Notes under the pieces: model-generated
What the model was told of the DNA's origin: nothing
Seen by the model: only the letters and a program-made list of their open reading frames with translations
Database searches by the model: none
Shown here: in pieces, positions 1 to 64,000 of the stretch
How the letters are laid out: every line of letters begins with the position of its first letter
How positions within the stretch are numbered: the stretch's first letter is position 1
Origin: Rhizobiales bacterium dw_265
GTDB taxonomy: Bacteria; Pseudomonadota; Alphaproteobacteria; Micropepsales; Micropepsaceae
Assembly (NCBI GenBank): GCA_018449595.1
Contig: JAAVUU010000004.1
Coordinates: forward strand, 1 to 64,000
Direction: 5' to 3'
Length of the DNA: 64,000 nt
Position numbers and translations under genes: made by a program

Positions 1-341
1 CCCGGGGTGGTGTAGCCGGTGCGGGCGGCGGCGTCGCGGCGGCAGAACATGTCGCGATCGGCCTGGGCCTGCTGCGCCGACGGAGCCCCCTGCTGGGGAT
101 TGCCGGCATAGCCCGCGGGCGGCGGGCCGCCCTGATAGCCGGGCGGCGGGCCACCCGCGTAGCCGCGAGGCGGAGCGGCATCATAAGAGCCGTCGTCATC
201 GTCATCGTTGGGCGCGGTTCGCGCGCTGTTGGACGGACTGCCATTTGAGAGATTGGAGGGCGGCGCACTGGCCGGCTGCGCCAGCGCGGTCGTGCCCAGC
301 AGGGCGACCGTCACGGCGGCGATAAGGGGTGTACGGATCAT
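1..341 (-). CDS. Exported Pro/Gly-rich protein, 5' part only
   Basis: The reading frame opens at ATG 341 behind a TGGAGA ribosome site and runs off the left edge. Residues 1-22 look like a signal peptide (MIRTPLIAAVTVALLGTTAL, then AQ). A low-complexity stretch follows: Ser/Asn-rich, a run of Asp, then repeats of the type GYAGGPPPGYQGGPPPAGYA. The last visible part (DMFCRRDAAARTGY) looks like the start of a folded domain. Only about 113 codons are visible. The function is not recognised; it is probably a periplasmic or surface protein. Confidence 0.6.
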   Translation of the reverse strand, partial: MIRTPLIAAVTVALLGTTALAQPASAPPSNLSNGSPSNSARTAPNDDDDDGSYDAAPPRGYAGGPPPGYQGGPPPAGYAGNPQQGAPSAQQAQADRDMFCRRDAAARTGYTTP

Positions 342-485
342 TGAATGTCTCCACGAATGCTGCGGGGGCTTGCCCGTACAGGTAGGAAAACGCGCGAGGG
401 GGTTCAATGTCAAAGATGATATAATGTATATTTCGTGGGGAACCGGCCGGCGTTCATCCGCCGTTCAGCCAGCCTCCGGGATGCT

Positions 486-1853
486 TCAGGCTGCCGCGGA
501 CTGGGCCGCTCGACCCCTGCGGCGCAGCAGTTCTGCTTCTTCCTCGCTGAACAGGATGGCGGTCAGTTCCACGCAGAGATGGAACTGGGCAACGACAATG
601 TCGTTGCCGCCGGTCTTCATCGCCTTGACCACATCCTCGTTATAGCGCCGCAGCAGGGTGCAGAGGTCTTCGTAAACCGCCTTCTGCCGCGCCGCGAAGG
701 AGGCGGCGGCGGCGAAATTGCGGCTGCCCGTCACCAGCCGGGCATAGCGCAGCGCCATGGCGTGTTTCTCCGCGCCGGGATGCCTGGTGAAGTCCGCCCC
801 CTTTCCCTTGTGCATGGGCAGCGCGGCGCCGATTTCCTTGGGGGCGCGGTCCATGAAGGTCTCCATCACCCGGCCGATCTCGACACGCTCGGCCAGCAGG
901 CGCTTGCCCCATTCGCCCTCGCGCTTGAGTTCGATTTCATGGACGATATGGCTGGAGAGCCAGGCAAAGGTCTTGACCTCCTCCATCAGCACTTCGGCGT
1001 CGAACAAGGGATGGCGGGCCTGGCGGATGGAGGTCTTCAGCGCCTCCATCCGCGCGAACAGGATTTCGCCCACCAGCCCCATGTCGGTCTTGGCGATCAG
1101 GGTTTCGTCGGTATGGCGCGTCACCAGCAGCGGCAGGCGCAGCGCCTCCCACGGCTTGGCCAGGCGGTTCATGGCGATGACGGCGACATAGGGCGCGGCA
1201 TCCGGCTGGGCCTGCACCAGCCCGTCATAGATTTCGCGCGCCTGCCAGATCAGGGCTTCGGTGAAGGCCGGCGTCTGCAGCGGCAACAGCACCGCCAGTT
1301 TTTCGATGGTTTCGCCGGCCTGCAGCAGCAGCGCCATTTCACGCGCGTCTTCCGCCGCGAAGGCGTCGCCCAGGATTTTCGCGGCACCGGCGCGGCCGGC
1401 TTCGCTGGACAGCGCCTTGATGATCGCAGCTGCGGCCACCGGCCAGAACTGCGCGGCGCGGCCGATGGCGTCTTCCATCTTGTTCGCCACGATCAACTGG
1501 CGGCATTCGGTGACATAGGCGCGCGTCTCTTCCGGCAGCAGGGTCTGCAGCAGCCAGTTCCACATCGGCACCAGGCTGGCGCGCGCGATGGCCGCCTTGT
1601 GCTTGCCGGTGCGCGGAATGGAGGTCAGCAGATCCTGGAAGGGACGGCAGAACAGGCGCAGCGGCGTCGGCGTGCGGTCGAAATGATCGCGGCGCAGGAT
1701 GGGACGCAGGCCGCAGAGAATGTCCTCATGCGGCAGCGCATGGCCATCCATCAGTCTGTCCATTTCCACCGCGGTCGCCAGACGCGAGGCGGCCTGGCCG
1801 GGAAGGCCACCGAGAAACGACCGCAGCAATCCTGTCTTGTCTTCCGGCGACAT
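486..1853 (-). CDS. Conserved protein of unknown function (455 aa)
   Basis: ATG 1853 is preferred because GGGAGG lies about 10 nt upstream. The product is a mostly alpha-helical soluble protein with no signal peptide or membrane segment. I recognise no catalytic motif. The middle (about residues 150-330) is rich in Leu/Ala helices and the last residues are a basic, Ala-rich tail (RRRGRAAQSAAA). It lies downstream of the two-component genes on the same strand with about 65 bp between, so co-transcription is possible. Codon use is typical of the window core. No function is proposed. Confidence 0.55.
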   Translation of the reverse strand: MSPEDKTGLLRSFLGGLPGQAASRLATAVEMDRLMDGHALPHEDILCGLRPILRRDHFDRTPTPLRLFCRPFQDLLTSIPRTGKHKAAIARASLVPMWNWLLQTLLPEETRAYVTECRQLIVANKMEDAIGRAAQFWPVAAAAIIKALSSEAGRAGAAKILGDAFAAEDAREMALLLQAGETIEKLAVLLPLQTPAFTEALIWQAREIYDGLVQAQPDAAPYVAVIAMNRLAKPWEALRLPLLVTRHTDETLIAKTDMGLVGEILFARMEALKTSIRQARHPLFDAEVLMEEVKTFAWLSSHIVHEIELKREGEWGKRLLAERVEIGRVMETFMDRAPKEIGAALPMHKGKGADFTRHPGAEKHAMALRYARLVTGSRNFAAAASFAARQKAVYEDLCTLLRRYNEDVVKAMKTGGNDIVVAQFHLCVELTAILFSEEEAELLRRRGRAAQSAAA

Positions 1854-1919
1854 GCACGCGCGGCCTCCCAAGCCGCGGATGCTTACATTAGGAGCATTAT
1901 TGTTAACGCCCTGTTTCTT

Positions 1920-3302
1920 TTACCGAATCGCCGGAAGCTCCAGCCGCGCCAGCACCCCGCCCAGCGAACTCGCCTCCAGGCTGAAAAATCCCCCGTAAAG
2001 CTTGGAAATATCGCGCACGATGGCCAGACCAAGTCCGGAGCCCGGGACGCTTTCATCCAGCCTTTCGCCGCGCTCGCCGACCTGGGCGCGCTGCTCGGCC
2101 GACAGGCCAGGGCCGTCATCCTCGATGGTCAGGACCAGCCGGCCGCCGTCCCTGCGGCCGCGCACCCGCACCCGCCCCTTGGCCCATTTGCCGGCATTAT
2201 CCATCAGGTTGCCCAGCATCTCCTCCAGGTCCTGGCGTTCGCCGCGAAAATAGAGATCGTCATCGCATTGCGCATCGATCACCACGCCATGCGCGGCATG
2301 GATGCGGGCGATGACGCGGGACAAATCGTCCAGCACGGCGCTGAGCTGGGTGCGGTTGCCCAGCACATCCAGCGAGCCGGCGGCGCGGGCGCGGGAGAGA
2401 TAGTGATCCACCTGGCGGCGCATGGAGAAGACCTGCTTCTTCACGGTATCCGCCAGCGGTCCCGGCTGCGCATCGGCTTCGGCGGCCAAGACCGACAGCG
2501 GCGTCTTGAGGAAATGCGCCAGGTTGGAGACATGGGTGCGGGCGCGGCCCACCACCTCCTCGCTGTGCTGGATCAGCGAGTTCAACTCACCGGCCAGCGG
2601 CGCGATCTCGGTGGGGAAATGCCCGTCCAGCCGCCGCGCCTTGCCGTCGCGAATCTTCGCCAGCGCCTCGCTGACGCGGCGCAGCGGCAACAGGCCGATG
2701 CGTACCTGCAGCAGGATGGCGGCCAGCAGCCCCAACCCCAAGAGCAGGAAAGACCAGAACAAAGTGCTGTTGAACTCCGCCGTCTGGCGGTCGACCGCCG
2801 CCATGTCGCCGGCGACCATGAAGGTGTAATCGGCGTCGGAATTGTTGTCGGGGGTCAGGTCCACCCGCCGCGACACCACGCGCAGGCGCTGGCTTTCCGG
2901 CCCCACCGCCTCGCCCCAGGTCAGCGGACCTTTCCGGGTCTCGTGGGCCGGCACCAGGATCTTGTCGAACAGCGAACGCGAAATCTGGCCGATGCTGTTG
3001 CCGGATTTGATCTGGTAATACAGGCCGGAATAGACGCGGTCGAAACTGTGGTTGAGGAAACGGTCCTGCAGCATCACCCCGCCGTTCGGATCGGGCTCGG
3101 CGGCGGCAATAAGCCCGTCCATGTCGGCCTGGAGGGCGGCGTCAAAGCTGTTCTGCGCCGCCAGCCGGAAGGCATTGGAGAGAACGGCCCCGCCCACCAC
3201 CAGCCCCAGCACGGTCCAGATCGCCGCCGCCGCGATCAGGCGGGCGGCGAGGGACTCAAGCCTGGGTGCCGCCCAGTTTCGGATCTTCGAGAGAATAGCC
3301 AA
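1920..3302 (-). CDS. Sensor histidine kinase (PhoQ/FeuQ-type)
   Basis: Membrane sensor kinase that should phosphorylate the response regulator encoded just upstream. An N-terminal membrane segment (about residues 20-45), a periplasmic sensor region and a second segment near 170-195 are followed by a HAMP-like linker. The H-box is AHFLKTPLSVL, the N-box NLMDNAGKWAKG, and the G-boxes EDDGPGLS and GSGLGLAI. No ATG fits: TTG 3302 (LAILSKIRNW) overlaps the regulator's 3' end by about 47 nt. Overlap and order indicate a cognate pair. The start codon is uncertain; the family call is secure. Confidence 0.85.
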   Translation of the reverse strand: MAILSKIRNWAAPRLESLAARLIAAAAIWTVLGLVVGGAVLSNAFRLAAQNSFDAALQADMDGLIAAAEPDPNGGVMLQDRFLNHSFDRVYSGLYYQIKSGNSIGQISRSLFDKILVPAHETRKGPLTWGEAVGPESQRLRVVSRRVDLTPDNNSDADYTFMVAGDMAAVDRQTAEFNSTLFWSFLLLGLGLLAAILLQVRIGLLPLRRVSEALAKIRDGKARRLDGHFPTEIAPLAGELNSLIQHSEEVVGRARTHVSNLAHFLKTPLSVLAAEADAQPGPLADTVKKQVFSMRRQVDHYLSRARAAGSLDVLGNRTQLSAVLDDLSRVIARIHAAHGVVIDAQCDDDLYFRGERQDLEEMLGNLMDNAGKWAKGRVRVRGRRDGGRLVLTIEDDGPGLSAEQRAQVGERGERLDESVPGSGLGLAIVRDISKLYGGFFSLEASSLGGVLARLELPAIR

Positions 3303-3936
3303 GTCCCCGCACAGTCTGGATAAGGCCCGCGTCGATCTTCTTGCGCAGGCGGCCGATGAAGACCTCGATGGTATTGGAGTCGCGGTCGAAATCCTGGTCG
3401 TAGAGATGCTCCACCAATTCGGTGCGCGACACCACCTTGCCGCGATGATGGGCAAGATAGGCCAGCAGCCGGTATTCCTGGCTGGTCAGCTTGACCGGGT
3501 TGCCGTCGAAGGTGACGCGGCTGGCGCGGGTGTCGATGCGCAGCTTGCCGATCTCGATATCGGCGGTGGCGATGCCGGCGGCGCGGCGCAGCAGCGCCCG
3601 CAGCCGCGCCAGCAGTTCCTCGGTATAGAAAGGCTTGGCGAGATAGTCGTCGGCGCCGGCATCAAAGCCCGTCACCTTGTCGCTCCAGCGGTCGCGCGCC
3701 GTCAGGATCAAGACCGGCATGGTCTTGCCGGACTTGCGCCATTTCTCCAGCACGGTGACGCCGTCCATCTTGGGCAGGCCCAGGTCCAGGATCACCGCGT
3801 CATAGGGTTCGGTGTCGCCCAGGAAATGGCCTTCCTCGCCGTCCAGCGCGCTATCCACCACATAGCCCGCATCGGCCAGCGCCTTTTTCAGCAGCCGCTG
3901 CAGGTCCTTGTCATCCTCGACCAGAAGAATGCGCAT
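3256..3936 (-). CDS. OmpR-family response regulator
   Basis: DNA-binding response regulator of 226 aa. The receiver domain begins MRILLVEDDKD with the acidic pair. The phospho-acceptor Asp lies in YDAVILDLGLPKMDG, the conserved Thr in LILTARD and the Lys in YLAKPF. The C-terminal winged helix (about 125-220) contains LTSQEYRLLAYL and the RxDSNTIEVFIGRLRKK-type recognition region. ATG 3936 begins the receiver exactly and lies 8 nt after the stop of the PepSY-like gene. This arrangement resembles alphaproteobacterial systems that sense envelope or cation stress, which is inference. Confidence 0.92.
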   Translation of the reverse strand: MRILLVEDDKDLQRLLKKALADAGYVVDSALDGEEGHFLGDTEPYDAVILDLGLPKMDGVTVLEKWRKSGKTMPVLILTARDRWSDKVTGFDAGADDYLAKPFYTEELLARLRALLRRAAGIATADIEIGKLRIDTRASRVTFDGNPVKLTSQEYRLLAYLAHHRGKVVSRTELVEHLYDQDFDRDSNTIEVFIGRLRKKIDAGLIQTVRGLGYSLEDPKLGGTQA

Positions 3937-3944
3937 GATTTCTC

Positions 3945-4451
3945 CTAGCGGTGTCCACGGCCGCCGCGCCAGCCGCCGCGACCGCCATATCCGCCGCCCC
4001 ACGGCCTAGCATATCCGCGCCCGCCCTCGAAACCGCCGGGACCGTAGCGGCGGGTGGGATAGGTGGGGCCATAGCCGCCGGGGCCATAGGGCCGGGCATA
4101 GCCGGGCGGCGGCGGGCCCCGGCCGTCAAAGCTGTCGCGCCCCGGCGAGGAGCGCAGCACCCGGCCATTGCGGGCGTCGGCGTCGAACCAGACCACGCGG
4201 CCGTCGGGGGTCATCCATTTCAGGTGATAGTGCGGATCGCCCGAGGGGCCCCAGGTGGGCCCTTCCGCGTCATAGAAATCGCCGGGATGGGCGCGCCGGA
4301 TGCCGGGCAGCAGGCGGTCCAGCGGCTGCACGCCGCCGCCCTGCGCGTCTCTTGGGGGACCATAGGGCTGCGCCGGCGCGGGGGCCGAAAAGCCCACCAC
4401 GGCGAGAGCCAGGAGGCTCAGGAAAAATGCGGAAAAAATCCGGGCGCGCAT
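3945..4451 (-). CDS. Exported PepSY-like, glycine-rich protein
   Basis: 168 aa from ATG 4451, chosen because it begins the signal peptide MRARIFSAFFLSLLALAVVG, cleaved near APAQP. Residues about 35-90 (LDRLLPGIRRAHPGDFYDAE, then HLKWMTPDGRVVWFDADARN) resemble a PepSY domain. The rest is a Gly/Pro/Tyr/Arg-rich tail of GGYG-type repeats ending in RGGWRGGRGHR. It heads a likely operon with the response regulator, whose start follows the stop after 8 nt, so it may act as a periplasmic partner of the sensor. That role is inference. Confidence 0.7.
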   Translation of the reverse strand: MRARIFSAFFLSLLALAVVGFSAPAPAQPYGPPRDAQGGGVQPLDRLLPGIRRAHPGDFYDAEGPTWGPSGDPHYHLKWMTPDGRVVWFDADARNGRVLRSSPGRDSFDGRGPPPPGYARPYGPGGYGPTYPTRRYGPGGFEGGRGYARPWGGGYGGRGGWRGGRGHR

Positions 4452-4579
4452 TGGGTTTTTGTAAGGCGAAAGACATGAACCCGGAATGAACACCCTGTCC
4501 AGACCCGGTTCAGGCTCGCACCTCCAGGTTACGCCCCATGGACGGCATTGATCCCGTCCGATGGATGAAGGAGATGACC

Positions 4580-4915
4580 ATGTTCAAGACGGGCATGTTT
4601 AACACGAAAGTGATTTTGGCGGCAGCGTCTTTGGCGGTTCTTTCGGCCGCCGGCATTTCGGGCGCCGCCGCCGCGCCGTGGGAGGTCCGCCATGACCGCC
4701 ACGAATTGCGCCACGGCCCGCGGGTGGATCGCCGCGCCCATGTGGACCGCATCCGCATCGCCGATGCCTTGCGCCTGCACCGCTACCGGGTGATCGGCGA
4801 TCCCTATTTCGTCCATGGCCGCTATGTGGTGCGCACCCATGACCGCTTCGGCCGCGTCGTCTTCGTGCAGGTGGACCCTTACAGCGGCGCCTTTGTCCGC
4901 GAAGTGATCCTGTAG
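4580..4915 (+). CDS. Exported PepSY-like protein
   Basis: 111 aa from ATG 4580, preceded by AAGGAG. Residues 1-35 form a signal peptide with the cleavage region GISGAAAAPW. The middle is rich in His and Arg (WEVRHDRHELRHGPRVDRR). The C-terminal half (ADALRLHRYRVIGDPYFVHG ... DRFGRVVFVQVDPYSGAFV) has the PepSY-like pattern of short strands ending in D-P-Y-x-G. It is divergent from the PepSY/two-component operon across about 130 bp, which may hold a shared regulatory region. Confidence 0.68.
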   Translation: MFKTGMFNTKVILAAASLAVLSAAGISGAAAAPWEVRHDRHELRHGPRVDRRAHVDRIRIADALRLHRYRVIGDPYFVHGRYVVRTHDRFGRVVFVQVDPYSGAFVREVIL

Positions 4916-4927
4916 ACAGAACTTGGG

Positions 4928-5004
4928 GCGCAAGGCCCGTGGTATGCCCCTCCCCATAGGGCCCCAGGCAACAAGTGGAGCCCGCGTCGCAAGACGCGGG
5001 CTCC
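4928..5004. repeat. 77-bp intergenic repeat, copy 1, with terminator-like hairpin
   Basis: This copy is almost identical to copies at 6520-6596 and 7792-7867. It ends in a perfect 12-bp stem (4977-5004, GGAGCCCGCGTC with its complement around GCAA) followed on the plus strand by CTTCGTTT, so it may terminate the 4580-4915 gene. Unlike the other copies, it has no toxin gene beside it. Upstream, GACAGAACTT (4915-4924) also occurs next to the other copies but about 50 bp further away, as if an internal deletion had occurred. Confidence 0.85.
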
Positions 5005-5077
5005 TTCGTTTCGTGAGCACGGCTTTTTCGAGGCAGGCGATTGTTGTATCTTGGAATGAATAAATGAGATGGCTGCG

Positions 5078-5212
5078 ATGATTCCCGGCCCCTTTACCTT
5101 CTGGATGCCGTTTCGCGTCGCGGTTCACTTGGCGATCGGAGTCTTCCATATGCTCGCTGGTGATGGTGCTTTTGCCCATAACGACTGGCTGTTTCTTCGA
5201 ATAAATTCGTAA
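5078..5212 (+). CDS. Small membrane peptide, degenerate first member of a tandem triplet
   Basis: 44 aa starting MIPGPFTFW, paralogous to the two next genes. It keeps the first hydrophobic segment (RVAVHLAIGVFHML) and the tail motif AFAHNDWLF, matching AIFVYHDLF and AIFAYNDLL. It lacks most of the second membrane segment, as if through an internal deletion. An in-frame ATG at 5069 would add three residues. Function unknown. The loss of one helix suggests a decaying copy. Confidence 0.45.
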   Translation: MIPGPFTFWMPFRVAVHLAIGVFHMLAGDGAFAHNDWLFLRINS

Positions 5213-5291
5213 AGCAAAATACGACTTCACTGCTTCGCCGAACACGCCACCCGCCCCTGCATCAGGCGATATTTCGAGGGAAATAATTCCA

Positions 5292-5477
5292 GTGATTCCA
5301 GGCCCAGCGACATTGTTTCCGCTCTTACACGCCGTTATTCATCTCGCTATCGGAATATATTTCCTTATCGAAGTGTTCCGCGGCCGGGGCCCTGCAAAGG
5401 CTTTTTTTGCATTCGGCTGCATAGCGATGGCAATCTTTGTTTATCATGACCTGTTCGGCTATCCGCCAGTGCCCTGA
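5292..5477 (+). CDS. Small two-helix membrane protein (MIPGP family), copy 2
   Basis: 61 aa with a GTG start at 5292; GAGGG lies about 12 nt upstream. The sequence begins MIPGPATLF. It has one hydrophobic segment around residues 8-27 and another around 36-55 (FFAFGCIAMAIFVYHDLFGY). It is closely similar to copy 3, so the pair arose by tandem duplication. It lies opposite the toxin array. A role as membrane immunity protein is possible but unsupported. Confidence 0.6.
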   Translation: MIPGPATLFPLLHAVIHLAIGIYFLIEVFRGRGPAKAFFAFGCIAMAIFVYHDLFGYPPVP

Positions 5478-5501
5478 TTGCCGGTACAGTTCGGAGTTCA
5501 A

Positions 5502-5687
5502 ATGATTCCTGGTCCAGCTACATTTTTTCCGCTCATCACCGCCGCGATCCATATCCTCGTTGGAATCTATTTCTTCGTTGGACTGTTTAGGCGGCATAGC
5601 GCGGGAACAAATATCTTTTTTGTCGTCTGCTGTCTGATGATGGCGATTTTTGCCTATAACGACTTGCTCGGGTTTCCGCCCCCGTAA
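5502..5687 (+). CDS. Small two-helix membrane protein (MIPGP family), copy 3
   Basis: 61 aa from ATG 5502, which matches the MIPGP start of the two upstream paralogues and has CGGAG 7 nt upstream. An in-frame TTG at 5478 would add a poorly matching leader. It has two predicted membrane helices (TAAIHILVGIYFFVGLF and FFVVCCLMMAIFAYNDLLGF). Its stop lies 12 bp from the convergent stop of the frameshifted toxin at 5700. Function unknown. Confidence 0.62.
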   Translation: MIPGPATFFPLITAAIHILVGIYFFVGLFRRHSAGTNIFFVVCCLMMAIFAYNDLLGFPPP

Positions 5688-5699
5688 CGATCCTGCCTG

Positions 5700-6465
5700 T
5701 TATTTCGCTGCGTTGCCAAAGGCGCCGCTTGCCGCAGTTCGATATCCAACGCCAATAAGAGCGGCCGTTCTGGGGTCTAGCCCATAAGGCTTGTCTGGCA
5801 TGTAATTGCTGGAAAAATATTTGGCAAACGTCCCAGCTATGGAAAGCGTATCTTCTTCCAAAAACTGCCCGGTTTGCTGCATGTACACACCGACATTGAA
5901 GTTCGAAACATCCCTGAATTGCGGGAGTTGGTTAAGGCCGGTGACATAGTTGCCGCTTCTCTGATAGTCGAAGGCCAACCTGGCCCACCGCACCATTTAT
6001 TGAGCCTATGAACTGAGGTAGCGCGGCTTGTTGGACATCTGGATCGGGGGAAGCGAGCATCTGGAGATATAGGCTTCCAGCATCCCTGCCGGCGGCAGCA
6101 ACCGGACTTAAGTCCGCTGTCGGTGAAACGAGATAGCCCGTTTTCGAATATGGGTTGGCCACCATTTTGCCGTCCGGCAAAGTGACATAGGACTCGCCTT
6201 GCTTGAGCTTGACGTTTGTGGTTTGCGCGTCCGTCGCGGTTGCCCCCTCACTCCTGGCGTTGGCTGCGATACGAGTTGCGCCGCCCACATACGTCCACTG
6301 CCCGCCATCGCGGTTGCCCGCCGGCACACGCGGCTGGCTGGGATTGTATTTCAGCGCCAGCTTGAGCAGCGCCCACTCCATCTGGATCGCAGCCAGATCA
6401 GCACGGAGCGACGCGGCGGCGCGCGGCACACCGCGCGGTGTCTCGGAAAACACGAAGCGGCTCAT
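5700..6465 (-). pseudogene. Frameshifted polymorphic toxin F (Ntox44-like C-terminus)
   Basis: ATG 6465 has AGAAGGAAG 8 nt upstream. The first 55 residues carry the shared module of this array (RADLAAIQMEWALLKLALKY then QPRVPAGNRDGGQWT). That frame closes at 5932. A second frame with toxin-like content runs from about 5996 to TAA 5700, with FDYQRSGNY, DVSNFNVGVYMQQTG, LSIAGTFAKY and YGLDPRTAALIGVGY. These resemble the NF-x-G, AG and G-D/L-D-P elements of Ntox44-type toxins. A one-base shift near 5975-6000 joins the frames. It could be a real inactivation or a sequencing error. The Ntox44 assignment is tentative. Confidence 0.65.
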
Positions 6466-6519
6466 GACAGAACTTCCTTCTGCAGATGCTTTGCGCGGTC
6501 GGCAGTAGACCGTTGGGTC

Positions 6520-6596
6520 GCGCAAGGCCCGTGGTATGCCCCTCCCCATAGGGCCCCAGGCAACAAGTGGAGCCCGCGTCGCAAGACGCGGGCTCC
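6520..6596. repeat. 77-bp intergenic repeat, copy 2
   Basis: Same core as copy 1, ending in the hairpin at 6569-6596. It lies between the immunity-type gene at 6698-6958 and toxin F. It is the centre of a longer block of near-identity (about 6290-6670) shared with about 7555-7941. That block also contains the ribosome site, start codon and first ~55 codons of the downstream toxin. The hairpin's T-rich side faces the plus strand. Confidence 0.85.
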
Positions 6597-6697
6597 TGTC
6601 ATTTTGGGCGCACGCACGATCCACTGCGCTGCAAGTGACAGCTTGACACGATGCCGCCAACCTCGATCAGTCAGAAAACCCCTTTATAAATCCGGCC

Positions 6698-6958
6698 CTA
6701 CACGTCTTTTCGTGGAGAAAAGAGCAAAGGCAACATTACGACGAACCCACAGACGATCACGATGCCAAATGTCGGAATGAATGTCGTCAGAAAAATCAAC
6801 GCGCAGTAAGCCAAATCAACGTGCCCCGCGCCATCGAACATTTCGCCTTGCGTGTTATTCGCGAACCGCATGTACAGATGCAGCGCGCCCGCGCCCGCGC
6901 CTAGGAACAGAGCCAATATGGCAATACCAACTGCCAGCATTTTTGCACGTGTTTTCAT
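6698..6958 (-). CDS. Two-helix membrane immunity-type protein for toxin E
   Basis: 86 aa. ATG 6958 overlaps the toxin E stop as ATGA; an in-frame ATG at 6964 also exists. Two long hydrophobic segments (MLAVGIAILALFLGAGAGAL and ALIFLTTFIPTFGIVIVCGF) place it in the inner membrane with a short polar loop between. Four-base overlap with a toxin-type gene and lack of any enzyme motif make an immunity function likely. Membrane location would suit protection against a peptidoglycan-directed toxin. This is inference from position. Confidence 0.62.
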   Translation of the reverse strand: MKTRAKMLAVGIAILALFLGAGAGALHLYMRFANNTQGEMFDGAGHVDLAYCALIFLTTFIPTFGIVIVCGFVVMLPLLFSPRKDV

Positions 6959-7737
6959 TGCCAAGGCTTTTCTTTGTATACCGCCGCGATGCGCGCGCCA
7001 TAGTCGGACACCTTGGTTGCGTCCAGGGCGTTATAGAGCGTGCCCACGATAGCTACATCAGGCGCCGATAGGTTCGCTTCGATGCCTTTCAGTATTTTTG
7101 TCCCCGCAAGAATATTGGTGAAAGGATTACTCAAGTCTTCTCGCGTACCCAATTCGGCCCAACGGCTCGCATAAATATTCATTGGCAGGATTGTTTTGCT
7201 CAGACCGACGCTATCGAGAAGATCACCTGCCCCAAAATAATGACCTTGTGTTGTTTCGACATACATAATTGATCTTATCAGATCGGGATCCACATTTTCC
7301 TGTTCGGCGGCAAACAATATCCCGTCGTTGTAAGAACCAACCAGGGATTTTGAAGGATCAGCATACCATGGCGCATTCGGATTGGCATTGGGATTGGGGG
7401 CTACATAGAAATCTCCCCCACCGCCCTGCAAAACAAGTGCTCTGCGAGCCTTGTCTCGTCCGGGGGCCGACAACCCGAGCGTCGCGTCCCGTGATTTTGG
7501 CGCGGCATCCGTCACGACAGCACCCGGCATGTTATTGGCAGCCACCCGCGCCCAAGCCGTATCGGTCCACTGGCCGCCGTCGCGGTTGCCCGCTGGCACG
7601 CGCGGCTGGTCCGGGCAGTATTTCAGCGCCAGCTTGAGTAGCGCCCACTCCATCTGGATCGCAGCCAGATCAGCACGGAGCGGCACGGCGGCGCGCAACG
7701 CTTCGCGCGGTGTCTCGAAAAAGACGAAGCGGCTCAT
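6955..7737 (-). CDS. Polymorphic toxin E with lysozyme/lytic-transglycosylase-like C-terminus
   Basis: 260 aa from ATG 7737 with AGAAGGAAG 8 nt upstream. Residues 1-60 are the array's shared module, ending QPRVPAGNRDGGQWT. A linker rich in Ala/Asn/Pro follows (PNPNANPNAPWY). Residues about 140-255 have lysozyme-like order: AAEQENVDPDLIRSIMYVET with a probable catalytic Glu, PMNIYASRW, and NPFTNILAGTKILKGI. There is no signal peptide, so export must use another route such as lysis or particle loading. It is coupled to a two-helix membrane protein. An endolysin role for the adjacent lysis genes is an alternative. Confidence 0.65.
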   Translation of the reverse strand: MSRFVFFETPREALRAAVPLRADLAAIQMEWALLKLALKYCPDQPRVPAGNRDGGQWTDTAWARVAANNMPGAVVTDAAPKSRDATLGLSAPGRDKARRALVLQGGGGDFYVAPNPNANPNAPWYADPSKSLVGSYNDGILFAAEQENVDPDLIRSIMYVETTQGHYFGAGDLLDSVGLSKTILPMNIYASRWAELGTREDLSNPFTNILAGTKILKGIEANLSAPDVAIVGTLYNALDATKVSDYGARIAAVYKEKPWQ

Positions 7738-7791
7738 GACAGAACTTCCTTCTGCAGATGCTTTGGCCGGTCGGCAGTAGACCATTGGGTA

Positions 7792-7867
7792 GCGCAAGGC
7801 CCGTGGCATGCCCCTCCCCATGGGGCCCAGGCAACAAGTGGAGCCCGCGTCGCAAGACGCGGGCTCC
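7792..7867. repeat. 77-bp intergenic repeat, copy 3
   Basis: One base shorter than copies 1 and 2 (loss in a run of C), with the hairpin at 7840-7867. It lies between the CdiI-like gene (7952-8257) and toxin E. With copy 2 it shares about 385 bp that begins shortly after the preceding immunity gene's stop and ends inside the toxin's shared N-terminal module. Confidence 0.85.
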
Positions 7868-7951
7868 TTTCGTTTTGGGCGCACGCACAATCCATTGCGC
7901 TGCAAGTGACAGCTTGAACATAGCGCCGCCAATCTCGATCAGATCGCGCCG

Positions 7952-8257
7952 CTAAGGCACCGTCGAATTCCTTACCTGTCCAGACTGCGCCAGATCGCGA
8001 ACCATGGCCAGAAAGACGGGAATTTGCTTGGCATCCGCAAGCCAGAATTCCGCGCCGGATTCTCCCCATTGCTTTTCGAGATCGGCAAGATCATAGGGCT
8101 GAGACAAAAGTGCATCCAGATGGGATGCCAGCGCCTGCGAACGCGCCCGGCCAAGCCCAATCAGGATTTCACCAAATCCTTGCATGGCATCGCCCTCCAG
8201 AAAGAAATCCTGGTGAAGCTGGCCGAGAAACCGGTTCAGTTCGTCAGAAAAATTCAT
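7952..8257 (-). CDS. Orphan CdiI-type immunity-like protein
   Basis: 101 aa from ATG 8257. The pattern ELNRFLGQLHQDFFLEGD, then a helix with LASHLDALLSQPYDLADL and a C-terminal FLAMVRDLAQ, resembles small contact-dependent-inhibition immunity proteins: a short helical protein with an HQD-type motif in helix 1. No toxin lies directly upstream, since the preceding gene is a broken immunity paralogue. It is best read as an orphan immunity gene. The family assignment is from pattern memory and should be tested with a profile search. Confidence 0.6.
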   Translation of the reverse strand: MNFSDELNRFLGQLHQDFFLEGDAMQGFGEILIGLGRARSQALASHLDALLSQPYDLADLEKQWGESGAEFWLADAKQIPVFLAMVRDLAQSGQVRNSTVP

Positions 8258-8282
8258 CGCTTATTCGTCCAAGAAGTTGCAA

Positions 8283-8478
8283 TTACTCTGGCTTGCGCAA
8301 CGCATCCTGGATGATATCCAGCAAAGCCAGCGCTTCCTGGCGTGTCGCCCCGACCCGCGTGAAATTCACCCTCTCCCATCAACTCGACGGCGTCATTGAT
8401 GCAGTTATTTATGATTCCAAGATCGTTGTCCGATATCTCAACGGAATAAAGGTCGGGGCCTTTCTTTTCGATCTTCAT
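8283..8478 (-). pseudogene. Frameshifted immunity paralogue C
   Basis: The frame opens at ATG 8478 with MKIEKKGPDLYSVEISDNDL and IINNCINDAVELM, closely matching immunity genes at 9919-10116 and 9007-9198. Around 8358 the frame must change. In the alternative frame the rest reads TRVGATRQEALALLDIIQ and ends at TAA 8283, again matching the paralogues. Without the shift the frame continues to 8254 with unrelated sequence. No toxin is paired with it. It is a broken orphan copy, or carries a sequencing error. Confidence 0.75.
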
Positions 8479-8517
8479 GTCATCGTCTCTTCTGCGCGTC
8501 TAAGTACCTTTGACCTG

Positions 8518-8883
8518 TTACTGGTAGATTACGGAAATACCTTCGATTTCCTTAGACCTGCGGAATATCTTTTCCGATGTTGGAACGACGATACGCATGC
8601 GATACCCGGACAGCCACACGACATTCAGGGCGGGCTTTCCGGAAATGCCGAAAAATGGCGGATAATTATCAAACGAGAAGCTCCGCCTCGACGGCACAAC
8701 GCTAACCTGTGTATTGGAATCGACTGTCGCGCTACAGTCCCGGTGAAAGACAATCAGGGCTTTGTCATTGTCCGGCGAAGGCACAACATGCTCGATGAGC
8801 GTATCGCAAGGATCGAACCGAGCAAAAAAATAGACCGCCATCGCACCAACCGCAATGAAAGCAAATCCAACCCAGCGGCGCAT
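8518..8883 (-). CDS. DUF5412-like membrane-anchored protein (probable immunity)
   Basis: 121 aa from ATG 8883 with GGTGGAG about 10 nt upstream. One N-terminal membrane segment (VGFAFIAVGAMAVYFFA) is followed by an extracytoplasmic domain: PSPDNDKALIVFHRDCSATV, STQVSVVP-like strands, and VVWLSGYRMRIVVPTSEKIF. This strand/Cys pattern resembles DUF5412 proteins. It directly follows a fragment of an Ntox44-type toxin 3' end (8884-9006), so it may be the cognate immunity gene. That pairing is inference from position. Confidence 0.6.
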   Translation of the reverse strand: MRRWVGFAFIAVGAMAVYFFARFDPCDTLIEHVVPSPDNDKALIVFHRDCSATVDSNTQVSVVPSRRSFSFDNYPPFFGISGKPALNVVWLSGYRMRIVVPTSEKIFRRSKEIEGISVIYQ

Positions 8884-9006
8884 GCGCGCCAATCTCCACC
8901 GTATTTTGTGCGATAGTATTGTATTCCGCGCATAATCCAATCCTGATCTTTAGGATCGTCTCCATATGCTGGCGCGGATGAGGTGGCGCAGCCTCCTTGC
9001 TTTGAA
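8884..9006 (-). pseudogene. Remnant C-terminus of an Ntox44-type toxin
   Basis: Between the stop of immunity B (9007) and the DUF5412-like start, one frame reads SAPAYGDDPKDQDWIMRGIQ followed by YYRTKYGGDW. The G-D-D-P-x-D-Q ... I-x-x-G-x-x-Y-Y pattern is characteristic of the end of Ntox44-type toxin domains. No start codon or upstream toxin sequence remains; the rest was presumably replaced when the A/B module inserted. The frame runs on into the next gene without a proper stop. Confidence 0.5.
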
Positions 9007-9198
9007 TCAGGATCGCAGGCCGGAAAGAATATCGTCCAACAGGCCTCGCACCTCCGCCCTTGTAGCGCCCACACGCGTACTCATCTCATCGTCACCCATG
9101 TCATTATTGAGATTCACAATACAGTCTTTGAGAATTCGCAACTCCTCGCCAGTGAGGTCAATTGAGAATACATCTTTGGATTTCCGGTTGACTTTCAT
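9007..9198 (-). CDS. Small immunity-type protein B
   Basis: 63 aa. ATG 9198 overlaps the restored stop of toxin B as ATGA, indicating translational coupling. It is paralogous to A (9919-10116) and C (8283-8478): an N-terminal strand (VFSIDLTGEELRILKDCI) and a C-terminal helix containing STRVGATRAEVRGLLDDI. No signal peptide or membrane segment. Probably a cytoplasmic inhibitor of toxin B, which is itself frameshifted. Confidence 0.6.
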   Translation of the reverse strand: MKVNRKSKDVFSIDLTGEELRILKDCIVNLNNDMGDDEMSTRVGATRAEVRGLLDDILSGLRS

Positions 9199-9846
9199 TG
9201 ACGCCTCTTCACATCATCCACGTATCGTTCCCCATCCACAGGCCGGAAAGCTGTGCCACCATCACGGTCGGCGGGATTCAGAAAAACAACCGTATTAGAT
9301 AACCCATCGTAGAATATCGTCCTATTGCGTGGCAAAATCTTCCACACGCGAGGGATTATTCAATGCGCCGCTCACGATTGAATTCAATTGTGCCTGAGAT
9401 GGAAACCCGAACTCCGCCGCATGATCCTGAAGCGCATGACCGCTGGATATTCGCGCCGCAACGCGCCCTTTGGCGGCCTCTACCTCGCTCTTATACGCAT
9501 TGACGATCTCTTGATCGGGTGGAGTTCCATCGGAAACATATGACAGGTAGGGATTGTCCGGCTCCAATCTACGGAGCGTCCTGACGCTATTGTTGACGGA
9601 TTCCTGCCGCAGTTCGGCCATCGGATTTTCGATGATCGAACGTCGGGGTGTTTCCTCGTCCTCCGCGCCGCCCGCCACCCGCACCCAGGCCGCATCCGTC
9701 CATTGCCCGCCATCGGGATTTCCGGCCGGCACGCGCGGCTGGCTTGGGTTGTACTTCCACGCCAGCTTCATCAGTGCCCATTCCATCTGGATGGCCGCCA
9801 AGTCGGCGCGCAGGCGCGATGTCTCGCAGCGAACGAACCGGCTCAC
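9195..9846 (-). pseudogene. Frameshifted polymorphic toxin B
   Basis: GTG 9846 overlaps a duplicated spanin tail stop as GTGA. The product begins MSRFVRCETSRLRADLAAIQ and carries QPRVPAGNPDGGQWT, then follows toxin A closely (MAELRQESVNNSVRTLRRLE). The frame stops at TAG near 9322. Removing one base there lets it continue RTIFYDGLSNTVVFLNPADR and DGGTAFRPVDGERY, aligning with toxin A, to TGA 9195, which overlaps the immunity B start. A recent one-base insertion, or a sequencing error, is the simplest reading. Confidence 0.78.
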
Positions 9847-9905
9847 GGCGTCACCGCCTGTTCCAGATGCGTCAGCGGGTCGGCATTCTCGCGCCCGGCG
9901 CCGAG
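9843..9905 (-). pseudogene. Duplicated 3' end of the spanin gene
   Basis: The bases before toxin B encode GRENADPLTHLEQAVTP and a stop, nearly identical to the C-terminus of the spanin-like gene (ARENADQLTHLEQAVTP) that precedes toxin A. This marks the left boundary of a tandem duplication unit of spanin tail, toxin and immunity gene. It has no coding role apart from providing the GTGA overlap at the toxin B start. Confidence 0.8.
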
Positions 9906-9918
9906 CGCCACCGGCTCA

Positions 9919-10116
9919 TCATTTCCGCCCATACAGTGCGCCGTGGATGGCATCCAGCAAAGCCTGCGCTTCTTGCGGGGTGGCACCTACGCGAGAGGGG
10001 AATTCCTCGGGACTGATCAGGTCGAGTGCGTCGTTGATACAATTATTGATGATTCTCAAATCATCCCGTGCGATTTGGACGAAAAAAAATCCTGGCGCTT
10101 TTTCCTCAATCCTCAT
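9919..10116 (-). CDS. Small immunity-type protein A
   Basis: 65 aa from ATG 10116, one base after the toxin A stop (TGA C ATG), so coupled translation is likely. An N-terminal strand region (FFFVQIARDDLRIINNCIND) is followed by a helix with FPSRVGATPQEAQALLDAIH. It is paralogous to genes B and C in the same array. Small soluble proteins coupled to a toxin-type gene are normally immunity proteins; no experimental family assignment is claimed. Confidence 0.65.
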   Translation of the reverse strand: MRIEEKAPGFFFVQIARDDLRIINNCINDALDLISPEEFPSRVGATPQEAQALLDAIHGALYGRK

Positions 10117-10117
10117 G

Positions 10118-10768
10118 TCAATTTTCTCCCAGCCCATCGAAATATCTCTGGCTCGTTTTGAACATTGTTCCGCCGTCGGGGACAGCGGGATTGACAATAA
10201 CCAGAAATTTCCTGGCGGCATCGTAAAATCCGGTCCGTCCGCGCGCAAGGTCACGAACCTGAGTGAAAGGATCGCTAATCACCTGGTTGACGATCTCACC
10301 AAATTCCGCCCTACTCGAAGCACCAACTTCGATCGCATGAGCGTCGAATGCGTGCCCGGACGCGATCGCATTCGCCGCACGAAGTTGAGCGGCTGCAACT
10401 TCATCGCTATAGGTATCAACGATGGCTTGGCTTGGCGCCTCTCCATCGGAAACATATGTCAGATAGGGATTGTCCGGCTCCAACCTGCGCAGGGTTCGGA
10501 CGCTGTTATTGAAGGATTCCTGCCGCAGCTCGGCCATGGGATCTTCAATGATCGAGCGCCTGGACGTTTCTTCGTCTTCCGCGCCGCCCGCAACTCGAAT
10601 CCCGCCCGCATCGGTCCATTGCCCGCCGGCTGGATTTCCGGCAGGTACGCGCGGCTGATCTGGGCGGTACTTCCACGCCAGCTTCATCAGCGCCCATTGC
10701 ATCTGGATCGCCGCGAGATCGGCGCGCAGCCGCACATACGGCGCTTCGAAAGACACAGGCCGCCTCAT
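10118..10768 (-). CDS. Polymorphic toxin A (putative RNase-type C-terminus)
   Basis: 216 aa. ATG 10768 overlaps the spanin-like stop as ATGA, placing it in the lysis operon. Residues about 1-50 carry the shared module (RLRADLAAIQMQWALMKLAW, QPRVPAGNPAGGQWT). A helical middle region follows. The C-terminus (RGRTGFYDAARKFLVIVNPA then PDGGTMFKTSQRYFDG) has the short R-T-x-F-Y-D ... G-G-T-x-F pattern seen in small RNase-like toxins of the BECR fold; this is tentative. No signal peptide. It is coupled to immunity A. Confidence 0.65.
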   Translation of the reverse strand: MRRPVSFEAPYVRLRADLAAIQMQWALMKLAWKYRPDQPRVPAGNPAGGQWTDAGGIRVAGGAEDEETSRRSIIEDPMAELRQESFNNSVRTLRRLEPDNPYLTYVSDGEAPSQAIVDTYSDEVAAAQLRAANAIASGHAFDAHAIEVGASSRAEFGEIVNQVISDPFTQVRDLARGRTGFYDAARKFLVIVNPAVPDGGTMFKTSQRYFDGLGEN

Positions 10769-11331
10769 GGCGTCACCGCCTGTTCCAGATGCGTCAACTG
10801 GTCGGCATTTTCGCGGGCGGCGCCGAGATTTTGGACGAGCAGGGCCGCAGCCTCAGACAGTTTAACGTCAGAGGCGGCGTCATCAGGCTGGCCGGGGGCG
10901 ACACGGGCGGCAACGTCGCCAGGGTCGGCGCCGCTGGCGGCGGCGTCGAGCAGCCGCACAACACCCCAAGGCACAACACAAGCGGCATCACTCTTGGCAT
11001 CGACATGATTGGGCACCTCTCGGATCACGGTTTGAATCTGGTTCTGGATGGTCTGGCCGTTCGCGGCATGTGCCCGCGCCGCGTCGTCAGCGGCGCTGGC
11101 CAGTTGCGCGCGCGCCTGTAGTGCGGCGGCCTCGGCCTTGGCGTCGGCCAGGTCGCGCGCCGCGATCTGCTGCTGCAGCCCCGCGACCTGGGCCTTGTAG
11201 CCGCCGCCGACAATCGGCCAGCCGTCGATGCGACCCGTCTGCCATGCAAGCCCCACCGCCAACAGCAGCGCACAGGCGCTCGCCACCGGCCCGGCAATTT
11301 TGCCGCCCAGCCACTCCAGTATCGCCGTCAT
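10765..11331 (-). CDS. Rz-like inner-membrane spanin
   Basis: 188 aa. A single N-terminal membrane segment (PVASACALLLAVGLAWQTGR) is followed by a long Ala/Gln-rich coiled coil (VAGLQQQIAARDLADAKAEA onward) and a Pro/Asp-containing periplasmic tail. This is the usual shape of an i-spanin, which links inner and outer membranes in the last step of phage lysis. It lies 4 nt after the holin-like gene and overlaps toxin A. No o-spanin lipoprotein was found embedded in it. Confidence 0.62.
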   Translation of the reverse strand: MTAILEWLGGKIAGPVASACALLLAVGLAWQTGRIDGWPIVGGGYKAQVAGLQQQIAARDLADAKAEAAALQARAQLASAADDAARAHAANGQTIQNQIQTVIREVPNHVDAKSDAACVVPWGVVRLLDAAASGADPGDVAARVAPGQPDDAASDVKLSEAAALLVQNLGAARENADQLTHLEQAVTP

Positions 11332-11335
11332 GCCG

Positions 11336-11554
11336 TCAGTCCTTGTTCTGCTTCACCAGCCGCCCGCCAATTCCCAGCAGCAGCAATCCCACCGACACCG
11401 CCGTCACCAGCCATGCGGGAAAATGCGTCTTCAGGTCATCGGGCATCGCCGCCCAGGCGCCCTGCACGGCCACCACCAGCGCCATCGCCTGCAGCGAAAA
11501 CCAGCGCCAGGCCCCCTTCCAATTTTCAACCAGCCGTTCCTCAACCGGCTTCAT
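11336..11554 (-). CDS. Holin-like small membrane protein
   Basis: 72 aa with two hydrophobic segments (FSLQAMALVVAVQGAWAAMP and AWLVTAVSVGLLLLGIGGRL) and a charged C-terminus (KQNKD). Size, topology and position between a tail-fibre gene and a spanin-like gene fit a class II holin. It overlaps the end of the fibre gene by 14 nt. No canonical endolysin gene lies beside it. Such short proteins cannot be assigned by motif, so the call rests on context. Confidence 0.6.
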   Translation of the reverse strand: MKPVEERLVENWKGAWRWFSLQAMALVVAVQGAWAAMPDDLKTHFPAWLVTAVSVGLLLLGIGGRLVKQNKD

Positions 11555-13052
11555 GCGCCGCCTCCAGCGCCGCGACGCGCGCCGCCAGGGCTTCGACCAT
11601 CGCGTACAGATCCTTCACGCCCCACAGCGCCAGATGCCCGAACGGCTCCGCCGAGGCATGCCATGCATCGTCCTCGTCGCCGGGCCTGGTAATGCCCAGG
11701 CGATGCGGCATCACCTCCCAGGCCTGTTGCGCCAGAACGCCGAAGCCCTTGGCGCCGGTCTTCTTCCAGGCGAAGTCGCCGACCCACAAGGCGCGGATGG
11801 CGGCGCGGTAGTCGCCCTGGTCCGCCAGTACGGTCTTCAGCCGCGCATCGGAGGTGGTGTTGTAGGCGGTGGCCGTGCCCGTCGTGGTCACCGTGCCGAC
11901 ATTGGCGCCATTGAAATTGAATTCCGCCAGGTTGGAGTTGGCATTGTCCACCCGGAAGTTGGCGCAAGCCCCGAAGACCGCACTGCGATAGAGCGACAGC
12001 GCCCATCCCGAACCGGCATCGACGATGGCGGCCTTGGCGTTGTTGTTCCAGCCGCCATTGGCGGCGGTGCCGACCAGGAAACTGCCATCGGGGGCGAAGC
12101 GGCTTATCTCCGCGCTATTTCTGCTGAAAATCATCGGCGCGCCGGCGCCGCAATTCAGCGTCAGGCCCGACGTGGCATTGACGTATCCATAACTCGCCTG
12201 AAAAGCGCCGGACGAGGCAAAGCCGGTTCCCAATATTCCCAGATAGAGATCGTTGGCGCCGTTGCTGGTGTTGAAGACGGCCTGGGCAACGCCCCCCGGG
12301 GAATTGTTCAGCAGCTTTGCGAGGCTGATGGCATTCTGGTTGTTGGTGATGTCGAGCATGTTGCCCGGCGCCATGCCCAGGCCCAACGCATTCGCCTGCA
12401 GGTTGGCGGCAACCGGCTGGCCGCTGGCGCGGCTGTAAGACTGGCAGCGCCAGTTGCCGGATGCGTCCGAGGCGAACACCGCCGTGTCGCCCGCCGCCGT
12501 CACGATGCTGGCCGCGCCGGGCAGGATCAGCGACACGGCATTGTGGGTCAGGGTCAGCGCCTGGGCGAACCGCACAAAGCGCAAAAGACTGGCGCCGCTG
12601 CCGAAAGAGGCGATGGCGGCCGTGCCGGTGACCTGGACGAACAACGAAGCCGCCGCGCCCAGATCGCAGGTCGCCGCCGAGGCGATGCTGACTTCATTGG
12701 CGCTGATCAGCGCGTTGCTGTCGATCCACTGCCCGTTGAGATAGACGATATAGGCATTTGTCGTCGCCACGAAGGCGCGCAACCCGTTGAAGGGTACATA
12801 GGCCCGCCACGCCCCGGCGATGCGATAGACGATCTTGTAAGCCTTGCCCGTCCAGTCGCCGGCGGGCGCGCCGCCCACCAGGTACATGTCGCCATCGGCG
12901 GGCGATGACGGCGGCGTGTCGACGAACTGGCCCTTGAGGCAGATGTCGGTGAAGGCGTCGATCTGCTCCAGCGCCGCATTCACCGCCATCGGGTCCATCT
13001 CGGCGCCGTCGATCATCTCGCCCAGCGCCAGGCGCGGGGTGTTACCGGACAT
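11541..13052 (-). CDS. Tail fibre protein with DUF2793 head and S74-type chaperone tail
   Basis: 503 aa from ATG 13052, inside the last codons of gp15 (stop 13042). The N-terminal 90 residues (PRLALGEMIDGAEMDPMAVN, DGDMYLVGGAPAGDWTGKAY) match the DUF2793 pattern. A long Ser/Ala/Asn-rich beta region follows. The C-terminus (SDARLKTVLADQGDYRAAIR, GVLAQQAWEVMPH) matches the self-cleaving intramolecular chaperone of S74-type tail spikes. It probably binds the recipient surface at the particle tip. Its presence behind gp15 gives the GTA-like cluster a host-range module. Confidence 0.75.
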   Translation of the reverse strand: MSGNTPRLALGEMIDGAEMDPMAVNAALEQIDAFTDICLKGQFVDTPPSSPADGDMYLVGGAPAGDWTGKAYKIVYRIAGAWRAYVPFNGLRAFVATTNAYIVYLNGQWIDSNALISANEVSIASAATCDLGAAASLFVQVTGTAAIASFGSGASLLRFVRFAQALTLTHNAVSLILPGAASIVTAAGDTAVFASDASGNWRCQSYSRASGQPVAANLQANALGLGMAPGNMLDITNNQNAISLAKLLNNSPGGVAQAVFNTSNGANDLYLGILGTGFASSGAFQASYGYVNATSGLTLNCGAGAPMIFSRNSAEISRFAPDGSFLVGTAANGGWNNNAKAAIVDAGSGWALSLYRSAVFGACANFRVDNANSNLAEFNFNGANVGTVTTTGTATAYNTTSDARLKTVLADQGDYRAAIRALWVGDFAWKKTGAKGFGVLAQQAWEVMPHRLGITRPGDEDDAWHASAEPFGHLALWGVKDLYAMVEALAARVAALEAAHEAG

Positions 13053-16000
13053 ACAAGGCCTCCTGTGTTTGGCGCCCCCGGCCGACAGCGGCCGAGAGCT
13101 GGTAGACATTGACGATCAGCGGATTGGGCAGGCCGGCGGGAAAATCCGCCGCCTGCTGCGCCGCGCTGTAGATCTGGCTGTGCTGCGGCACGCCGGAAAA
13201 CGTGCGCACCGCATGGGTGCCGTCGGTGATCTCCAGATCGTAAGCCTCGAACGCCTCGCTCATCGGCGTGGCGGCGGCCATGATGTGGGAGGCGGCGGGG
13301 GCGCGGTCGCGGCGCAGCCAGGAAATCGCCAGGTCGCCCGCCGCGGTCCAGTCGAAGCCGACATGGCAGGGTGCAAAGGGGATCAGGCCCGCCGCCTCGA
13401 AACGCTGCGCCGATCCCTGCCAGGAAATGTCCGACACCGGCTTCGACTCCGGCCCCCAGCGGTAATTGAACGCCAGCCGCGCCTGGCTCTGCGTCAGGCC
13501 CGGTTGCGCCAGGGCGGAATCCAGCACCACCACCCGCGCGCCCGCGGGCACCGGATCGCGCATCTGCATCTCGCTGCCACGCCGCCCGCGCCGCAGGCGG
13601 GTCAGGGTATACTGGCCCGGCCCGGTCAGGGTCGCGGTGGCGAACTGCACCACCTCCCAGCCGCCGTCCGGATTCTGCACCGCAAGGGCGTTGACCCCGC
13701 CCAGCAGCGCCGCATCGGCCACCGACGACAAGACGCCGTTGACCAGCCTGACGCACAGAGTGTTGGCGTCGTCCCAGCGCCAGGGTGCGGCGGAATAGAA
13801 ATCGCTGGTGGTGACGCCGAAGCCGCAGGGCCGGGGCAATGTTGTGTCCAGCGCATAGTCGCTGTCACTGGCGCTGCGCATGACCGCCACCGCGCCCGGC
13901 CAGGGATTGGCATAGGCGCCGATGAAAGGCGCGGCGGTGTTCTGGCCGTCCGCCAGCCAGGGCAGATCGAGGAAGAACAGCAGGATGCGGCCCGGCTGGG
14001 CAACCGTCTGGACCAGCGCCGGGGCCCGCGCCGGGCCCGCATAAGCATCGTACAAGGAAGGATCGGTCGCCACCGCCTCGATGGCGCGCGCCGCATTGTC
14101 TTCGATCTGGGTCAGGCGCAGCCGATGTGCCCGCCCGCCCGCCGTCAGCATCATCTCGTCGGCGGGATCGAGCGCCAGCCGCGACGGCGGCAGGGTGAAC
14201 TTGGCGCTTTCGCGCATCACCCAGGCATCCTGCAGCAGCGTCTGGCCGATGCCCATGGCCTGGCCCTGGTCCATCACCAGCGGCAGGCTGGAGGACGCCA
14301 CGCGGTTGGACTGGCCGGTCAGCCGCTGCGCCTGGACGCTGGCCTGGCGATAATCCTGATCGCCATCCATGTAAGCGATGCGCGAAACCTGCGGCAGGTC
14401 GCTTTCCTGCGCCCGCACCAGCGAGAAACCCGCCGTATCGTCACCGCCCAGCACCAGGTCGCCGCTGCCCGCGCTTTGCGCCACGGCGCGGCCGCGCATC
14501 ACAAACCGGATCGCGCCATCGCTTTCCACGGCATCGAAGAAATAGGCCGTCGCCAGCGGTGTGATGGCGTCGCGCGCGCTCATCGCCTCGGTGACGGCAT
14601 AGCCGGTGACCAGTCCGTCCAGCCCGCTGACGTCATAGGCGGCGAAGCCCGCATCCGCGCACAGCCGCGCCACCAGGTCGGCCAGCGGCACCGTGCCCAG
14701 CCGCCCGTTCAGCCAATGACCGAACTGATAGTTTTCCGCATCGCCCCACACCGCCGCCAGGGCGGGAAATTCCGGAAAGGGCCGCGCGTCCCAGCACCAG
14801 GCATAGATATTGGCGGCATCGACCATGCCCGGATTGTTCGCCGGGTCGCGCCAGAAATTGAGATGCGCCTCCAGGAAGCGGCGCTGGATCAGGTCGTCGC
14901 GCCCGCCGCTGGAAAAATAGGGCGCCGCGCTTTCGCTGGACTTGGGATCGAAAAAGACATTGGGCTGGTTGCTGCCGCGATTGATGGCGGGACAGCCCAG
15001 CTCGGTCAGCCAGACCGGCTTGGTGGAAGGGACATAGCCGGTGGGCGTGGCGCTTTCGCTGCCGCCGGGCCGGTCATAGTGATGGTTGCTCCACCAGTTC
15101 CACAGATCCTTGGCGCGGAACACCCAGGGCTTGCCCAGCCCGTCTGTGATCGGGCTGCGCGTCTGGGTGGCGCGGTCGGCGTCGCTGGCATAATACCAGT
15201 CATAATCCTCGCCGCCCTTGATGTTCGACGCCAGATAGGCGGGATCGTAGATCGAAGGCGCGATGGCGGCATCAAGATGGCTGTCGCCATCGCGCCAGTC
15301 CGACAGCGGCAGGTAATTGTCTATGCCGATGAAATGAATATTGGGGTCCGACCACAGCGGGTCGAGATTGAACAGCACGCCATCGCCGGTCTGGTGGTTG
15401 TTGTATTCCGACCAGTCGGCGCCATAGCCGATCCTGGTGCCGTCGCCCGCCAGGATGGCGGCGACATCGGCCGCCAGCGCCTTCAGCGCCACCGCCGCCG
15501 GATAGGTGACCGCATCGCTGCGGCTGCGCGTCAACCCGCGCAGTTCCGAACCGATCAGGAAGGCGTCCACCCCGCCCGCGGCATGACACAGATGGGCATA
15601 GTGCAGCACCATGCGCCGCCAGCCCCAGTCTATGCCGCCGGTCCATGAGACGGTCGTGCCGCTGACGGCGAAGTCACCCACGGCAGCACTGCCGAAGAAA
15701 TGCGCCACCTGGGTCGCCGCTGCCGCCGTCGTATCGTCGGTCGCCAGGGCGATGATGCGGCCGCGCCAAGGATAGACGGGCTGGCCCGCCGCGCCGGTCG
15801 CGGGATCGGTGAGCGCATTGCCCGGCGCGATGTCCATGAACAGAAAGGGATTGAACATCACCCTGAAGCCACGCGCCTTGAGGCCGGCGATCGCCTGCAC
15901 CACCGCCGCATCGCAGGGCGTGCCGCCATAGGCGGGGCGGCCATCGCGCTGGCTGACCAGATGCGCGTCGGCCCGCGCCACGCCATTGACGCTCCAGGTC

Positions 16001-16938
16001 TGGGGATAGGTGGCCTTGGCCGCGGCTTCCACCCCGGGGCGGATGGCGATATTTCCGGCGCGCAGATCGTCGCCGAACCAGCCCACCACCAGCGACACCG
16101 CCCCCATGTTGGGCGCCAGCGCCTGCAGATCGTCCAGCGACGCCTCCATGTCGGGCACCGCGCCATGGACATTCTGCGCGATGCCGCCGCCCGCGCCGTC
16201 ATCGGTGAACACCGGCTCGTCGGCATAGACGAACTCGCCCGCGCCGGGGATCAGCGCCACGCCGGTCAGCCGGTTTTCCAGGCTGGCGGGATTGTCCGGT
16301 GCAAGGCTCCGAAAAACTTCAATCTGTAATTGCGGGATGCGGTTGCCGAAGGCCGCCAGCGGCATGTCCTCGAACACGGCATAGCAAAGCCCGCGATAGG
16401 CGGGCGTGTTGCCGTTCTCGATATCCGCCATCGCCGGGTCGGCGGCTTGGGTCTGGCTGCCCGGATAAAAGCGAACCGTATATTGCGACAGGTCCAGCAG
16501 CGTGCCGTTGGCCCACACCCGCCCCAGCCGCGTGGCGACGCCTTCGCACAGCCCGACCGCGAAACTAAGGGAATAGTTGTAATCGGTCTCGCTGGTGGTG
16601 ACGGTGGGACCGCCCTTGCCGCCGCTGCTGCTGCGGGTGGTGGTGACGCTCTCGTTGAACTGGCTGGCCCAGATCAGTTGTCCCGCCAGCCGCATCCGCC
16701 CGAAGACGCGCGGGATGGCGGCGCCTTCGGTCGAGGCCTGGATGTTGACGTCGGAGATGCGCGGGCCGGTGACCGTGCGCGATGTGCCGGGCGTCAGCGC
16801 CGCGTCGATCTCGCTGCCCGCCAGCGCACCGATGGCCCCGCCGATCTGCGCCCCCGTGAACAGCCCGCCCAGCACCGAGGCGCCGAACAGCGAGCCGCCC
16901 AGCGCCGAGCCGGCGACACCCAAAACCAAGGAAGCCAT
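13042..16938 (-). CDS. GTA gp15-like host-specificity/baseplate hub protein
   Basis: 1298 aa from ATG 16938, two bases from the gp14 stop; an upstream in-frame ATG at 17022 would overlap gp14 and is rejected. The N-terminus is Gly/Ala-rich and hydrophobic. The middle contains a TIM-barrel glycoside-hydrolase-like region (GAGGVDAFLIGSELRGLTRS, FIGIDNYLPLSDWRDG, KPVWLTELGCPAINRG with a likely catalytic Glu). The C-terminal third is a phage tail-tip domain. In Rhodobacter GTA this protein forms the central tail tip, contacting the cell and cutting the wall. Confidence 0.88.
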   Translation of the reverse strand: MASLVLGVAGSALGGSLFGASVLGGLFTGAQIGGAIGALAGSEIDAALTPGTSRTVTGPRISDVNIQASTEGAAIPRVFGRMRLAGQLIWASQFNESVTTTRSSSGGKGGPTVTTSETDYNYSLSFAVGLCEGVATRLGRVWANGTLLDLSQYTVRFYPGSQTQAADPAMADIENGNTPAYRGLCYAVFEDMPLAAFGNRIPQLQIEVFRSLAPDNPASLENRLTGVALIPGAGEFVYADEPVFTDDGAGGGIAQNVHGAVPDMEASLDDLQALAPNMGAVSLVVGWFGDDLRAGNIAIRPGVEAAAKATYPQTWSVNGVARADAHLVSQRDGRPAYGGTPCDAAVVQAIAGLKARGFRVMFNPFLFMDIAPGNALTDPATGAAGQPVYPWRGRIIALATDDTTAAAATQVAHFFGSAAVGDFAVSGTTVSWTGGIDWGWRRMVLHYAHLCHAAGGVDAFLIGSELRGLTRSRSDAVTYPAAVALKALAADVAAILAGDGTRIGYGADWSEYNNHQTGDGVLFNLDPLWSDPNIHFIGIDNYLPLSDWRDGDSHLDAAIAPSIYDPAYLASNIKGGEDYDWYYASDADRATQTRSPITDGLGKPWVFRAKDLWNWWSNHHYDRPGGSESATPTGYVPSTKPVWLTELGCPAINRGSNQPNVFFDPKSSESAAPYFSSGGRDDLIQRRFLEAHLNFWRDPANNPGMVDAANIYAWCWDARPFPEFPALAAVWGDAENYQFGHWLNGRLGTVPLADLVARLCADAGFAAYDVSGLDGLVTGYAVTEAMSARDAITPLATAYFFDAVESDGAIRFVMRGRAVAQSAGSGDLVLGGDDTAGFSLVRAQESDLPQVSRIAYMDGDQDYRQASVQAQRLTGQSNRVASSSLPLVMDQGQAMGIGQTLLQDAWVMRESAKFTLPPSRLALDPADEMMLTAGGRAHRLRLTQIEDNAARAIEAVATDPSLYDAYAGPARAPALVQTVAQPGRILLFFLDLPWLADGQNTAAPFIGAYANPWPGAVAVMRSASDSDYALDTTLPRPCGFGVTTSDFYSAAPWRWDDANTLCVRLVNGVLSSVADAALLGGVNALAVQNPDGGWEVVQFATATLTGPGQYTLTRLRRGRRGSEMQMRDPVPAGARVVVLDSALAQPGLTQSQARLAFNYRWGPESKPVSDISWQGSAQRFEAAGLIPFAPCHVGFDWTAAGDLAISWLRRDRAPAASHIMAAATPMSEAFEAYDLEITDGTHAVRTFSGVPQHSQIYSAAQQAADFPAGLPNPLIVNVYQLSAAVGRGRQTQEALYVR

Positions 16939-16939
16939 G

Positions 16940-17362
16940 TTATGTCCTGAAAAGATAAGCCAGGCGCGCACGCCACCAGGGCGAGAAATCTTCCTCGCGC
17001 ACCCGGCGGTTCTGGCGGGCATGAATCAAAGTCAGCACGCCACCTTGTTCGGCGATGATGCCGCAATGTTTTGCGGGGCTGCCCCGCGCCATGCGGAACA
17101 GCGCCACGTCACCCGGCGCGACGGACTTCATATCCACCGCCGTCAGGTGCCGCGCCAGGGCATCGCGCAAGCTCTCCTCGCCGGTCGCCTCCGCCCAGTC
17201 GGCGGAATAGGGCGGCACCGCTTCGGGCTCGTCGCCATGCAGTTCGCGCCACACCCCGCGCAACAATCCCAGGCAGTCGCAGCCCGCGCCCCTGGTGCTG
17301 GCCTGGTGCTGGTAGGGCGTGCCGATCCAGCCGCGCGCTGCTGTTATAATGTCAGTTGCCAT
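16940..17362 (-). CDS. GTA gp14-like NlpC/P60 peptidase
   Basis: 140 aa from ATG 17362, overlapping the gp13 stop by 11 nt. The NlpC/P60 signature is present: catalytic Cys in GCDCLGLLRGVW and His in SPAKHCGIIAE, with the DVALFRM strand before it. It is a cell-wall peptidase of the tail tip that helps penetrate peptidoglycan on entry. Length and position between gp13 and gp15 match the GTA family exactly. Confidence 0.9.
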   Translation of the reverse strand: MATDIITAARGWIGTPYQHQASTRGAGCDCLGLLRGVWRELHGDEPEAVPPYSADWAEATGEESLRDALARHLTAVDMKSVAPGDVALFRMARGSPAKHCGIIAEQGGVLTLIHARQNRRVREEDFSPWWRARLAYLFRT

Positions 17363-18233
17363 AGCGGCTTTGCCCATCCAGCACCTGGCCCGGCGCGGGC
17401 GCCGCCGTCACCGCGTCATTGCCCGGCATATAGGGAAAGCCGCGAAAATTGACCGCATTGCCGAAGCGGTCGCGGCAGGTGGCGAACTGCTTGTCGCAAC
17501 CCGGCGTGACCGTGAAGGCATCGCCCGCCGTCACCGCTTCGCTCATCGCCTGCCACAGCTCAAGACTGACGATACTGCCGGCAACACCATGACGCTTGAC
17601 CTCCATCGCCCGGCCCGCATTGCCGCCCGTGGTAAAGGTCAGCTTGCCGCCGGTCAGGTCGCCGGAGGCGAAACTGTCCAGCCCGCTGACGGTGAAGCGC
17701 CGCGCATCGGCCGCCGTTACTACCGCGCCGACCGTGGGCGTGATCGCCAAGGTGCAGCGCGCATCGCCCAGGTCGGCATCGCACAGATGCCCGAAGGCGC
17801 GCCCGGTTGGCTGGTTCAGCGCCTGGGCCAACCCGCGAATCTCGGCCTGGAAGGCGGAGCCGGAACGGGTGACCTCGCCCAGGGTGCCGGCCCGCATCAG
17901 CACGCGTTGCGACGGCGTGGTCCAGTTGACGCGCCGGATCTCGATAGCGGCATCGTCATACAGCCCGGCGGCAAGATCCTGCTCGTTCAGGGTCGCCGCC
18001 GACAGCGCTCCCGCCAGGGTCAGATTGTCCACCGCCAGGCCCAGGGAAGACTGTACCTCGCTGGCGGTGAAGCCGGATGCCGCGCCATAGGTCACGTCAT
18101 CGAAGGCCAGCGGCTGGTCATGATCGGTAAAGCCCTGCACCACGCCGTCGCGGCGGGTGAGCTTCCAGCACCAGCACAAGGTGGTGGCGCCGCCGTCCAG
18201 GTGATCCTGCATGCCGGAAGGGAGTGTTTTCAT
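17352..18233 (-). CDS. GTA gp13-like DUF2163 baseplate protein
   Basis: 293 aa. The N-terminal half fits DUF2163 (TTLCWCWKLTRRDGVVQGFT, VQSSLGLAVDNLTLAGAL). The C-terminal half has Cys-containing signatures of this family (FGHLCDADLGDARCTL, FTVTPGCDKQFATCRDRFGN), used in related GTA particles to bind an iron-sulfur cluster. It forms part of the distal tail hub with gp12 and gp15. Its start lies only 4 bp from a 126-bp inserted repeat (18238-18363), so its ribosome-binding region may be partly supplied by that element. Confidence 0.85.
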   Translation of the reverse strand: MKTLPSGMQDHLDGGATTLCWCWKLTRRDGVVQGFTDHDQPLAFDDVTYGAASGFTASEVQSSLGLAVDNLTLAGALSAATLNEQDLAAGLYDDAAIEIRRVNWTTPSQRVLMRAGTLGEVTRSGSAFQAEIRGLAQALNQPTGRAFGHLCDADLGDARCTLAITPTVGAVVTAADARRFTVSGLDSFASGDLTGGKLTFTTGGNAGRAMEVKRHGVAGSIVSLELWQAMSEAVTAGDAFTVTPGCDKQFATCRDRFGNAVNFRGFPYMPGNDAVTAAPAPGQVLDGQSRYGN

Positions 18234-18237
18234 GTTT

Positions 18238-18363
18238 TGTCATGGCCCGCCGGAGAGCGGGCCACCCAGTTGGGATTTACATGATCTTGAAGAACGAAAC
18301 TGAGCCGCTTCTGAAACAGTGACGCAGTATCACCTGGGTGGCCCGCATTTGCGGGCCATGACA
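18238..18363. mobile_element. 126-bp hairpin-ended non-autonomous element (MITE-like)
   Basis: The left end begins TGTCATGGCCCGC with a hairpin closing GCGGGCCACCCAG. The right end is its inverted copy, finishing TGGCCCGCATTTGCGGGCCA and then TGACA. The same termini bound the 372-bp GIY-YIG element at 30668-31039. The internal ~60 bp is unrelated and non-coding. It occupies the whole gap between gp12 and gp13 in an otherwise tightly packed operon. It is probably a deletion derivative or a REPIN-type repeat mobilised in trans. Confidence 0.78.
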
Positions 18364-18364
18364 G

Positions 18365-18988
18365 CTAGAGCAGGATTTCCACCAGCGGGATGGAGGTCAT
18401 CTCGCCGGCGGCAAAGCTGGCAAGATTGACCGACAGGGAATCGGTGTCGAAACGCACGGCGCAGTCGAAGACGAAACCGGCGGTGACGGTCGCGCCATTG
18501 GCGGGCGGGGCGGTGAAAGTTACCTGCCCGGTGGTGGCGTCACAGACAAAGCCAGTGGTCTCCACGCCGCCCACCGCGACCCGTACACTGCCGTCCACCG
18601 GCTTGGGAATCGTCCGCGTCCAGCTGCCCGCGCCCGAGGCATAGGTCTTGGCCAGCTGGAAGACGGTGGCATGGCCGTCGCCGGTGCCGATCCCCTGGTC
18701 CAGCGGCGACGGCGTGGCGGCGGGGGCGCAGGACTGACAGTCGGTGAAATCCTTGAAGCGGAAGCCGTACAGCTGCCCGCGCCGGGCCTCGAAAAATGCA
18801 ATCACCGTGGACAGGTCGGCCAGGGTGCGCACGCCCGAGCCGACATCGAACGACCGCCGCGACCCCGCCCACACCGCATTGCGCTCCTCATAGCCGGAGC
18901 CCAGGGTGACGATCTCGGTCTTGCGCACCGGCCCGCCTGTCGAGTGAAAGGCGATGGCCAGGGGAAAACGGATTTCGTGGAAGTTCAT
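18365..18988 (-). CDS. GTA gp12-like DUF2460 tail protein
   Basis: 207 aa, with ATG 18988 overlapping the gp11 stop as ATGA. DUF2460 features include the opening FHEIRFPLAIAFHSTGGPVR, EERNAVWAGSRRSFDVGSGV and RGQLYGFRFKDFTD. It is a distal tail protein linking the tail tube to the baseplate. Length equals the usual size of the family. A 126-bp element separates it from gp13. Confidence 0.9.
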   Translation of the reverse strand: MNFHEIRFPLAIAFHSTGGPVRKTEIVTLGSGYEERNAVWAGSRRSFDVGSGVRTLADLSTVIAFFEARRGQLYGFRFKDFTDCQSCAPAATPSPLDQGIGTGDGHATVFQLAKTYASGAGSWTRTIPKPVDGSVRVAVGGVETTGFVCDATTGQVTFTAPPANGATVTAGFVFDCAVRFDTDSLSVNLASFAAGEMTSIPLVEILL

Positions 18989-19527
18989 AGATTCCGCTGC
19001 CCCTGCGCGATGGCCCGCGCCAGCATGGCCGCGACCTGGCTTCTGGATTTCTGGAACGAGGCCGCATCCGGTGTGGAGATGTTCACCGTCACGCCCGCGC
19101 CGCGCGTCGCCGACAACGCCGCATTGGAGGTGATGTCGCCGTTGCCCGACGGCGTGAACAGTTCCGGCCCGTTCTCGCCCACCAGGTAACTGCCGCCCGG
19201 CGCCACCGGCCCGCCCACCGCGCGCGCGCCCGAGACCGGCAGCAGCGAGCCGACGGCCGAGGTCACCAGGCTTTCGATAGGCTTGACGATGAACTGGCTG
19301 GCGGAGATGCGGTCGAAATCGGCCAGCACCGAGGCGGTCAGTTGCGAGATCGAATCCCGCCCCGACAGAGCGGCGCGGGCGATGGTGGTGGACACCGAAT
19401 TGAAGCTGCGGGTCACCGCGCTCTCGATGCTCGCCATGCTGCTGGCCACCGGGCCGCTGGCGAAATTGTTCAGCGCCTGGCCGGCGGCGGCCAGCGGATC
19501 ACTTGTGCTGCTTCCGGGATCAGACAT
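18985..19527 (-). CDS. GTA gp11-like short tail tape-measure protein
   Basis: 180 aa, with ATG 19527 overlapping the gp10.1 frame by 8 nt. It is Ala/Ser-rich and helical, with repeats such as VASSMASIESAVTRSFNSVS and a C-terminal GGPVAPGGSYLVGENGPELF motif common to phage tape-measure proteins. The short length predicts a short tail, as in Rhodobacter GTA. It ends in a basic helix. Confidence 0.82.
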   Translation of the reverse strand: MSDPGSSTSDPLAAAGQALNNFASGPVASSMASIESAVTRSFNSVSTTIARAALSGRDSISQLTASVLADFDRISASQFIVKPIESLVTSAVGSLLPVSGARAVGGPVAPGGSYLVGENGPELFTPSGNGDITSNAALSATRGAGVTVNISTPDAASFQKSRSQVAAMLARAIAQGQRNL

Positions 19528-19699
19528 CGGGATACATCCGCATCAAGGTTTCAAGATCGGCGCGCGCCAGCGCCGGCGCCGTGCGGCGATCCAGCAAGGC
19601 ACGCCATTCCGGCAGGGACAGTTTCCAGAACACGTCCGGCGTCAGCCGCAATTGCCCCGGGCCTAACCCAAGCCCCAGCCTCAGGCAGTCGCGCCAGGA
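19520..19699 (-). CDS. GTA gp10.1-like tail assembly chaperone, reached by -1 frameshift
   Basis: 59 codons in the -1 frame relative to gp10, ending at TGA 19520. The frame contains the conserved chaperone motif QLRLTPDVFWKLSLPEWRAL and ADLETLMRMYPDV. Between the preceding stop in this frame (TAA, about 19717-19775 region upstream) and the domain there is no ATG or GTG, and the only TTG lies inside the conserved motif. A perfect slippery heptamer sits at its 5' edge. It is therefore probably made only as a 178-aa gp10-gp10.1 fusion. Confidence 0.75.
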   Translation of the reverse strand, partial: SWRDCLRLGLGLGPGQLRLTPDVFWKLSLPEWRALLDRRTAPALARADLETLMRMYPDV

Positions 19700-20055
19700 A
19701 AAGGGGGCCCGCCACGCGCCTCCCCATCCGGCACAGCAAGGCCCGCATGGTCGCCCTCGGGCCGGAGGCCCGCGTTATCGAAAGCCTGCGTCACCGCCCG
19801 CATCAACGCGCCCATGTCGCAGTTCAGCCGCAATACCTCGGCCGGGCACATGTCATGGCCGCCGCCGCGCAACAGCGCCGCCGCCACGATGGCCAGGTCG
19901 GCGGCGCGCACCCGCGCCAGCCGCACGCCGGCCTGGGACAGATCGTCCAGCCCCAGCCCGTCCTCGATTTCCGCCAGCGCCCCCAGGGTCAGCAGCAGGC
20001 GATACTGCCGCCCGCCCGCCTCCAGCGCCGCTTCGCCTCTCGCTTTGTTGACCAT
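19681..20055 (-). CDS. GTA gp10-like tail assembly protein
   Basis: 124 aa, with ATG 20055 sharing one base with the tail-tube stop (TGATG). The pattern YRLLLTLGALAEIEDGLGLD and LARVRAADLAIVAAALLRGG matches the GTA gp10 family. It precedes the tape measure, where phages encode the G tail-assembly chaperone. Translation past the end in the normal frame gives PPFPGATA and stop. A -1 slip at 19705-19699 would yield the longer GT-type product. Confidence 0.85.
   Translation of the reverse strand: MVNKARGEAALEAGGRQYRLLLTLGALAEIEDGLGLDDLSQAGVRLARVRAADLAIVAAALLRGGGHDMCPAEVLRLNCDMGALMRAVTQAFDNAGLRPEGDHAGLAVPDGEARGGPPFPGATA
19699..19705 (-). promoter_or_regulatory. Programmed -1 ribosomal frameshift site (C CCT TTT)
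   Basis: On the minus strand, gp10 codons read CCC CCT TTT. The heptamer C CCT TTT has the classical X XXY YYZ form in the correct phase. Re-pairing one base back gives CCC TTT, and the next codon TCC starts the gp10.1 chaperone frame. The site lies about 6 codons before the gp10 stop codon. This is the same logic as lambda G/GT. It is supported by frame phase and by the missing start codon. Confidence 0.75.
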
Positions 20056-20468
20056 CAGGCGGCCGCGAAGGTCAGCGCGCCGGCCGAAGCCAGCGACAGC
20101 GAGATCTTCACCTCGCCGTCATAGGGGCCGTCATACTGCAGCGCCGTGATCTTGAACGGGCCGGTGACGGAGCCGAAGCTGGGGATGGCGATCTGGAAAT
20201 TTCCGACGCCCGCGTTGAAAAAGGCCGTGCGCAGGGCCGCATCCGACGCCGCATCCTTGAACACGCCGGAACCCGACAGGGTCGCCGACTTGACCCCGCC
20301 GGCCAGCAGCTCGCGCCACATGTCGGTGGAATCGGCATTGGTGATGTCCACCGTGGTGGCATTGAAGGCCAGCGTGGTGGCGCGCAATCCCGCCACACTG
20401 GTAAAGGTCTCGGGCGAACCGCCGTCGCCGATCTTGATAAGCAGGTCCCTGCCGCGCTGGGCTGTCAT
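20055..20468 (-). CDS. Major tail tube protein (TP901-1 family, GTA gp9-like)
   Basis: 137 aa beginning MTAQRGRDLLIKIGDGGSPE. The pattern ATTLAFNATTVDITNADSTD with MWRELL, then FKDAASDAALRTAFFNAG and the PFKITALQYDGPYDG-type strand, is typical of TP901-1 major tail proteins. It polymerises to form the tail tube. It follows the gp6-like gene directly (38-bp gap), so the gp7 and gp8 genes found here in Rhodobacter GTA are absent. Confidence 0.9.
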   Translation of the reverse strand: MTAQRGRDLLIKIGDGGSPETFTSVAGLRATTLAFNATTVDITNADSTDMWRELLAGGVKSATLSGSGVFKDAASDAALRTAFFNAGVGNFQIAIPSFGSVTGPFKITALQYDGPYDGEVKISLSLASAGALTFAAA

Positions 20469-20506
20469 GTCGTCTCCTTGGCCGCGACCGCAGGTCGCGC
20501 GTTAAA

Positions 20507-21049
20507 TCAGAATTTGACGGTGCGATAGGGCGCCAGCAGCGCCAGGGCGCTGCCCGGCGTGGGCACGATGTCGCCGCCGCGATGCTCATACAGCGACGAC
20601 ACGGTCTGCAGGATCGCCTGGCAGAGGGGCGCCGGCACATCGCCCGCGCCGCCATAACCGGCGCTGAAGGCAATCGCGATGCCGTTCACCGCGCGCAGGC
20701 CGCGCGGCAGATCTTTCAGCGCCACGCGCGAACCGGGCGCGTCCACCACATAACTGTCGGCGTCCAAAACCGTGCTGCCGCCATTGCGGTCATGCAAAGT
20801 GACGGATGTCACGGCCTGCAGCGGCCGCAACGGAATGTCGAAGCAGATACCGGGCCCGTCCAGCCACAGGGTCCAGCCCTGGGTGACAAAGGCGCGGCCG
20901 GTGTGCCATTCGGCGCGCGCCCGCGCCGCCGCAATCAGCGCGGCGATCAATGCGTCTTCGTCATTGCCGCTTTCGACCCGCAGCCAGGCCTTGGCCGCAT
21001 CCAGGGTCACCGGCTCTTCGGCGGGCGGGGTATTCAGTTGCAGGGACAT
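20507..21049 (-). CDS. Head-tail connector (gp6-like, phiE125 gp8 type)
   Basis: 180 aa from ATG 21049; a longer upstream frame reads through a terminator and repeat and is rejected. The opening TPPAEEPVTLDAAKAWLRVE is the hallmark of gp6-like connectors, which form the ring below the portal. The C-terminal helices (DVPAPLCQAILQTVSSLYEH) also fit. A hairpin followed by T-rich sequence lies just upstream, so its expression may be attenuated relative to the capsid. Confidence 0.85.
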   Translation of the reverse strand: MSLQLNTPPAEEPVTLDAAKAWLRVESGNDEDALIAALIAAARARAEWHTGRAFVTQGWTLWLDGPGICFDIPLRPLQAVTSVTLHDRNGGSTVLDADSYVVDAPGSRVALKDLPRGLRAVNGIAIAFSAGYGGAGDVPAPLCQAILQTVSSLYEHRGGDIVPTPGSALALLAPYRTVKF

Positions 21050-21069
21050 GGGCGTCTCATAAAAGGAAA

Positions 21070-21103
21070 GGCTCCCGTGGCCGGGGGAGAAACCACGGGA
21101 GCC
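21070..21103 (-). terminator. Intra-operon terminator/attenuator after the capsid gene
   Basis: An 11-bp perfect stem (GGCTCCCGTGG with its complement) around a 12-nt loop is followed on the minus strand by CCTTTCCTTTT. It lies between the capsid gene and gp6, only about 20 bp before the gp6 start. It has the features of an intrinsic terminator that would lower transcription of connector and tail genes. Confidence 0.65.
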
Positions 21104-21160
21104 GGAGTGCTGCCATCCGGCAGCGTTCGCAGCGCCGAAGCACCACGAATTCCACAGACC

Positions 21161-21248
21161 CGCCTCCCCTTCATGTGCGGAGCACATATGAAGGGGAGGT
21201 GTCGGCAACGAGATCCGGCGCAGCCGGGTCGAGTTGCCGACGGAGGGG
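21161..21248. repeat. Double-hairpin intergenic repeat
   Basis: Two neighbouring inverted repeats. CCTCCCCTTCATGTGC (21163-21178) pairs with GCACATATGAAGGGGAGG (21182-21199), and GTCGGCAAC (21201-21209) pairs with GTTGCCGAC (21233-21241). It occupies the gap between capsid and connector genes. Its CCTCCCC/GGGGAGG ends resemble the GC-rich spacers at 50911-51000 and 59043-59110, suggesting a dispersed repeat family. Confidence 0.6.
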
Positions 21249-21252
21249 TTAC

Positions 21253-22506
21253 TTAAGAAGCGGCGAACTTCATCAGCTTGATCGCTTCGAAATTCTGCAC
21301 CCCGCCGCCGACCCGCTTGGTGGTGTAGAACAGCACATAGGGCTTGGCGCTGTAGGGATCGCGCAGCACCCGGATGCCGACCCGGTCGACGATCAGGTAA
21401 CCGCGGGCGAAATCGCCGAAGGCAATGGACAGGCTGCCGGCGGCAATATCGGGCATATCCTCGACTTCCGTCACCGGATAGCCCAGCACCGTGGCGGGCT
21501 GGCCCGCTGCCGCGCCGGGCTGCCAGATGTAATTGCCGGTGGTATCCTTGAACTTGCGGATGGCCGCTTCGGTTTTGCGGTTCATCAGCCAGCGCGCATT
21601 GGCGCGATAACCCTGCTTGGGGGCATAGCAGAGATCCATCAGCGGATCGGACGGGTTGGTGGCGGCGAAGGCGCCGGCCGCGCCGCTGGCGATATAGCCG
21701 ATATTGCCCCAGCTATAACTGGCGTCGGCGACTGCGGTGTACTGCAGGAAGCCCTTGGGCTGGTTGGTGCCGGTGCCGTTGACGAAGGCCGCCCCTTCCT
21801 GCTCGGCGAAGACGATCTGCACTTCATCGGCCAGCCATTGCTCGATATCCACCTGGCTGTCGTCCAGCAGCATCTGGGTGGCGGCGGGCATGGCGTAAAG
21901 CTCCATCGCCGGGAAATCCAGCGCCGCCAGGGTGGGCGTGGCGGTCTGGGTGATGGCGCCGGTTTCGCCGACCCAGCCCGAAGCCGCCTCCACGATATTG
22001 ATCGGCTTGCGGTAGGTGGCGCCGCCGATGGCGCGCACCCCGGCGATGGAACGGATGGGCGAGGCCTTGGCCAGCACCCGGTCAATGGTGCGCTCGATCT
22101 CCAGCGGCACGGTATAGCCGCCATCGGGATTGGAGCCTTCGCTCAGCGCTTTGACCTCCATGTCGTTGACACCGTTTGGGCCGTCGCCCTTGCGGACATA
22201 GCGGTCGAAGCGCGCTTTGTGTTCGGCCGTCGCCGGATCGAAGGCCTTGCGCTCGCCGCCCAGAACCGGCCGCGCCTGGGCCAGCATCAGGCTGTCCAGC
22301 TTCTGTTTGGTTTCGGTCATCGCCGCATCCAGGCGCGCCACCTTTTCCTCCTGGAGCACATCGGCGGAGCGGCGCTCGATCCCCGCCAGGCGTTCGTCAT
22401 TGGCCTGTCTGAAGGCCGCGAAGCCGGTGAGGAAATCCTCGAAGGCATGCTTGATCTCGTATTGGGTATTGGGGCTGTGCTCCACAGCCTTGGTTTCCAG
22501 TTCCAT
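21253..22506 (-). CDS. HK97-family major capsid protein
   Basis: 417 aa from MELETKAVEH (ATG 22506; an ATG two codons earlier is also possible). An N-terminal helical delta/scaffold region (about 1-100, rich in Glu/Lys/Gln) is followed by the HK97 fold: SEGSNPDGGYTVPLEIERTI, ASPIRSIAGVRAIGG, WVGETGAI, and a P-loop-domain-like QGYRANARWLMNRKTEAAI. The prohead protease just upstream would remove the scaffold part. It ends FEAIKLMKFAAS, typical for GTA capsids. Confidence 0.93.
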   Translation of the reverse strand: MELETKAVEHSPNTQYEIKHAFEDFLTGFAAFRQANDERLAGIERRSADVLQEEKVARLDAAMTETKQKLDSLMLAQARPVLGGERKAFDPATAEHKARFDRYVRKGDGPNGVNDMEVKALSEGSNPDGGYTVPLEIERTIDRVLAKASPIRSIAGVRAIGGATYRKPINIVEAASGWVGETGAITQTATPTLAALDFPAMELYAMPAATQMLLDDSQVDIEQWLADEVQIVFAEQEGAAFVNGTGTNQPKGFLQYTAVADASYSWGNIGYIASGAAGAFAATNPSDPLMDLCYAPKQGYRANARWLMNRKTEAAIRKFKDTTGNYIWQPGAAAGQPATVLGYPVTEVEDMPDIAAGSLSIAFGDFARGYLIVDRVGIRVLRDPYSAKPYVLFYTTKRVGGGVQNFEAIKLMKFAAS

Positions 22507-22518
22507 GTTCACTCCTGA

Positions 22519-23058
22519 TTAGGCGCTGATAGCCGCGCCGGCTTGCCGAAAAAGCTGTGCCAGATTCGATTGGCGGTTGCCGATGGCCGTGACCGTCGAG
22601 CCGGCGAGCAGCGGGAAGGTCACGACCGAAATTTCCCAAAGCTCGATTTCCAGAAGCGTGCGCGTCTTGCTGGGCCCGCGCCGCGCCCGCACGGTGCGAA
22701 AGCCGATGGAAAGGCCGTTCAGCGCCCCCTCGCCCAGCAATGCCCGCACGTCGCGCGCCTGTTCCACATCGCCGACCAGGCGGCCGCGCACATAAAGTCC
22801 GCGCGCGTCTTCCGCAATCTCCTCCCACACCCCGATCGGCGCATGGGCAAAGTGCTGATACAGCATCCGCACCTGGGACGGCCCGCGCTGGCGCAGGCTG
22901 GCGGCAAAGGCCCCGGGCGCAACCGTGTCACCGCCGCCGTCGGGCACATTGAACAGCGAGGCATAGCCCTCGAACTGGTCGGGCCCCAGCGGCGTCAAGC
23001 CCGCACGCGTGTTTCGGCGCGCGAGCGGACGCCGCGCGTAAGCGATCTGGAATGTCAT
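22519..23058 (-). CDS. HK97-family prohead protease
   Basis: 179 aa. Serine protease that processes the capsid scaffold. Visible signatures are FEGYASLFNVPDGGGDTVAP, the catalytic His region RMLYQHFAHAPIGVW and the catalytic Ser region GALNGLSIGFRTVRAR. It lies 12 bp before the capsid gene, the usual order. The C-terminal tail (FRQAGAAISA) is short. Confidence 0.92.
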   Translation of the reverse strand: MTFQIAYARRPLARRNTRAGLTPLGPDQFEGYASLFNVPDGGGDTVAPGAFAASLRQRGPSQVRMLYQHFAHAPIGVWEEIAEDARGLYVRGRLVGDVEQARDVRALLGEGALNGLSIGFRTVRARRGPSKTRTLLEIELWEISVVTFPLLAGSTVTAIGNRQSNLAQLFRQAGAAISA

Positions 23059-23075
23059 GATGAAAAACTCTTAAT

Positions 23076-23214
23076 TGTCATTCCCGGCCGAGCGCCGCAG
23101 CGCGGCGCGAGGGGAAGGGAACCCAGGCCTGCAACACCAATCCGGTGTCTTGAATCCTGGGGCTCCTTCCCTCGCTTCGCCGCCGTATGGCGGCGATGCT
23201 CGCCGGGGATGACA
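23076..23214. repeat. 139-bp palindromic repeat with TGTCAT ends
   Basis: The left end TGTCATTCCCGGC and right end GCCGGGGATGACA are inverted copies. Both sides carry an internal GC-rich hairpin (CGCCGCAGCGCGGCG on the left, GCCGCCGTATGGCGGC on the right) and then GGGAACCCAGG or its equivalent CCTGGGGCTCC. It lies between the protease gene and the cargo genes. It shares the TGTCAT tips and CCCAGG inner edge with the GIY-YIG-type elements, so the families may be related. Confidence 0.75.
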
Positions 23215-23220
23215 TGGGTA

Positions 23221-23475
23221 TTATTGTTTCGGCCGGTCCAGTTTGGTTTCGATCCGGTCCAGGCTTTCCTTGATGCCGCGCACCTGTTCTTCCAGCACCG
23301 CGACCTTCTCGATCGCCGCCTGGTCCGATGCCCGCACGCGCTCCAGGTCGGCAATGCGTTCCGCCGCACTGCCGGCCCAGAACAGGGCGCCCGCCGTCTG
23401 CAACAAAAAAGCCGCCACAAGGGCGGCCGGCACGCGTTTTTCGACCCCGTTGGACGGGTTTCGCAGGCTATCCAT
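23221..23475 (-). CDS. Small membrane-anchored coiled-coil protein
   Basis: 84 aa from ATG 23475 (an ATG 18 nt upstream is possible), overlapping the previous stop by 8 nt. One hydrophobic segment (VPAALVAAFLLQTAGALFWA) precedes a charged coiled coil (RIADLERVRASDQAAIEKVA, VRGIKESLDRIETKLDRP). The form resembles small accessory proteins in GTA and prophage head clusters. Function unknown. Confidence 0.6.
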   Translation of the reverse strand: MDSLRNPSNGVEKRVPAALVAAFLLQTAGALFWAGSAAERIADLERVRASDQAAIEKVAVLEEQVRGIKESLDRIETKLDRPKQ

Positions 23476-24052
23476 CACGGTCACTGACGTCATTTCCCGT
23501 ATGTGTCATCACGGCGGGGGTGAAATCCCAGCCGCGCAAAATCTTCAGCGCCGCTTCCAGCGCATCCTTGACCAGGCCGCGCGCCATCGCATCCAGCATC
23601 TGCTGGGTGTTCAACGATACCGTCGCGGCCTGATAGCCGCGCGGCCCCGGCAGCGACAGGAACAGCGGCACCGAATTGGTCACGCCGGTGACGACAAAGT
23701 CCTGGAACCAGCGCTGCCGCACCGTCTTCAGCGGATTGCCCACCAGCATCAGCCCGATGCCGGTGCCAAGGTCGAAGCCGTCGGCGATGCCCTCGGTCTC
23801 GACATAGGCCAGCACGCCGGACTTGTCGGGCCGCCATTCGGGCCCGAAAATATCCACCGTGCGCCAGGCGCAATAAAAGCTGCGGCACACCGGATAGCGC
23901 GTCTCATAAATGGCGCAGCCGCCCGCCGTGCAGTTCTTGCATGCCGCGCCGGAGGCTTTCTGGATCTCCGGCTTGTCGATCCGCGGCACCACGCAACAGA
24001 CGGTGCAGTCACCGCAATCGCGCCCCGCGACCAATGCCATGCCATCCCACAT
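23468..24052 (-). CDS. YkgJ-family Cys-cluster protein (cargo gene)
   Basis: 194 aa from ATG 24052, sharing one base with the preceding stop (TGATG). The N-terminal Cys cluster CGDCTVCC ... CKNCTAGGCAIYETRYPVC and SFYCAW fits YkgJ/Fe-S or zinc cluster proteins. The remainder has no catalytic motif I can name. It is not part of the standard GTA set and sits between portal and protease genes, so it is probably an inserted cargo (moron) gene. It is coupled to both neighbours. Confidence 0.75.
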   Translation of the reverse strand: MWDGMALVAGRDCGDCTVCCVVPRIDKPEIQKASGAACKNCTAGGCAIYETRYPVCRSFYCAWRTVDIFGPEWRPDKSGVLAYVETEGIADGFDLGTGIGLMLVGNPLKTVRQRWFQDFVVTGVTNSVPLFLSLPGPRGYQAATVSLNTQQMLDAMARGLVKDALEAALKILRGWDFTPAVMTHTGNDVSDRDG

Positions 24053-24642
24053 CAGTGAATGGCTTTCAAAGCCGCCCTGATGTCCGCCATCGCGTCGGGT
24101 ATCGGCTGCACCCTGCCGCCGCTGCATATCTGCAGAAGTCCGCCAGCCACGCGCCCCAGGTGCGCAGGGTTGCTGCTGCGCGGCGTATCCCACACCCGCC
24201 CCATCACCAGGCCCGACGGCAGATTCGATCCGAAATGGTAAAACGGAACATCCATGCCACCCATCGGCCCGCCTGTGCCAACGCGGACCTGGCGCAGCAC
24301 CTTGTCCCAGGCAAGGATGATGTCACGGGCCAAATCATTGTCTATCGGCGCCTCGCATCGATCCAGACCGGCGCCGCGCTTTTCGCCCAGCATGAAGATG
24401 CGATAGCCATCCTTCACCGTCTTCAGCCCGACCACGAAGTCGGGCACCAGGCCGCCCTCGATGACAGCAAAGACCCGCACGTCCTTGCCGATTTCCGGCT
24501 TCAGACGACGTCCATAATCCCGGCCAAACAGCCGTGGCGCGTCGCCCCGGATGACCGGCGTGGCATCAGGCTCGAGATTTTCCTGCGCCATGCAAGGCAT
24601 GACGGCGAAAAACAGCGCGAGACACAGGAGTGGCGTTTTCAT
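24052..24642 (-). CDS. Exported hypothetical protein (cargo gene)
   Basis: 196 aa. ATG 24642 overlaps the portal stop as ATGA. Residues 1-19 form a signal peptide (MKTPLLCLALFFAVMPCMAQ). The mature part shows no known motif; it contains strands such as VRVFAVIEGGLVPDFVVGLK and a C-terminal helix. Export is unusual for a gene inside a capsid operon, again suggesting cargo. Function unknown. Confidence 0.65.
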   Translation of the reverse strand: MKTPLLCLALFFAVMPCMAQENLEPDATPVIRGDAPRLFGRDYGRRLKPEIGKDVRVFAVIEGGLVPDFVVGLKTVKDGYRIFMLGEKRGAGLDRCEAPIDNDLARDIILAWDKVLRQVRVGTGGPMGGMDVPFYHFGSNLPSGLVMGRVWDTPRSSNPAHLGRVAGGLLQICSGGRVQPIPDAMADIRAALKAIH

Positions 24643-25808
24643 CCGTCCAGCATATCCCCACCCTCCACAGGCGAATAGCCCGCCGCTGCCCGCTTCTCAT
24701 TGACGGTCAGGAAACTCGCGGCATTCAGCTTGTCCCACAGGCCCTGGCGCACCTCGGCCAGGGCGTCCACCGCATCGGCGTCATAGCCGATGCGCAGCCC
24801 CTCGCCGAAGCGCGGCGCCAGCCAGCGGGTCAGCGACGCCGCCGTGCGCGCCACCAGCGGCAGGACCGCCTGGCGCCAGAAGCTCAGGTTCGCCTCGGCA
24901 TAATTCGCAAAGGTGTTGTCGCCGGGAATGCCCAGCAGCATCGGCGGCACGCCAAAGGCCAGCGCGATCTCGCGCGCCGCCGCGGCGCGGCTGTCGGCGA
25001 AACCCATGTCGGAGGGCGACAGGCTCATCGCCTTCCAGTCCAGCCCGCCTTCCAGCACCATCGGCCGCCCGGCATTGGCCGCACCCTGATAGGCGTCTTC
25101 CAGTTCGCGCTTCAGCCGCCCGAACTGGTCGTCGGTCAGCCCGGGCGCGCCATCGGGCCCCTTATATATAAGTGCGCCGCTGGGCCGGGCGGCATTGTCC
25201 AGCAGCGCCTTGGTCCATTGCGCGCCGGCATTGTGGACCTCCACCGCCGCGCCCGCGACCTCCAGCGGCGACAGGCCGTAATAATCGTCCAGCGGATGAA
25301 ACAAAGTGGCGTGCAGCACCGGCAAGAATCCCGTGGCGTCGCGGGTGATGCGCGTGGTCTGACCATCCACACTATAGTCATAGGCCGCGGGCCAGCCGCG
25401 CGCGCCCGGCACCACCGTCATGCGGTCGGGCCGCAGCACATAGAGTTCGCGCGGCACACCCTCCAGGGTCACGCTTTCCAGATAGGCGTTGCCGGCCGAC
25501 TGCAGGAAGGCATACCAGCGCTCGAACAGCGCGGCGCCGTCTTCGCTGCCGTTGGGCCGGGTCAGCAGCGCCAGCAGGGGGTGGCTTTCCAGTTCCTGCG
25601 CCCCGTCATACAGCAGCCAGGGCACCGAGGCGGCGGCCGAGGCGATCTTGCGCACACAGGCATAGCCGACCGCGTTCTTCATCACCCCGATGCGCGCCAG
25701 GCTGGCGGTGTCGCGCCCCGACCAGCGGGCGCGGCCCTGCAGCGACAGCGCGATAAGGGGTGCGCCGCTCTTTTTCTCAGGCGGCGTTCTGCGGAGAAAA
25801 TCAAACAT
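24639..25808 (-). CDS. HK97-family portal protein
   Basis: 389 aa. It forms the dodecameric ring for DNA entry. Signatures include NAVGYACVRKIASAAASVPW, PNGSEDGAALFERWYAFLQS, HPLDDYYGLSPLEVAG and LAFGVPPMLLGIPGDNTFAN followed by ANLSFWRQAVLPLV. It follows the large terminase after a 10-bp gap, and its length is normal for GTA portals. Confidence 0.93.
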   Translation of the reverse strand: MFDFLRRTPPEKKSGAPLIALSLQGRARWSGRDTASLARIGVMKNAVGYACVRKIASAAASVPWLLYDGAQELESHPLLALLTRPNGSEDGAALFERWYAFLQSAGNAYLESVTLEGVPRELYVLRPDRMTVVPGARGWPAAYDYSVDGQTTRITRDATGFLPVLHATLFHPLDDYYGLSPLEVAGAAVEVHNAGAQWTKALLDNAARPSGALIYKGPDGAPGLTDDQFGRLKRELEDAYQGAANAGRPMVLEGGLDWKAMSLSPSDMGFADSRAAAAREIALAFGVPPMLLGIPGDNTFANYAEANLSFWRQAVLPLVARTAASLTRWLAPRFGEGLRIGYDADAVDALAEVRQGLWDKLNAASFLTVNEKRAAAGYSPVEGGDMLDG

Positions 25809-25818
25809 TGTGATCCTA

Positions 25819-27129
25819 TTATATCTTGCGGATGCGAGGCGCGGCGCGCTTCAGGTCGCTCAACGCGGCCAGCGCCCACACCGCCGCATCCATGCGGTCA
25901 GGGCTCCTGGCTGTCTTGCTGCCGTCGTAATGGCACATCTGGTCTTCCAGTTCGGCGAAGCGGCCGGCGTGATGCACCCGCCCCGCCTCATACAGCGCGG
26001 CGAAGGGCGCGGCGCGGGCCAGCTTGCCGCGCGAGGCATGCACCAATTTGATCGGCGCATCGGCCCCCGCCTGTTGCAGCACCGACCGCACCATCTCGCC
26101 GCCCTGGTTGGCTTCGGCGATGATGGCGTCGGCTTCAAAGTCGCCAAAAGCCTGCATCACCCGCGCCGCCCAGCCCGCCGGGGTCAGGCCGCCCGCCGAC
26201 AGGTCGGCCAGGATATAAAACGCGCCCTCGCAGCGGCCCGCGACGACGATGCCGCATTCATCGCCGGTGGCGCTGGCGGGCGGGTCCACCGCCACCACAA
26301 TGCGCTCCATCTCCGGCGCATCACGCACCCGCGCCGCCTCGATCCAGCCGCGCTGCCACAAGGCCCCATCGGTGTCGGCGATCAGTTCGCCGTCCAGTTC
26401 CTGCCGCCCCAGGGTGCTGGCGCCATAGCGCGCCTGCATGAAATCGTAAAAGCCGTCCGCCAGATTGGCTTCATTGTCGGCGGTAGCGCTGCGGGTCACC
26501 GCCACATCGGGCGCGGCCAGCAAATCCTTCAGCGCCGCGATGTTGCGCGGCGTGGTGGTCAGCAGCATGCGCGGCTTTTCCCCCAGCCGCAGCGCCATCA
26601 GCGCCATGTCCAGCGCGGCCTGCGGATCGCGCCATTTGGCGAATTCGTCGCCCCACAGCCCGTCGAACTGATGTCCGCGAAAACTGTCCGGCTCCTCCGC
26701 CGACAACAGCGTCGCCACCGCGCCACCTGGCCACAAAAGCCGGTTGTTCGATGGTTCGAACACCGCACCTTCCACCACACCCAGCAAACCCGATTCCCCT
26801 TCCACCATCACCGCGCGGCTGTCGCGCATGGTGGCGCCGATCAGCCCGATGCGCGCCATGCGGCCCAGAGCCACCTCTTCGGCGATCCATTCCGCGCCGC
26901 TGCGGGTCTTGCCCGCGCCCCGCCCGCCCAGGAACAGCCAGATCTTCCAGTCGCTCCCACTTTGGGATTGGGGCGGCGGCAGTTGCGCCTCGCGGGCCCA
27001 GAAGCGCCAGCCGTCCAGCGCGCGGGCCTCGTCATCGCTGAGGCTTTGCAGCAGCGCCTTTCTTTGCGGCGGCGGCAAGGCGTTTATCCAGTCGGCACTC
27101 CAGGGCCGCGCGGGCACCATCTTGGGCAT
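25819..27129 (-). CDS. GTA gp2-like large terminase subunit
   Basis: 436 aa. The ATPase domain has the Walker A motif FLGGRGAGKTRSGAEWI, the Walker B region FDGLWGDEFAKW and the coupling motif LLTTTPR. The nuclease domain carries acidic positions in RIVVAVDPPASA, ADAIIAEANQGGEMV and SPDRMDAAVWAL. It packages DNA into the particle. The chosen start overlaps the preceding 111-aa gene by about 98 nt; a downstream start cannot be excluded because the N-terminal segment (ADWINALPPPQRKALLQSLS) is conserved-looking. Confidence 0.93.
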   Translation of the reverse strand: MPKMVPARPWSADWINALPPPQRKALLQSLSDDEARALDGWRFWAREAQLPPPQSQSGSDWKIWLFLGGRGAGKTRSGAEWIAEEVALGRMARIGLIGATMRDSRAVMVEGESGLLGVVEGAVFEPSNNRLLWPGGAVATLLSAEEPDSFRGHQFDGLWGDEFAKWRDPQAALDMALMALRLGEKPRMLLTTTPRNIAALKDLLAAPDVAVTRSATADNEANLADGFYDFMQARYGASTLGRQELDGELIADTDGALWQRGWIEAARVRDAPEMERIVVAVDPPASATGDECGIVVAGRCEGAFYILADLSAGGLTPAGWAARVMQAFGDFEADAIIAEANQGGEMVRSVLQQAGADAPIKLVHASRGKLARAAPFAALYEAGRVHHAGRFAELEDQMCHYDGSKTARSPDRMDAAVWALAALSDLKRAAPRIRKI

Positions 27130-27367
27130 GTTTGGCGATCTTCTTTTCCTTCACCATGGCGCGTTCGCGTTCCAGCCGCGACAGCCGCTCCAGGGTGCGT
27201 TCCAGCGACGACAGGGTGCGTGCGTCGGCGGCGCGCGCCTGGGGCGTGGAATCGTCGGCCGTGGCGCCCGCCACCGTGCTCAGCTGCTTTTCCAGTTCCG
27301 CCATCAGTCGTTTGACCATCGTGTCCAGCCATTCTGAATCGGAGGCCGCGTCGGGGGCCGTCACCAT
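27032..27367 (-). CDS. Putative small terminase subunit (GTA gp1-like)
   Basis: 111 aa from ATG 27367. It is highly charged and helical: EWLDTMVKRLMAELEKQLST, then SSLERTLERLSRLERERAMV and a Lys/Ala-rich tail (AAAAKKGAAAKPQR). Position before the large terminase, size and helical character fit a small terminase. It overlaps TerL in another frame by about 98 nt. It is the first gene of the GTA-like operon, so the promoter should lie in 27368-27565. Confidence 0.55.
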   Translation of the reverse strand: MVTAPDAASDSEWLDTMVKRLMAELEKQLSTVAGATADDSTPQARAADARTLSSLERTLERLSRLERERAMVKEKKIAKHAQDGARAALECRLDKRLAAAAKKGAAAKPQR

Positions 27368-27565
27368 TGTGAAATCCGTGTGAGACCGGCAAAAGGCCGC
27401 CGCCCGCGGCGCCGTCAGGCGCCGCGTCTGGTCAGTCACATTTCCGGGAATGGTCGTGATGTAAGGTTCATCTGCGCCGCCGGTCAAGCGGTTGGCGCGA
27501 TTTCCCGCGCCTCTCCCCCGCCCCCTCCTTGAATCCGCCGCAAATATCGGTCAGCTATCCGCCCG

Positions 27566-29644
27566 ATGTCCGCGCCCCAAAGCCCCGGTAACGGCGACCG
27601 CCCCAGCGAGATCGCGCAGATCGCGCACCGTTTCGCGCCGGCTTTCGCCATCGCGATGGCGGCGATCGCGGTGCCGCTGGCGCTGCTCTATCTCACCCCC
27701 ATGGTGCTGGGCTGGTTCGCCCCGGCGCTGGACCCCAAAATTGATCTCTACGCCGTCAACCGGCCACTGGCCTTCACCTTCCTGGATATCGACGGCGCCG
27801 AGGCCGGCCATCGCGGCGCCATTGTCGGCGAGCGGCTGAAGCTGGAAGAGATGCCGCCCTATCTGCCCGCCGCCTTCATCGCCATGGAAGACCGCCGCTT
27901 CTATTCCCACAACGGCATCGATCCCATCGGCCTGGCGCGCGCTTTGCTGCTGGACCTGCGGGCCCGCCGCGCCGTCGCCGGCGGCAGCACCATCAGCCAG
28001 CAGACCGCCAAGATCGTCTACACCAACCAGCAGCGCACCATGTCGCGCAAGCTGACCGAACTGATCGACGCCGCCGGCCTGGAGAAATCGCTCAGCAAGC
28101 AGCAGATCCTGATGCTGTATCTCAACCGCATCTATTTGGGCAGCGGCGCCTATGGCGTGGACGGCGCGGCGCATGTCTATTTCGGCGCCAGCGCGCGCAA
28201 CCTCTCCCTGGCCCAGGCGGCGATGCTGGCGACGCTGACGCGCGCGCCCTCGGTATTCTCGCCCCGCCGCGACCTGTTGCGCGCCCAGCAGCGCGCCAGC
28301 CTGGTGCTGGATTCGATGGTGGAGAACGGTGCCATCACCCAGGCCCAGGCCGACGAGGCGCGCGCCCATCCCGCCGTCATCACCGACCGCGCCAGCGTCG
28401 ATGCCCGCAACTATTTCCTCGACACCGCCGCCGACGAGGCGATGAAGCTGGCCACCATCGACGGCAAGGCCCCCGGCGCCGACATGATCGTGCACACCAC
28501 GCTTGAGCCGAAAGTGCAGGAAGGCGCGCGGCTGGCGGCGGCGCGCACCATCAACAAGTCGGGCAAGAAGACCCGCACCAGCGAAGCCGCGGTGGTGATG
28601 ATGAAGCCCGACGGCGCGGTCAGCGCCCTGATCGGCGGCGTGGACTATCAGGATTCGGTGTTCAACCGCGCCACCCAGGCCCATCGCCAGCCCGGCTCGG
28701 CCTTCAAGCCCTTCGTCTACCTGGCGGCGCTGGAATCCGGCATCACGCCCTGGGAGACCCGCGATGACGAGGCGGTGGACATCAATGGCTACAAGCCGAC
28801 CAATTTCGGCGGCCATCAATATGGCACCCTGACCCTGGCCGATGCCCTGGCCCACAGCGTCAACACCATCACCGTCAACCTGGCGCAGGAAGTCGGCATC
28901 CGCAAGGTGATCGCCGCCGCCCAGCGTTGCGGCATCACCTCGCCGCTGGAGCCCAATGCCTCGCTGGCGCTGGGCACCGCCGAAGTCACGCCGCTGGAAC
29001 TGACCGCCGCCTATGCCACCTTCGCCAACGGGGGCTATCGCGTATCGCCCTATATGGTCACCGAAGTGGATATCGGGGGCAAGCCGGTCTATCAGCGCCA
29101 TGCGCCCGTGCTTCAGCGCGTCATCGCCCAGAGCGTGGACCGCGACCTCACCTACATGCTTTACAATGTCGTGGTCAGCGGCACCGGCGGCTATGCCTCG
29201 CTGCACGGCCGCGAGGCGGCGGGCAAGACCGGCACCACCCAGGATTCCCATGACGCCTGGTTTGTCGGTTTCACCAGCGATTATGTCGCCGCCGCCTGGG
29301 TCGGCAATGACGATTCCTCGCCGACCAGGGGCGTGACCGGCGGCACCCTGCCCGCCTATATCTGGCGCGACGCCATGCTGAGCGCCGAACAGGGCCTGCC
29401 GCTGAAGCCGCTGGACAAGTCGGCGCCGCCGCCGCCGGAAGACGAAACCCTGCTGGCCTCGGGCGGGACCTGGGACGGCGCCAATGACGAACAGGTGTCG
29501 TCGGCCACGCCGAACCTGCCGCCCGACCAGCAACAGCCGCAGCAGCCGGAGCGCCGCCATCGCGGCGGCCTGCTGGGCTGGTTGTTCGGCAGCAGCGATG
29601 ACGACGACAATCAGCCGCCGCCCCCGCCGCGTCCCGGTCGCTGA
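27566..29644 (+). CDS. Bifunctional penicillin-binding protein 1A-type
   Basis: 692 aa inner-membrane peptidoglycan synthase. The membrane segment (IAMAAIAVPLALLYLTPMVL) is near residues 28-50. The GT51 glycosyltransferase has the catalytic Glu motif FIAMEDRRFYSHNGIDPIG and GGSTISQQTAKIVYTNQQRT. The transpeptidase has SxxK in GSAFKPFVYLAAL, SVN in AHSVNTITVNL and KTG in AAGKTGTTQDSHDAWF. The C-terminus is Pro/Gln/Asp-rich and ends in Pro/Arg repeats. It is divergent from the GTA operon across 198 bp. Confidence 0.92.
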   Translation: MSAPQSPGNGDRPSEIAQIAHRFAPAFAIAMAAIAVPLALLYLTPMVLGWFAPALDPKIDLYAVNRPLAFTFLDIDGAEAGHRGAIVGERLKLEEMPPYLPAAFIAMEDRRFYSHNGIDPIGLARALLLDLRARRAVAGGSTISQQTAKIVYTNQQRTMSRKLTELIDAAGLEKSLSKQQILMLYLNRIYLGSGAYGVDGAAHVYFGASARNLSLAQAAMLATLTRAPSVFSPRRDLLRAQQRASLVLDSMVENGAITQAQADEARAHPAVITDRASVDARNYFLDTAADEAMKLATIDGKAPGADMIVHTTLEPKVQEGARLAAARTINKSGKKTRTSEAAVVMMKPDGAVSALIGGVDYQDSVFNRATQAHRQPGSAFKPFVYLAALESGITPWETRDDEAVDINGYKPTNFGGHQYGTLTLADALAHSVNTITVNLAQEVGIRKVIAAAQRCGITSPLEPNASLALGTAEVTPLELTAAYATFANGGYRVSPYMVTEVDIGGKPVYQRHAPVLQRVIAQSVDRDLTYMLYNVVVSGTGGYASLHGREAAGKTGTTQDSHDAWFVGFTSDYVAAAWVGNDDSSPTRGVTGGTLPAYIWRDAMLSAEQGLPLKPLDKSAPPPPEDETLLASGGTWDGANDEQVSSATPNLPPDQQQPQQPERRHRGGLLGWLFGSSDDDDNQPPPPPRPGR

Positions 29645-29674
29645 CCTTTCAATTCCGCATGCTATAAGGCGGGC

Positions 29675-30661
29675 ATGATCCGCCGCCGCGCCTTTCTGGC
29701 TTCCGCCGCATCCACCGCGCTTGCGTCGCCCGCGCGTGCGGCGACCACGATCCGCTTCGTCACCGACTGGAAAGCCCAGGCCGAACATGGCGGCTTCTAC
29801 CAGGCGCTGGCGCAGGGCCTGTACGCGCAGCGCGGCCTCGATGTGAAGATCATCCAGGGCGGGCCCGATGTGAATGTGCCGCAATTGCTGGCCGGCGGCG
29901 CGGCCGATTTCGGCATGGGCTCCAACAGTTTCATCGCCCTGAACATGGTCAGGACCGGCGTGCCGCTGCGCGCGGTGATGGCGGTCTTCCAGAAAGACCC
30001 GCAGGTGCTGATGTCGCATCCGCGCCGCGACATCAATTCCCTGGCCGACATGAAGGGCAAGCCGGTGCTGATTTCCGCCGCCACCATGACCGCCTTCTGG
30101 CCCTGGCTGCGGGCGAAGTTCGGCTTCAGCGACACCCAGATCCGCCGCTACACCAACAACCTGGCGCCCTTCATCCTCGACCCCAACGCCATCCAGGAAG
30201 GCTATCTCACCAGCGAGCCCTTCACGGTGGAGCAGCAGGCGCATTTCAAGCCCAAGGTCTTCCTGCTGGCCGATTACGGCTATCCCGGTTACGCCAACAT
30301 GGTGCTGGTACCGCAAAAGTGGATCGACACCAATCGCAAGGCAGTGCAGGCCTTTGTCGATGCCAGCCGCGACGGCTGGCTGCATTATCTGGACAATCCG
30401 GCCAGGGGAAATGCGCTGATCCGGCGCGACAATCCCGACATCACGGATGCAATCCTGGCCCAGGCACTGGACAAGATGAAGCGCTACGAGCTGGTGATTT
30501 CGGGCGACGGCCGCGCCTTCGGCCTGGGCAGCATGAGCGACGCGCAGTGGAGGCTGTTCACCGACACCATGGTGTCGGAGGGGCTCTATCCCAGGGGCCT
30601 GGATTACAAGCGCGCCTACGACCTCTCCTTCGCCCGCGCCACCCTGCAGAAGTTTCAGTAA
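29675..30661 (+). CDS. NMT1/THI5-type ABC substrate-binding protein
   Basis: 328 aa with a Tat-like leader (MIRRRAFLASAASTALASPA). Residues about 25-330 match the NMT1/THI5 family: TIRFVTDWKAQAEHGGFYQA, AQGLYAQRGLDVKIIQGGPD, LLAGGAADFGMGSNSF, and GYLTSEPFTVEQQA. It is a periplasmic receptor for the importer completed by the ATPase at 31051 and permease at 31758, from which it is separated by the GIY-YIG element. Ligands of this family include pyrimidine precursors and sulfonates; the ligand here is not determined. Confidence 0.87.
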   Translation: MIRRRAFLASAASTALASPARAATTIRFVTDWKAQAEHGGFYQALAQGLYAQRGLDVKIIQGGPDVNVPQLLAGGAADFGMGSNSFIALNMVRTGVPLRAVMAVFQKDPQVLMSHPRRDINSLADMKGKPVLISAATMTAFWPWLRAKFGFSDTQIRRYTNNLAPFILDPNAIQEGYLTSEPFTVEQQAHFKPKVFLLADYGYPGYANMVLVPQKWIDTNRKAVQAFVDASRDGWLHYLDNPARGNALIRRDNPDITDAILAQALDKMKRYELVISGDGRAFGLGSMSDAQWRLFTDTMVSEGLYPRGLDYKRAYDLSFARATLQKFQ

Positions 30662-30667
30662 AAACTT

Positions 30668-31039
30668 GTCATGGCCCGCAAAAGCGGGCCAGCCAGGTGC
30701 CACAAATGCCCGGCGTCTATTATGTCTACATTCTTGCCAGCAAACGAAACGGCACGCTTTATATCGGCGTGACCAATAATCTGGCGCGCCGGGTGTGGGA
30801 GCATCGGGAAGGACTGGCCGAAGGTTTCACCAAGACTTATGGTGTAAAGCACCTTGTCCATTACGAGATATTTGAAGACATCAACGCCGCCATTCATCGT
30901 GAGGATCGCTTGAAGAAATGGAAACGCCAGTGGAAGATCGATCTGATCCAGTCGCGTAATCTTCTGCGGGACGATCTATATGAAACTCTCAACAGTTGAG
31001 CGGACCCAACTGGGTGGCCCGCTTTTGCGGGCCATGACA
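30668..31039. mobile_element. 372-bp hairpin-ended element carrying a GIY-YIG nuclease gene
   Basis: The left end (30668-30692) and right end (31015-31039) are perfect 25-bp inverted repeats starting TGTCATGGCCCGC, each folding into a TGGCCCGC/GCGGGCCA hairpin with an AAAA or TTTT loop. The inner edges (GCCAGGTG and CAACTGGG) are also related. Apart from the ends, the element holds only the 97-aa nuclease gene. It splits an ABC transporter operon between receptor and ATPase. The 126-bp element at 18238-18363 has the same ends. Confidence 0.8.
30706..30999 (+). CDS. GIY-YIG nuclease (YhbQ/UPF0213-type)
   Basis: 97 aa from ATG 30706. The GIY-YIG core is visible as VYYVYILASKRNGTLYIGVT, then NNLARRVWEHREG with the conserved Arg, and a Glu in INAAIHREDRLKKWKR. 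The ribosome site (CCAGGTG) is supplied by the inner edge of the left terminal repeat, so gene and repeat evolve as a unit. It may act on its own terminal hairpins as a single-strand nuclease; this is inference. Confidence 0.88.
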   Translation: MPGVYYVYILASKRNGTLYIGVTNNLARRVWEHREGLAEGFTKTYGVKHLVHYEIFEDINAAIHREDRLKKWKRQWKIDLIQSRNLLRDDLYETLNS

Positions 31040-31050
31040 ATGAGGGCGCA

Positions 31051-31757
<707 letters not shown>

Positions 31758-31761
<4 letters not shown>

Positions 31762-32540
31762 ACCGGGCCCTGACCATCGCGTTGCCGCTGGCCGTCGCCT
31801 TGGCTGTGCTGGGCGCGTGGGAATGGGCGGTGGCGCATTGGCAGGTGCCGCCCTATGTGCTGCCCGCGCCCTCGGCCATCGCCCACGCCTTCGCCGGCAA
31901 TTTCACTTCCCTGATGGCGGCGCTGGCTTCCACCCTCACCGTCACCCTGGAAGCCTTCGCCGCCGCCTGTGTGCTGGGCCTGGCCACCGCAATCGGTTTT
32001 TCGCAAAGCCGCCTCCTGGAGCGCACCCTCTATCCCTATGCCGTGATCCTGCAGGTGACGCCGGTGGTCGCCATCGCGCCCCTGATCCTGATCTGGGTGG
32101 GGTTCGAGCGCATCAACCTGGCGCTGGTGATCATCGCCACCATCGTCGCTTTTTTTCCCATCCTGGCGGGCGCGACCCTGGGGCTGAAAAGCGCCGACTT
32201 CAATTTGATCGACCTCACCCGGCTTTATGGCGCGTCGCGGGCACAGCAATTGTGGCGCGTCCGCCTGCCTACCGCCCTGCCCTATCTGTTGTCGGGCATG
32301 AAGACCGCCGGCGGGCTGGCGCTGATCGGCGCGGTGGTGGCGGAGTTCGTCGCCGGCTCCGGCACCGCCACGGGCCTGGCCTGGCGCATCGTGGAATCGG
32401 GCAACCGGCTGGAGATCGCCACTTTGTTCGCCGCGTTGGCGCTCCTCGCGCTGACCGGCGTGCTGATCTTCGCGGCGCTCTCTTTGCTGGAATGGGCACT
32501 GCTGCGGCGCTGGCACGAAAGCGCCCTGTCTAATTCTTAA
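31758..32540 (+). CDS. ABC transporter permease (NitT/TauT type)
   Basis: 260 aa; its start overlaps the ATPase stop as ATGA. About six membrane helices are visible. The EAA-type cytoplasmic loop is in [20 protein letters not shown], with [20 protein letters not shown] following. It completes a three-gene importer. Its last 11 nt overlap the convergent MFS gene. Confidence 0.92.
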
Positions 32541-33798
32541 GAGGGCCGGTCTTGATGGGCGCCGTTTCCTTCATCGCGATCATGCCTGCCAATCCCAGCA
32601 GCAGCGCGCCCGACATGTACCAGGCCGGGGCCAGCGGCGAGCCCGTCACCGCGATCAGCCAGGTCACCACGAACTGCGCCGTGCCGCCGAAGGTCGAGAT
32701 CGCCACGGCATAGATGATGCCGATCGACCCGGCGCGCAGGCCGGCCGGCAGGCGTTCGGACAGGCTGGCCAGGATTGCCGGGCCATACAGCCCCAGCGCC
32801 GACGCCATCAGCCCCGAACCGGCGATCAAGGTCAGCGGCGTGCGCCATACCGACATGGCGGTGAAACAGGGCAGCCCCAGCGCCAGCATCAACAGGGTGC
32901 CGCCGATCATCACCGGCTTGCGGCCATGGCGGTCGCTCAGCAATCCGCTGACCAGGCAAAAGATGCCGCCGCACAATCCCGTCGCCACCGTTGCGCCAAA
33001 GGCCAGCCGTGGCGGGATCGCCAGGGTATGCACCGCATAGGTGCCCATGTAGTTCATCGTGTAGGTGGCGATGGTGTTGCTCGCCAGCATGCCGATGCCC
33101 AGCAGCCCCAGCCAAAGCTGCGGCCGCGACAGCCGCGAGGGCGCCTTCACCGCGCTTTGCACATGGAGCGTCTCGGGCAGGTTCCGGCGCAGGATCAGCG
33201 CGAAGGGCACCACCGCCACGCCGATCAGCAGGGCGATGCGCCAGCCCCATTGGATCAGCGCCTCCGGCGTCAGCAGGTCGGCCAGCACCAGCCCCACGAT
33301 CCCGGCAAGCAGAACCGCGACCTGCTGGGTCGCATGCTGCAGCGAGACATACAGCCCGCGCCGGTGCGCCGGGGCCGCTTCCATCAGGAACGCGGTGGCG
33401 GGCCCGACCTCGCCGCCCAGGGCGAAACCCTGCAACAGCCGGAACACCACCGCCAGCGCCGGGGCCGCCCAGCCGATGCTGGCGAAGGACGGCGTCAGCG
33501 CCAGCCCGACGATGGAAAATCCCATCAACCCGAAGCTGAACAGCATGGCGGGTTTGCGCCCCCATTTGTCGCCCAGCGGCCCGATCACCAGCCCGCCCAG
33601 CGGACGGGTCAGGAAACCGACGCCAAAGGTCGCCAGGGTCAGCAGCAGGCTGGCGGTAGGGCTGCGGCCGGGAAAGAACACCGCCCCGATCTGGACCGCG
33701 AAAAAGCTGAAGGTCAGGAAATCGTAGAATTCCAGCGCATTGCCGGCCACGACCGCCCCCAGTTGCGGCAAGGTCAGAGTCTTGCTGTCGCGCGTCAT
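32530..33798 (-). CDS. MFS transporter (metabolite:proton symporter family)
   Basis: 422 aa, about twelve membrane helices. ATG 33798 is chosen to give MTRDSKTLTLPQLGAVVAGN, then ALEFYDFLTF as helix 1. MFS motifs include PLGGLVIGPLGDKWGRKPAM between helices 2 and 3, and LSDRHGRKPVM in the second half. The sequence style (NALEFYDF, R-G-x-G-E in the helix 4-5 region GFALGGEVGPA) resembles sugar-acid/organic-acid symporters of the ProP/KgtP type. The substrate is unknown. Confidence 0.85.
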   Translation of the reverse strand: MTRDSKTLTLPQLGAVVAGNALEFYDFLTFSFFAVQIGAVFFPGRSPTASLLLTLATFGVGFLTRPLGGLVIGPLGDKWGRKPAMLFSFGLMGFSIVGLALTPSFASIGWAAPALAVVFRLLQGFALGGEVGPATAFLMEAAPAHRRGLYVSLQHATQQVAVLLAGIVGLVLADLLTPEALIQWGWRIALLIGVAVVPFALILRRNLPETLHVQSAVKAPSRLSRPQLWLGLLGIGMLASNTIATYTMNYMGTYAVHTLAIPPRLAFGATVATGLCGGIFCLVSGLLSDRHGRKPVMIGGTLLMLALGLPCFTAMSVWRTPLTLIAGSGLMASALGLYGPAILASLSERLPAGLRAGSIGIIYAVAISTFGGTAQFVVTWLIAVTGSPLAPAWYMSGALLLGLAGMIAMKETAPIKTGPLKN

Positions 33799-33932
33799 GA
33801 GTCCCCGTTTTTCCAACTATGCCGCGTTTGCGCCGCACAATAATACAAATCTTGGATGTTGTAATTCTGGAACTACACATGTGACGTGTTGAAGTCTTGA
33901 TTTCCCCGTCCGGAAGTGGTTTTTGCCCGGCC

Positions 33933-34250
33933 ATGGCGCACCAGAACCACGGCTCCCAGATGCTGACCGCGAACCGCTTGCGGGACGGCGATGTTCTCTA
34001 CCGCAAGGGCGATGGCTGGGTGCTGGCGCTGGCCGACGGCGATGTCTTTGGCGATGAAGCCGCCGCCCAGGCAGCGCTGGCGGCGGCCCAAGGCGAAGCC
34101 GGACGCAACGAATTCGTCTCGCCCTATCTGTTCGAGGTGCGGATCGTGGACGGCAGGATCATCCCGGTGAAGGAGCGCGAGGTCATCCGCGCCGCCGGTC
34201 CCACGGTACGTCACGACCTGGGCAAACAGGCTGGAATGGTCAATGTCTGA
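33933..34250 (+). CDS. DUF2849 protein (sulfite-reductase operon)
   Basis: 105 aa from ATG 33933. The sequence LTANRLRDGDVLYRKGDGWV, then EAAAQAALAAAQ and SPYLFEVRIVDGRIIPVKER, is typical of DUF2849, nearly always found before cysI in alphaproteobacteria. It overlaps cysI by 8 nt, so translation is coupled. The biochemical role is not established. Confidence 0.82.
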   Translation: MAHQNHGSQMLTANRLRDGDVLYRKGDGWVLALADGDVFGDEAAAQAALAAAQGEAGRNEFVSPYLFEVRIVDGRIIPVKEREVIRAAGPTVRHDLGKQAGMVNV

Positions 34251-35928
34251 AATACAGCCCAACATGTACCGCTATGACGAGTTCGACGCCCGGTTTGTCG
34301 CCGAACGCACCGCCCAGTTCGCCGGACAGGTGCAGCGCCGTCTGTCGGGCGAACTGACCGAAGACCAGTTCAAGCCGCTGCGCCTGATGAACGGCCTGTA
34401 CCTGCAGCTGCACGCCTACATGCTGCGGGTGGCGGTGCCCTATGGCACCCTGTCGTCGCGCCAGATGCGGATGCTGGCGCACATCGCCCGCAAATACGAC
34501 AAGGGCTATGGTCATTTCACCACCCGCCAGAACATCCAGTACAACTGGCCCCGGCTGGTGGACGTGCCCGACATCCTGCGCGACCTGGCGCGCGTGGAGA
34601 TGCACGCCATCCAGACCAGCGGCAATTGCATCCGCAACGTCACCGCCGATCATTTCGCCGGCGCGAGCGCCGACGAAATCGAAGACCCGCGCCCGCTGGC
34701 CGAGATCATCCGCCAATGGTCGTCGCTGCACCCCGAATTCGTCTTCCTGCCGCGCAAGTTCAAGATCGCCGTGTCCGGCAGCCCCCATGACCGCGCCGCG
34801 CTGGCCTTTCACGACATGGCGATCGAGATCGTGAAGAACGCCGAGGGCCGCACCGGCTACAAGGTTCTGGTCGGCGGCGGCATGGGCCGCACACCCTATA
34901 TCGCGCAGGCGCTGGGCGAATTCGTCGAAAAGCAGGACATCCTGGCCTTCCTGGAAAGCGTCCTGCGCGTCTATAACGAGCAAGGCCGCCGCGACAATAT
35001 CTACAAGGCGCGCATCAAGATCCTTACCAACGCCCTGGGCATCGAAGAACTGAAGAAACTGGTGGCGCGCGAATTCGCCGAGATCAAGGCGCGCGGCGAC
35101 CTGACCGTGCCGCGGGAAGAACTGGACCGCATCACCGCCTATTTCGCACCGCCCGCGTTTGAAACGCTGGAAGACGCGATGCCCTTCTTCGATGAGAAGA
35201 AGGGGGGCGATGCCGCCTTCAACGCCTGGGCATCGCAGAACATCGCCAAACACCGCGCGCCGGGCTATGCCATCGCCACCATCAGCCTGAAGGCGGTGGG
35301 CGCGGTGCCGGGCGACGCATCCGCCGAGCAACTGGACGCCATCGCCGGCATCATGGACCGTTTCAGCCTGGGCGAGGTGCGCGTCAGCCATGAGCAGAAC
35401 CTGGTGCTGCCGCATGTGCGCCAGCGCGACCTGCCCGCCATTTTCGCCGCCTTGCAGGCGATTGACCTGGCCACCCCCAATGCCGGGCTGATCACCGACA
35501 TCATCGCCTGCCCGGGGCTGGATTACTGCGACCTGGCCAATGCCCGCTCCATCCCCATCGCCCAGCGCATCGCCAGGAAATTCGCCGACCTGGACCGCCA
35601 GCACGATATCGGCGAGTTGAAGATCAAGATTTCCGGCTGCATCAATGCCTGCGGCCATCACCATGCCGGCCATATCGGCATCCTGGGCGTGGACAAGAAG
35701 GGCGTGGAATTCTACCAGCTGCAACTGGGCGGCAGCGGCGCCGAAGATGCCAGCATCGGCGAGGTCATGGGCCCCGGCTTCACCGAGCATGAGATCGCCG
35801 GCGCGGTGGAGCGGGTGGTCAATGCCTATCTCGCGGCGCGCAAACCCGGCGAACGCTTCCTGGATGCCTATCGCCGCATCGGCATGACGCCCTTCAAGCA
35901 GGCCGCTTACGACATGGAAGCCGCGTGA
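34243..35928 (+). CDS. cysI: Sulfite/nitrite reductase hemoprotein
   Basis: 561 aa siroheme and 4Fe-4S enzyme reducing sulfite to sulfide for cysteine synthesis (possibly nitrite). Substrate and siroheme-binding regions are visible: KGYGHFTTRQNIQYNWPRL, HAIQTSGNCIRNVTADHFAG. The cluster Cys are in IIACPGLDYCDLANARS and KISGCINACGHHHAGHIG (C-x5-C and C-x3-C). The start overlaps DUF2849 and the stop overlaps the DUF934 gene as ATGA/GTGA-type coupling. Confidence 0.92.
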   Translation: MSEIQPNMYRYDEFDARFVAERTAQFAGQVQRRLSGELTEDQFKPLRLMNGLYLQLHAYMLRVAVPYGTLSSRQMRMLAHIARKYDKGYGHFTTRQNIQYNWPRLVDVPDILRDLARVEMHAIQTSGNCIRNVTADHFAGASADEIEDPRPLAEIIRQWSSLHPEFVFLPRKFKIAVSGSPHDRAALAFHDMAIEIVKNAEGRTGYKVLVGGGMGRTPYIAQALGEFVEKQDILAFLESVLRVYNEQGRRDNIYKARIKILTNALGIEELKKLVAREFAEIKARGDLTVPREELDRITAYFAPPAFETLEDAMPFFDEKKGGDAAFNAWASQNIAKHRAPGYAIATISLKAVGAVPGDASAEQLDAIAGIMDRFSLGEVRVSHEQNLVLPHVRQRDLPAIFAALQAIDLATPNAGLITDIIACPGLDYCDLANARSIPIAQRIARKFADLDRQHDIGELKIKISGCINACGHHHAGHIGILGVDKKGVEFYQLQLGGSGAEDASIGEVMGPGFTEHEIAGAVERVVNAYLAARKPGERFLDAYRRIGMTPFKQAAYDMEAA

Positions 35929-36416
35929 CCAGGCTCATCAAAAGCGGCGCTTATGCCGCCGACACCTTCACGCCTGTCGCCGATGACGCCGCCTTGCCGG
36001 AAGGCCCGGTGATCGTGTCGCTGGCGCGCTTCCAGAAGGACCGCGAAACCTTGTTGGAACGCAACACCCCCATCGGGGTGCGGCTCAGGTCCGACGAGAA
36101 TCCGCAGGCCCTGGGCGATGACGTGAATCGTCTTTCGCTGGTGGCGCTGGAATTCCCGAAGTTTCGCGATGGCCGCGCCTTTTCCTGGGCCCGCCTGCTG
36201 CGCACCCGGCTGGGCTTTACCGGCGAGATTCGCGCCGTGGGCGATTTCCTCTTCGACCAGGTGAACTACCAGCACCGCACCGGCTTCGACGCCTGGGAAG
36301 TGCCCGACCATTTCACGCTTGAGATGTTCAACCGGGCGCTGACCGAGATGACCAACGTCTACCAGCCCAGCGCCGACGGCAAAAAGACCATCCGCGACCT
36401 GCGCGCCACGCGCTAA
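35925..36416 (+). CDS. DUF934 protein (sulfite-reductase operon)
   Basis: 163 aa with a GTG start overlapping the cysI stop. DUF934 features: GPVIVSLARFQKDRETLLER, GVRLRSDENPQALGDDVNRL, ALEFPKFRDGRAFSWARLLR, and FTGEIRAVGDFLFDQ. It is the usual third gene of this operon and is thought to assist sulfite reduction. A strong terminator lies 24 bp downstream, ending the operon. Confidence 0.85.
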   Translation: MTRLIKSGAYAADTFTPVADDAALPEGPVIVSLARFQKDRETLLERNTPIGVRLRSDENPQALGDDVNRLSLVALEFPKFRDGRAFSWARLLRTRLGFTGEIRAVGDFLFDQVNYQHRTGFDAWEVPDHFTLEMFNRALTEMTNVYQPSADGKKTIRDLRATR

Positions 36417-36439
36417 GACAAAGATTTACACTCCACTGA

Positions 36440-36463
36440 AAGGCCCGCAAATACGGGCCTTTG
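36440..36463 (+). terminator. Rho-independent terminator of the cysI operon
   Basis: Stem AAAGGCCCG with CGGGCCTTT around CAAATA. It lies just after the DUF934 stop. The T run is short (TTTG), so efficiency is uncertain. Confidence 0.75.
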
Positions 36464-36579
36464 CGACGGCGCGCGAACACCGTTCATCCCGCATTCATCT
36501 AGGTTACGCCTTATTCAGCGGCATCGGGCGGGGCGGCGGCCTAGATTGCCGCCGGATTTGAACCACAGGATTTCCTCCC

Positions 36580-37284
36580 ATGCGCAAAGCCCTCCTGCCC
36601 ATGATCGCCTCGCTGGCCCTGTGCGGCACCGCGACGGCGGCCCTGATCGCCACCAATGCCAGCGCCGCCCAGAGCGCGCGCAAGCCGATGATGGTGGCCT
36701 TCAACACCACCGGCGCCAATGACGACACCGCCGCGCCCAGGAGCGACGGCGGCGCGCCGCCCGACGGGATGATGCGGCACGGTATGCGCGAACAGTTCTG
36801 CAAGGACATGTATGCCCGCCGGGTCGGCGAACTGGCCTATTTCGAGGCCAAGCTGTCGCTGACCTCCGCCCAGGCGCCGCTGTTCGAGAACTGGAAGCAG
36901 GTGACGCTCGACATCGCCAAGCGCAATTCCGACGCATGCGGCCAGCGCGGCAAGCTCCAGAAGGCCAACATGGACCGCAAGATGCCCAGCCTGATTGACG
37001 GCATCAACCGCCAGCAAGACCGGCTGAAGAAGCGCCTGGCCGACCTGGATGCGGAACGCCCGCCGCTGGAGGCGCTCTACAATGCGCTCGATCCCCGGCA
37101 GAAGATCGAACTGACCCATGGCATCCGCGGCCTGATGATGATGCACGGCATGATGGAGCATCGCATGGGCGGCCACGGCATGATGGGCGGGCGCATGATG
37201 ATGGGCATGATGGGCCGGCCGCATAGCCCGGAGATGCCGCCCGGCATGAGCAACGGCATGGCGCCGCCGCCGCCGCCGCAGTAG
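36580..37284 (+). CDS. Periplasmic LTXXQ (Spy/CpxP-type) protein
   Basis: 234 aa. A signal peptide (residues 1-29, LLPMIASLALCGTATAALIA) is followed by an LTXXQ-like helical domain (SLTSAQAPLFENWKQVTLDI, ALYNALDPRQKIELTHGIRG). The C-terminus is Met/Gly/His-rich (MMGGRMMMGMMGRPH), which suggests metal binding, then a short Pro run. Such proteins act as periplasmic chaperones or metal-stress factors. It is monocistronic with its own terminator. Confidence 0.78.
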   Translation: MRKALLPMIASLALCGTATAALIATNASAAQSARKPMMVAFNTTGANDDTAAPRSDGGAPPDGMMRHGMREQFCKDMYARRVGELAYFEAKLSLTSAQAPLFENWKQVTLDIAKRNSDACGQRGKLQKANMDRKMPSLIDGINRQQDRLKKRLADLDAERPPLEALYNALDPRQKIELTHGIRGLMMMHGMMEHRMGGHGMMGGRMMMGMMGRPHSPEMPPGMSNGMAPPPPPQ

Positions 37285-37308
37285 AGGCATCACAAAACAG
37301 TCAAAAAA

Positions 37309-37335
37309 GGGCGCTCCCTCCGGAGCGCCCTTTTT
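37309..37335 (+). terminator. Rho-independent terminator
   Basis: Stem GGGCGCTCC with GGAGCGCCC around CTCC, followed by TTTTT. It lies 24 bp after the LTXXQ gene and immediately before the decarboxylase gene. Its upstream side is A-rich (AAAAAA), so it could also work on the other strand. Confidence 0.88.
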
Positions 37336-37376
37336 GTTATTGCGATTTGGGGCCCCTTGGCCCAAAGAAGCGCCCC

Positions 37377-38549
37377 ATGACCGCACCTGCCCCCGACCGT
37401 TTCGACACCCTGCCGCGCTTCGCCACCGCGCTGAAGGCAATCGAAAGCCTCAAGCCGACCGAGCCGCTCTATCTGGTCTTTCCCGATAAATTCGCACTGG
37501 CCGCCCAGACCTTTCTCAAGGGCTTCGACGGCGATGTGCTGTATGCCGCCAAGTCCAATCCCCATCCGGTGGCGCTGAAGAATCTGTGGGCCGCCGGCAT
37601 CCGCCATTTCGACACCGCCAGCCTGGGCGAGATCGAGGCGGTGAAAAGCGTGCTGCCCGACGCCATCTGCCACTTCATGGCGCCGGTGCGGCTGGCCGGC
37701 CAGGCGAAAGCCGCCTTCGAGAAATACGGCGTCACCGATTTCGTGGTGGACAGCGATGCCGAGCTGGACAAGCTGCTGGCGGAAACCGGCAAGTCCAAGA
37801 CGGTGCGTGTCTTTGTGCGCCTGGTGGCGTCGCTGGGCGGGGCGCTGCTGGAAATGTCCAGCAAGTATGGCTGCCGTCCGGAAGAAGCCGCCAAGCTGCT
37901 CAAGCGGGTGCGCATCTCCGGCTGCCAGCCCTGCCTGACCTTCCATGTCGGCAGCCAGTGCCTGTCGCCTTTTTCCTATGCCCAGGCCATCGAGATCGCG
38001 CAGCAGACCGTGCGCCTGTCGGGGGTGGAGATCATGGCGCTGGATATCGGCGGCGGGTTTCCGGCCGCCTATTCCGGCGAGCCGCCGCCGCCCTATCACT
38101 GGTTTTTCGACATGATAAAGACGGCGCTGGACAATTTCGGCGCGCCGGGGCTGAAGGTGATGTGCGAGCCGGGCCGCGCCTTGTGCGCCCCGGGTATTTC
38201 GCTGGTGGCGCAGGTGGTGCTGCGCCGCGGCGACCGGCTGTATATGAATGACGGCATCTATGGCAGCTTCGACGAACAGCGCTTCGCCAGCTTCGACGAG
38301 GATTACCCCCCCACCGCCATCGCCCTGGACGCCAAGGGCAAGGCCAAGGCGATGACCGGCGCCAAGCGGCCGTTCCGCGTCTTCGGCCCCACATGCGACA
38401 GCGCCGACAAGCTGCCCAGGCCGCTGATGCTGCCCGACAGCATCGGCAACGGCGATTACATCCTGTTCGACGCCATGGGGGCGTATACGGTGTCGTCGCG
38501 CTCGGCCTTCAACGGCTATTACCCAGACGGTTGGGCAGTGGTCGGCTAA
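37377..38549 (+). CDS. Type III PLP-dependent amino-acid (ornithine/lysine) decarboxylase
   Basis: 390 aa from ATG 37377. The PLP lysine lies in DVLYAAKSNPHPVALKN. Other signatures are FHVGSQCLSPFSYAQAIEIA, MALDIGGGFPAAY (PLP phosphate), VMCEPGRALCAPG, and the catalytic Cys in FGPTCDSADKL. The C-terminus (YILFDAMGAYTVSSRSAFNG) closes the active site. It belongs to the ornithine decarboxylase group that makes putrescine. Substrate choice between ornithine and lysine cannot be decided by eye. Its end overlaps the convergent membrane gene by 4 nt. Confidence 0.86.
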   Translation: MTAPAPDRFDTLPRFATALKAIESLKPTEPLYLVFPDKFALAAQTFLKGFDGDVLYAAKSNPHPVALKNLWAAGIRHFDTASLGEIEAVKSVLPDAICHFMAPVRLAGQAKAAFEKYGVTDFVVDSDAELDKLLAETGKSKTVRVFVRLVASLGGALLEMSSKYGCRPEEAAKLLKRVRISGCQPCLTFHVGSQCLSPFSYAQAIEIAQQTVRLSGVEIMALDIGGGFPAAYSGEPPPPYHWFFDMIKTALDNFGAPGLKVMCEPGRALCAPGISLVAQVVLRRGDRLYMNDGIYGSFDEQRFASFDEDYPPTAIALDAKGKAKAMTGAKRPFRVFGPTCDSADKLPRPLMLPDSIGNGDYILFDAMGAYTVSSRSAFNGYYPDGWAVVG

Positions 38550-39271
38550 CCGGCAGGCACCTGCTCCGGCCAATCCTGCGATTCCAGCCATGCCGACAAC
38601 GGCGCGCGTCCCTGCGCCCGCATGACGGCGCGGATATCAGCCGCAATCTCGGACGACGCATCGCGGCCGAAGCGCGATCCTTCCCAATATTGCGGCAGGA
38701 AGGCCTGGGTGCAGTGACCGAAGCGCGGTTCGCCGCGCACACGCTGCGGATCGACACCCGGCTTCAGTTTCAGTGTCAGATAATCGCGCGTATTGTATCG
38801 GCCAAAACTGCGGCTGCCGGCGCCTTCGATCTCGTCCCAGCGCCATTGCCGCCGAACACCCAGGCTGTCACAGCAAATGCCGTCCGCCGACAATACCAGC
38901 CGGTCGGGATGTGAAAGCCGGTAGAGCAGATTTTTGTCCCCGCGCAACAGCGCCCAGACCAACAGTCCCATCAGGGCCGCCACGGCCAGGCCGCCCAATG
39001 CCGCCGGCGGGTACGACAAAGCCAGGACGAACAGCGCCAGCGCGATCACGCATCCGAGGATCAGAAAAAAAGCCACGGCCAAACCAAGCATCGCCAGTTG
39101 AAACCAGATCGCCCATTTGTCCGAGATATAGCTCTTGGGCAGCACCGGCGCGGGGCGCGCGTTCCATGCCTTTTGCTGCCGCTCGACCGACCGCAACAAA
39201 GGAATGGCGCCGAACGGCAGCAGCATTAGCACACCGACCATCGCCAAAACCACGATCTTCCAGCTATCCAT
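38546..39271 (-). CDS. Membrane protein of unknown function (241 aa)
   Basis: Membrane segments at about residues 5-25 (IVVLAMVGVLMLLPFGAIPL), 55-90 and 95-115 are followed by a soluble C-terminal domain with NLLYRLSHPDRLVLSADGIC and WDEIEGAGSRSFGRYNTRDY, a pattern seen in PH-like membrane-associated proteins. No catalytic motif is visible. It is convergent with the decarboxylase gene. Confidence 0.6.
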   Translation of the reverse strand: MDSWKIVVLAMVGVLMLLPFGAIPLLRSVERQQKAWNARPAPVLPKSYISDKWAIWFQLAMLGLAVAFFLILGCVIALALFVLALSYPPAALGGLAVAALMGLLVWALLRGDKNLLYRLSHPDRLVLSADGICCDSLGVRRQWRWDEIEGAGSRSFGRYNTRDYLTLKLKPGVDPQRVRGEPRFGHCTQAFLPQYWEGSRFGRDASSEIAADIRAVMRAQGRAPLSAWLESQDWPEQVPAG

Positions 39272-39434
39272 GCGCCGCCTCGCGAAGCAGGCAGAGCATC
39301 CGTCCCGCCGATGAAGACCGCGCTAACGCCGCCCTGTTTACGCTTCGTTAAACAGCCACCGCGCCATGCCGCGATTTTCGCGGCAAACGGAACGTTAAAC
39401 TCTGTGCGCCACCATGCGGGAGAAGGACACCGCC

Positions 39435-40025
39435 ATGGCCGCCTCGCAAAAGCTTTCGCATCTGCTGCAACTGGCCGACCAGGGCCCGGCCCTGCGCGCC
39501 GCGCTGGCCGAGGAAGTGGCCGACCTGCTGACAAGCTGGCCGTCCGATTATCCCCAGTCCATGCGCGGCGTCTGCGAGGCGTTGCTGGCCAAGGCGGCGC
39601 GCGATGTCGATGCCGCCACCCGCGCCCGCCTGCGGGTGCAGCTTTATTCCGACCCCGGCCTGGCGCAGCGCGTGCTGCCGCGCGAATCCGTGGTGCAGAT
39701 CCCGCTCTCCCGCACCCTGGTCGGAACCGCGCGCGACGGCGGCGACCTGGCGGCGGTGCTGGCCGAAAACCTGGGCCTGGACCTCAAGATGGCGCACCAG
39801 ATCCTGGACGATGAAACCGGCGCCGCCCTGGCGGTAGCCTGCAAGGGCGCGGCCCTGGACCGCGCCGCCTTTTCGGCGCTGGCGCTGCTGACCCAGCCGG
39901 GCCGCGACCGCGCCCACGCCTTCGCCATGCTGGACAGTTACGACACCGTGCCGATGAGCGAGGCCACCCGCCTGCTGCGCGGCTGGCGCGGCGAGCAAGC
40001 CACCAGCGAACACGTCGCGGCCTAG
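39435..40025 (+). CDS. DUF2336 protein
   Basis: 196 aa from ATG 39435 with AGAAGGA upstream. Repeated helical pairs (LSHLLQLADQGPALRAALAE, SMRGVCEALLAKAARDVDAA, LRVQLYSDPGLAQRVLPRES) match the DUF2336 pattern common in alphaproteobacteria. It has no membrane segment. The stop overlaps the convergent prfC stop region by 4 nt. Function unknown. Confidence 0.65.
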   Translation: MAASQKLSHLLQLADQGPALRAALAEEVADLLTSWPSDYPQSMRGVCEALLAKAARDVDAATRARLRVQLYSDPGLAQRVLPRESVVQIPLSRTLVGTARDGGDLAAVLAENLGLDLKMAHQILDDETGAALAVACKGAALDRAAFSALALLTQPGRDRAHAFAMLDSYDTVPMSEATRLLRGWRGEQATSEHVAA

Positions 40026-41569
40026 GCGCGGTTTTCCGCGTTGACGTCGTGGCGCTCGCGCGTCTTCAGGAACTTCACATTCGGAAATTTTTCGGCGACA
40101 TAGCCGATTTCCCAGGCGCTCTTGGCCAGGAAGACCGGCGCGCCGTCGCGGTCGGTCGCCATGCCGCCCTTGTTGGCGTTTGAGAATTTCTCGATCTCCG
40201 CCTCCGTCCCCGACAGCCAGCGGGCGCTGTCATAGGGCGACGGTTCCAGGTCGGCGTCCAGGTCATATTCCGCCACCAGCCGCGACTTCAGCACGTCAAG
40301 CTGCAGCGCGCCGACCACGCCCACGATCCATTGCGCCCCGATCACCGGCTTGAACACCTGGGTGACGCCTTCCTCGGCCAGCGATTCCAACGCCCGCGCC
40401 AGATGCTTCTGCTTCATCGGGTCGCTCAACCGCACCCGGCGCAGGATTTCCGGCGCGAAGTTGGGAATGCCGGTGAACACGACATTGCCCGATTCCGACA
40501 GCGTGTCGCCGACCCGCAACACGCCATGATTGGGAATGCCGATGATGTCGCCGGGCCAGGCCTCGTCCACCGTCTCGCGCTCGCTGGCGAAGAACAGGAT
40601 GGGATTGTGGATGCCGATGGTCTTGCCGGTGCCCGACTGTTTCAGCTTCATGTTGCGCTTGAACTCGCCGGAGGCCAGCCGCAGGAACGCCACCCGGTCG
40701 CGGTGGTTGGGGTCCATATTGGCCTGGACCTTGAAGACAAAGCCGGTGACTTCCTTGTCTCCGGGTTGCGCGGCACGGCCTATGGCCGCCTGTTCGCGCG
40801 GCGGCGGCGCGATCTTCGCCAAGGACGACAAAAGTTCGGCGACGCCGAAATTCTTCAGCGCCGAGCCGAAATAGACCGGCGACAGATGGCCCTCGCGATA
40901 GGTCTCAAGGTCGAAGACCGGCAGCCCCTCCTTCGCCAGCAATACGTCTTCTTCCAGCTTGGACGCTTCCTCCTCGCGCGGCACCGCATCGTTGAAAGCG
41001 ATGAACGAGCCTGTATGCAGATCCTGCACGCCGCGAAAGTTCAACCCCATGCCGCAGGGCCACATCATAGGCGCGGTCTCGATCTGCAGCTGGTCCGAAA
41101 GCTCATCCAGCAATTCGAAGGGATCGCGCGCCTCGCGGTCCATCTTGTTGACGAAGGTCATGATCGGAATGTCGCGCAGCCGGCAGACCTCGAACAGCTT
41201 GCGGGTCTGGGTCTCGATGCCCTTGGCGGCGTCGATCACCATGACGGCGCTGTCGGCGGCTGTCAGGGTGCGGTAAGTGTCTTCGCTGAAGTCTTCGTGG
41301 CCCGGCGTATCCAGCAGGTTGAACACCGCGTCCTGATATTCAAACGTCATCACCGCACTGGTGACGGAGATACCCCGCTCCTGCTCGATCTTCATCCAGT
41401 CCGACTTGGCGCGCCGCGCCTCGCCGCGCGCCTTGACCCGCCCGGCGGCATGGATCGCCCCGCCCAGCAAAAGCAGGTGCTCGGTCAAGGTGGTCTTGCC
41501 CGCATCGGGATGGGAAATGATCGCGAAGGTGCGGCGGCGCGCCGCTTCGCTGGCAGGGGTACGGCTCAT
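40022..41569 (-). CDS. prfC: Peptide chain release factor 3
   Basis: 515 aa translational GTPase that recycles release factors 1 and 2. G1 is ISHPDAGKTTLTEHLLLLGG, the switch region KSDWMKIEQERGISVTSAVM, G3 LLDTPGHEDFSEDTYRTL and G4 TFVNKMDREARD. Domain III follows with GVVGALQLDVLKSRLVAEYD. Length is normal. RF3, rather than EF-G, is indicated by the AIHAAGRVKARG and DWMKIEQERGIS regions. Confidence 0.94.
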   Translation of the reverse strand: MSRTPASEAARRRTFAIISHPDAGKTTLTEHLLLLGGAIHAAGRVKARGEARRAKSDWMKIEQERGISVTSAVMTFEYQDAVFNLLDTPGHEDFSEDTYRTLTAADSAVMVIDAAKGIETQTRKLFEVCRLRDIPIMTFVNKMDREARDPFELLDELSDQLQIETAPMMWPCGMGLNFRGVQDLHTGSFIAFNDAVPREEEASKLEEDVLLAKEGLPVFDLETYREGHLSPVYFGSALKNFGVAELLSSLAKIAPPPREQAAIGRAAQPGDKEVTGFVFKVQANMDPNHRDRVAFLRLASGEFKRNMKLKQSGTGKTIGIHNPILFFASERETVDEAWPGDIIGIPNHGVLRVGDTLSESGNVVFTGIPNFAPEILRRVRLSDPMKQKHLARALESLAEEGVTQVFKPVIGAQWIVGVVGALQLDVLKSRLVAEYDLDADLEPSPYDSARWLSGTEAEIEKFSNANKGGMATDRDGAPVFLAKSAWEIGYVAEKFPNVKFLKTRERHDVNAENRA

Positions 41570-41596
41570 GATCGGGGGCGTAGCAAACCCTGCCCC

Positions 41597-42205
41597 CTAC
41601 GGCAAGGCGAACCGTCCGATGCGCGGCGCCAGGGCGTAATTGAGCTGCAGCAGCACGATGGCCGCGATGCTGGCCCAGTTGGAAAAGACGCACAGCGCCG
41701 CGGCCGCCGCATACAGCGCCTGCGCCACCAGGATGCGGCGATAGATCGCCCGGTCGATGCCGTCGGGCAGCCCATCCTTGGCCAGGCCGGCCTTGCGCGA
41801 CAATTTCCAGGAAAGCGCCAGCAGGAGGCCCTGCAGCAGGATCACAACCCAATAGAAGACCAGCGCCAGGCGATATTCCACGAACTCCGACAGCAGGGCG
41901 GTGGCGAAGGGGATCAGGCAGACCGAGGCCAGGAAGGCGATATGGGTCCACACCACATCGCGGTTGCTGCGCTCCAGCAGATTGAGTTGCGCCTGCTGCC
42001 CCAGCCAGAAAATGCCCAGGGTGAGAAAGCTCATCAGATAAGTGACCAGCTTGGGCGTCAGCGCCAGCAGCGCCGCCGCCAGCCCCGCATCGCTGTGGAT
42101 CGCCTCGGCGGCCGGCACTTTCAGGTCCAGCACCAGCAAGGTCATGGCCACGGCAAACACGCCGTCCGCAAGCGCCTCCAGCCGGTGCAGGTTCTTGCCC
42201 GCCAT
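41597..42205 (-). CDS. TMEM175-family potassium-channel-like protein
   Basis: 202 aa from ATG 42205. The diagnostic helix 1 motif RLEALADGVFAVAMTLLVLD is present (F-S/A-D class). About six membrane helices follow, including LVTYLMSFLTLGIFWLGQQA. Bacterial TMEM175 proteins are tetrameric K+ channels. It starts 10 bp after the stop of the upstream membrane gene, likely in one operon. Confidence 0.85.
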   Translation of the reverse strand: MAGKNLHRLEALADGVFAVAMTLLVLDLKVPAAEAIHSDAGLAAALLALTPKLVTYLMSFLTLGIFWLGQQAQLNLLERSNRDVVWTHIAFLASVCLIPFATALLSEFVEYRLALVFYWVVILLQGLLLALSWKLSRKAGLAKDGLPDGIDRAIYRRILVAQALYAAAAALCVFSNWASIAAIVLLQLNYALAPRIGRFALP

Positions 42206-42215
42206 GCGATTATAA

Positions 42216-42752
42216 TTAAGCCTTTCCACTGGCCCTCATCACCCGCTGGGCGCGCAGATACATTTCCAGGCTGCGCACCGTGAACAGCGCCGCGCTGAAA
42301 ACGATCAGGGCATCGGAAATCAGCAGCGCATCCAGGTGCCAGGCCTCGGCCTCCATCGCCACCCCGGCGCGCAGGCCGAAGCGCAGCAGGATCAGCACCA
42401 CGATCACCAGGATCGCGGCGGTACCGCCCTTGACCATCAGGGTGCCGTCATCGGGATGCACGTCGATGGCCATGGTGCGGCCCATATACCAGCCGCCCAC
42501 AGCACCGGCCGCGCCCGCCGCCACCAGCCAGCTCCAGTCCAGCGCCGTCAGTTGGCGCACCACGGGATGGTCCGGCTGGGGCGCGAACAGCGCCACGGCG
42601 CAGACCGCAAGGATCAGGGCGGGGCGCATCCACAGCCACCCCAGCTTCAGCGGCTGCGGCCGCGACATTTTCCGTATCCGCCGGTACATCAGCGGCAACA
42701 GGATGACGATCGCGAAAAGCGTAATGTAAGTGGAATTGGGTCCGTGTAGCAT
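42216..42752 (-). CDS. CcdC/DUF1453-like membrane protein
   Basis: 178 aa from ATG 42752; the longer upstream frame lacks a convincing start. Helix 1 is followed by a basic loop (PLMYRRIRKMSRPQPLKLGW), then ALILAVCAVALFAPQP and three further hydrophobic segments. The RxRRxxRPQ-type loop resembles DUF1453/CcdC-like proteins. Function unknown. Probable operon with the TMEM175 gene. Confidence 0.55.
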   Translation of the reverse strand: MLHGPNSTYITLFAIVILLPLMYRRIRKMSRPQPLKLGWLWMRPALILAVCAVALFAPQPDHPVVRQLTALDWSWLVAAGAAGAVGGWYMGRTMAIDVHPDDGTLMVKGGTAAILVIVVLILLRFGLRAGVAMEAEAWHLDALLISDALIVFSAALFTVRSLEMYLRAQRVMRASGKA

Positions 42753-42781
42753 GGCCGCCCGCCCGGTGTGCGGGACCGACG

Positions 42782-43117
42782 TTACACGATTTCCTCGTCC
42801 ACAAAAGCGCGGCCCTGGCGATCCTCGATCTCCAATATCCACAGATCGGGATCGAACTTCACCTGCCTGTCGCACCAGTCGCTCGCGCGCGTCTCGTCGC
42901 TCCAGCCGCCCAGGGGTTGGGCCCAGACCAGTTCGCCCTTGGCGCCGCGCACCTGGTTCAGCACCAGCACCGTGCCGTCCAGCCGCGCCACTTTCAGGAT
43001 GATGGCGCCCGCCTCCTCCGCGCCCTTGCGCACCACAAAGGCCGATGCCCCGGCCACCTGCGCCCGCCGGATGGTGGCGCGCACGAAAATCCCGGCCTTG
43101 AGTCGCGGCGTGCTCAT
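42782..43117 (-). CDS. DUF1491 protein
   Basis: 111 aa. The sequence RLKAGIFVRATIRRAQVAGA, then VVRKGAEEAGAIILKVARLD and a Trp-rich end (CDRQVKFDPDLWILEIEDRQ), is typical of DUF1491, a small alphaproteobacterial family. It lies upstream of the two membrane genes on the same strand with a 29-bp gap. Function unknown. Confidence 0.78.
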   Translation of the reverse strand: MSTPRLKAGIFVRATIRRAQVAGASAFVVRKGAEEAGAIILKVARLDGTVLVLNQVRGAKGELVWAQPLGGWSDETRASDWCDRQVKFDPDLWILEIEDRQGRAFVDEEIV

Positions 43118-43375
43118 CTTTTATTTGTCGCGCAATCTTCGCCGCGCCACCAGCATGACCGGGGCGCGATCCAGGCCCTCAACGATATGGACAACATCAT
43201 TCCCCCCTGTCGCGGCGTTCAACATGTTACCGACCCGCGTCGCGCAAAGCCCTGAAAATCCTATATCCTATCGGCGCTTATCAACTCACATTGGCACCCA
43301 CATTGGGGGCCTGACCCATGACAGGCGAGCGCTTTGCCGTCATGATAACCGCTGATTGTATAGAACTGTGTTCGA

Positions 43376-43930
43376 GTGCATTTCACAAAACCAGTCGCGC
43401 AGCATATTCTATCCGGACAAGCTCTCTCCCCGCGCACCCAACGGATTGCCGAATATTGGCTGTCGCTCTGGGATGAAGACAATCTCCCCGCTCGCCGCGC
43501 CATCGCGCCGTCCCGCATCAAGGATCTTCTGCCGGGACTGATTTTTTTCCAGGTCGTGCCCGACCGCAGCGTGACGGTTCGCATGGCCGGCACGGATTTC
43601 TGCACCTTGCTGCGGCAGGAATTGAGCGGCGCCGACTGGCTGCAGGCGACGCCGCCATCGGATCGCGCCATCCGGCTGGGCGTCTTTTCGGCCGTGGCGC
43701 GCGGCGCGGTCGGCCTCGGCCAATGGCGTTTTTCCCATCCCTGGCTCAGCACGGTGTGCTGCGAGAAATTGCTGTTGCCGCTGCGCCCGGAGCCCCCCGG
43801 TGCGCCGGTCCTGGGCTTTGTGGACTGGACGGCTTTGCGCCGCAGCTGCAACCGCGAGACCGATCTTGACGTCATCGCGCCGCCCCAAATTCTCGATTGC
43901 CATTTCACGGAAGGCGGCCGGATTTGCTGA
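43376..43930 (+). CDS. PAS-domain (PAS_5/DUF1457-type) protein
   Basis: 184 aa with a GTG start at 43376. It contains a single sensory domain: RTQRIAEYWLSLWDEDNLPA, RIKDLLPGLIFFQVVPDRSV, TVRMAGTDFCTLLRQELSGA and a closing strand LRPEPPGAPVLGFVDWTALR. This is the PAS_5 pattern found in small stand-alone alphaproteobacterial proteins. No output domain. An HTH regulator follows 57 bp downstream and may be co-transcribed. Confidence 0.7.
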   Translation: MHFTKPVAQHILSGQALSPRTQRIAEYWLSLWDEDNLPARRAIAPSRIKDLLPGLIFFQVVPDRSVTVRMAGTDFCTLLRQELSGADWLQATPPSDRAIRLGVFSAVARGAVGLGQWRFSHPWLSTVCCEKLLLPLRPEPPGAPVLGFVDWTALRRSCNRETDLDVIAPPQILDCHFTEGGRIC

Positions 43931-43987
43931 CCGCTTTCCCATCCAGGAGCCGGGACAACCGGCGCAGGCCAACAGGGGAGGCTCAGA

Positions 43988-44485
43988 ATGATGCCGACGC
44001 CAAAACAGACAGAGGAAGCGGCCGCGCGAGCCGCCCCGCTCAGCGACACCGAACGCGCCAAGATCATCGCCCGCCTGACCTGGCGCTTCATGCTGACCCT
44101 GATCGGCGAAGGCATGCGCGACAACACGCTCGATCCACTCGATCACATGCTGGCCCTGGTGATCGGCACCGCCAATCTTTCCCATATCGATTCCAGCCCC
44201 AGCCTGTGCCGGGCCAATGCCGGCCGTATCGAACCCGATGAGATGCGGCGCGGCGTCAGCCGCGGCGCCATCGCCCGCGCGCTTTCCATGCCGGCCGAAA
44301 CCGTGCGCCGCCGCCTCAATGCGCTGATCGAGGCGAAAATCCTGATCGAGCGCGAAGACGGCCTGATCCTGGCGGCCGCCAATCCGGCCGGGCTGGGCGC
44401 CAACCAGGATGTGTGGAAATTCCATGCCCGCCAGTTCGAGCGGCTGCTGCGCGAATTGCGCCTGCGCGGCATCTGCTTCGATTAG
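43988..44485 (+). CDS. HTH transcriptional regulator
   Basis: 165 aa. The N-terminal half is helical (IARLTWRFMLTLIGEGMRDN). A C-terminal winged helix-turn-helix is visible as GVSRGAIARALSMPAETVRR, then RLNALIEAKILIEREDGLIL, similar to Crp/MarR-type wings. No ligand-binding signature is recognised. It follows the PAS gene and ends 4 bp into the convergent kinase gene. Confidence 0.65.
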   Translation: MMPTPKQTEEAAARAAPLSDTERAKIIARLTWRFMLTLIGEGMRDNTLDPLDHMLALVIGTANLSHIDSSPSLCRANAGRIEPDEMRRGVSRGAIARALSMPAETVRRRLNALIEAKILIEREDGLILAAANPAGLGANQDVWKFHARQFERLLRELRLRGICFD

Positions 44486-46215
44486 GAGGCAGTGCGGAAG
44501 GCGATGACCTTGCCGGTGGCTTCGCCGCCCGCCGGTTTTCCCTGCTCGTCCACCGCCGCGAAAGGTAGCCGCACCGTGACCGTGGTGCCTTCGCCCAGGA
44601 CCGACTCCAGCACCGCCTCGCCGCCATGCAGCGCCGCCAGCGACTTGACCAGCGCCAGGCCCAGGCCGGTGCCTTCCCGGGCGCGGGTCTGGGCGCTTTC
44701 CACCTGCTCGAACGCCTGGCCCAGCCGCGCCAGGTCGCTTTTGGAAATGCCGGTGCCGGTATCGGCGACCGTGAGAACGACGCCGCGGTCCAGATGGGCG
44801 CCGACCCGCACCATGCCGCCGCGCGGGGTGTATTTGACGCCGTTGGACAACAGGTTGACCAGCACCTGCTTGATGGCGCGGCGGTCGGCGAACACCAGCC
44901 GCGTCTGCGGCGCGATGGCCGTCTGCAGCGCCACCCCGGCCCGCTCCGCCGGGATCTTCAAAACCCGCACCGCGCTTTCGACCGTCTCCCCCAGGTCGAA
45001 CAGTTCCTCATGCAGTTCGAACTTGCCCGCCTCGATCTTGGACATGTCCAGCACGGTGTTGATCAGTTCCAGCAGGTGCGATCCCGATTCGTGGATCAGG
45101 CGGGAATATTCCTGGTAGCGCGGGCCGATGGGGCCGAACATCTCCCGCGTCATCACTTCGGAAAAGCCGATCACGGCGTTCAGCGGCGTGCGCAATTCAT
45201 GACTCATGTTGGCCAGGAAGCGCGACTTGGCGCGGCTGGCGTCCAGCGCCGCGTCGCGCGCCTCCACCAGGGCGCGCTCCTGCCGCTTGCGTTCGGAAAT
45301 GTCGCGGGTCACCGCCACAATGTCGGTTGTTTCTCCAAGAGGGGCCCGCGTCGGGCGGCAACGCATCTCCACCCACAGATAGTGGCCTTGCTTGTGGCGC
45401 AGGCGGATTTCCGCCTGGCCGTCGCGGCCGAAATAGCTGGCCTCCATCAGGGCCGATTGCACCGCGTTCAGGTCCTCGGGATGCACCAGGCTGGGCAAGG
45501 CCAGGCCGGTAATCTCGTCGGGCAGCCGTCCCAGCAGCGCCAGGGCGGCCGGGCTGGCGAAGCGGATGCGCCCGTCCGAGGAATGGCGCGTGATCAGGTC
45601 CATCGCATTGTCCGCCAGGAAGCGGTACATCGCCGCCCCTTGCGCCGCCTTGGCATCGGCGGCGCGCTGGCGGTCCTGCGCGGCGGCGGCGATCAACACC
45701 GCCTGCACCAGCGCCGCCAGCATCGAACAGGCGTAAATCTCCCATGGCGGCAAGGCCCCCTGATATTCAAGCCGCGACGGCGGCAGCGCCCCCAGCGCCT
45801 GCACCGCCACCACCACGGCAAATGCCAGACCGGCGGCGATGCCCGCCTTGACCACCGCGCGGCGTCCGCCCGCCAGGGCGGCTTCCGCCGGCACCAGCGC
45901 GAACCACACCGTCACCGGCGACACCACGCCGCCGCTCAATATCGCCAGCCAGCCGATCAGGCCGGCGAACAGCGCCAGGCCCAATTGTTCCAGCACCGCA
46001 AGCGGAACCGCCGTCAGCCCCAGCAAGCCCAGCAGCGCAGGCGCGCCAAGCCCCAGCAGGGCGACGGCTTCCGCCGCGTCGGGCCGCCCGGCCAGGCCGA
46101 AAAAAGCCAGCCCCAGCGCCACCCCGACCGCGGCCTTGCCCGCCTGGACCGCGACAAAGCGGTGGCGCCCGGCACGGTCGGGCCCCCGGTCAGAACTGTG
46201 TGTGTCAGCGGCCAT
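44482..46215 (-). CDS. Membrane PAS sensor histidine kinase (PleC/DivJ-like)
   Basis: 577 aa from ATG 46215. Six or more N-terminal membrane helices (about 20-185) are followed by a PAS/PAC domain (LADNAMDLITRHSSDGRIRF to VAVTRDISERKRQERALVEA). The HisKA H-box is FLANMSHELRTPLNAVIGFS; the HATPase N-box is VLVNLLSNGVKYTPRGG, with G-boxes VADTGTGISKSD and REGTGLGLALVKSL. No response regulator is adjacent, so it feeds an unlinked partner. The architecture matches alphaproteobacterial cell-cycle kinases, but orthology is not shown. Confidence 0.86.
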   Translation of the reverse strand: MAADTHSSDRGPDRAGRHRFVAVQAGKAAVGVALGLAFFGLAGRPDAAEAVALLGLGAPALLGLLGLTAVPLAVLEQLGLALFAGLIGWLAILSGGVVSPVTVWFALVPAEAALAGGRRAVVKAGIAAGLAFAVVVAVQALGALPPSRLEYQGALPPWEIYACSMLAALVQAVLIAAAAQDRQRAADAKAAQGAAMYRFLADNAMDLITRHSSDGRIRFASPAALALLGRLPDEITGLALPSLVHPEDLNAVQSALMEASYFGRDGQAEIRLRHKQGHYLWVEMRCRPTRAPLGETTDIVAVTRDISERKRQERALVEARDAALDASRAKSRFLANMSHELRTPLNAVIGFSEVMTREMFGPIGPRYQEYSRLIHESGSHLLELINTVLDMSKIEAGKFELHEELFDLGETVESAVRVLKIPAERAGVALQTAIAPQTRLVFADRRAIKQVLVNLLSNGVKYTPRGGMVRVGAHLDRGVVLTVADTGTGISKSDLARLGQAFEQVESAQTRAREGTGLGLALVKSLAALHGGEAVLESVLGEGTTVTVRLPFAAVDEQGKPAGGEATGKVIAFRTAS

Positions 46216-46333
46216 TAGGCTTCGCATCCCAAAACGCGATCAGTCTCGCCGCCCAGCCTTAACGAAAGCTGAAGCACCGCGCCTCGCGTTCAGTTTTCCG
46301 CAAGGATTGGCGATTCATCGTTCGGTAAGGAAG

Positions 46334-48010
46334 ATGGCGCGATTCGGGCGCGCGGCCGCAAAGATTGTCCCTGGCCTAACCAATCGTCAACACCGCCGGC
46401 CGCATCATCGCAAGAGGGTCGGGAAGGTCGCGGTGGTACAGGCACGGAAGGTGCACGCTGGTGAATGGGAAGACGCCGCGGCGATGCTGGCCGCGCTGGA
46501 TGCCGTGCGCTCGGCCATCACCATCTTCGACGCGCGCGGCCGCCTGCTGCACGTCAACGCCCATCTCAATTACCTCTTCCGCTCCTTTCCGCCCCATCGC
46601 GGCCTGATCGGCAGATCCTATGAAGACCTGATCCGGCTGGAGATCGCGGGCGGCGAGATCGCGCCGTCCGAACTCGCCGGCGGCGCGCAAGGCTTCATCG
46701 CCGGGCGCCTGGCGCAACTGGGCGAGGGCGCCTTCCTGCCGCGCGACATCTGCCTGGCCGACCGCCGGGTGGTGGAGATCAAGGCCCGCCGTGACAGGGC
46801 CGGCCATACGGTGCTGCTGTGGACCGACGTCACCGCCGCGCGCGCGCAGATGGCGCGGCTGCAGGAAGCCGTGGCCATGTCGGCGGAAGCCTTCGCTTTC
46901 TTCGACGCCCAGGACCGGCTGATCCTGGCCAACGATCTTTATGCCCATCTTTGCGGCGTCAAGGCGCTGCCGCAGCTGATCGGCAAGAGCTTTGCCGAGA
47001 TCGCGGCCCAGGTCGCCCGCGACGGCCGCATCGTGCTGGACGAATCGCCGGATGCCTGGCTGGCGCGCCGCCTGAAGAACCACGCCGCCCCGGCGGCGGC
47101 CATCACGCTCAAGACCAATACCGGCGAGGCCTATCTGGTGCGCGACCGCGCCACCCCCGATGGCGGCCGCGCCATGGTCTTCACCAACATCACCGATAAA
47201 GTCCGCGCCGAAAGCGCGCTGGCCGAACAGCAGGGCGCCCTGGCCGACGCCACCGCCGAGGCCATGCGCCAGACCAACTATCTCGCCGACCTGGCGACGC
47301 GGCTGGACGAAGCCAGCGCCAAGGTGGACAGCGCCAAGACCACGCTTCTGCGCACCATGGGCCATGAACTCAAGACGCCGCTGAACGCCATCCTGGGCTT
47401 TTCCGAACTGATGCAGACCCTGGCCGGCACGCTGACCCCGGACCAGGTTCGCGAATATGCCGGGCTGGTGCACCAGGGCGGCTGCAACCTGCTGAAGATG
47501 ATCAACCAGATCATGGACCTCACCAAGATCGCGGCCGGGCGCTACGACCTGCACCGCGCCCCCCTGGATGCCGGCGGCATGCTGTGGCTGGTCCGCGACA
47601 GCTTCGGCCAGCGCGCCGGCCAGCGCGGCATCGAGATCGATGCAGACCGCTGTCCGGTGGGCCTGATGGTGGATGCCGACGAAACCGTGTTCACCGCCAT
47701 GATGCACAGCCTGGTGGACAATGCCGTGACCTTCACCACGGGCAAGCGCATCGCTTTGTCGGTGACGCAGGGCGCTGGCGGCGTGGCGGTGACGGTGGCC
47801 GATGACGGCCAGGGCGTGTCGCCCGACGACCTGGCGCGCATCCAGCAGCCGTTCGAGCATGCCGGGCGCAGCAGCGAGCATTCCAAGGGCGCGGGCCTGG
47901 GCCTGACGCTGGTCAAGGCCTTCGCCGAACTGCATGGCGGGCGGCTGGAACTGGACAGCGGCGCCGGTCGGGGCTTTCGCGCCACCGTGATCCTGCCGCC
48001 GGCGTCCTAG
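46334..48010 (+). CDS. Cytoplasmic PAS sensor histidine kinase
   Basis: 558 aa from ATG 46334; a later GTG near 46434 is possible. There is no membrane segment. Two PAS-like regions (RSAITIFDARGRLLHVNAHL; EAFAFFDAQDRLILANDLYA) are followed by a coiled coil, the H-box TMGHELKTPLNAILGFSELM and the HATPase domain (MMHSLVDNAVTFTTGKRIAL, VADDGQGVSPDD, SKGAGLGLTLVKAFA). It is divergent from the membrane kinase across 118 bp. The pairing of two hybrid-less kinases suggests a shared pathway, which is inference. Confidence 0.84.
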   Translation: MARFGRAAAKIVPGLTNRQHRRPHHRKRVGKVAVVQARKVHAGEWEDAAAMLAALDAVRSAITIFDARGRLLHVNAHLNYLFRSFPPHRGLIGRSYEDLIRLEIAGGEIAPSELAGGAQGFIAGRLAQLGEGAFLPRDICLADRRVVEIKARRDRAGHTVLLWTDVTAARAQMARLQEAVAMSAEAFAFFDAQDRLILANDLYAHLCGVKALPQLIGKSFAEIAAQVARDGRIVLDESPDAWLARRLKNHAAPAAAITLKTNTGEAYLVRDRATPDGGRAMVFTNITDKVRAESALAEQQGALADATAEAMRQTNYLADLATRLDEASAKVDSAKTTLLRTMGHELKTPLNAILGFSELMQTLAGTLTPDQVREYAGLVHQGGCNLLKMINQIMDLTKIAAGRYDLHRAPLDAGGMLWLVRDSFGQRAGQRGIEIDADRCPVGLMVDADETVFTAMMHSLVDNAVTFTTGKRIALSVTQGAGGVAVTVADDGQGVSPDDLARIQQPFEHAGRSSEHSKGAGLGLTLVKAFAELHGGRLELDSGAGRGFRATVILPPAS

Positions 48011-48082
48011 CCGCAATTTCGCCCCATATCAGAAGGCTTTTTGCGCCACAGCCGCCCAAAACGCGGCTGTGTGCCTGACGTT

Positions 48083-48142
48083 GATTCCAATTCGCGGAAA
48101 ATTTTAATCGCAAGCGATTCAATCACGCGGCGAGTTTGAATC
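48083..48142. promoter_or_regulatory. Cluster of three GANTC (CcrM) sites
   Basis: GATTC at 48083-48087 and 48116-48120 and GAATC at 48138-48142 lie in 60 bp upstream of the 48280 gene. The last two form an inverted repeat (CGATTCAA ... TTTGAATCG). GANTC is the target of the CcrM cell-cycle methyltransferase in alphaproteobacteria. Methylation-sensitive transcription is inference. Confidence 0.45.
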
Positions 48143-48279
48143 GAACCGGACACAACCCGTCAGTGCCGCGTTATCACTGGCATGCACAACAGCCAACTAG
48201 CTTCAAATTTAAAGAAAGGACTAAGCGCCCGACAAGGGGGGCGGGGCCATGCTCCGTGTGACGCATAAAAGGCGCTGTC

Positions 48280-48582
48280 ATGATTTTCCGGGCCGTATTT
48301 TGGATTGGGCTGGTGTCGCTGTTGGCGCCGCACGAGCCCGACCTCGGCCTGGGACGCCCGGGCGCCGGCACATCGCCAACCTCTCCCGCCACCCTCCTGT
48401 CCGCTGCCAGCGGTCTCTCGCAGATGGGCAAGGATTGTGGTCCGGCGTGTGCCGGTGGCCTCGGGCTCCCGAACATCTTCCATCTCAATACCGACCGCGG
48501 CGTGGTGGCGGGCCTGGCGGACGTGAAGGCCCAGATCCAGGCCGACCAGCAGGCGCGGGCGGAACGGACCCGCACCCTTTAA
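48280..48582 (+). CDS. Small exported or membrane-anchored protein
   Basis: 100 aa. An N-terminal hydrophobic segment (IFRAVFWIGLVSLLAPHEP) is followed by a Gly/Pro/Ser-rich linker and a Cys pair (MGKDCGPACAGGLG), ending in a charged helix (LADVKAQIQADQQARAERTR). It has the look of DUF5330-type small proteins, but the assignment is uncertain. Three GANTC sites lie upstream. Convergent with the DUF6456 gene by 4 nt. Confidence 0.55.
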   Translation: MIFRAVFWIGLVSLLAPHEPDLGLGRPGAGTSPTSPATLLSAASGLSQMGKDCGPACAGGLGLPNIFHLNTDRGVVAGLADVKAQIQADQQARAERTRTL

Positions 48583-49328
48583 TCCAGCGACCAGGCGCGG
48601 ATGGCGCCCTTCTGGCGCACCACATCCAGCCCGTAATGCGCCGCCAGCCGGTCCAGGGCGATTTTCAGCACCACCCGCGCCGAGCGCCGCGCCCAGCCGC
48701 GCGCGTCCTCGCAGCGGTCGAGCGGCGCCAGGTGGCAGCAGACGTCGAACAGCAGATCGCCCAGCCCGGGCCCCGCCGCCGCCAGCGCCTTGTTGAGCCG
48801 CTGGCGCGCCATCAGCGCGGTGTCGCCGATCGAATCCGCGCCCGCGCCGCGCGAGCCCGACACAACCGGGGCCTCCCAGTTCACCCCCATGCGCGGCGTC
48901 AGTTGCGCCAAGGTGAAATCGCGCCGCAATTTCTCGCCCGCCGCGAACTGGGTGGCGCTGATCATCTCGCGATGCTTCAGCCGCGCCAGCGGCGATTCCC
49001 CCATATTGACCAGGACCGGCGGTTCCCCCTCCGCCGGGGCGGAGCGCTGCATCAGCCGGTGCTGGGCGGCAAAGCCATCCTCGCCGTCGCGCGCCAGGAA
49101 CGCCGACCCCGCCGGCGCCAGGACATAGCGGCCGGGGCCATCCGGCGCGATCCAGCCACGGGCGGCGAATTCCCGCGCCAGCGCCGCCGTCACGCTGATC
49201 CTGCCCGCGCCCGCCGCGCCGCGCCCCGCCACGAACACCGCGCCGCGCGCGAAAAGCGCGGTGCGCGGCGCGGCCAGCTTGCGCAGCACCCGGCGGGCCT
49301 CGCGCAGCACTTCCTGTTCGGCCATCAT
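48579..49328 (-). CDS. DUF6456-domain regulatory-type protein
   Basis: 249 aa. The C-terminal two thirds match DUF6456: ESPLARLKHREMISATQFAA, GEKLRRDFTLAQLTPRMGVN and the long helix MARQRLNKALAAAGPGLGDL, then RRSARVVLKIALDRLAAHYG. The N-terminal part (RRVLRKLAAPRTALFARGAV, ISVTAALAREFAARGWIAPD) looks like a winged helix. The start overlaps the DnaA-like gene's stop by 4 nt, so they are coupled. It is probably DNA-binding. Confidence 0.7.
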   Translation of the reverse strand: MMAEQEVLREARRVLRKLAAPRTALFARGAVFVAGRGAAGAGRISVTAALAREFAARGWIAPDGPGRYVLAPAGSAFLARDGEDGFAAQHRLMQRSAPAEGEPPVLVNMGESPLARLKHREMISATQFAAGEKLRRDFTLAQLTPRMGVNWEAPVVSGSRGAGADSIGDTALMARQRLNKALAAAGPGLGDLLFDVCCHLAPLDRCEDARGWARRSARVVLKIALDRLAAHYGLDVVRQKGAIRAWSLD

Positions 49329-49666
49329 TCCTTTTGCCCTGCGGCGCGGCGCAAGAGGGTCTCCATCCAGCGCAAGGTGGAATCGAATTCGGCGCTGTCC
49401 TCGCGCATGGCCTCGATCAGGGCGCAGGCGTGATGCACCGTGGAACGGTCGCGCCCGAATTCCACCGCCAGTTGCCTGTGGCTCATGGCGAAGACGCTGT
49501 GCGCCAGGTGAATGGCGATCTGGCGGGCGCGGGCGACATGCGGGCGGCCGCGCGTCGGCTTTCGCATCTCTTCCACCGGCACGCCGTAAACCTGGCAGGC
49601 GATGAATTGCGCGAGAGAGGCGCGCTGGGCGATGAGAAACACCGCCGGATCCTGGATTGTACCCAT
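49325..49666 (-). CDS. DnaA domain IV-like helix-turn-helix protein
   Basis: 113 aa from ATG 49666 with AAGGGGA upstream. Residues about 15-95 resemble the DnaA DNA-binding domain: FIACQVYGVPVEEMRKPTRG, VARARQIAIHLAHSVFAMSH, and the signature FGRDRSTVHHACALIEAM, equivalent to RDHTTVLHA in DnaA. There is no AAA+ domain, so it cannot initiate replication alone. It may bind DnaA-box-like DNA and regulate transcription. A perfect palindrome containing TTATCCT lies 38 bp upstream. Confidence 0.82.
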   Translation of the reverse strand: MGTIQDPAVFLIAQRASLAQFIACQVYGVPVEEMRKPTRGRPHVARARQIAIHLAHSVFAMSHRQLAVEFGRDRSTVHHACALIEAMREDSAEFDSTLRWMETLLRRAAGQKE

Positions 49667-49703
49667 GTCAGTCCCCTTGATTGCTGCGGCCACTGGCCGA
49701 TCA

Positions 49704-49717
49704 AGGATAATTATCCT
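49704..49717. promoter_or_regulatory. Candidate operator palindrome upstream of the DnaA-like gene
   Basis: AGGATAATTATCCT is a perfect 14-bp palindrome, followed by ACA, giving TTATCCTACA, close to a DnaA box (TTATCCACA). It sits 38 bp before the start codon at 49666. The spacer 49667-49938 is AT-rich compared with its surroundings and also holds GGATAGG and GTAGGAT repeats. Autoregulation is inference. Confidence 0.5.
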
Positions 49718-49938
49718 ACATCTCCATTCACGGGGGATAGGAATTTCTACTCTTGCTTGTGCGAAGTGGGATAATTTGCTTGGCCGAAAAGGATTTAACG
49801 CCGAAAATAAATTTTGTTCTCCGGAGGATAGGCAATAAATCCCGCAAGCGCGCGATTCGCCGCCCAGGCGGGCGCAACGTGCGTTTATCTATCATAGGTT
49901 GTAGGATTTTACTCTTTACCCGCTAGCCATGGTTGGAT

Positions 49939-50463
49939 TCAAAGCAGGGTCAGATCCATCTTGGTCTTGCGGGCAGCCCGGGTGCGGCGGTCGGCGCCGT
50001 AATAGGGGCCACGGCTCTTGCTGCGGCGGTCGGGGCCGAAGAATTCCCGCCCCACGATAAAAGCCCTGGGGTTTTCGGCCGCCGCCTTGAGCTTGGAGGT
50101 GATGGTGCGGGGGCTGATCGGGGTGGTGAGGACATCGGTGACGCCCAGGTCGCGCGCCGTCTCCACGTCGCGGCGCCGGGCGCGCTCGGCGAAGGCAAAG
50201 ATCGGGATCATGGGATTGAGCACGGCGTCGCCGCGCCGCGCCGCCTTGGCGAAGGCAAGGCCGTCGATCTTTTCCAGATCGTGCTCGAACAGCACGGCGT
50301 TGAAATGCTCCATGCCCAGCAGTTCCAGCGCGCGCGCGCCTTTCTCGGCATAGACAATCTTGCCGATCCCGGCGATGTTCATGACATCGCGCATCAGCAG
50401 CAGCGCATGGGTCTTGGCCCCCACCAACAGCACGCGGTGTGTGGAAAAATCGCTCGGTTCCAT
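49939..50463 (-). CDS. Pseudo-receiver (degenerate response-regulator) protein
   Basis: 174 aa. The receiver-fold outline is present (HRVLLVGAKTHALLLMRDVM, NAVLFEHDLEKIDGLAF, IPIFAFAERARR, GVTDVLTTPISPRTITSKLK). Catalytic residues are replaced: the acidic pair reads GAK, the phospho-acceptor position is Glu (LFEHD) and the K-P motif is T-P. The C-terminal tail is basic (FFGPDRRSKSRGPYYGADRR). It probably works by binding rather than phosphorylation. Confidence 0.7.
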   Translation of the reverse strand: MEPSDFSTHRVLLVGAKTHALLLMRDVMNIAGIGKIVYAEKGARALELLGMEHFNAVLFEHDLEKIDGLAFAKAARRGDAVLNPMIPIFAFAERARRRDVETARDLGVTDVLTTPISPRTITSKLKAAAENPRAFIVGREFFGPDRRSKSRGPYYGADRRTRAARKTKMDLTLL

Positions 50464-50550
50464 GAAAACGCCCCGTCTTTACGCCCGCCCGACCGTTCGA
50501 ATATATGTCCAGCGCCTTAAACCGGGGTAAAAAGAGCTGGTTAACAGGAA

Positions 50551-50910
50551 TTGGAACACCCCTTGCGCCGCGCCTTGATCCCTGTGTTGCTGCTGTTGCC
50601 GCTTGGCGCCTGCGGCCTGTTCGTCAGCAAGCAGACGCGCGCCCTGCACCGCTCGCCTGATTATCACGCCGGCTATCAGGACGGCTGCAACAGCGCCTGG
50701 GGGCCCGACGCCGACAAGCGCCATGACGACACCATCGTGCGCGACGACGAGCAGTATCAGAAGAACAAGGCCTATCACGCCGGCTGGAACACCGGCCTCA
50801 CGGCCTGCCGCTCCACCGGCTATGACGGCACGCACATGCCCGGCACCGTGCCTTCAGGCCCCATCCCCGACCAGAACCCCGGCAACGGCGGCGGGCCGAG
50901 AGGTCTTTAA
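50551..50910 (+). CDS. Small lipoprotein
   Basis: 119 aa with a TTG start at 50551 preceded by AACAGGAA. The lipobox is VLLLLPLGACG (Cys at about residue 22). The mature region has two similar motifs, PDYHAGYQDGCNSAW and KAYHAGWNTGLTAC, each with a Cys, suggesting an internal repeat and a disulfide. The end is Pro/Gly-rich. Outer-membrane location is likely. Function unknown. Confidence 0.68.
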   Translation: MEHPLRRALIPVLLLLPLGACGLFVSKQTRALHRSPDYHAGYQDGCNSAWGPDADKRHDDTIVRDDEQYQKNKAYHAGWNTGLTACRSTGYDGTHMPGTVPSGPIPDQNPGNGGGPRGL

Positions 50911-51000
50911 TTCCCCCCTCCGCCCTTCGCTGGCCCGAGGGCCAGCTACGGGCACCTCCCCCGCGATGTCGCTTCGCTCGCGGGGGGAGGCGGGCCTGTG
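50911..51000. repeat. GC-rich palindromic intergenic repeat
   Basis: Contains CTGGCCC/GGGCCAG and CCCCCGCGA/TCGCGGGGG inverted repeats and CCTCCGCCC/GGAGGCGGG ends. It resembles the spacers at 21161-21248 and 59043-59110. It may act as a bidirectional terminator between the lipoprotein and rhomboid genes. Confidence 0.5.
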
Positions 51001-51006
51001 CTTGCA

Positions 51007-52230
51007 TCAAAGCTGGCAGAGCTTGGTGATCTCAAGCGTCTGCTGGGTGCGCGGGTCCAGCGCCGCCGTATCGGCGCAGAGCGGCGTCACGACAATCTTC
51101 GCCTCGTCCGGGCGATGCAGGGCGCGCAGGTCCAGCGCCAGCAGCGCCTTGCTCCAGTCCTGGAACGGGCCCATCACCGGGCTGCCCTCGCCCAGCCGCA
51201 CCGCGTCGCGCAGATAGGGCTCGGCGTCGGCGGCGTCGCGCTGCTCCAGGAAGTACAGGCCGCGGAACAGATGCGCGCGCGGGTCCTTGGGATAGCGTTC
51301 CACCAGGGTATAGCTGTCGGCCTTCATGGCCTCGATATCCTTGGGGATGTCCCTGGGCGGAATGTAGTCCAGCCCGTCCTTGGCATACTGCACATAGGTA
51401 TGTCCCGACGCCATGAAGGCCGCCACCGTCAGCGCCACCCAGGCGCCGGCGATGGTGGCGGCGACGGAGCGGGCCGGCGGCTCCTCCTGCTCGTCGTTCC
51501 AGATGACCAGGATGACAAAGGCCAGCGCCGCCCCCGCCAGGCAGCCGCCCAGATGGGCGTTGATGTCCACCACCGCCCCGCCATGGGCCAAACTGGGAGC
51601 CAGGCTGGGAGCCAGCGCCGGAATCAGCGAGCCCAGCGCCACCCGCCGCATCAGGTTCACCTTTCGGGCCCCGGCATGGAAGCTGAGGGTGAACAGCGCC
51701 GCCAGGGTCGCCATGATGGCGCCCGATGCCCCCACCGACAGCACATCGGGAGGATTGAGCAGCATCGACAGCACCGCCCCGGCAAAGCCGCCGGTGAAAT
51801 AGATGGCGGCAAACCAGCCGATGCCGATCATCGGCTCCAGCAGGAAGCCCACGATGACAAAGGTGACGAGATTGCCGATCAGGTGGGCGGGCGAGCCGTG
51901 CAGGTTGGTGGCGGTGAACAGCCGCCACCATTCGCCATGGCCGATGACCTGGGCGCGGTCCACCGCCCCCATCGCCAGCAGGGAGAAATGGCCGGGAGAA
52001 TTTGGCGCGGTGAAATCGGTGGCGCGCAGCAGATCGTCATGGAAGCGCGCGGCGAGATGGTAGGTGAAAACCAGCGTGAACCAGGGCACCCGCGCCAAGA
52101 AGCGGCGTATGCCCGTGGGCGGCGACTTGGCTTCCACAAGGGCCGGTGCGGACGTGGCAACCGCCCGCCGGGGCGCAGGCGGAGGCATAGCGGCGCGCTT
52201 GCCGAAACTGGCCGTCCTCGTCATCCCCAT
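51007..52230 (-). CDS. Rhomboid-family intramembrane serine protease
   Basis: 407 aa. The rhomboid core has EWWRLFTATNLHGSPAHLIG with the His/Asn region, the catalytic Ser in VLSVGASGAIMATLAAL and the catalytic His in VVDINAHLGGCLAGAALAFV. A C-terminal soluble extension (about residues 290-407) contains TPR-like helices (DPRAHLFRGLYFLEQRDAAD, AEPYLRDAVRLGEG). The N-terminal 40 residues are Pro/Ala-rich. The start may instead be the Met at 52188. Substrates unknown. Confidence 0.87.
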   Translation of the reverse strand: MGMTRTASFGKRAAMPPPAPRRAVATSAPALVEAKSPPTGIRRFLARVPWFTLVFTYHLAARFHDDLLRATDFTAPNSPGHFSLLAMGAVDRAQVIGHGEWWRLFTATNLHGSPAHLIGNLVTFVIVGFLLEPMIGIGWFAAIYFTGGFAGAVLSMLLNPPDVLSVGASGAIMATLAALFTLSFHAGARKVNLMRRVALGSLIPALAPSLAPSLAHGGAVVDINAHLGGCLAGAALAFVILVIWNDEQEEPPARSVAATIAGAWVALTVAAFMASGHTYVQYAKDGLDYIPPRDIPKDIEAMKADSYTLVERYPKDPRAHLFRGLYFLEQRDAADAEPYLRDAVRLGEGSPVMGPFQDWSKALLALDLRALHRPDEAKIVVTPLCADTAALDPRTQQTLEITKLCQL

Positions 52231-52308
52231 CGCCCTGTTATGAGCGATGAGGATAAAGGATCAGCAATTGCCGCGCGGTAAAGCGAAAGGCTTAACGGCG
52301 CGAAACTT

Positions 52309-52944
52309 TTATTCGGCGGCGGCGCGAACCGGCGTGGATTCCTTGGCCAGGTTCTCGGCGGCGAATTCCCAGTTCAGGATCTTGCCCAGCACGGTCTCCA
52401 GATATTTCGGCCGCGCATTCTGATAGTCCAGATAATAGGCATGTTCCCACACATCCACGGTCAACAGGCAGTTGACGCCCTTGGCCATGGGGGTTTCGGC
52501 ATTGGGGGTCTTCTCGATGGAGAGCTTGCCGTCCTTGCTGACCAGCCAGGCCCAGCCCGAACCGAACTGGGTCTTGCCCGCATCCGCCAGCTTGGCGATC
52601 AGTTCGTCCTTGCCGCCGAAGGCTTCGGCGATGGCGCTGTCCAGCGCACCCGACGGCGCGGTCTGGGAGGGGGTCAGGCTGCGCCAGTAGAAATCATGGT
52701 TCCACACCTGGCCGGCATTGTTGAACAGGGTCTTTTCTTTCGCGTCGGCGGAGCCGGCGGTGGCCTGGACGACCTCTTCCAGCTTCATGTCGGCGAATTT
52801 GGTGCCTTCGACCAGCTTGTTGAGCGTGTCCACATAGGTCTGGTGATGCTTGTAATAATGGAACGAGATGGTGTTGGCCGAAATGGTGGGGGCCAGGGCG
52901 TCATCGGCCCAGGGCAGCGGCGCGAGCTTGAAAGGGGCGGACAT
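52309..52944 (-). CDS. sodB: Iron-type superoxide dismutase
   Basis: 211 aa from ATG 52944. Metal ligands are in SFHYYKHHQTYVDTLNKLV, NAGQVWNHDFYWRSLTP and DVWEHAYYLDYQNARPKYLE. The GSGWAWLVSKDGKLSI strand and a Gln-containing AGKTQFGSGW are typical of the Fe form; cambialism cannot be excluded. No signal peptide, so cytosolic. The C-terminus is longer than usual and Ala/Glu-rich. Confidence 0.92.
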   Translation of the reverse strand: MSAPFKLAPLPWADDALAPTISANTISFHYYKHHQTYVDTLNKLVEGTKFADMKLEEVVQATAGSADAKEKTLFNNAGQVWNHDFYWRSLTPSQTAPSGALDSAIAEAFGGKDELIAKLADAGKTQFGSGWAWLVSKDGKLSIEKTPNAETPMAKGVNCLLTVDVWEHAYYLDYQNARPKYLETVLGKILNWEFAAENLAKESTPVRAAAE

Positions 52945-53214
52945 GAAATCTCCTCTGGATGGAATGGCGGGCTCCCCGTTAACGCCTGAAGCCGAATAAA
53001 GGTCCAGGCCGGGGACGGTGAAAGTGCGAATATAAGAACGCCGGCCGCGCACTGCAACATGCGGAAAACATTTGGACCCCCGCGTCGCTTGCGACGCGAC
53101 AAACCAATAAACTTCGTGATCACCGTAACCCAAATGTCATTCGACTTTCGCGGAGCCTTCGCGCAAAACAGAAACAAGCGGGGTAGTTATTCTACAAGCT
53201 TTTCGGAGGCAATC

Positions 53215-53424
53215 ATGCCTGCATACGAAATCTTCTATCTCGACGAGTCCGGCGCGGTCACCTACAAATTCTCCGCCGATTGCGACGACGACCAGCGCGC
53301 CAGGGTCCTGGCGCACGCCATGAAGACACCCAGCGCCAAGAAGCTGCAGGTGTGGAGCGGCGAGGCGCTGATCTATGCCCGCCCCGGCTCGGTGCTGGAA
53401 CACCCGATGTTGCGGGCGTCCTAG
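53215..53424 (+). CDS. Small conserved protein
   Basis: 69 aa from ATG 53215 with GGAGG 5 nt upstream. It begins MPAYEIFYLDESGAVTYKFS and has KKLQVWSGEALIYARPG. The size and strand-helix-strand pattern suggest a small alpha/beta protein. It overlaps the convergent aminotransferase stop by 4 nt. Function unknown. Confidence 0.62.
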   Translation: MPAYEIFYLDESGAVTYKFSADCDDDQRARVLAHAMKTPSAKKLQVWSGEALIYARPGSVLEHPMLRAS

Positions 53425-54812
53425 ACCAGCCCCTCCGCCTTCGCCCAGTCCAGCGTCTTGTTCAGCCCGCGCTCGAAACGGTCGAACAGCTCGCCGATCT
53501 CGGCCTCGGTGATCACCAGCGGCGGGCACAGCGCGATGCGGTCATGGATCAGCGGCCGCACGATGACGCCTTCATCCTGGCAGAAACGTCCCATCGCGGC
53601 CCCGACCCCGGCCTTGGCGTCGAAATTGGCCTTGGTCCGCTTGTCGGCCACCATCTCGATGGCGCCGATCAGGCCGACGCCATTGGCCTCGCCCACCAGC
53701 GGATGCGCCCGCAACGCCGCCAGCCGCTGCTGGAAGACCGACGCCACCTGGCGCACATGCCCGAAGGTATCGCGGCGCTCATAGATTTCCAGCGTCTTCA
53801 GCGCCACCGCCGCCGCCACCGGATGCGCCGAATAGGTGAAGGCATGCCACAGCCCGCCGATGCGGGTGGCCTCTTCCTCGATGATCTCCACCAGTTCCGG
53901 CGACAGCAGCACCGCCGAGATCGGCACATAGGCCGATGACAGCGCCTTGGCGATGGACATGGAGTCGGGCTGGTAATTGTAGGTCTGGCAGCCGAAGGCG
54001 TTGCCGGTGCGGCCGAAGCCGCAGATCACCTCATCGTCCACCAGATAGATGCCATACTTGTCCAGCACCGCCGCTATCGCTTCATGATAGCCGCGCGGCG
54101 GCACGATGGCACCGCCCGCGCCCATCACCGCTTCGGTGAACATGGCGGCGATGGTGTCGGGGCCTTCGCGCCGGATCAGCGCATCCAGATCGCCCGCCAG
54201 GCGTGCCGAATATTGTTCTTCCGTCTCGCCCGGCCGGGCGTCGCGATAATAATGCGGGCAGGCGGCGCGGATGGTGAAGTCGAATGGCAGGTCGAAACTT
54301 TTGTGAAAGGCGTCCAGCCCGGTCAGCGAGGCGCTGGCAAGCGTCACGCCATGATAGGCGCGGTCGCGGGCGATGATCTTCTTCCTGCCGGTCTGGCCGC
54401 GCGCATTGGCGGCATACCACATCAGCTTGATCTGGCTGTCATTGGCCTCGCTGCCGGAATTGGCGAAGAACACCTTGCCCACCGGAAAGGGCGCCATCTC
54501 CTTCAGCTTCTCGGCCAGGGCGATGCCCGGCTCATGGCTCTTGCCGCCGAAAATGTGCGCGAAGGGCAGCTTGCGCATCTGCTCGGCCGCCGCCTGGACC
54601 AGTTCTTCCTCGCCCCAGCCCAGCGCCGTACACCATAGCCCGCCCATGGCTTCCAGATAGTCCTTGCCGTCGCCGCCATAGACGAACACGCCCTGGCCGC
54701 GCTCGATCACCAAGGGGCCGGTCTGGCGCAGCGCCGTCAGGTTGGTGAAGGGATGCAGCAGGCTCGCCATGTCGCGGGACTGGATGTTGGAAAGGCGGGG
54801 AGCGGACATCAT
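53421..54812 (-). CDS. Class III PLP aminotransferase (omega-transaminase type)
   Basis: 463 aa. PLP-binding signatures: FFANSGSEANDSQIKLMWYA, RAYHGVTLASASLTG, LVDDEVICGFGRTGNAFGCQ and the Schiff-base Lys in DSMSIAKALSSAYVPISAVL. The length and N-terminal HPFTNLTALRQTGPLVIERG fit the putrescine/omega-amino-acid subgroup. Given the decarboxylase at 37377, polyamine catabolism is one possibility, but the genes are not linked. Confidence 0.88.
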   Translation of the reverse strand: MMSAPRLSNIQSRDMASLLHPFTNLTALRQTGPLVIERGQGVFVYGGDGKDYLEAMGGLWCTALGWGEEELVQAAAEQMRKLPFAHIFGGKSHEPGIALAEKLKEMAPFPVGKVFFANSGSEANDSQIKLMWYAANARGQTGRKKIIARDRAYHGVTLASASLTGLDAFHKSFDLPFDFTIRAACPHYYRDARPGETEEQYSARLAGDLDALIRREGPDTIAAMFTEAVMGAGGAIVPPRGYHEAIAAVLDKYGIYLVDDEVICGFGRTGNAFGCQTYNYQPDSMSIAKALSSAYVPISAVLLSPELVEIIEEEATRIGGLWHAFTYSAHPVAAAVALKTLEIYERRDTFGHVRQVASVFQQRLAALRAHPLVGEANGVGLIGAIEMVADKRTKANFDAKAGVGAAMGRFCQDEGVIVRPLIHDRIALCPPLVITEAEIGELFDRFERGLNKTLDWAKAEGLV

Positions 54813-54901
54813 TGGACTCTTGGGCTCTGGACTCTCGCGGCGGCACGCAATCTATCTTATGTTGGCGCACAAAGATCAAACGCCCAATCCGGATTGCTTC
54901 C

Positions 54902-55681
54902 ATGCGTTCCCAGCTTCCCGCCGCCCGGCTGGCACTTGCCGCCCTGGTCCTGGCCCTTGCCGTCGCCTGTGCCGCCATTGCCGGGGTGCGCGGCGGATTT
55001 TTCCCTTATGACATGGGCATCAGGATCATGTGGCCCGCCACCGCGCTGGGGCTGGCGGCGCTGATCGCAAGCCTGGCGTGGCTGCGCGCCGCCGCCATCA
55101 GCAACACCGGCATCGGCAAGCGCATGGGCCTAGCGGCGCTGGCGGGATCGCTGGCCTTTCTTTATCCGCCGCTGTCCACTTTCTATTACGGCCTGACCAT
55201 GCCGCCGATCCACGATGCCGCGACCGATCCCGACGATCCGCCGCAATTCGTGGCGCTGGCGAAACTGCGCCGGCCCGGCATGAACGCTCTGGCCTTCGAT
55301 CCGCGGCAGAAGATCCGTTACCAGGGCGAGGAGGTCACGGTGTCCTATGCCCTGCACAACTACAAAAACAATCTCCTCACCAAGCCGCAGTTCAAGCTGA
55401 TGCCGGGCAGCGCCGCGCCGATGAAGACCCTGTTCTGGCGCTGCTTCGAGACCGCCAAGGACCTGGGCTGGACCATCGTGGACTATAACGACAACCAAGG
55501 CCGCATCGAGGCCACCGCTTCCAGCTTCTGGTTCGGCCAGGTCTCCGACATCGTGATCCGCACCCGGCCATCCGGCGCCATCGGGGCGCGGCCCGACATG
55601 CGCGCGCAAAGCCGCACCCTGGCCATCGACAACGGCTTCAACATTTTCCTGCTGAAGGCTTTCCGCGCCAAACTCAGCTAG
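54902..55681 (+). CDS. DUF1499 membrane protein
   Basis: 259 aa from ATG 54902. Three N-terminal membrane segments (about 8-28, 40-62, 75-95) precede a soluble DUF1499 domain: LFWRCFETAKDLGWTIVDYN, then GRIEATASSFWFGQVSDIVI and DMRAQSRTLAIDNGFNIFLL. Function is unknown. The stop overlaps the convergent MBL gene by 8 nt. Confidence 0.8.
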   Translation: MRSQLPAARLALAALVLALAVACAAIAGVRGGFFPYDMGIRIMWPATALGLAALIASLAWLRAAAISNTGIGKRMGLAALAGSLAFLYPPLSTFYYGLTMPPIHDAATDPDDPPQFVALAKLRRPGMNALAFDPRQKIRYQGEEVTVSYALHNYKNNLLTKPQFKLMPGSAAPMKTLFWRCFETAKDLGWTIVDYNDNQGRIEATASSFWFGQVSDIVIRTRPSGAIGARPDMRAQSRTLAIDNGFNIFLLKAFRAKLS

Positions 55682-56540
55682 GCCGGACGCGCCCGCCCTC
55701 CGCCATGCCTTTGGCGATCAGGTGATCCAGATGCGCCCGGACCTGGCTGGCGGCAGCCCGGCGCAGGCCCGGCGCGACATCGGGATAAAGCCTTGCCGTG
55801 ATCGCCGCCACGCTGTCGTCCCCCGCCGCCAGCGCCGCCACGATCTGCGCCTCCCGCGTCCGGCGATGCGCCAGCAATCCGCGCACCCAGTCCTGCGGCC
55901 GGGCGATGGGCGAGCCATGGGTGGGATAGAAAATCTTGTCGTCGCGTCCCAGCAGCTTTTCCAGGCTGGCGAGATAATGCGCCATGTCGCCATCGGGCGG
56001 CGCCACCACGCTGGTCGCCCAGCCCATCACATGATCGCCGCTGAACAGCGCACCTTCTTCCTCCAGCGCATAGCAGATGTGGTTGGAGGTATGTCCCGGC
56101 GTCGCCACGCAGCGCAGGGTAAAGCCGTCGCCCGCGATCGCATCGCCGTCCTTCACGATCACATCGGGCACGAAGTCATGGTCGATGGCTTCGTCCGCCA
56201 CGCCTTCGGCATCGTCGGGCAACGCGCGCAGCGGCACGCCATGGGTCGGCGCGCCCGACCATTCCTTCAACGCCGCCGCCGCGGGGGAGTGATCCCTGTG
56301 GCTATGGGTCAGAAGGATATGACTCACCCGGCGCGTGCCGATGGCGCGCTTCAGCGCCTCGATATGTTCCGGCATCGCCGGCCCCGGATCGATCGCCGCC
56401 ACGGCCCGCTCGCCCACCAGGTAAACCCCGGTGCCCTTGAAGGTGAAGGGGCCGGGGTTGGGGGCCAAGAGGCGGCCGACGCGCGGGGACAGGCGCAGTT
56501 CTTCCCCGTATGGCACGTCCAGCGACCGATCGAATTCCAT
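55674..56540 (-). CDS. MBL-fold metallo-hydrolase
   Basis: 288 aa. The metal-binding motif is HILLTHSHRDHSPAAAAL (HxHxDH), with further His in VATPGHTSNHICYALE and LFSGDHVMGWATSVVAP, and FYPTHGSPIARPQ. The C-terminal domain is a winged-helix-like region (EAQIVAALAAGDDSVAAITA), as in LACTB2-type proteins. The substrate is unknown. Confidence 0.87.
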   Translation of the reverse strand: MEFDRSLDVPYGEELRLSPRVGRLLAPNPGPFTFKGTGVYLVGERAVAAIDPGPAMPEHIEALKRAIGTRRVSHILLTHSHRDHSPAAAALKEWSGAPTHGVPLRALPDDAEGVADEAIDHDFVPDVIVKDGDAIAGDGFTLRCVATPGHTSNHICYALEEEGALFSGDHVMGWATSVVAPPDGDMAHYLASLEKLLGRDDKIFYPTHGSPIARPQDWVRGLLAHRRTREAQIVAALAAGDDSVAAITARLYPDVAPGLRRAAASQVRAHLDHLIAKGMAEGGRVRPS

Positions 56541-56640
56541 GCGCCCTTGTTAACGCTTTTGGCCGGCTGGTAAAGCAATCTTAGGAAAGCGCCACGCAGG
56601 ATGGCCCCTGCCGTCCTTCTGTTGCATCCGGGGATTTACC

Positions 56641-57786
56641 TTGTCCAGTGATCGTTCCGTCCGCTTCCTGAGCGCGCTGGGTGGCGCCTCGACCAGCCGC
56701 GTGTTGAACCTGTTCCGCATCGCCAGGGACAATGCCGGCAATCCCGAACATGCCGAAAAGCCGCTGTTCCTCTCGCCGGTGATCAACAATGCCTTCCTGC
56801 TCAAGCACCGCACCCGCGCCGACGAGAGCTATCTGTTCTCCTCGCCCCGGGCGGTGGCGACCAAGATCATCGTGCCCTTCGATGCCGAGGACCTGCGCGC
56901 CGGCGGCCGCTCGCTGTTCGTGGACCAGCGCGGCTATACCGAATCCCTGCGCATGGCGGGCAACTACAACCCGCAATCCCTGGAGCGCGACCTCATGGTG
57001 TTGCGCCTGCTGAACGCGGTGCCGTCGCTGGACCCGTTCCTGCTGCGCGAACACCTGCGCAACAACAGGATCGAGGTTTCGCCCTCCTATTTCGCCATCT
57101 CCGAAGGCGACCAGCAGCGCATGCATGATTTCGTCAGCCAGGAAATGTCCAAGCTGATCGCGCTGGCGGGCGGCGAGGACGGCGGCGCCAGCCGCATGGT
57201 GACGGCCATGCTGTCCAACGAGGTGGACGAAAAGCTCGAACCCCTGCGCCTGACCCTGAACCTGAACGGCAACGACTTCCGCGAAGGCGTCTTCAGCTGG
57301 CGCGGCTTCCTCTATTACAAATGGTCGATGGGCAAATTCTGGCCCGACGTGATGGGCGTGCTGCGCGAGATCAACGCCATCCAGCCGATCGGCGCGGCGA
57401 CCCCGGAACAGAAGATCTATCTGGCGTCGGCACGCCGCGGCATCATCGAGATGGTGCGCGACAACGGCAATCATGTGAACAAGGCGCTGTCGGTCTATGA
57501 CGACTCCTTCGCCGACCTGGTGGCCCACCAGGCGCCCAAGACCTTCCGCGACTTCCTGCTCTCCGCGCCCTACATGTTCCTGGACCTGGGCGAGAAGCTG
57601 GGCGCCATTTCCCATATCGTCAGCTTCTGGCGCTACCGTTTCCCGCAAGGTGGGGGGCCCCGCCACATCGACGCCGACGAGCTGTCGGCCATCTTCCAGG
57701 ACTTCTCCAGCGGCTTTGGCGAGAAGATCAAGGGCGAGCCCTCGGTCCTCAAAAGGCCGGTTGTCATAGATATGACGGCGGCCTGA
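56641..57786 (+). CDS. Conserved alphaproteobacterial protein of unknown function (381 aa)
   Basis: TTG start at 56641, chosen because it precedes the conserved-looking SSDRSVRFLSALGGASTSRV. Features visible are KIIVPFDAEDLRAGGRSLFV, ERDLMVLRLLNAVPSLDPFL, and FREGVFSWRGFLYYKWSMGK. No membrane segment or catalytic motif. It is monocistronic, and the sequence is well conserved in style. No function is proposed. Confidence 0.62.
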   Translation: MSSDRSVRFLSALGGASTSRVLNLFRIARDNAGNPEHAEKPLFLSPVINNAFLLKHRTRADESYLFSSPRAVATKIIVPFDAEDLRAGGRSLFVDQRGYTESLRMAGNYNPQSLERDLMVLRLLNAVPSLDPFLLREHLRNNRIEVSPSYFAISEGDQQRMHDFVSQEMSKLIALAGGEDGGASRMVTAMLSNEVDEKLEPLRLTLNLNGNDFREGVFSWRGFLYYKWSMGKFWPDVMGVLREINAIQPIGAATPEQKIYLASARRGIIEMVRDNGNHVNKALSVYDDSFADLVAHQAPKTFRDFLLSAPYMFLDLGEKLGAISHIVSFWRYRFPQGGGPRHIDADELSAIFQDFSSGFGEKIKGEPSVLKRPVVIDMTAA

Positions 57787-57891
57787 TATTTCCGGGCTGG
57801 CATTTCCGGGTTAGTCTGAGATGCCTCAAGCGGGAACTTTCCCGCGAGGCTCGGCGTTTCCCTGTCGCATTTCCCGGAAAGGAATAGTCCC

Positions 57892-58521
57892 ATGTTCAAA
57901 TCCCTCGCCCGACTGACTTGCGCGGCGGCCGTTGCCGCTGTCTGCTTTGTCGCTCCCGCCCAGGCCGAGTCCGACAAGGCCGAACTGCTGCGCGACGCCA
58001 ACCGCACCGTCAGCCACCTGCGCAGCGACCCCGCCTTCGGCCAGGCCCGCATCATGCTGCAGGGCGCCGAGGCGGTCTATATCGTGCCCAAGCTGGTCAA
58101 GGGCGGCTTCATCTTCGGCGCCGAGGGCGGCGACGGCGTCCTACTGCACCGCACCGGCCATGGCTGGAGCACCCCGCGCTTCTACGGCATGGGCTCGGCC
58201 AGCTTCGGCCTGCAGATCGGCCTGCAACAGGCGGAACTGGTCTTCATCATCAACAGCAAGCGGGCCCTGCGCGGCATCGAAAAGGGCGAGGTCAAGCTGG
58301 GCGCGGGCGCCGGCATCACCGTGGTGACCCTGTCCAGCGGCGCGGAAGGCGCCACCACCGCCCATGGCGGCGATATCGTGGTGTGGACCTCGGGCACCGG
58401 CGCCTATGCCGGCCTGTCCTTCAACGGCACCGTCATCAAGCAGGACAAGGACGAAAACGCGGTCCCCGCCACCGGCCCGGAAGCCCAGGCGCTGCGCCGC
58501 AACCTGGCCAGCATCTGGTAA
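57892..58521 (+). CDS. SYLF (Ysc84)-domain exported protein
   Basis: 209 aa. A signal peptide (residues 1-26, SLARLTCAAAVAAVCFVAPA) is followed by a SYLF domain: YIVPKLVKGGFIFGAEGGDG, FYGMGSASFGLQIGLQQAEL, VFIINSKRALRGIEKGEVKL and GDIVVWTSGTGAYAGLSF. SYLF domains bind lipids. Probably periplasmic or membrane-associated. Confidence 0.87.
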   Translation: MFKSLARLTCAAAVAAVCFVAPAQAESDKAELLRDANRTVSHLRSDPAFGQARIMLQGAEAVYIVPKLVKGGFIFGAEGGDGVLLHRTGHGWSTPRFYGMGSASFGLQIGLQQAELVFIINSKRALRGIEKGEVKLGAGAGITVVTLSSGAEGATTAHGGDIVVWTSGTGAYAGLSFNGTVIKQDKDENAVPATGPEAQALRRNLASIW

Positions 58522-58646
58522 GGCCAGGATGGCTCATTCCCTACAGGACCACTATTCATTGTCACGATTTCCGGCATAAGATCGGGCGTCCGGCCGGTCC
58601 TTGGGGGACCAGGGCGGGCGCCCCATGTCCCAGAGGAAACCTCCAC

Positions 58647-59042
58647 ATGAAAAAAATCGCCCTGCTCGCCGCCTGCGCGGCGCTGATCGCCACCCCCGTA
58701 CTTGTGACATCCGCTCTGGCCGACACCGCCCAGGAACTGTCCATCGGCCAGAACCATGCCGGCATGGCCGCCACCGCCGCCGACCTCAAGACCACCCAGA
58801 TGCACCTGCACCATGCCGTGAACTGCCTGGTCGGCCCCGCCGGCGCGGGCTTCGACGCCGCCGCCGGCAATCCCTGCGGCAAGGCCGGCAATGGCGCCAT
58901 TCCCGACTCCACCGATGCCGCCCAGAAGGCCAAGCTGGAAGCCGCCGTCAATGACGCGACGCCCGGCCTGACCACCACCGACCTGGCCACCGCCCAGGCC
59001 GCCGCCAAGACCACCGCCGACGCCATCGGCGCCGCGAAGTAG
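58647..59042 (+). CDS. Exported Ala/Thr-rich helical protein
   Basis: 131 aa from ATG 58647 with CAGAGGAAAC upstream. The signal peptide MKKIALLAACAALIATPVLV is cleaved near SALAD. The mature part contains AATAADLKTTQMHLHHAVNC and a second Cys (AAGNPCGKAGNG), then Ala/Thr helices. Function unknown. A strong terminator follows. Confidence 0.65.
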   Translation: MKKIALLAACAALIATPVLVTSALADTAQELSIGQNHAGMAATAADLKTTQMHLHHAVNCLVGPAGAGFDAAAGNPCGKAGNGAIPDSTDAAQKAKLEAAVNDATPGLTTTDLATAQAAAKTTADAIGAAK

Positions 59043-59141
59043 CTGCCCCCTCCGCCCTCGCCAGCCCCGGGGCGCAAAGCGCCCTGATACTCAAATGGCG
59101 CGCATGGGGGAGGTCACGTCGGGAGTCGATTGAAACAAGAA

Positions 59142-59168
59142 AGGCGCTTCTTCGGGAGCGCCTTTTTT
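59142..59168 (+). terminator. Rho-independent terminator
   Basis: Stem AGGCGCT with AGCGCCT around TCTTCGGG, followed by TTTTT. It ends transcription of the 58647 gene; the other strand (AAAAAAGGCGCT) can serve the convergent TPR gene. The spacer before it (59043-59141) is GC-rich with palindromic CCCTCCGCC-type sequence. Confidence 0.85.
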
Positions 59169-59631
59169 ATTCGGTGACCGCGAAAGCTTCCGGCGCTTCG
59201 CCGCGCTGCCAGCGGTCGAACATGCCCTGATATGCGGCCTCGATGGCGCGGGTGGTGCGCGCGGTGTCGAACAAAGGCGCGGTGTCCCGGCTTTGCAGCG
59301 CCAGCGGCTGGCGGGGGGCCATTTCCAGCACCCGGTCGTAAACGGCCAGCGCCTCGTCAATCCGCCCCAGCGCCTCGGCCGTGCGCCCCGCCGCATCCAG
59401 CGCGATGGCATAATTGGTCAGGGTCTCCGGCACGCCGGGCTGGGCCTGCAGCGCCCGCTCCATCAGCGCCAGCGCCTCCGCCACCCGGCCCTGTTGCAAC
59501 CGCAACAGCCCAAACAGGTGCAGCAAGGGATACTGGAACGGCGTCTGGGTCAGCAGGCGGGCATAGACGGCTTCCGCCAGCCGCCCCGCCTGGTGCAGCT
59601 GCATCGCCTGCTGGAGCGGGTCCGCCGTCAA
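59167..59631 (-). CDS. Tetratricopeptide-repeat protein
   Basis: 154 aa. About three TPR units are visible: AMQLHQAGRLAEAVYARLLT, LLRLQQGRVAEALALMERAL and YAIALDAAGRTAEALGRIDE, then ALAVYDRVLEMAPRQPLALQ. It is shorter than usual TPR adaptors. The start overlaps the UPF0114 stop as ATGA, so the two are co-translated. Confidence 0.78.
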   Translation of the reverse strand: MTADPLQQAMQLHQAGRLAEAVYARLLTQTPFQYPLLHLFGLLRLQQGRVAEALALMERALQAQPGVPETLTNYAIALDAAGRTAEALGRIDEALAVYDRVLEMAPRQPLALQSRDTAPLFDTARTTRAIEAAYQGMFDRWQRGEAPEAFAVTE

Positions 59632-60176
59632 GGCGCGTGCGGCTTCTCGGCGCGATTGGCGACAAAGTCCATCGCCGCGAACAGCAGGCCGGAAATGACG
59701 AAGGTGAGATGCAGCAGCAGCATCCAGCGCAAGCGTTCGCTGTCCAGCGGCGCGTCCTGTTCGGTCAGGGTCATGAAGGCGCGCAACAGCGAAATGGCCG
59801 AGATCGCCACGATGGAACCGATCAGCTTCATCTTGAGGCCGGAGAAATCCAGGGTGCCCATCCAGCTGGGCCGGTCCTCGGCATTCTCGGTGTTGATCCT
59901 GGAGACGAAATTCTCATAGCCGGAGAAGATCACGATCACCACCAGGTTGCCCGCCAGCGACAGGTCGATCAGCGACAAGGCCGCCAGGATCATCTGTTCG
60001 GGGTCCACATTCAGGATGTCCATCGCCTGGGGCAGCATGTGGATCAGCTCGCCCACGAACGCCGCCAGCAGCATCGCCAGCGACACCACCAGCCCCAGAT
60101 AAAAGGGCGCCAGCAGCCAGCGCGACTTGAACAGCACTTGTTCCAGCGTCGCTTCTATCCTGTTGCGATTGTGCAT
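59628..60176 (-). CDS. UPF0114 (YqhA/TIGR00645-type) membrane protein
   Basis: 182 aa with three to four membrane helices. Family features: FKSRWLLAPFYLGLVVSLAM, LIHMLPQAMDILNVDPEQMI, LSLIDLSLAGNLVVIVIFSG and YENFVSRI, then RPSWMGTLDFSGLKMKLIGS. Function unknown. First gene of a pair with the TPR gene. Confidence 0.88.
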   Translation of the reverse strand: MHNRNRIEATLEQVLFKSRWLLAPFYLGLVVSLAMLLAAFVGELIHMLPQAMDILNVDPEQMILAALSLIDLSLAGNLVVIVIFSGYENFVSRINTENAEDRPSWMGTLDFSGLKMKLIGSIVAISAISLLRAFMTLTEQDAPLDSERLRWMLLLHLTFVISGLLFAAMDFVANRAEKPHAP

Positions 60177-60188
60177 GCGTCCTCGCGC

Positions 60189-61799
60189 CTAGAGCAGAGT
60201 ACCCTGCGTACCCTTCATCTCCCTTTTTGCCTTTTTGAAGACAGTCGTGTCCACCCACGGCAGATTGGGCTTCTGACCTGCGAACAATTGTTCAATTGTG
60301 ACAATCTGGATTTTGGGGAAATTTCCTTGTGATTCCGTTTTGTAGATACCGGCAGAGGCCGCTTCCTTGATCATGGGACCGGTGGGCGGAACAAGGGCGA
60401 TCAGCACGCCCATCTTGGCCTTCTCACGGTCCACCACCGCGATCAGATCGCGAACCATGCCGACGCCGACATTGTCACCACCCTTGACCGAGACGATGGC
60501 CTTTTCGGTCGTTGTCTTGTCTGTCTTAAAGTAGATGAAGCCGTCAATTCCGCCGTCCGGGCCCTTCTTCTTGCCGCCATAAGGAATGGCGTCCACCAGC
60601 GATACCGCCCACCACTGAAACTGGTATTTGTCCTGCAACGCGAGCGCTTGCGCACCACCCAAATCCTTGGGCGTGCCGTGAATTTCAATCTTTACGTCGG
60701 GGAATGCATCGCGCAACCGCTTCTGGATCAATGAAATTGCCAGATGGGTAATGTCAATACCAATCCATTCGCGATTCAGTTTCTGCGCCGCATGAATAGT
60801 TGTGCCACATCCACAAAAAGGATCGAGCACAACGTCGCCTTCATTGGAGGAGGCGTTGAGAATGCGCTCAAGCAGAGAGACAGGTTTCTGCGTTGGATAT
60901 CCCAATCGCTCTGGGCTAGTTCCACCGATTGAAGTCAGATCGGCCCATACGTCTTGCACCGGCACGCCTAACATCTCATCGAGATAATTCTTAAGTCGTA
61001 GGCGGCCTCCCGCTCGCGCGGGATAGTGCAGCTTTCCCAAGGCATCTAATTCTTCCATCCGATCAAAGGTATACTTCCAACCGTTCGCGGGTGGCTCATA
61101 AGTAATGCCATTCTTTGCGGTGAAGGAATAAGTAAGATTAGGTCGGGGGTTTGGACTAGATAAATTTTGCTCGGCCCACCGGCGGCCATCGGGATCAAGA
61201 AATCGAAATCTTTCCGCGATATATTCTTCGGAATATGGCTCAAATTGCTTATTGAAAGTAAAATTTGATGAGCGGCTATAGAAAAGCAGCACATCGTGGA
61301 CACGGCCATACGTCTTGGAATCGTTATGCGCCCCGTACCTTTTCCAAATAATCTCATTGATGAATCTATCTGGCCCAAAAATCGCATCCAGCAAAATTTT
61401 CAGATAGTGACTCGCTGTCGGATCGCAGTGCAAATACAGCGACCCTGTCGGTTTCAACACCCGACGCAGTTCCAGCAGCCGCACTGCCATCATGGTCAGA
61501 TAGGCCATCATGTCGTTGGTGCCAAGAAACGAGCGCATCGCGCGCAACATCTCTGCAGCATCCGAATTGCCGGATTGGATCACTTCATCGAAGGCTTGCT
61601 CGGCATTGTCGTTCCAGTGCCAAGTATCCTCGAACGCCTCCATCTGGGCATGGCTTTCATGCCCGTCGGGTGCCTTGAACAACACATTGTAGTTGGCGTT
61701 CGAGTTGAACGGTGGATCGAGATAGATCAGATCAACGGAGTCGCTGGCGATCTCGTTGCGCAGAATCTCCAGATTGTCGCCATAATAGAGATTGCCCAT
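60189..61799 (-). CDS. DNA methyltransferase fused to an Mrr-like nuclease domain
   Basis: 536 aa from ATG 61799. Residues 1-365 form an N6/N4 methyltransferase: motif IV DLIYLDPPFNSNANYN, helix LKPTGSLYLHCDPTASHYLK, and motif I near the end (DVVLDPFCGCGTTIHAAQKL), so beta-class order. Residues about 385-500 resemble an Mrr catalytic domain: GPDGGIDGFIYF then AIVSVKGGDNVG, a PD-(D/E)xK-type pair. The central part is visibly less GC-rich than neighbouring genes, suggesting transfer. Possible function: phage defence or epigenetic control. Confidence 0.86.
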   Translation of the reverse strand: MGNLYYGDNLEILRNEIASDSVDLIYLDPPFNSNANYNVLFKAPDGHESHAQMEAFEDTWHWNDNAEQAFDEVIQSGNSDAAEMLRAMRSFLGTNDMMAYLTMMAVRLLELRRVLKPTGSLYLHCDPTASHYLKILLDAIFGPDRFINEIIWKRYGAHNDSKTYGRVHDVLLFYSRSSNFTFNKQFEPYSEEYIAERFRFLDPDGRRWAEQNLSSPNPRPNLTYSFTAKNGITYEPPANGWKYTFDRMEELDALGKLHYPARAGGRLRLKNYLDEMLGVPVQDVWADLTSIGGTSPERLGYPTQKPVSLLERILNASSNEGDVVLDPFCGCGTTIHAAQKLNREWIGIDITHLAISLIQKRLRDAFPDVKIEIHGTPKDLGGAQALALQDKYQFQWWAVSLVDAIPYGGKKKGPDGGIDGFIYFKTDKTTTEKAIVSVKGGDNVGVGMVRDLIAVVDREKAKMGVLIALVPPTGPMIKEAASAGIYKTESQGNFPKIQIVTIEQLFAGQKPNLPWVDTTVFKKAKREMKGTQGTLL

Positions 61800-61894
61800 C
61801 CGCCCGCCTGCAAATCGCCCGTGGCCCACCATAATGGCTTGCGAACGGAAAGGAATCCTGCCATATTGTTCTTGGTTTGTTCAAGGAGATTCCC

Positions 61895-62068
61895 ATGGCG
61901 ACCAATCCTCCCAAGGGCGACGGCCACCGCAATGGCGCGGTGAAAGATCGTTCGCAGGTATTCAATCCGCAAAATGAGCGCTGGACTAAGCGGAACGGCG
62001 ATGATGGCCGCTTCATGGATCAGAAGGCTGATCCCAAGCCCTTTAAAGGCGTCCGCAAGGAAGACTAA
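61895..62068 (+). CDS. Small conserved hydrophilic protein
   Basis: 57 aa from ATG 61895 with AAGGAG upstream. It reads MATNPPKGDGHRNGAVKDRS, then VFNPQNERWTKRNGDDGRFM and FKGVRKED. Very basic and polar, without membrane segments. Proteins of this pattern are widespread short hypothetical proteins. Function unknown. Confidence 0.68.
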   Translation: MATNPPKGDGHRNGAVKDRSQVFNPQNERWTKRNGDDGRFMDQKADPKPFKGVRKED

Positions 62069-62107
62069 AGTCGTTTAACCGGGCCGATTAAATCCTATAT
62101 TCCTCCC

Positions 62108-64000
<1,893 letters not shown>

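Follow-up and report, generated by a model that had tools for sequence, protein, structure and literature searches.

The non-coding sequence between the GTA genes gp12 and gp13 in the stretch of DNA analysed here (the window, 64,000 nucleotides of Rhizobiales bacterium dw_265) is, judging from its sequence, a REPIN-like dimer of CGTC/TGTC-tagged REPs that fits the CGTC REP family closely. Its hairpin ends are shared with a second element in the window that carries a GIY-YIG nuclease gene (Table 1). We think it probable that the dimer is a non-autonomous element which inserted after the gp12 stop codon without target duplication, and that its dispersal was started in trans by the GIY-YIG nuclease. 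The naming of gp12 and gp13 as GTA genes is backed by their Pfam matches.

Table 1. Features of the window discussed in the text. The strand of the dimer and its parts follows GIY-YIG polarity; GTA transcription runs the same way.
Feature	Position	Strand	Remarks
REPIN-like dimer of TGTC-tagged REPs	18238..18363	-	126 bp
5' REP	18334..18363	-	TGTC tag, AT + GGCCCGC stem, AAAT loop, ACCCAG tail
3' REP, inverted	18238..18269	-	6-nt loop, ATGACA end
Variable interior, non-coding	18270..18333	-	From aligned copies
GTA gp12 (DUF2460)	18365..18988	-	PF09343
GTA gp13	17352..18233	-	PF09931 + PF09356; 4 bp between element and start codon
Element with the same ends carrying the GIY-YIG gene	30667..31039	+	373 bp; between ABC substrate-binding gene and ATPase gene
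GIY-YIG nuclease, 97 aa, presumed cognate enzyme	30706..30999	+	PF01541

The dimer is bounded by perfect terminal inverted repeats of 13 bp (18238-18250/18351-18363), and an inner pair of arms with 94% complementarity (18257-18272/18331-18346) extends this outer match. Either end also folds on its own, as GGCCCGC-loop-GCGGGCC. As single-stranded DNA the element folds into an interrupted stem of 13+13 bp with a z of -6.6, with 0 of 200 shuffles equally stable, and the RNA of the region is likewise a very stable hairpin (z -6.2). An Rfam search of the window returned no family at or above the gathering score. A Rho-independent terminator, i.e., a GC-rich stem followed by a T run, was considered and rejected, as 0 intrinsic-terminator or sigma-70 patterns were found in 17300-19100. 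The initial annotation had described the sequence as a relative of the GIY-YIG element, and the 13-bp end and the hairpin stem are indeed identical in the two, with differences in the loops and the inner flank; the 372 bp given there for the GIY-YIG element is corrected to 373 bp. The element boundary had been placed 4 bp from the gp13 start, which agrees with the gp13 ATG at 18233 on the minus strand, and on the opposite side a gap of 1 bp separates the element from the gp12 stop codon (gp12 end 18365). Elsewhere in the window, positions 5932-10768 of the minus strand hold several paralogous small ORFs with a common N-terminal stretch resembling WALxKLAxKYxPxQPRVPAGNxDGGQWT.

In the portions of Di Nocera et al. 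2013 (PMC3733652) drawn on here, CGTC-tagged REPs are described as having a tag that is often TGTC, a stem of 8-9 bp beginning with AT, a loop of 4-5 nt and CCA tails, as forming mostly head-to-head dimers, and as occurring mostly in alphaproteobacteria near the stop codons of convergent or tandem genes. The window element is like them in its tag, its dimeric form and its placement, and broadly so in its AT-starting stem, its short loop and its tail. An unpaired TGTC tag lies at both of its outer ends, the stem and a CCCA tail are present, and the head-to-head arrangement near the stop codons of convergent or tandem genes recurs across 31 dimers of this genome. It departs from those same descriptions in two details: AC takes the place of AT beside the tail, so that AT faces AC and one pair is lost, and one of its two loops has 6 nt and the other 4 nt. 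A further difference from the CGTC REPs as presented in those portions is that here a GIY-YIG gene bears the same ends.

The window element is also like the REPINs in the parts of Bertels and Rainey 2011 (PMC3116915) used here, in which two inverted REPs and a spacer fold as one long hairpin and a non-autonomous population has a partner gene located near the same repeats. Those partners are RAYTs, which are Y1/HUH tyrosine transposases, and the tag is GTAG, whereas here the putative partner is a GIY-YIG nuclease and the tag is TGTC. The inverted REPs folding as one hairpin, the extragenic location and the multicopy state of REPINs were all found, but a cognate RAYT flanked by the same REP was not found in this genome. 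The overall anatomy and the single Y1 gene of this genome (L352, G000:C15:127700-129400) would suit a true REPIN moved by a RAYT, but the 25-bp terminal repeat that belongs to this gene bears no relation to the TGTC REPs, and the 1.7 kb around the gene contain no TGTCATGGCCCGC-like site with up to 3 mismatches. Y1 transposases occur in 18 of 69 genomes and bear no relation to the number of end copies (p 0.80). With the tag differing as well, we consider a true REPIN very unlikely and disfavour a RAYT as the mobiliser.

The element is one of a large population. When the 13-mer end was searched for with up to 1 mismatch in the 4.2-Mb genome, 113+124 = 237 matches were obtained, against 2+4 = 6 for a reversed control pattern, and thus the family of ends is not due to chance; exact occurrences of the 13-base end number 132. 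We inspected 38 inverted pairs, one of which is the GIY-YIG element; 7 measure 101-103 bp, 26 measure 124-132 bp and 4 measure 146-150 bp, and in most the two ends differ in loop length, 4 nt against 6 nt, which makes them heterodimers. The kinship to the GIY-YIG element proposed initially therefore stands, but not the picture of a one-off relative. An alignment of 25 copies shows almost no variation at the ends and drift in the middle, but it is biased towards conserved ends by the retrieval of copies via their ends. Covariation was absent (0 of 28 pairs with a double change in the 25 copies) because the stems are nearly invariant, and this neither supports nor refutes the hairpin fold. For the 31 dimers with usable context (7 of the 38 were left out for insufficient flank, and genes were called by an unvalidated codon-usage script), 19 lie between convergent and 12 between tandem genes, 0 between divergent genes and 0 inside genes, often within 15 bp of stop codons.

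None of the 38 dimers is flanked by a target duplication of 3 bp or more. One flank is biased towards CCCAAT and the opposite flank towards ATTGGG, e.g., a T adjoins the element in 26 of the 38. A classical MITE moved by a DDE transposase would account for the terminal inverted repeats, the high copy number and the short non-coding interior, but the lack of duplications, the hairpin nature of the tips and the GIY-YIG gene borne by the coding relative with the same ends make such an element hardly credible. Several 101-bp dimers (L027, L029; e.g., G000:C1:1155529-1155699) are situated within a larger repeated unit that has its own terminal repeats, TAGGGTTCGGACTCAATTG / CAATTGCGTACAGACCCTA, and REP dimers may thus ride inside a conventional TIR element. 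When the joined flanks of the dimer within this unit were used to search the same genome, none of the 20 matches listed extended across the join, and hence no dimer-free copy was present among them.

The initial annotation had proposed an insertion into the GTA operon, set against an ancestral terminator that all relatives would carry alike. We compared the gp12-gp13 junction across the 27 of 69 same-genus genomes in which gp13 was found, of which 25 could be judged (G067 lies at a contig edge and the 5' end of G056 was not matched; the paralogous rows G045b, G045c and G044b were dropped). The gp12 stop and gp13 start overlap in 11 of the 25 (10 by script, G042 by eye), and the sequence at 18238-18363 is found at this junction in none of the other 24. 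G008 and G071 carry different TGTC-tagged hairpin dimers there, and G059 and G043 carry single hairpins of the general TGTC-REP type. Other palindromes occupy the junction in G070, G061, G073, G074, G021 and G049, and gaps of 9, 27 and 258 nt are found in G010, G053 and G058, respectively. Because of the overlapping junctions, the absence of the sequence from the other 24 genomes and the two different TGTC dimers, the window element is on this comparison an insertion and not ancestral; a sequence common to all relatives was not observed.

On the gp13 tree, scoring presence or absence alone requires two changes for a TGTC dimer and three for any TGTC element, and the rows nearest to this genome are G016, with an overlap, and G008, with a different dimer; several separate insertions at this one junction are therefore probable. 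Less probably, a single insertion took place in an ancestor, and a different dimer then took its place in G008 while G016 lost it. Since palindromes of another kind are also found at gp12-gp13, the site may attract or tolerate hairpins generally. Another palindromic family of the genus, of the CCTCCCCC...GGGGAGG kind, recurs at the 3' ends of genes, the gp12-gp13 junction included (L196, L197, L201, L207, L346, L355 and L366, at gp12-gp13 and downstream of the ABC gene).

Whatever its origin, the element could be kept between gp12 and gp13 as a host-selected RNA or DNA element, i.e., an mRNA 3'-end stabiliser, an attenuator or an expression tuner. This would agree with the stability of its RNA hairpin, with the strong preference of the family for 3' ends and convergent genes, as for CGTC REPs in the relevant portions of PMC3733652, and with the palindromes of several kinds seen by eye at the junction in at least 7 other relatives. 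Nevertheless, no intrinsic-terminator-like site was found around the junction, 11 of the 25 relatives do without a gap, and such a role alone cannot explain a family of 237 end copies genome-wide, and we consider host selection as the explanation somewhat unlikely.

The gene presumed to serve the dimers encodes a small protein in which Y8, G21, R29, H33, E66 and N85 are invariant or nearly so, residues which we take to have catalytic roles. Its structure model (mean pLDDT 88) best matches the UPF0213 structure 1zg2, followed by Slx1 GIY-YIG structures. The UPF0213 GIY-YIG proteins (PDB 1zg2, 1ywl), described merely as UPF0213 or hypothetical, resemble it in fold and size and share 28-30% identity with it in the fold alignment. 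In 2025 Chenal and colleagues reportedly described the Ssn family, GIY-YIG nucleases that cut single strands site-specifically and whose targets are repeated in Neisseria, in a study said to deal with nuclease specificity and transformation. The protein of the partner gene has the GIY-YIG fold and conserved residues expected of this family, and, as is reported for the Ssn nucleases, it is small and is associated with a sequence that recurs in the genome. The Ssn work may already cover the nuclease-repeat link.

GIY-YIG genes of this type are commonly bracketed by inverted repeats. From 67 GIY-YIG matches in 24 of 41 genomes, 9 weak or partial ones were dropped, and inverted repeats (score of at least 13, within 110 bp) bracket 44 of the remaining 58 genes, a score that none of 174 shuffles but 295 of 3306 mismatched pairs attained; the true end pair is the best of its own row for just 20 of the 58, because many elements share end types. 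Among named records, 52 of the best 80 of at least 584 confirmed loci are bracketed and 28 score below 13, with 0 of 80 for control intervals; judging by record titles, Patescibacteria, Omnitrophota, Bacteroidota and delta-, gamma- and betaproteobacteria are represented among the 52. Local hairpins are also frequent at the ends, 152 of 200 of which have an exact 6-mer complement, where shuffles expect 15.0 and a direct-repeat control gave 6. The more alike the proteins, the more alike the stems (Mantel r 0.25, p 0.001), mean stem identity being 0.77-0.89 above 65% protein identity and 0.47-0.49 at 45-65%; of the 207 proteins, 14 that contained stops or were shorter than 75 aa were left out. 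This co-variation need not imply recognition, as ends and gene are physically joined and linkage alone could produce it. The stems of the two ends agree in at least 6 of 8 bases in 100 of 193 genes, but the best pair was picked for each gene and 1958 of 9900 mismatched pairs agree as well, and for these reasons we give this agreement less weight than the bracketing and the local-hairpin counts.

The strongest single case for a link between the dimers and the GIY-YIG gene is in G008, where one end of the gp12-gp13 dimer is identical in 55 of 55 bases to the 3' end of one of the GIY-YIG elements that this genome itself carries (G008:C262:8192-8464). Several hairpin stems are represented among its 8-9 GIY-YIG matches, which makes G008 a good test case for stem specificity. 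Among the matches listed, no GIY-YIG-REP link was found in the portions of PMC3733652, PMC3116915, PMC8266576, PMC12306157 and PMC6006769 that were searched. New here are the REPIN-like anatomy, the empty and filled sites and the lack of target duplications.

The initial annotation had held that the terminal repeats are mobile in trans, and the copy numbers bear on this in two directions. If a GIY-YIG gene is counted as matching when one or both of its sides show this end type, the median number of end copies is 29 in the 23 genomes that have such a gene and 4 in the 46 that do not (69 genomes; p 7.7e-5 after subtracting the gene's own ends, with kinship ignored); five fragment hits (G055:C218, two of G053:C37, G056:C32 and G022:C40) were dropped beforehand. 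For genomes at least 90% complete the medians are 29 (18 with a matching gene) and 6 (33 without). But when relatedness is taken into account the association loses its significance, both on the gp13 tree, with 2 independent pairs on well-supported branches, and on the ABC-protein tree (partial proteins of G011, G050 and G084 left out), on which 6 independent pairs on well-supported branches gave about 2.5 in the expected direction, 0.2 in the opposite one and 3.3 with no difference. The effect thus leans the expected way and falls short of significance. Moreover, G007, G071, G060 and G006 hold 39, 47, 22 and 17 end copies with no GIY-YIG gene detected.

Such genomes, rich in end copies, would be expected if the GIY-YIG gene were a homing-type passenger in pre-existing REP dimers and another agent spread the REPs. 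The repeats beside the gene are reversed in at least 7 named records when examined by eye (L121, L137, L140, L146, L159, L183 and L189), and GIY-YIG elements recur at one ABC junction, both of which would suit a passenger. The ABC substrate-binding and ATPase genes are directly adjacent in 25 of 50 genomes (this one included), the GIY-YIG element lies between them in six of the 50 (G000, G043, G008, G044, G059 and G061) and, by eye, in G074, and in the rest either some other gene follows or the gap is a different one; the junction state changes six times on the ABC-protein tree. On the other hand, the repeat-gene association extends over several phyla with stems tracking the protein, and Y1 transposases, the sole alternative enzyme class tested, are unrelated to copy number, and we regard the passenger explanation as unlikely. 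The GIY-YIG elements of one and the same end type at this junction are scattered over seven genomes (window 30667-31039, L326, L329, L362, L364, L372 and L373), and G002 (L370) has a TGTC REP there with no recognised GIY-YIG motif, as if internally deleted.

Mobilisation of the dimers in trans by the GIY-YIG nuclease, our preferred reading, is plausible and, we think, likely. By analogy with REPs and RAYTs, the hairpins would be exposed as single strands during replication or transcription, and the nuclease would recognise a folded hairpin beside the TGTC tag and nick there. The nick in trans would start the dispersal of the dimer, and host repair or replication would complete excision and insertion, leaving no target duplication. 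GIY-YIG nucleases are known as hydrolases and not as strand-transferases, and the insertion step is therefore unaccounted for by the nuclease model. Copies would persist chiefly at the 3' ends of genes, places in which they would be nearly harmless or else useful as hairpins at the end of the mRNA.

In relatives with an overlapping junction, a GGAGGT-like or GGAGAT-like site is often seen by eye at the end of gp12. The corresponding stretch lies more than 130 nt upstream here, and 4 nt separate the gp13 start codon from the end of a very stable stem, so gp13 is expected to lose translational coupling and to have weaker or independent initiation. By removing both the coupling and the upstream ribosome-binding site, the insertion is predicted to have lowered or uncoupled gp13 expression.

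In the portions of PMC3733652 drawn on here, the CGTC REPs, a large palindromic family mostly in alphaproteobacteria, are apparently without a dedicated transposase, and what spreads them was stated in 2013 as an open question. We tentatively suggest that CGTC/TGTC dimers could be a second, independent REPIN-like system, present in many phyla and set in motion by small GIY-YIG nucleases that work on folded single strands, of which system the window element would be a product that rewires a GTA operon. If this is true, the dispersal enzyme would be neither DDE nor HUH. A nuclease gene with the same hairpin ends, together with a clean empty and filled site in a conserved operon, makes the spread of CGTC REPs directly testable, and the gp12-gp13 junction, with its overlaps, several dimers and single hairpins, is a natural series for gauging the effects of REPs on GTA expression.
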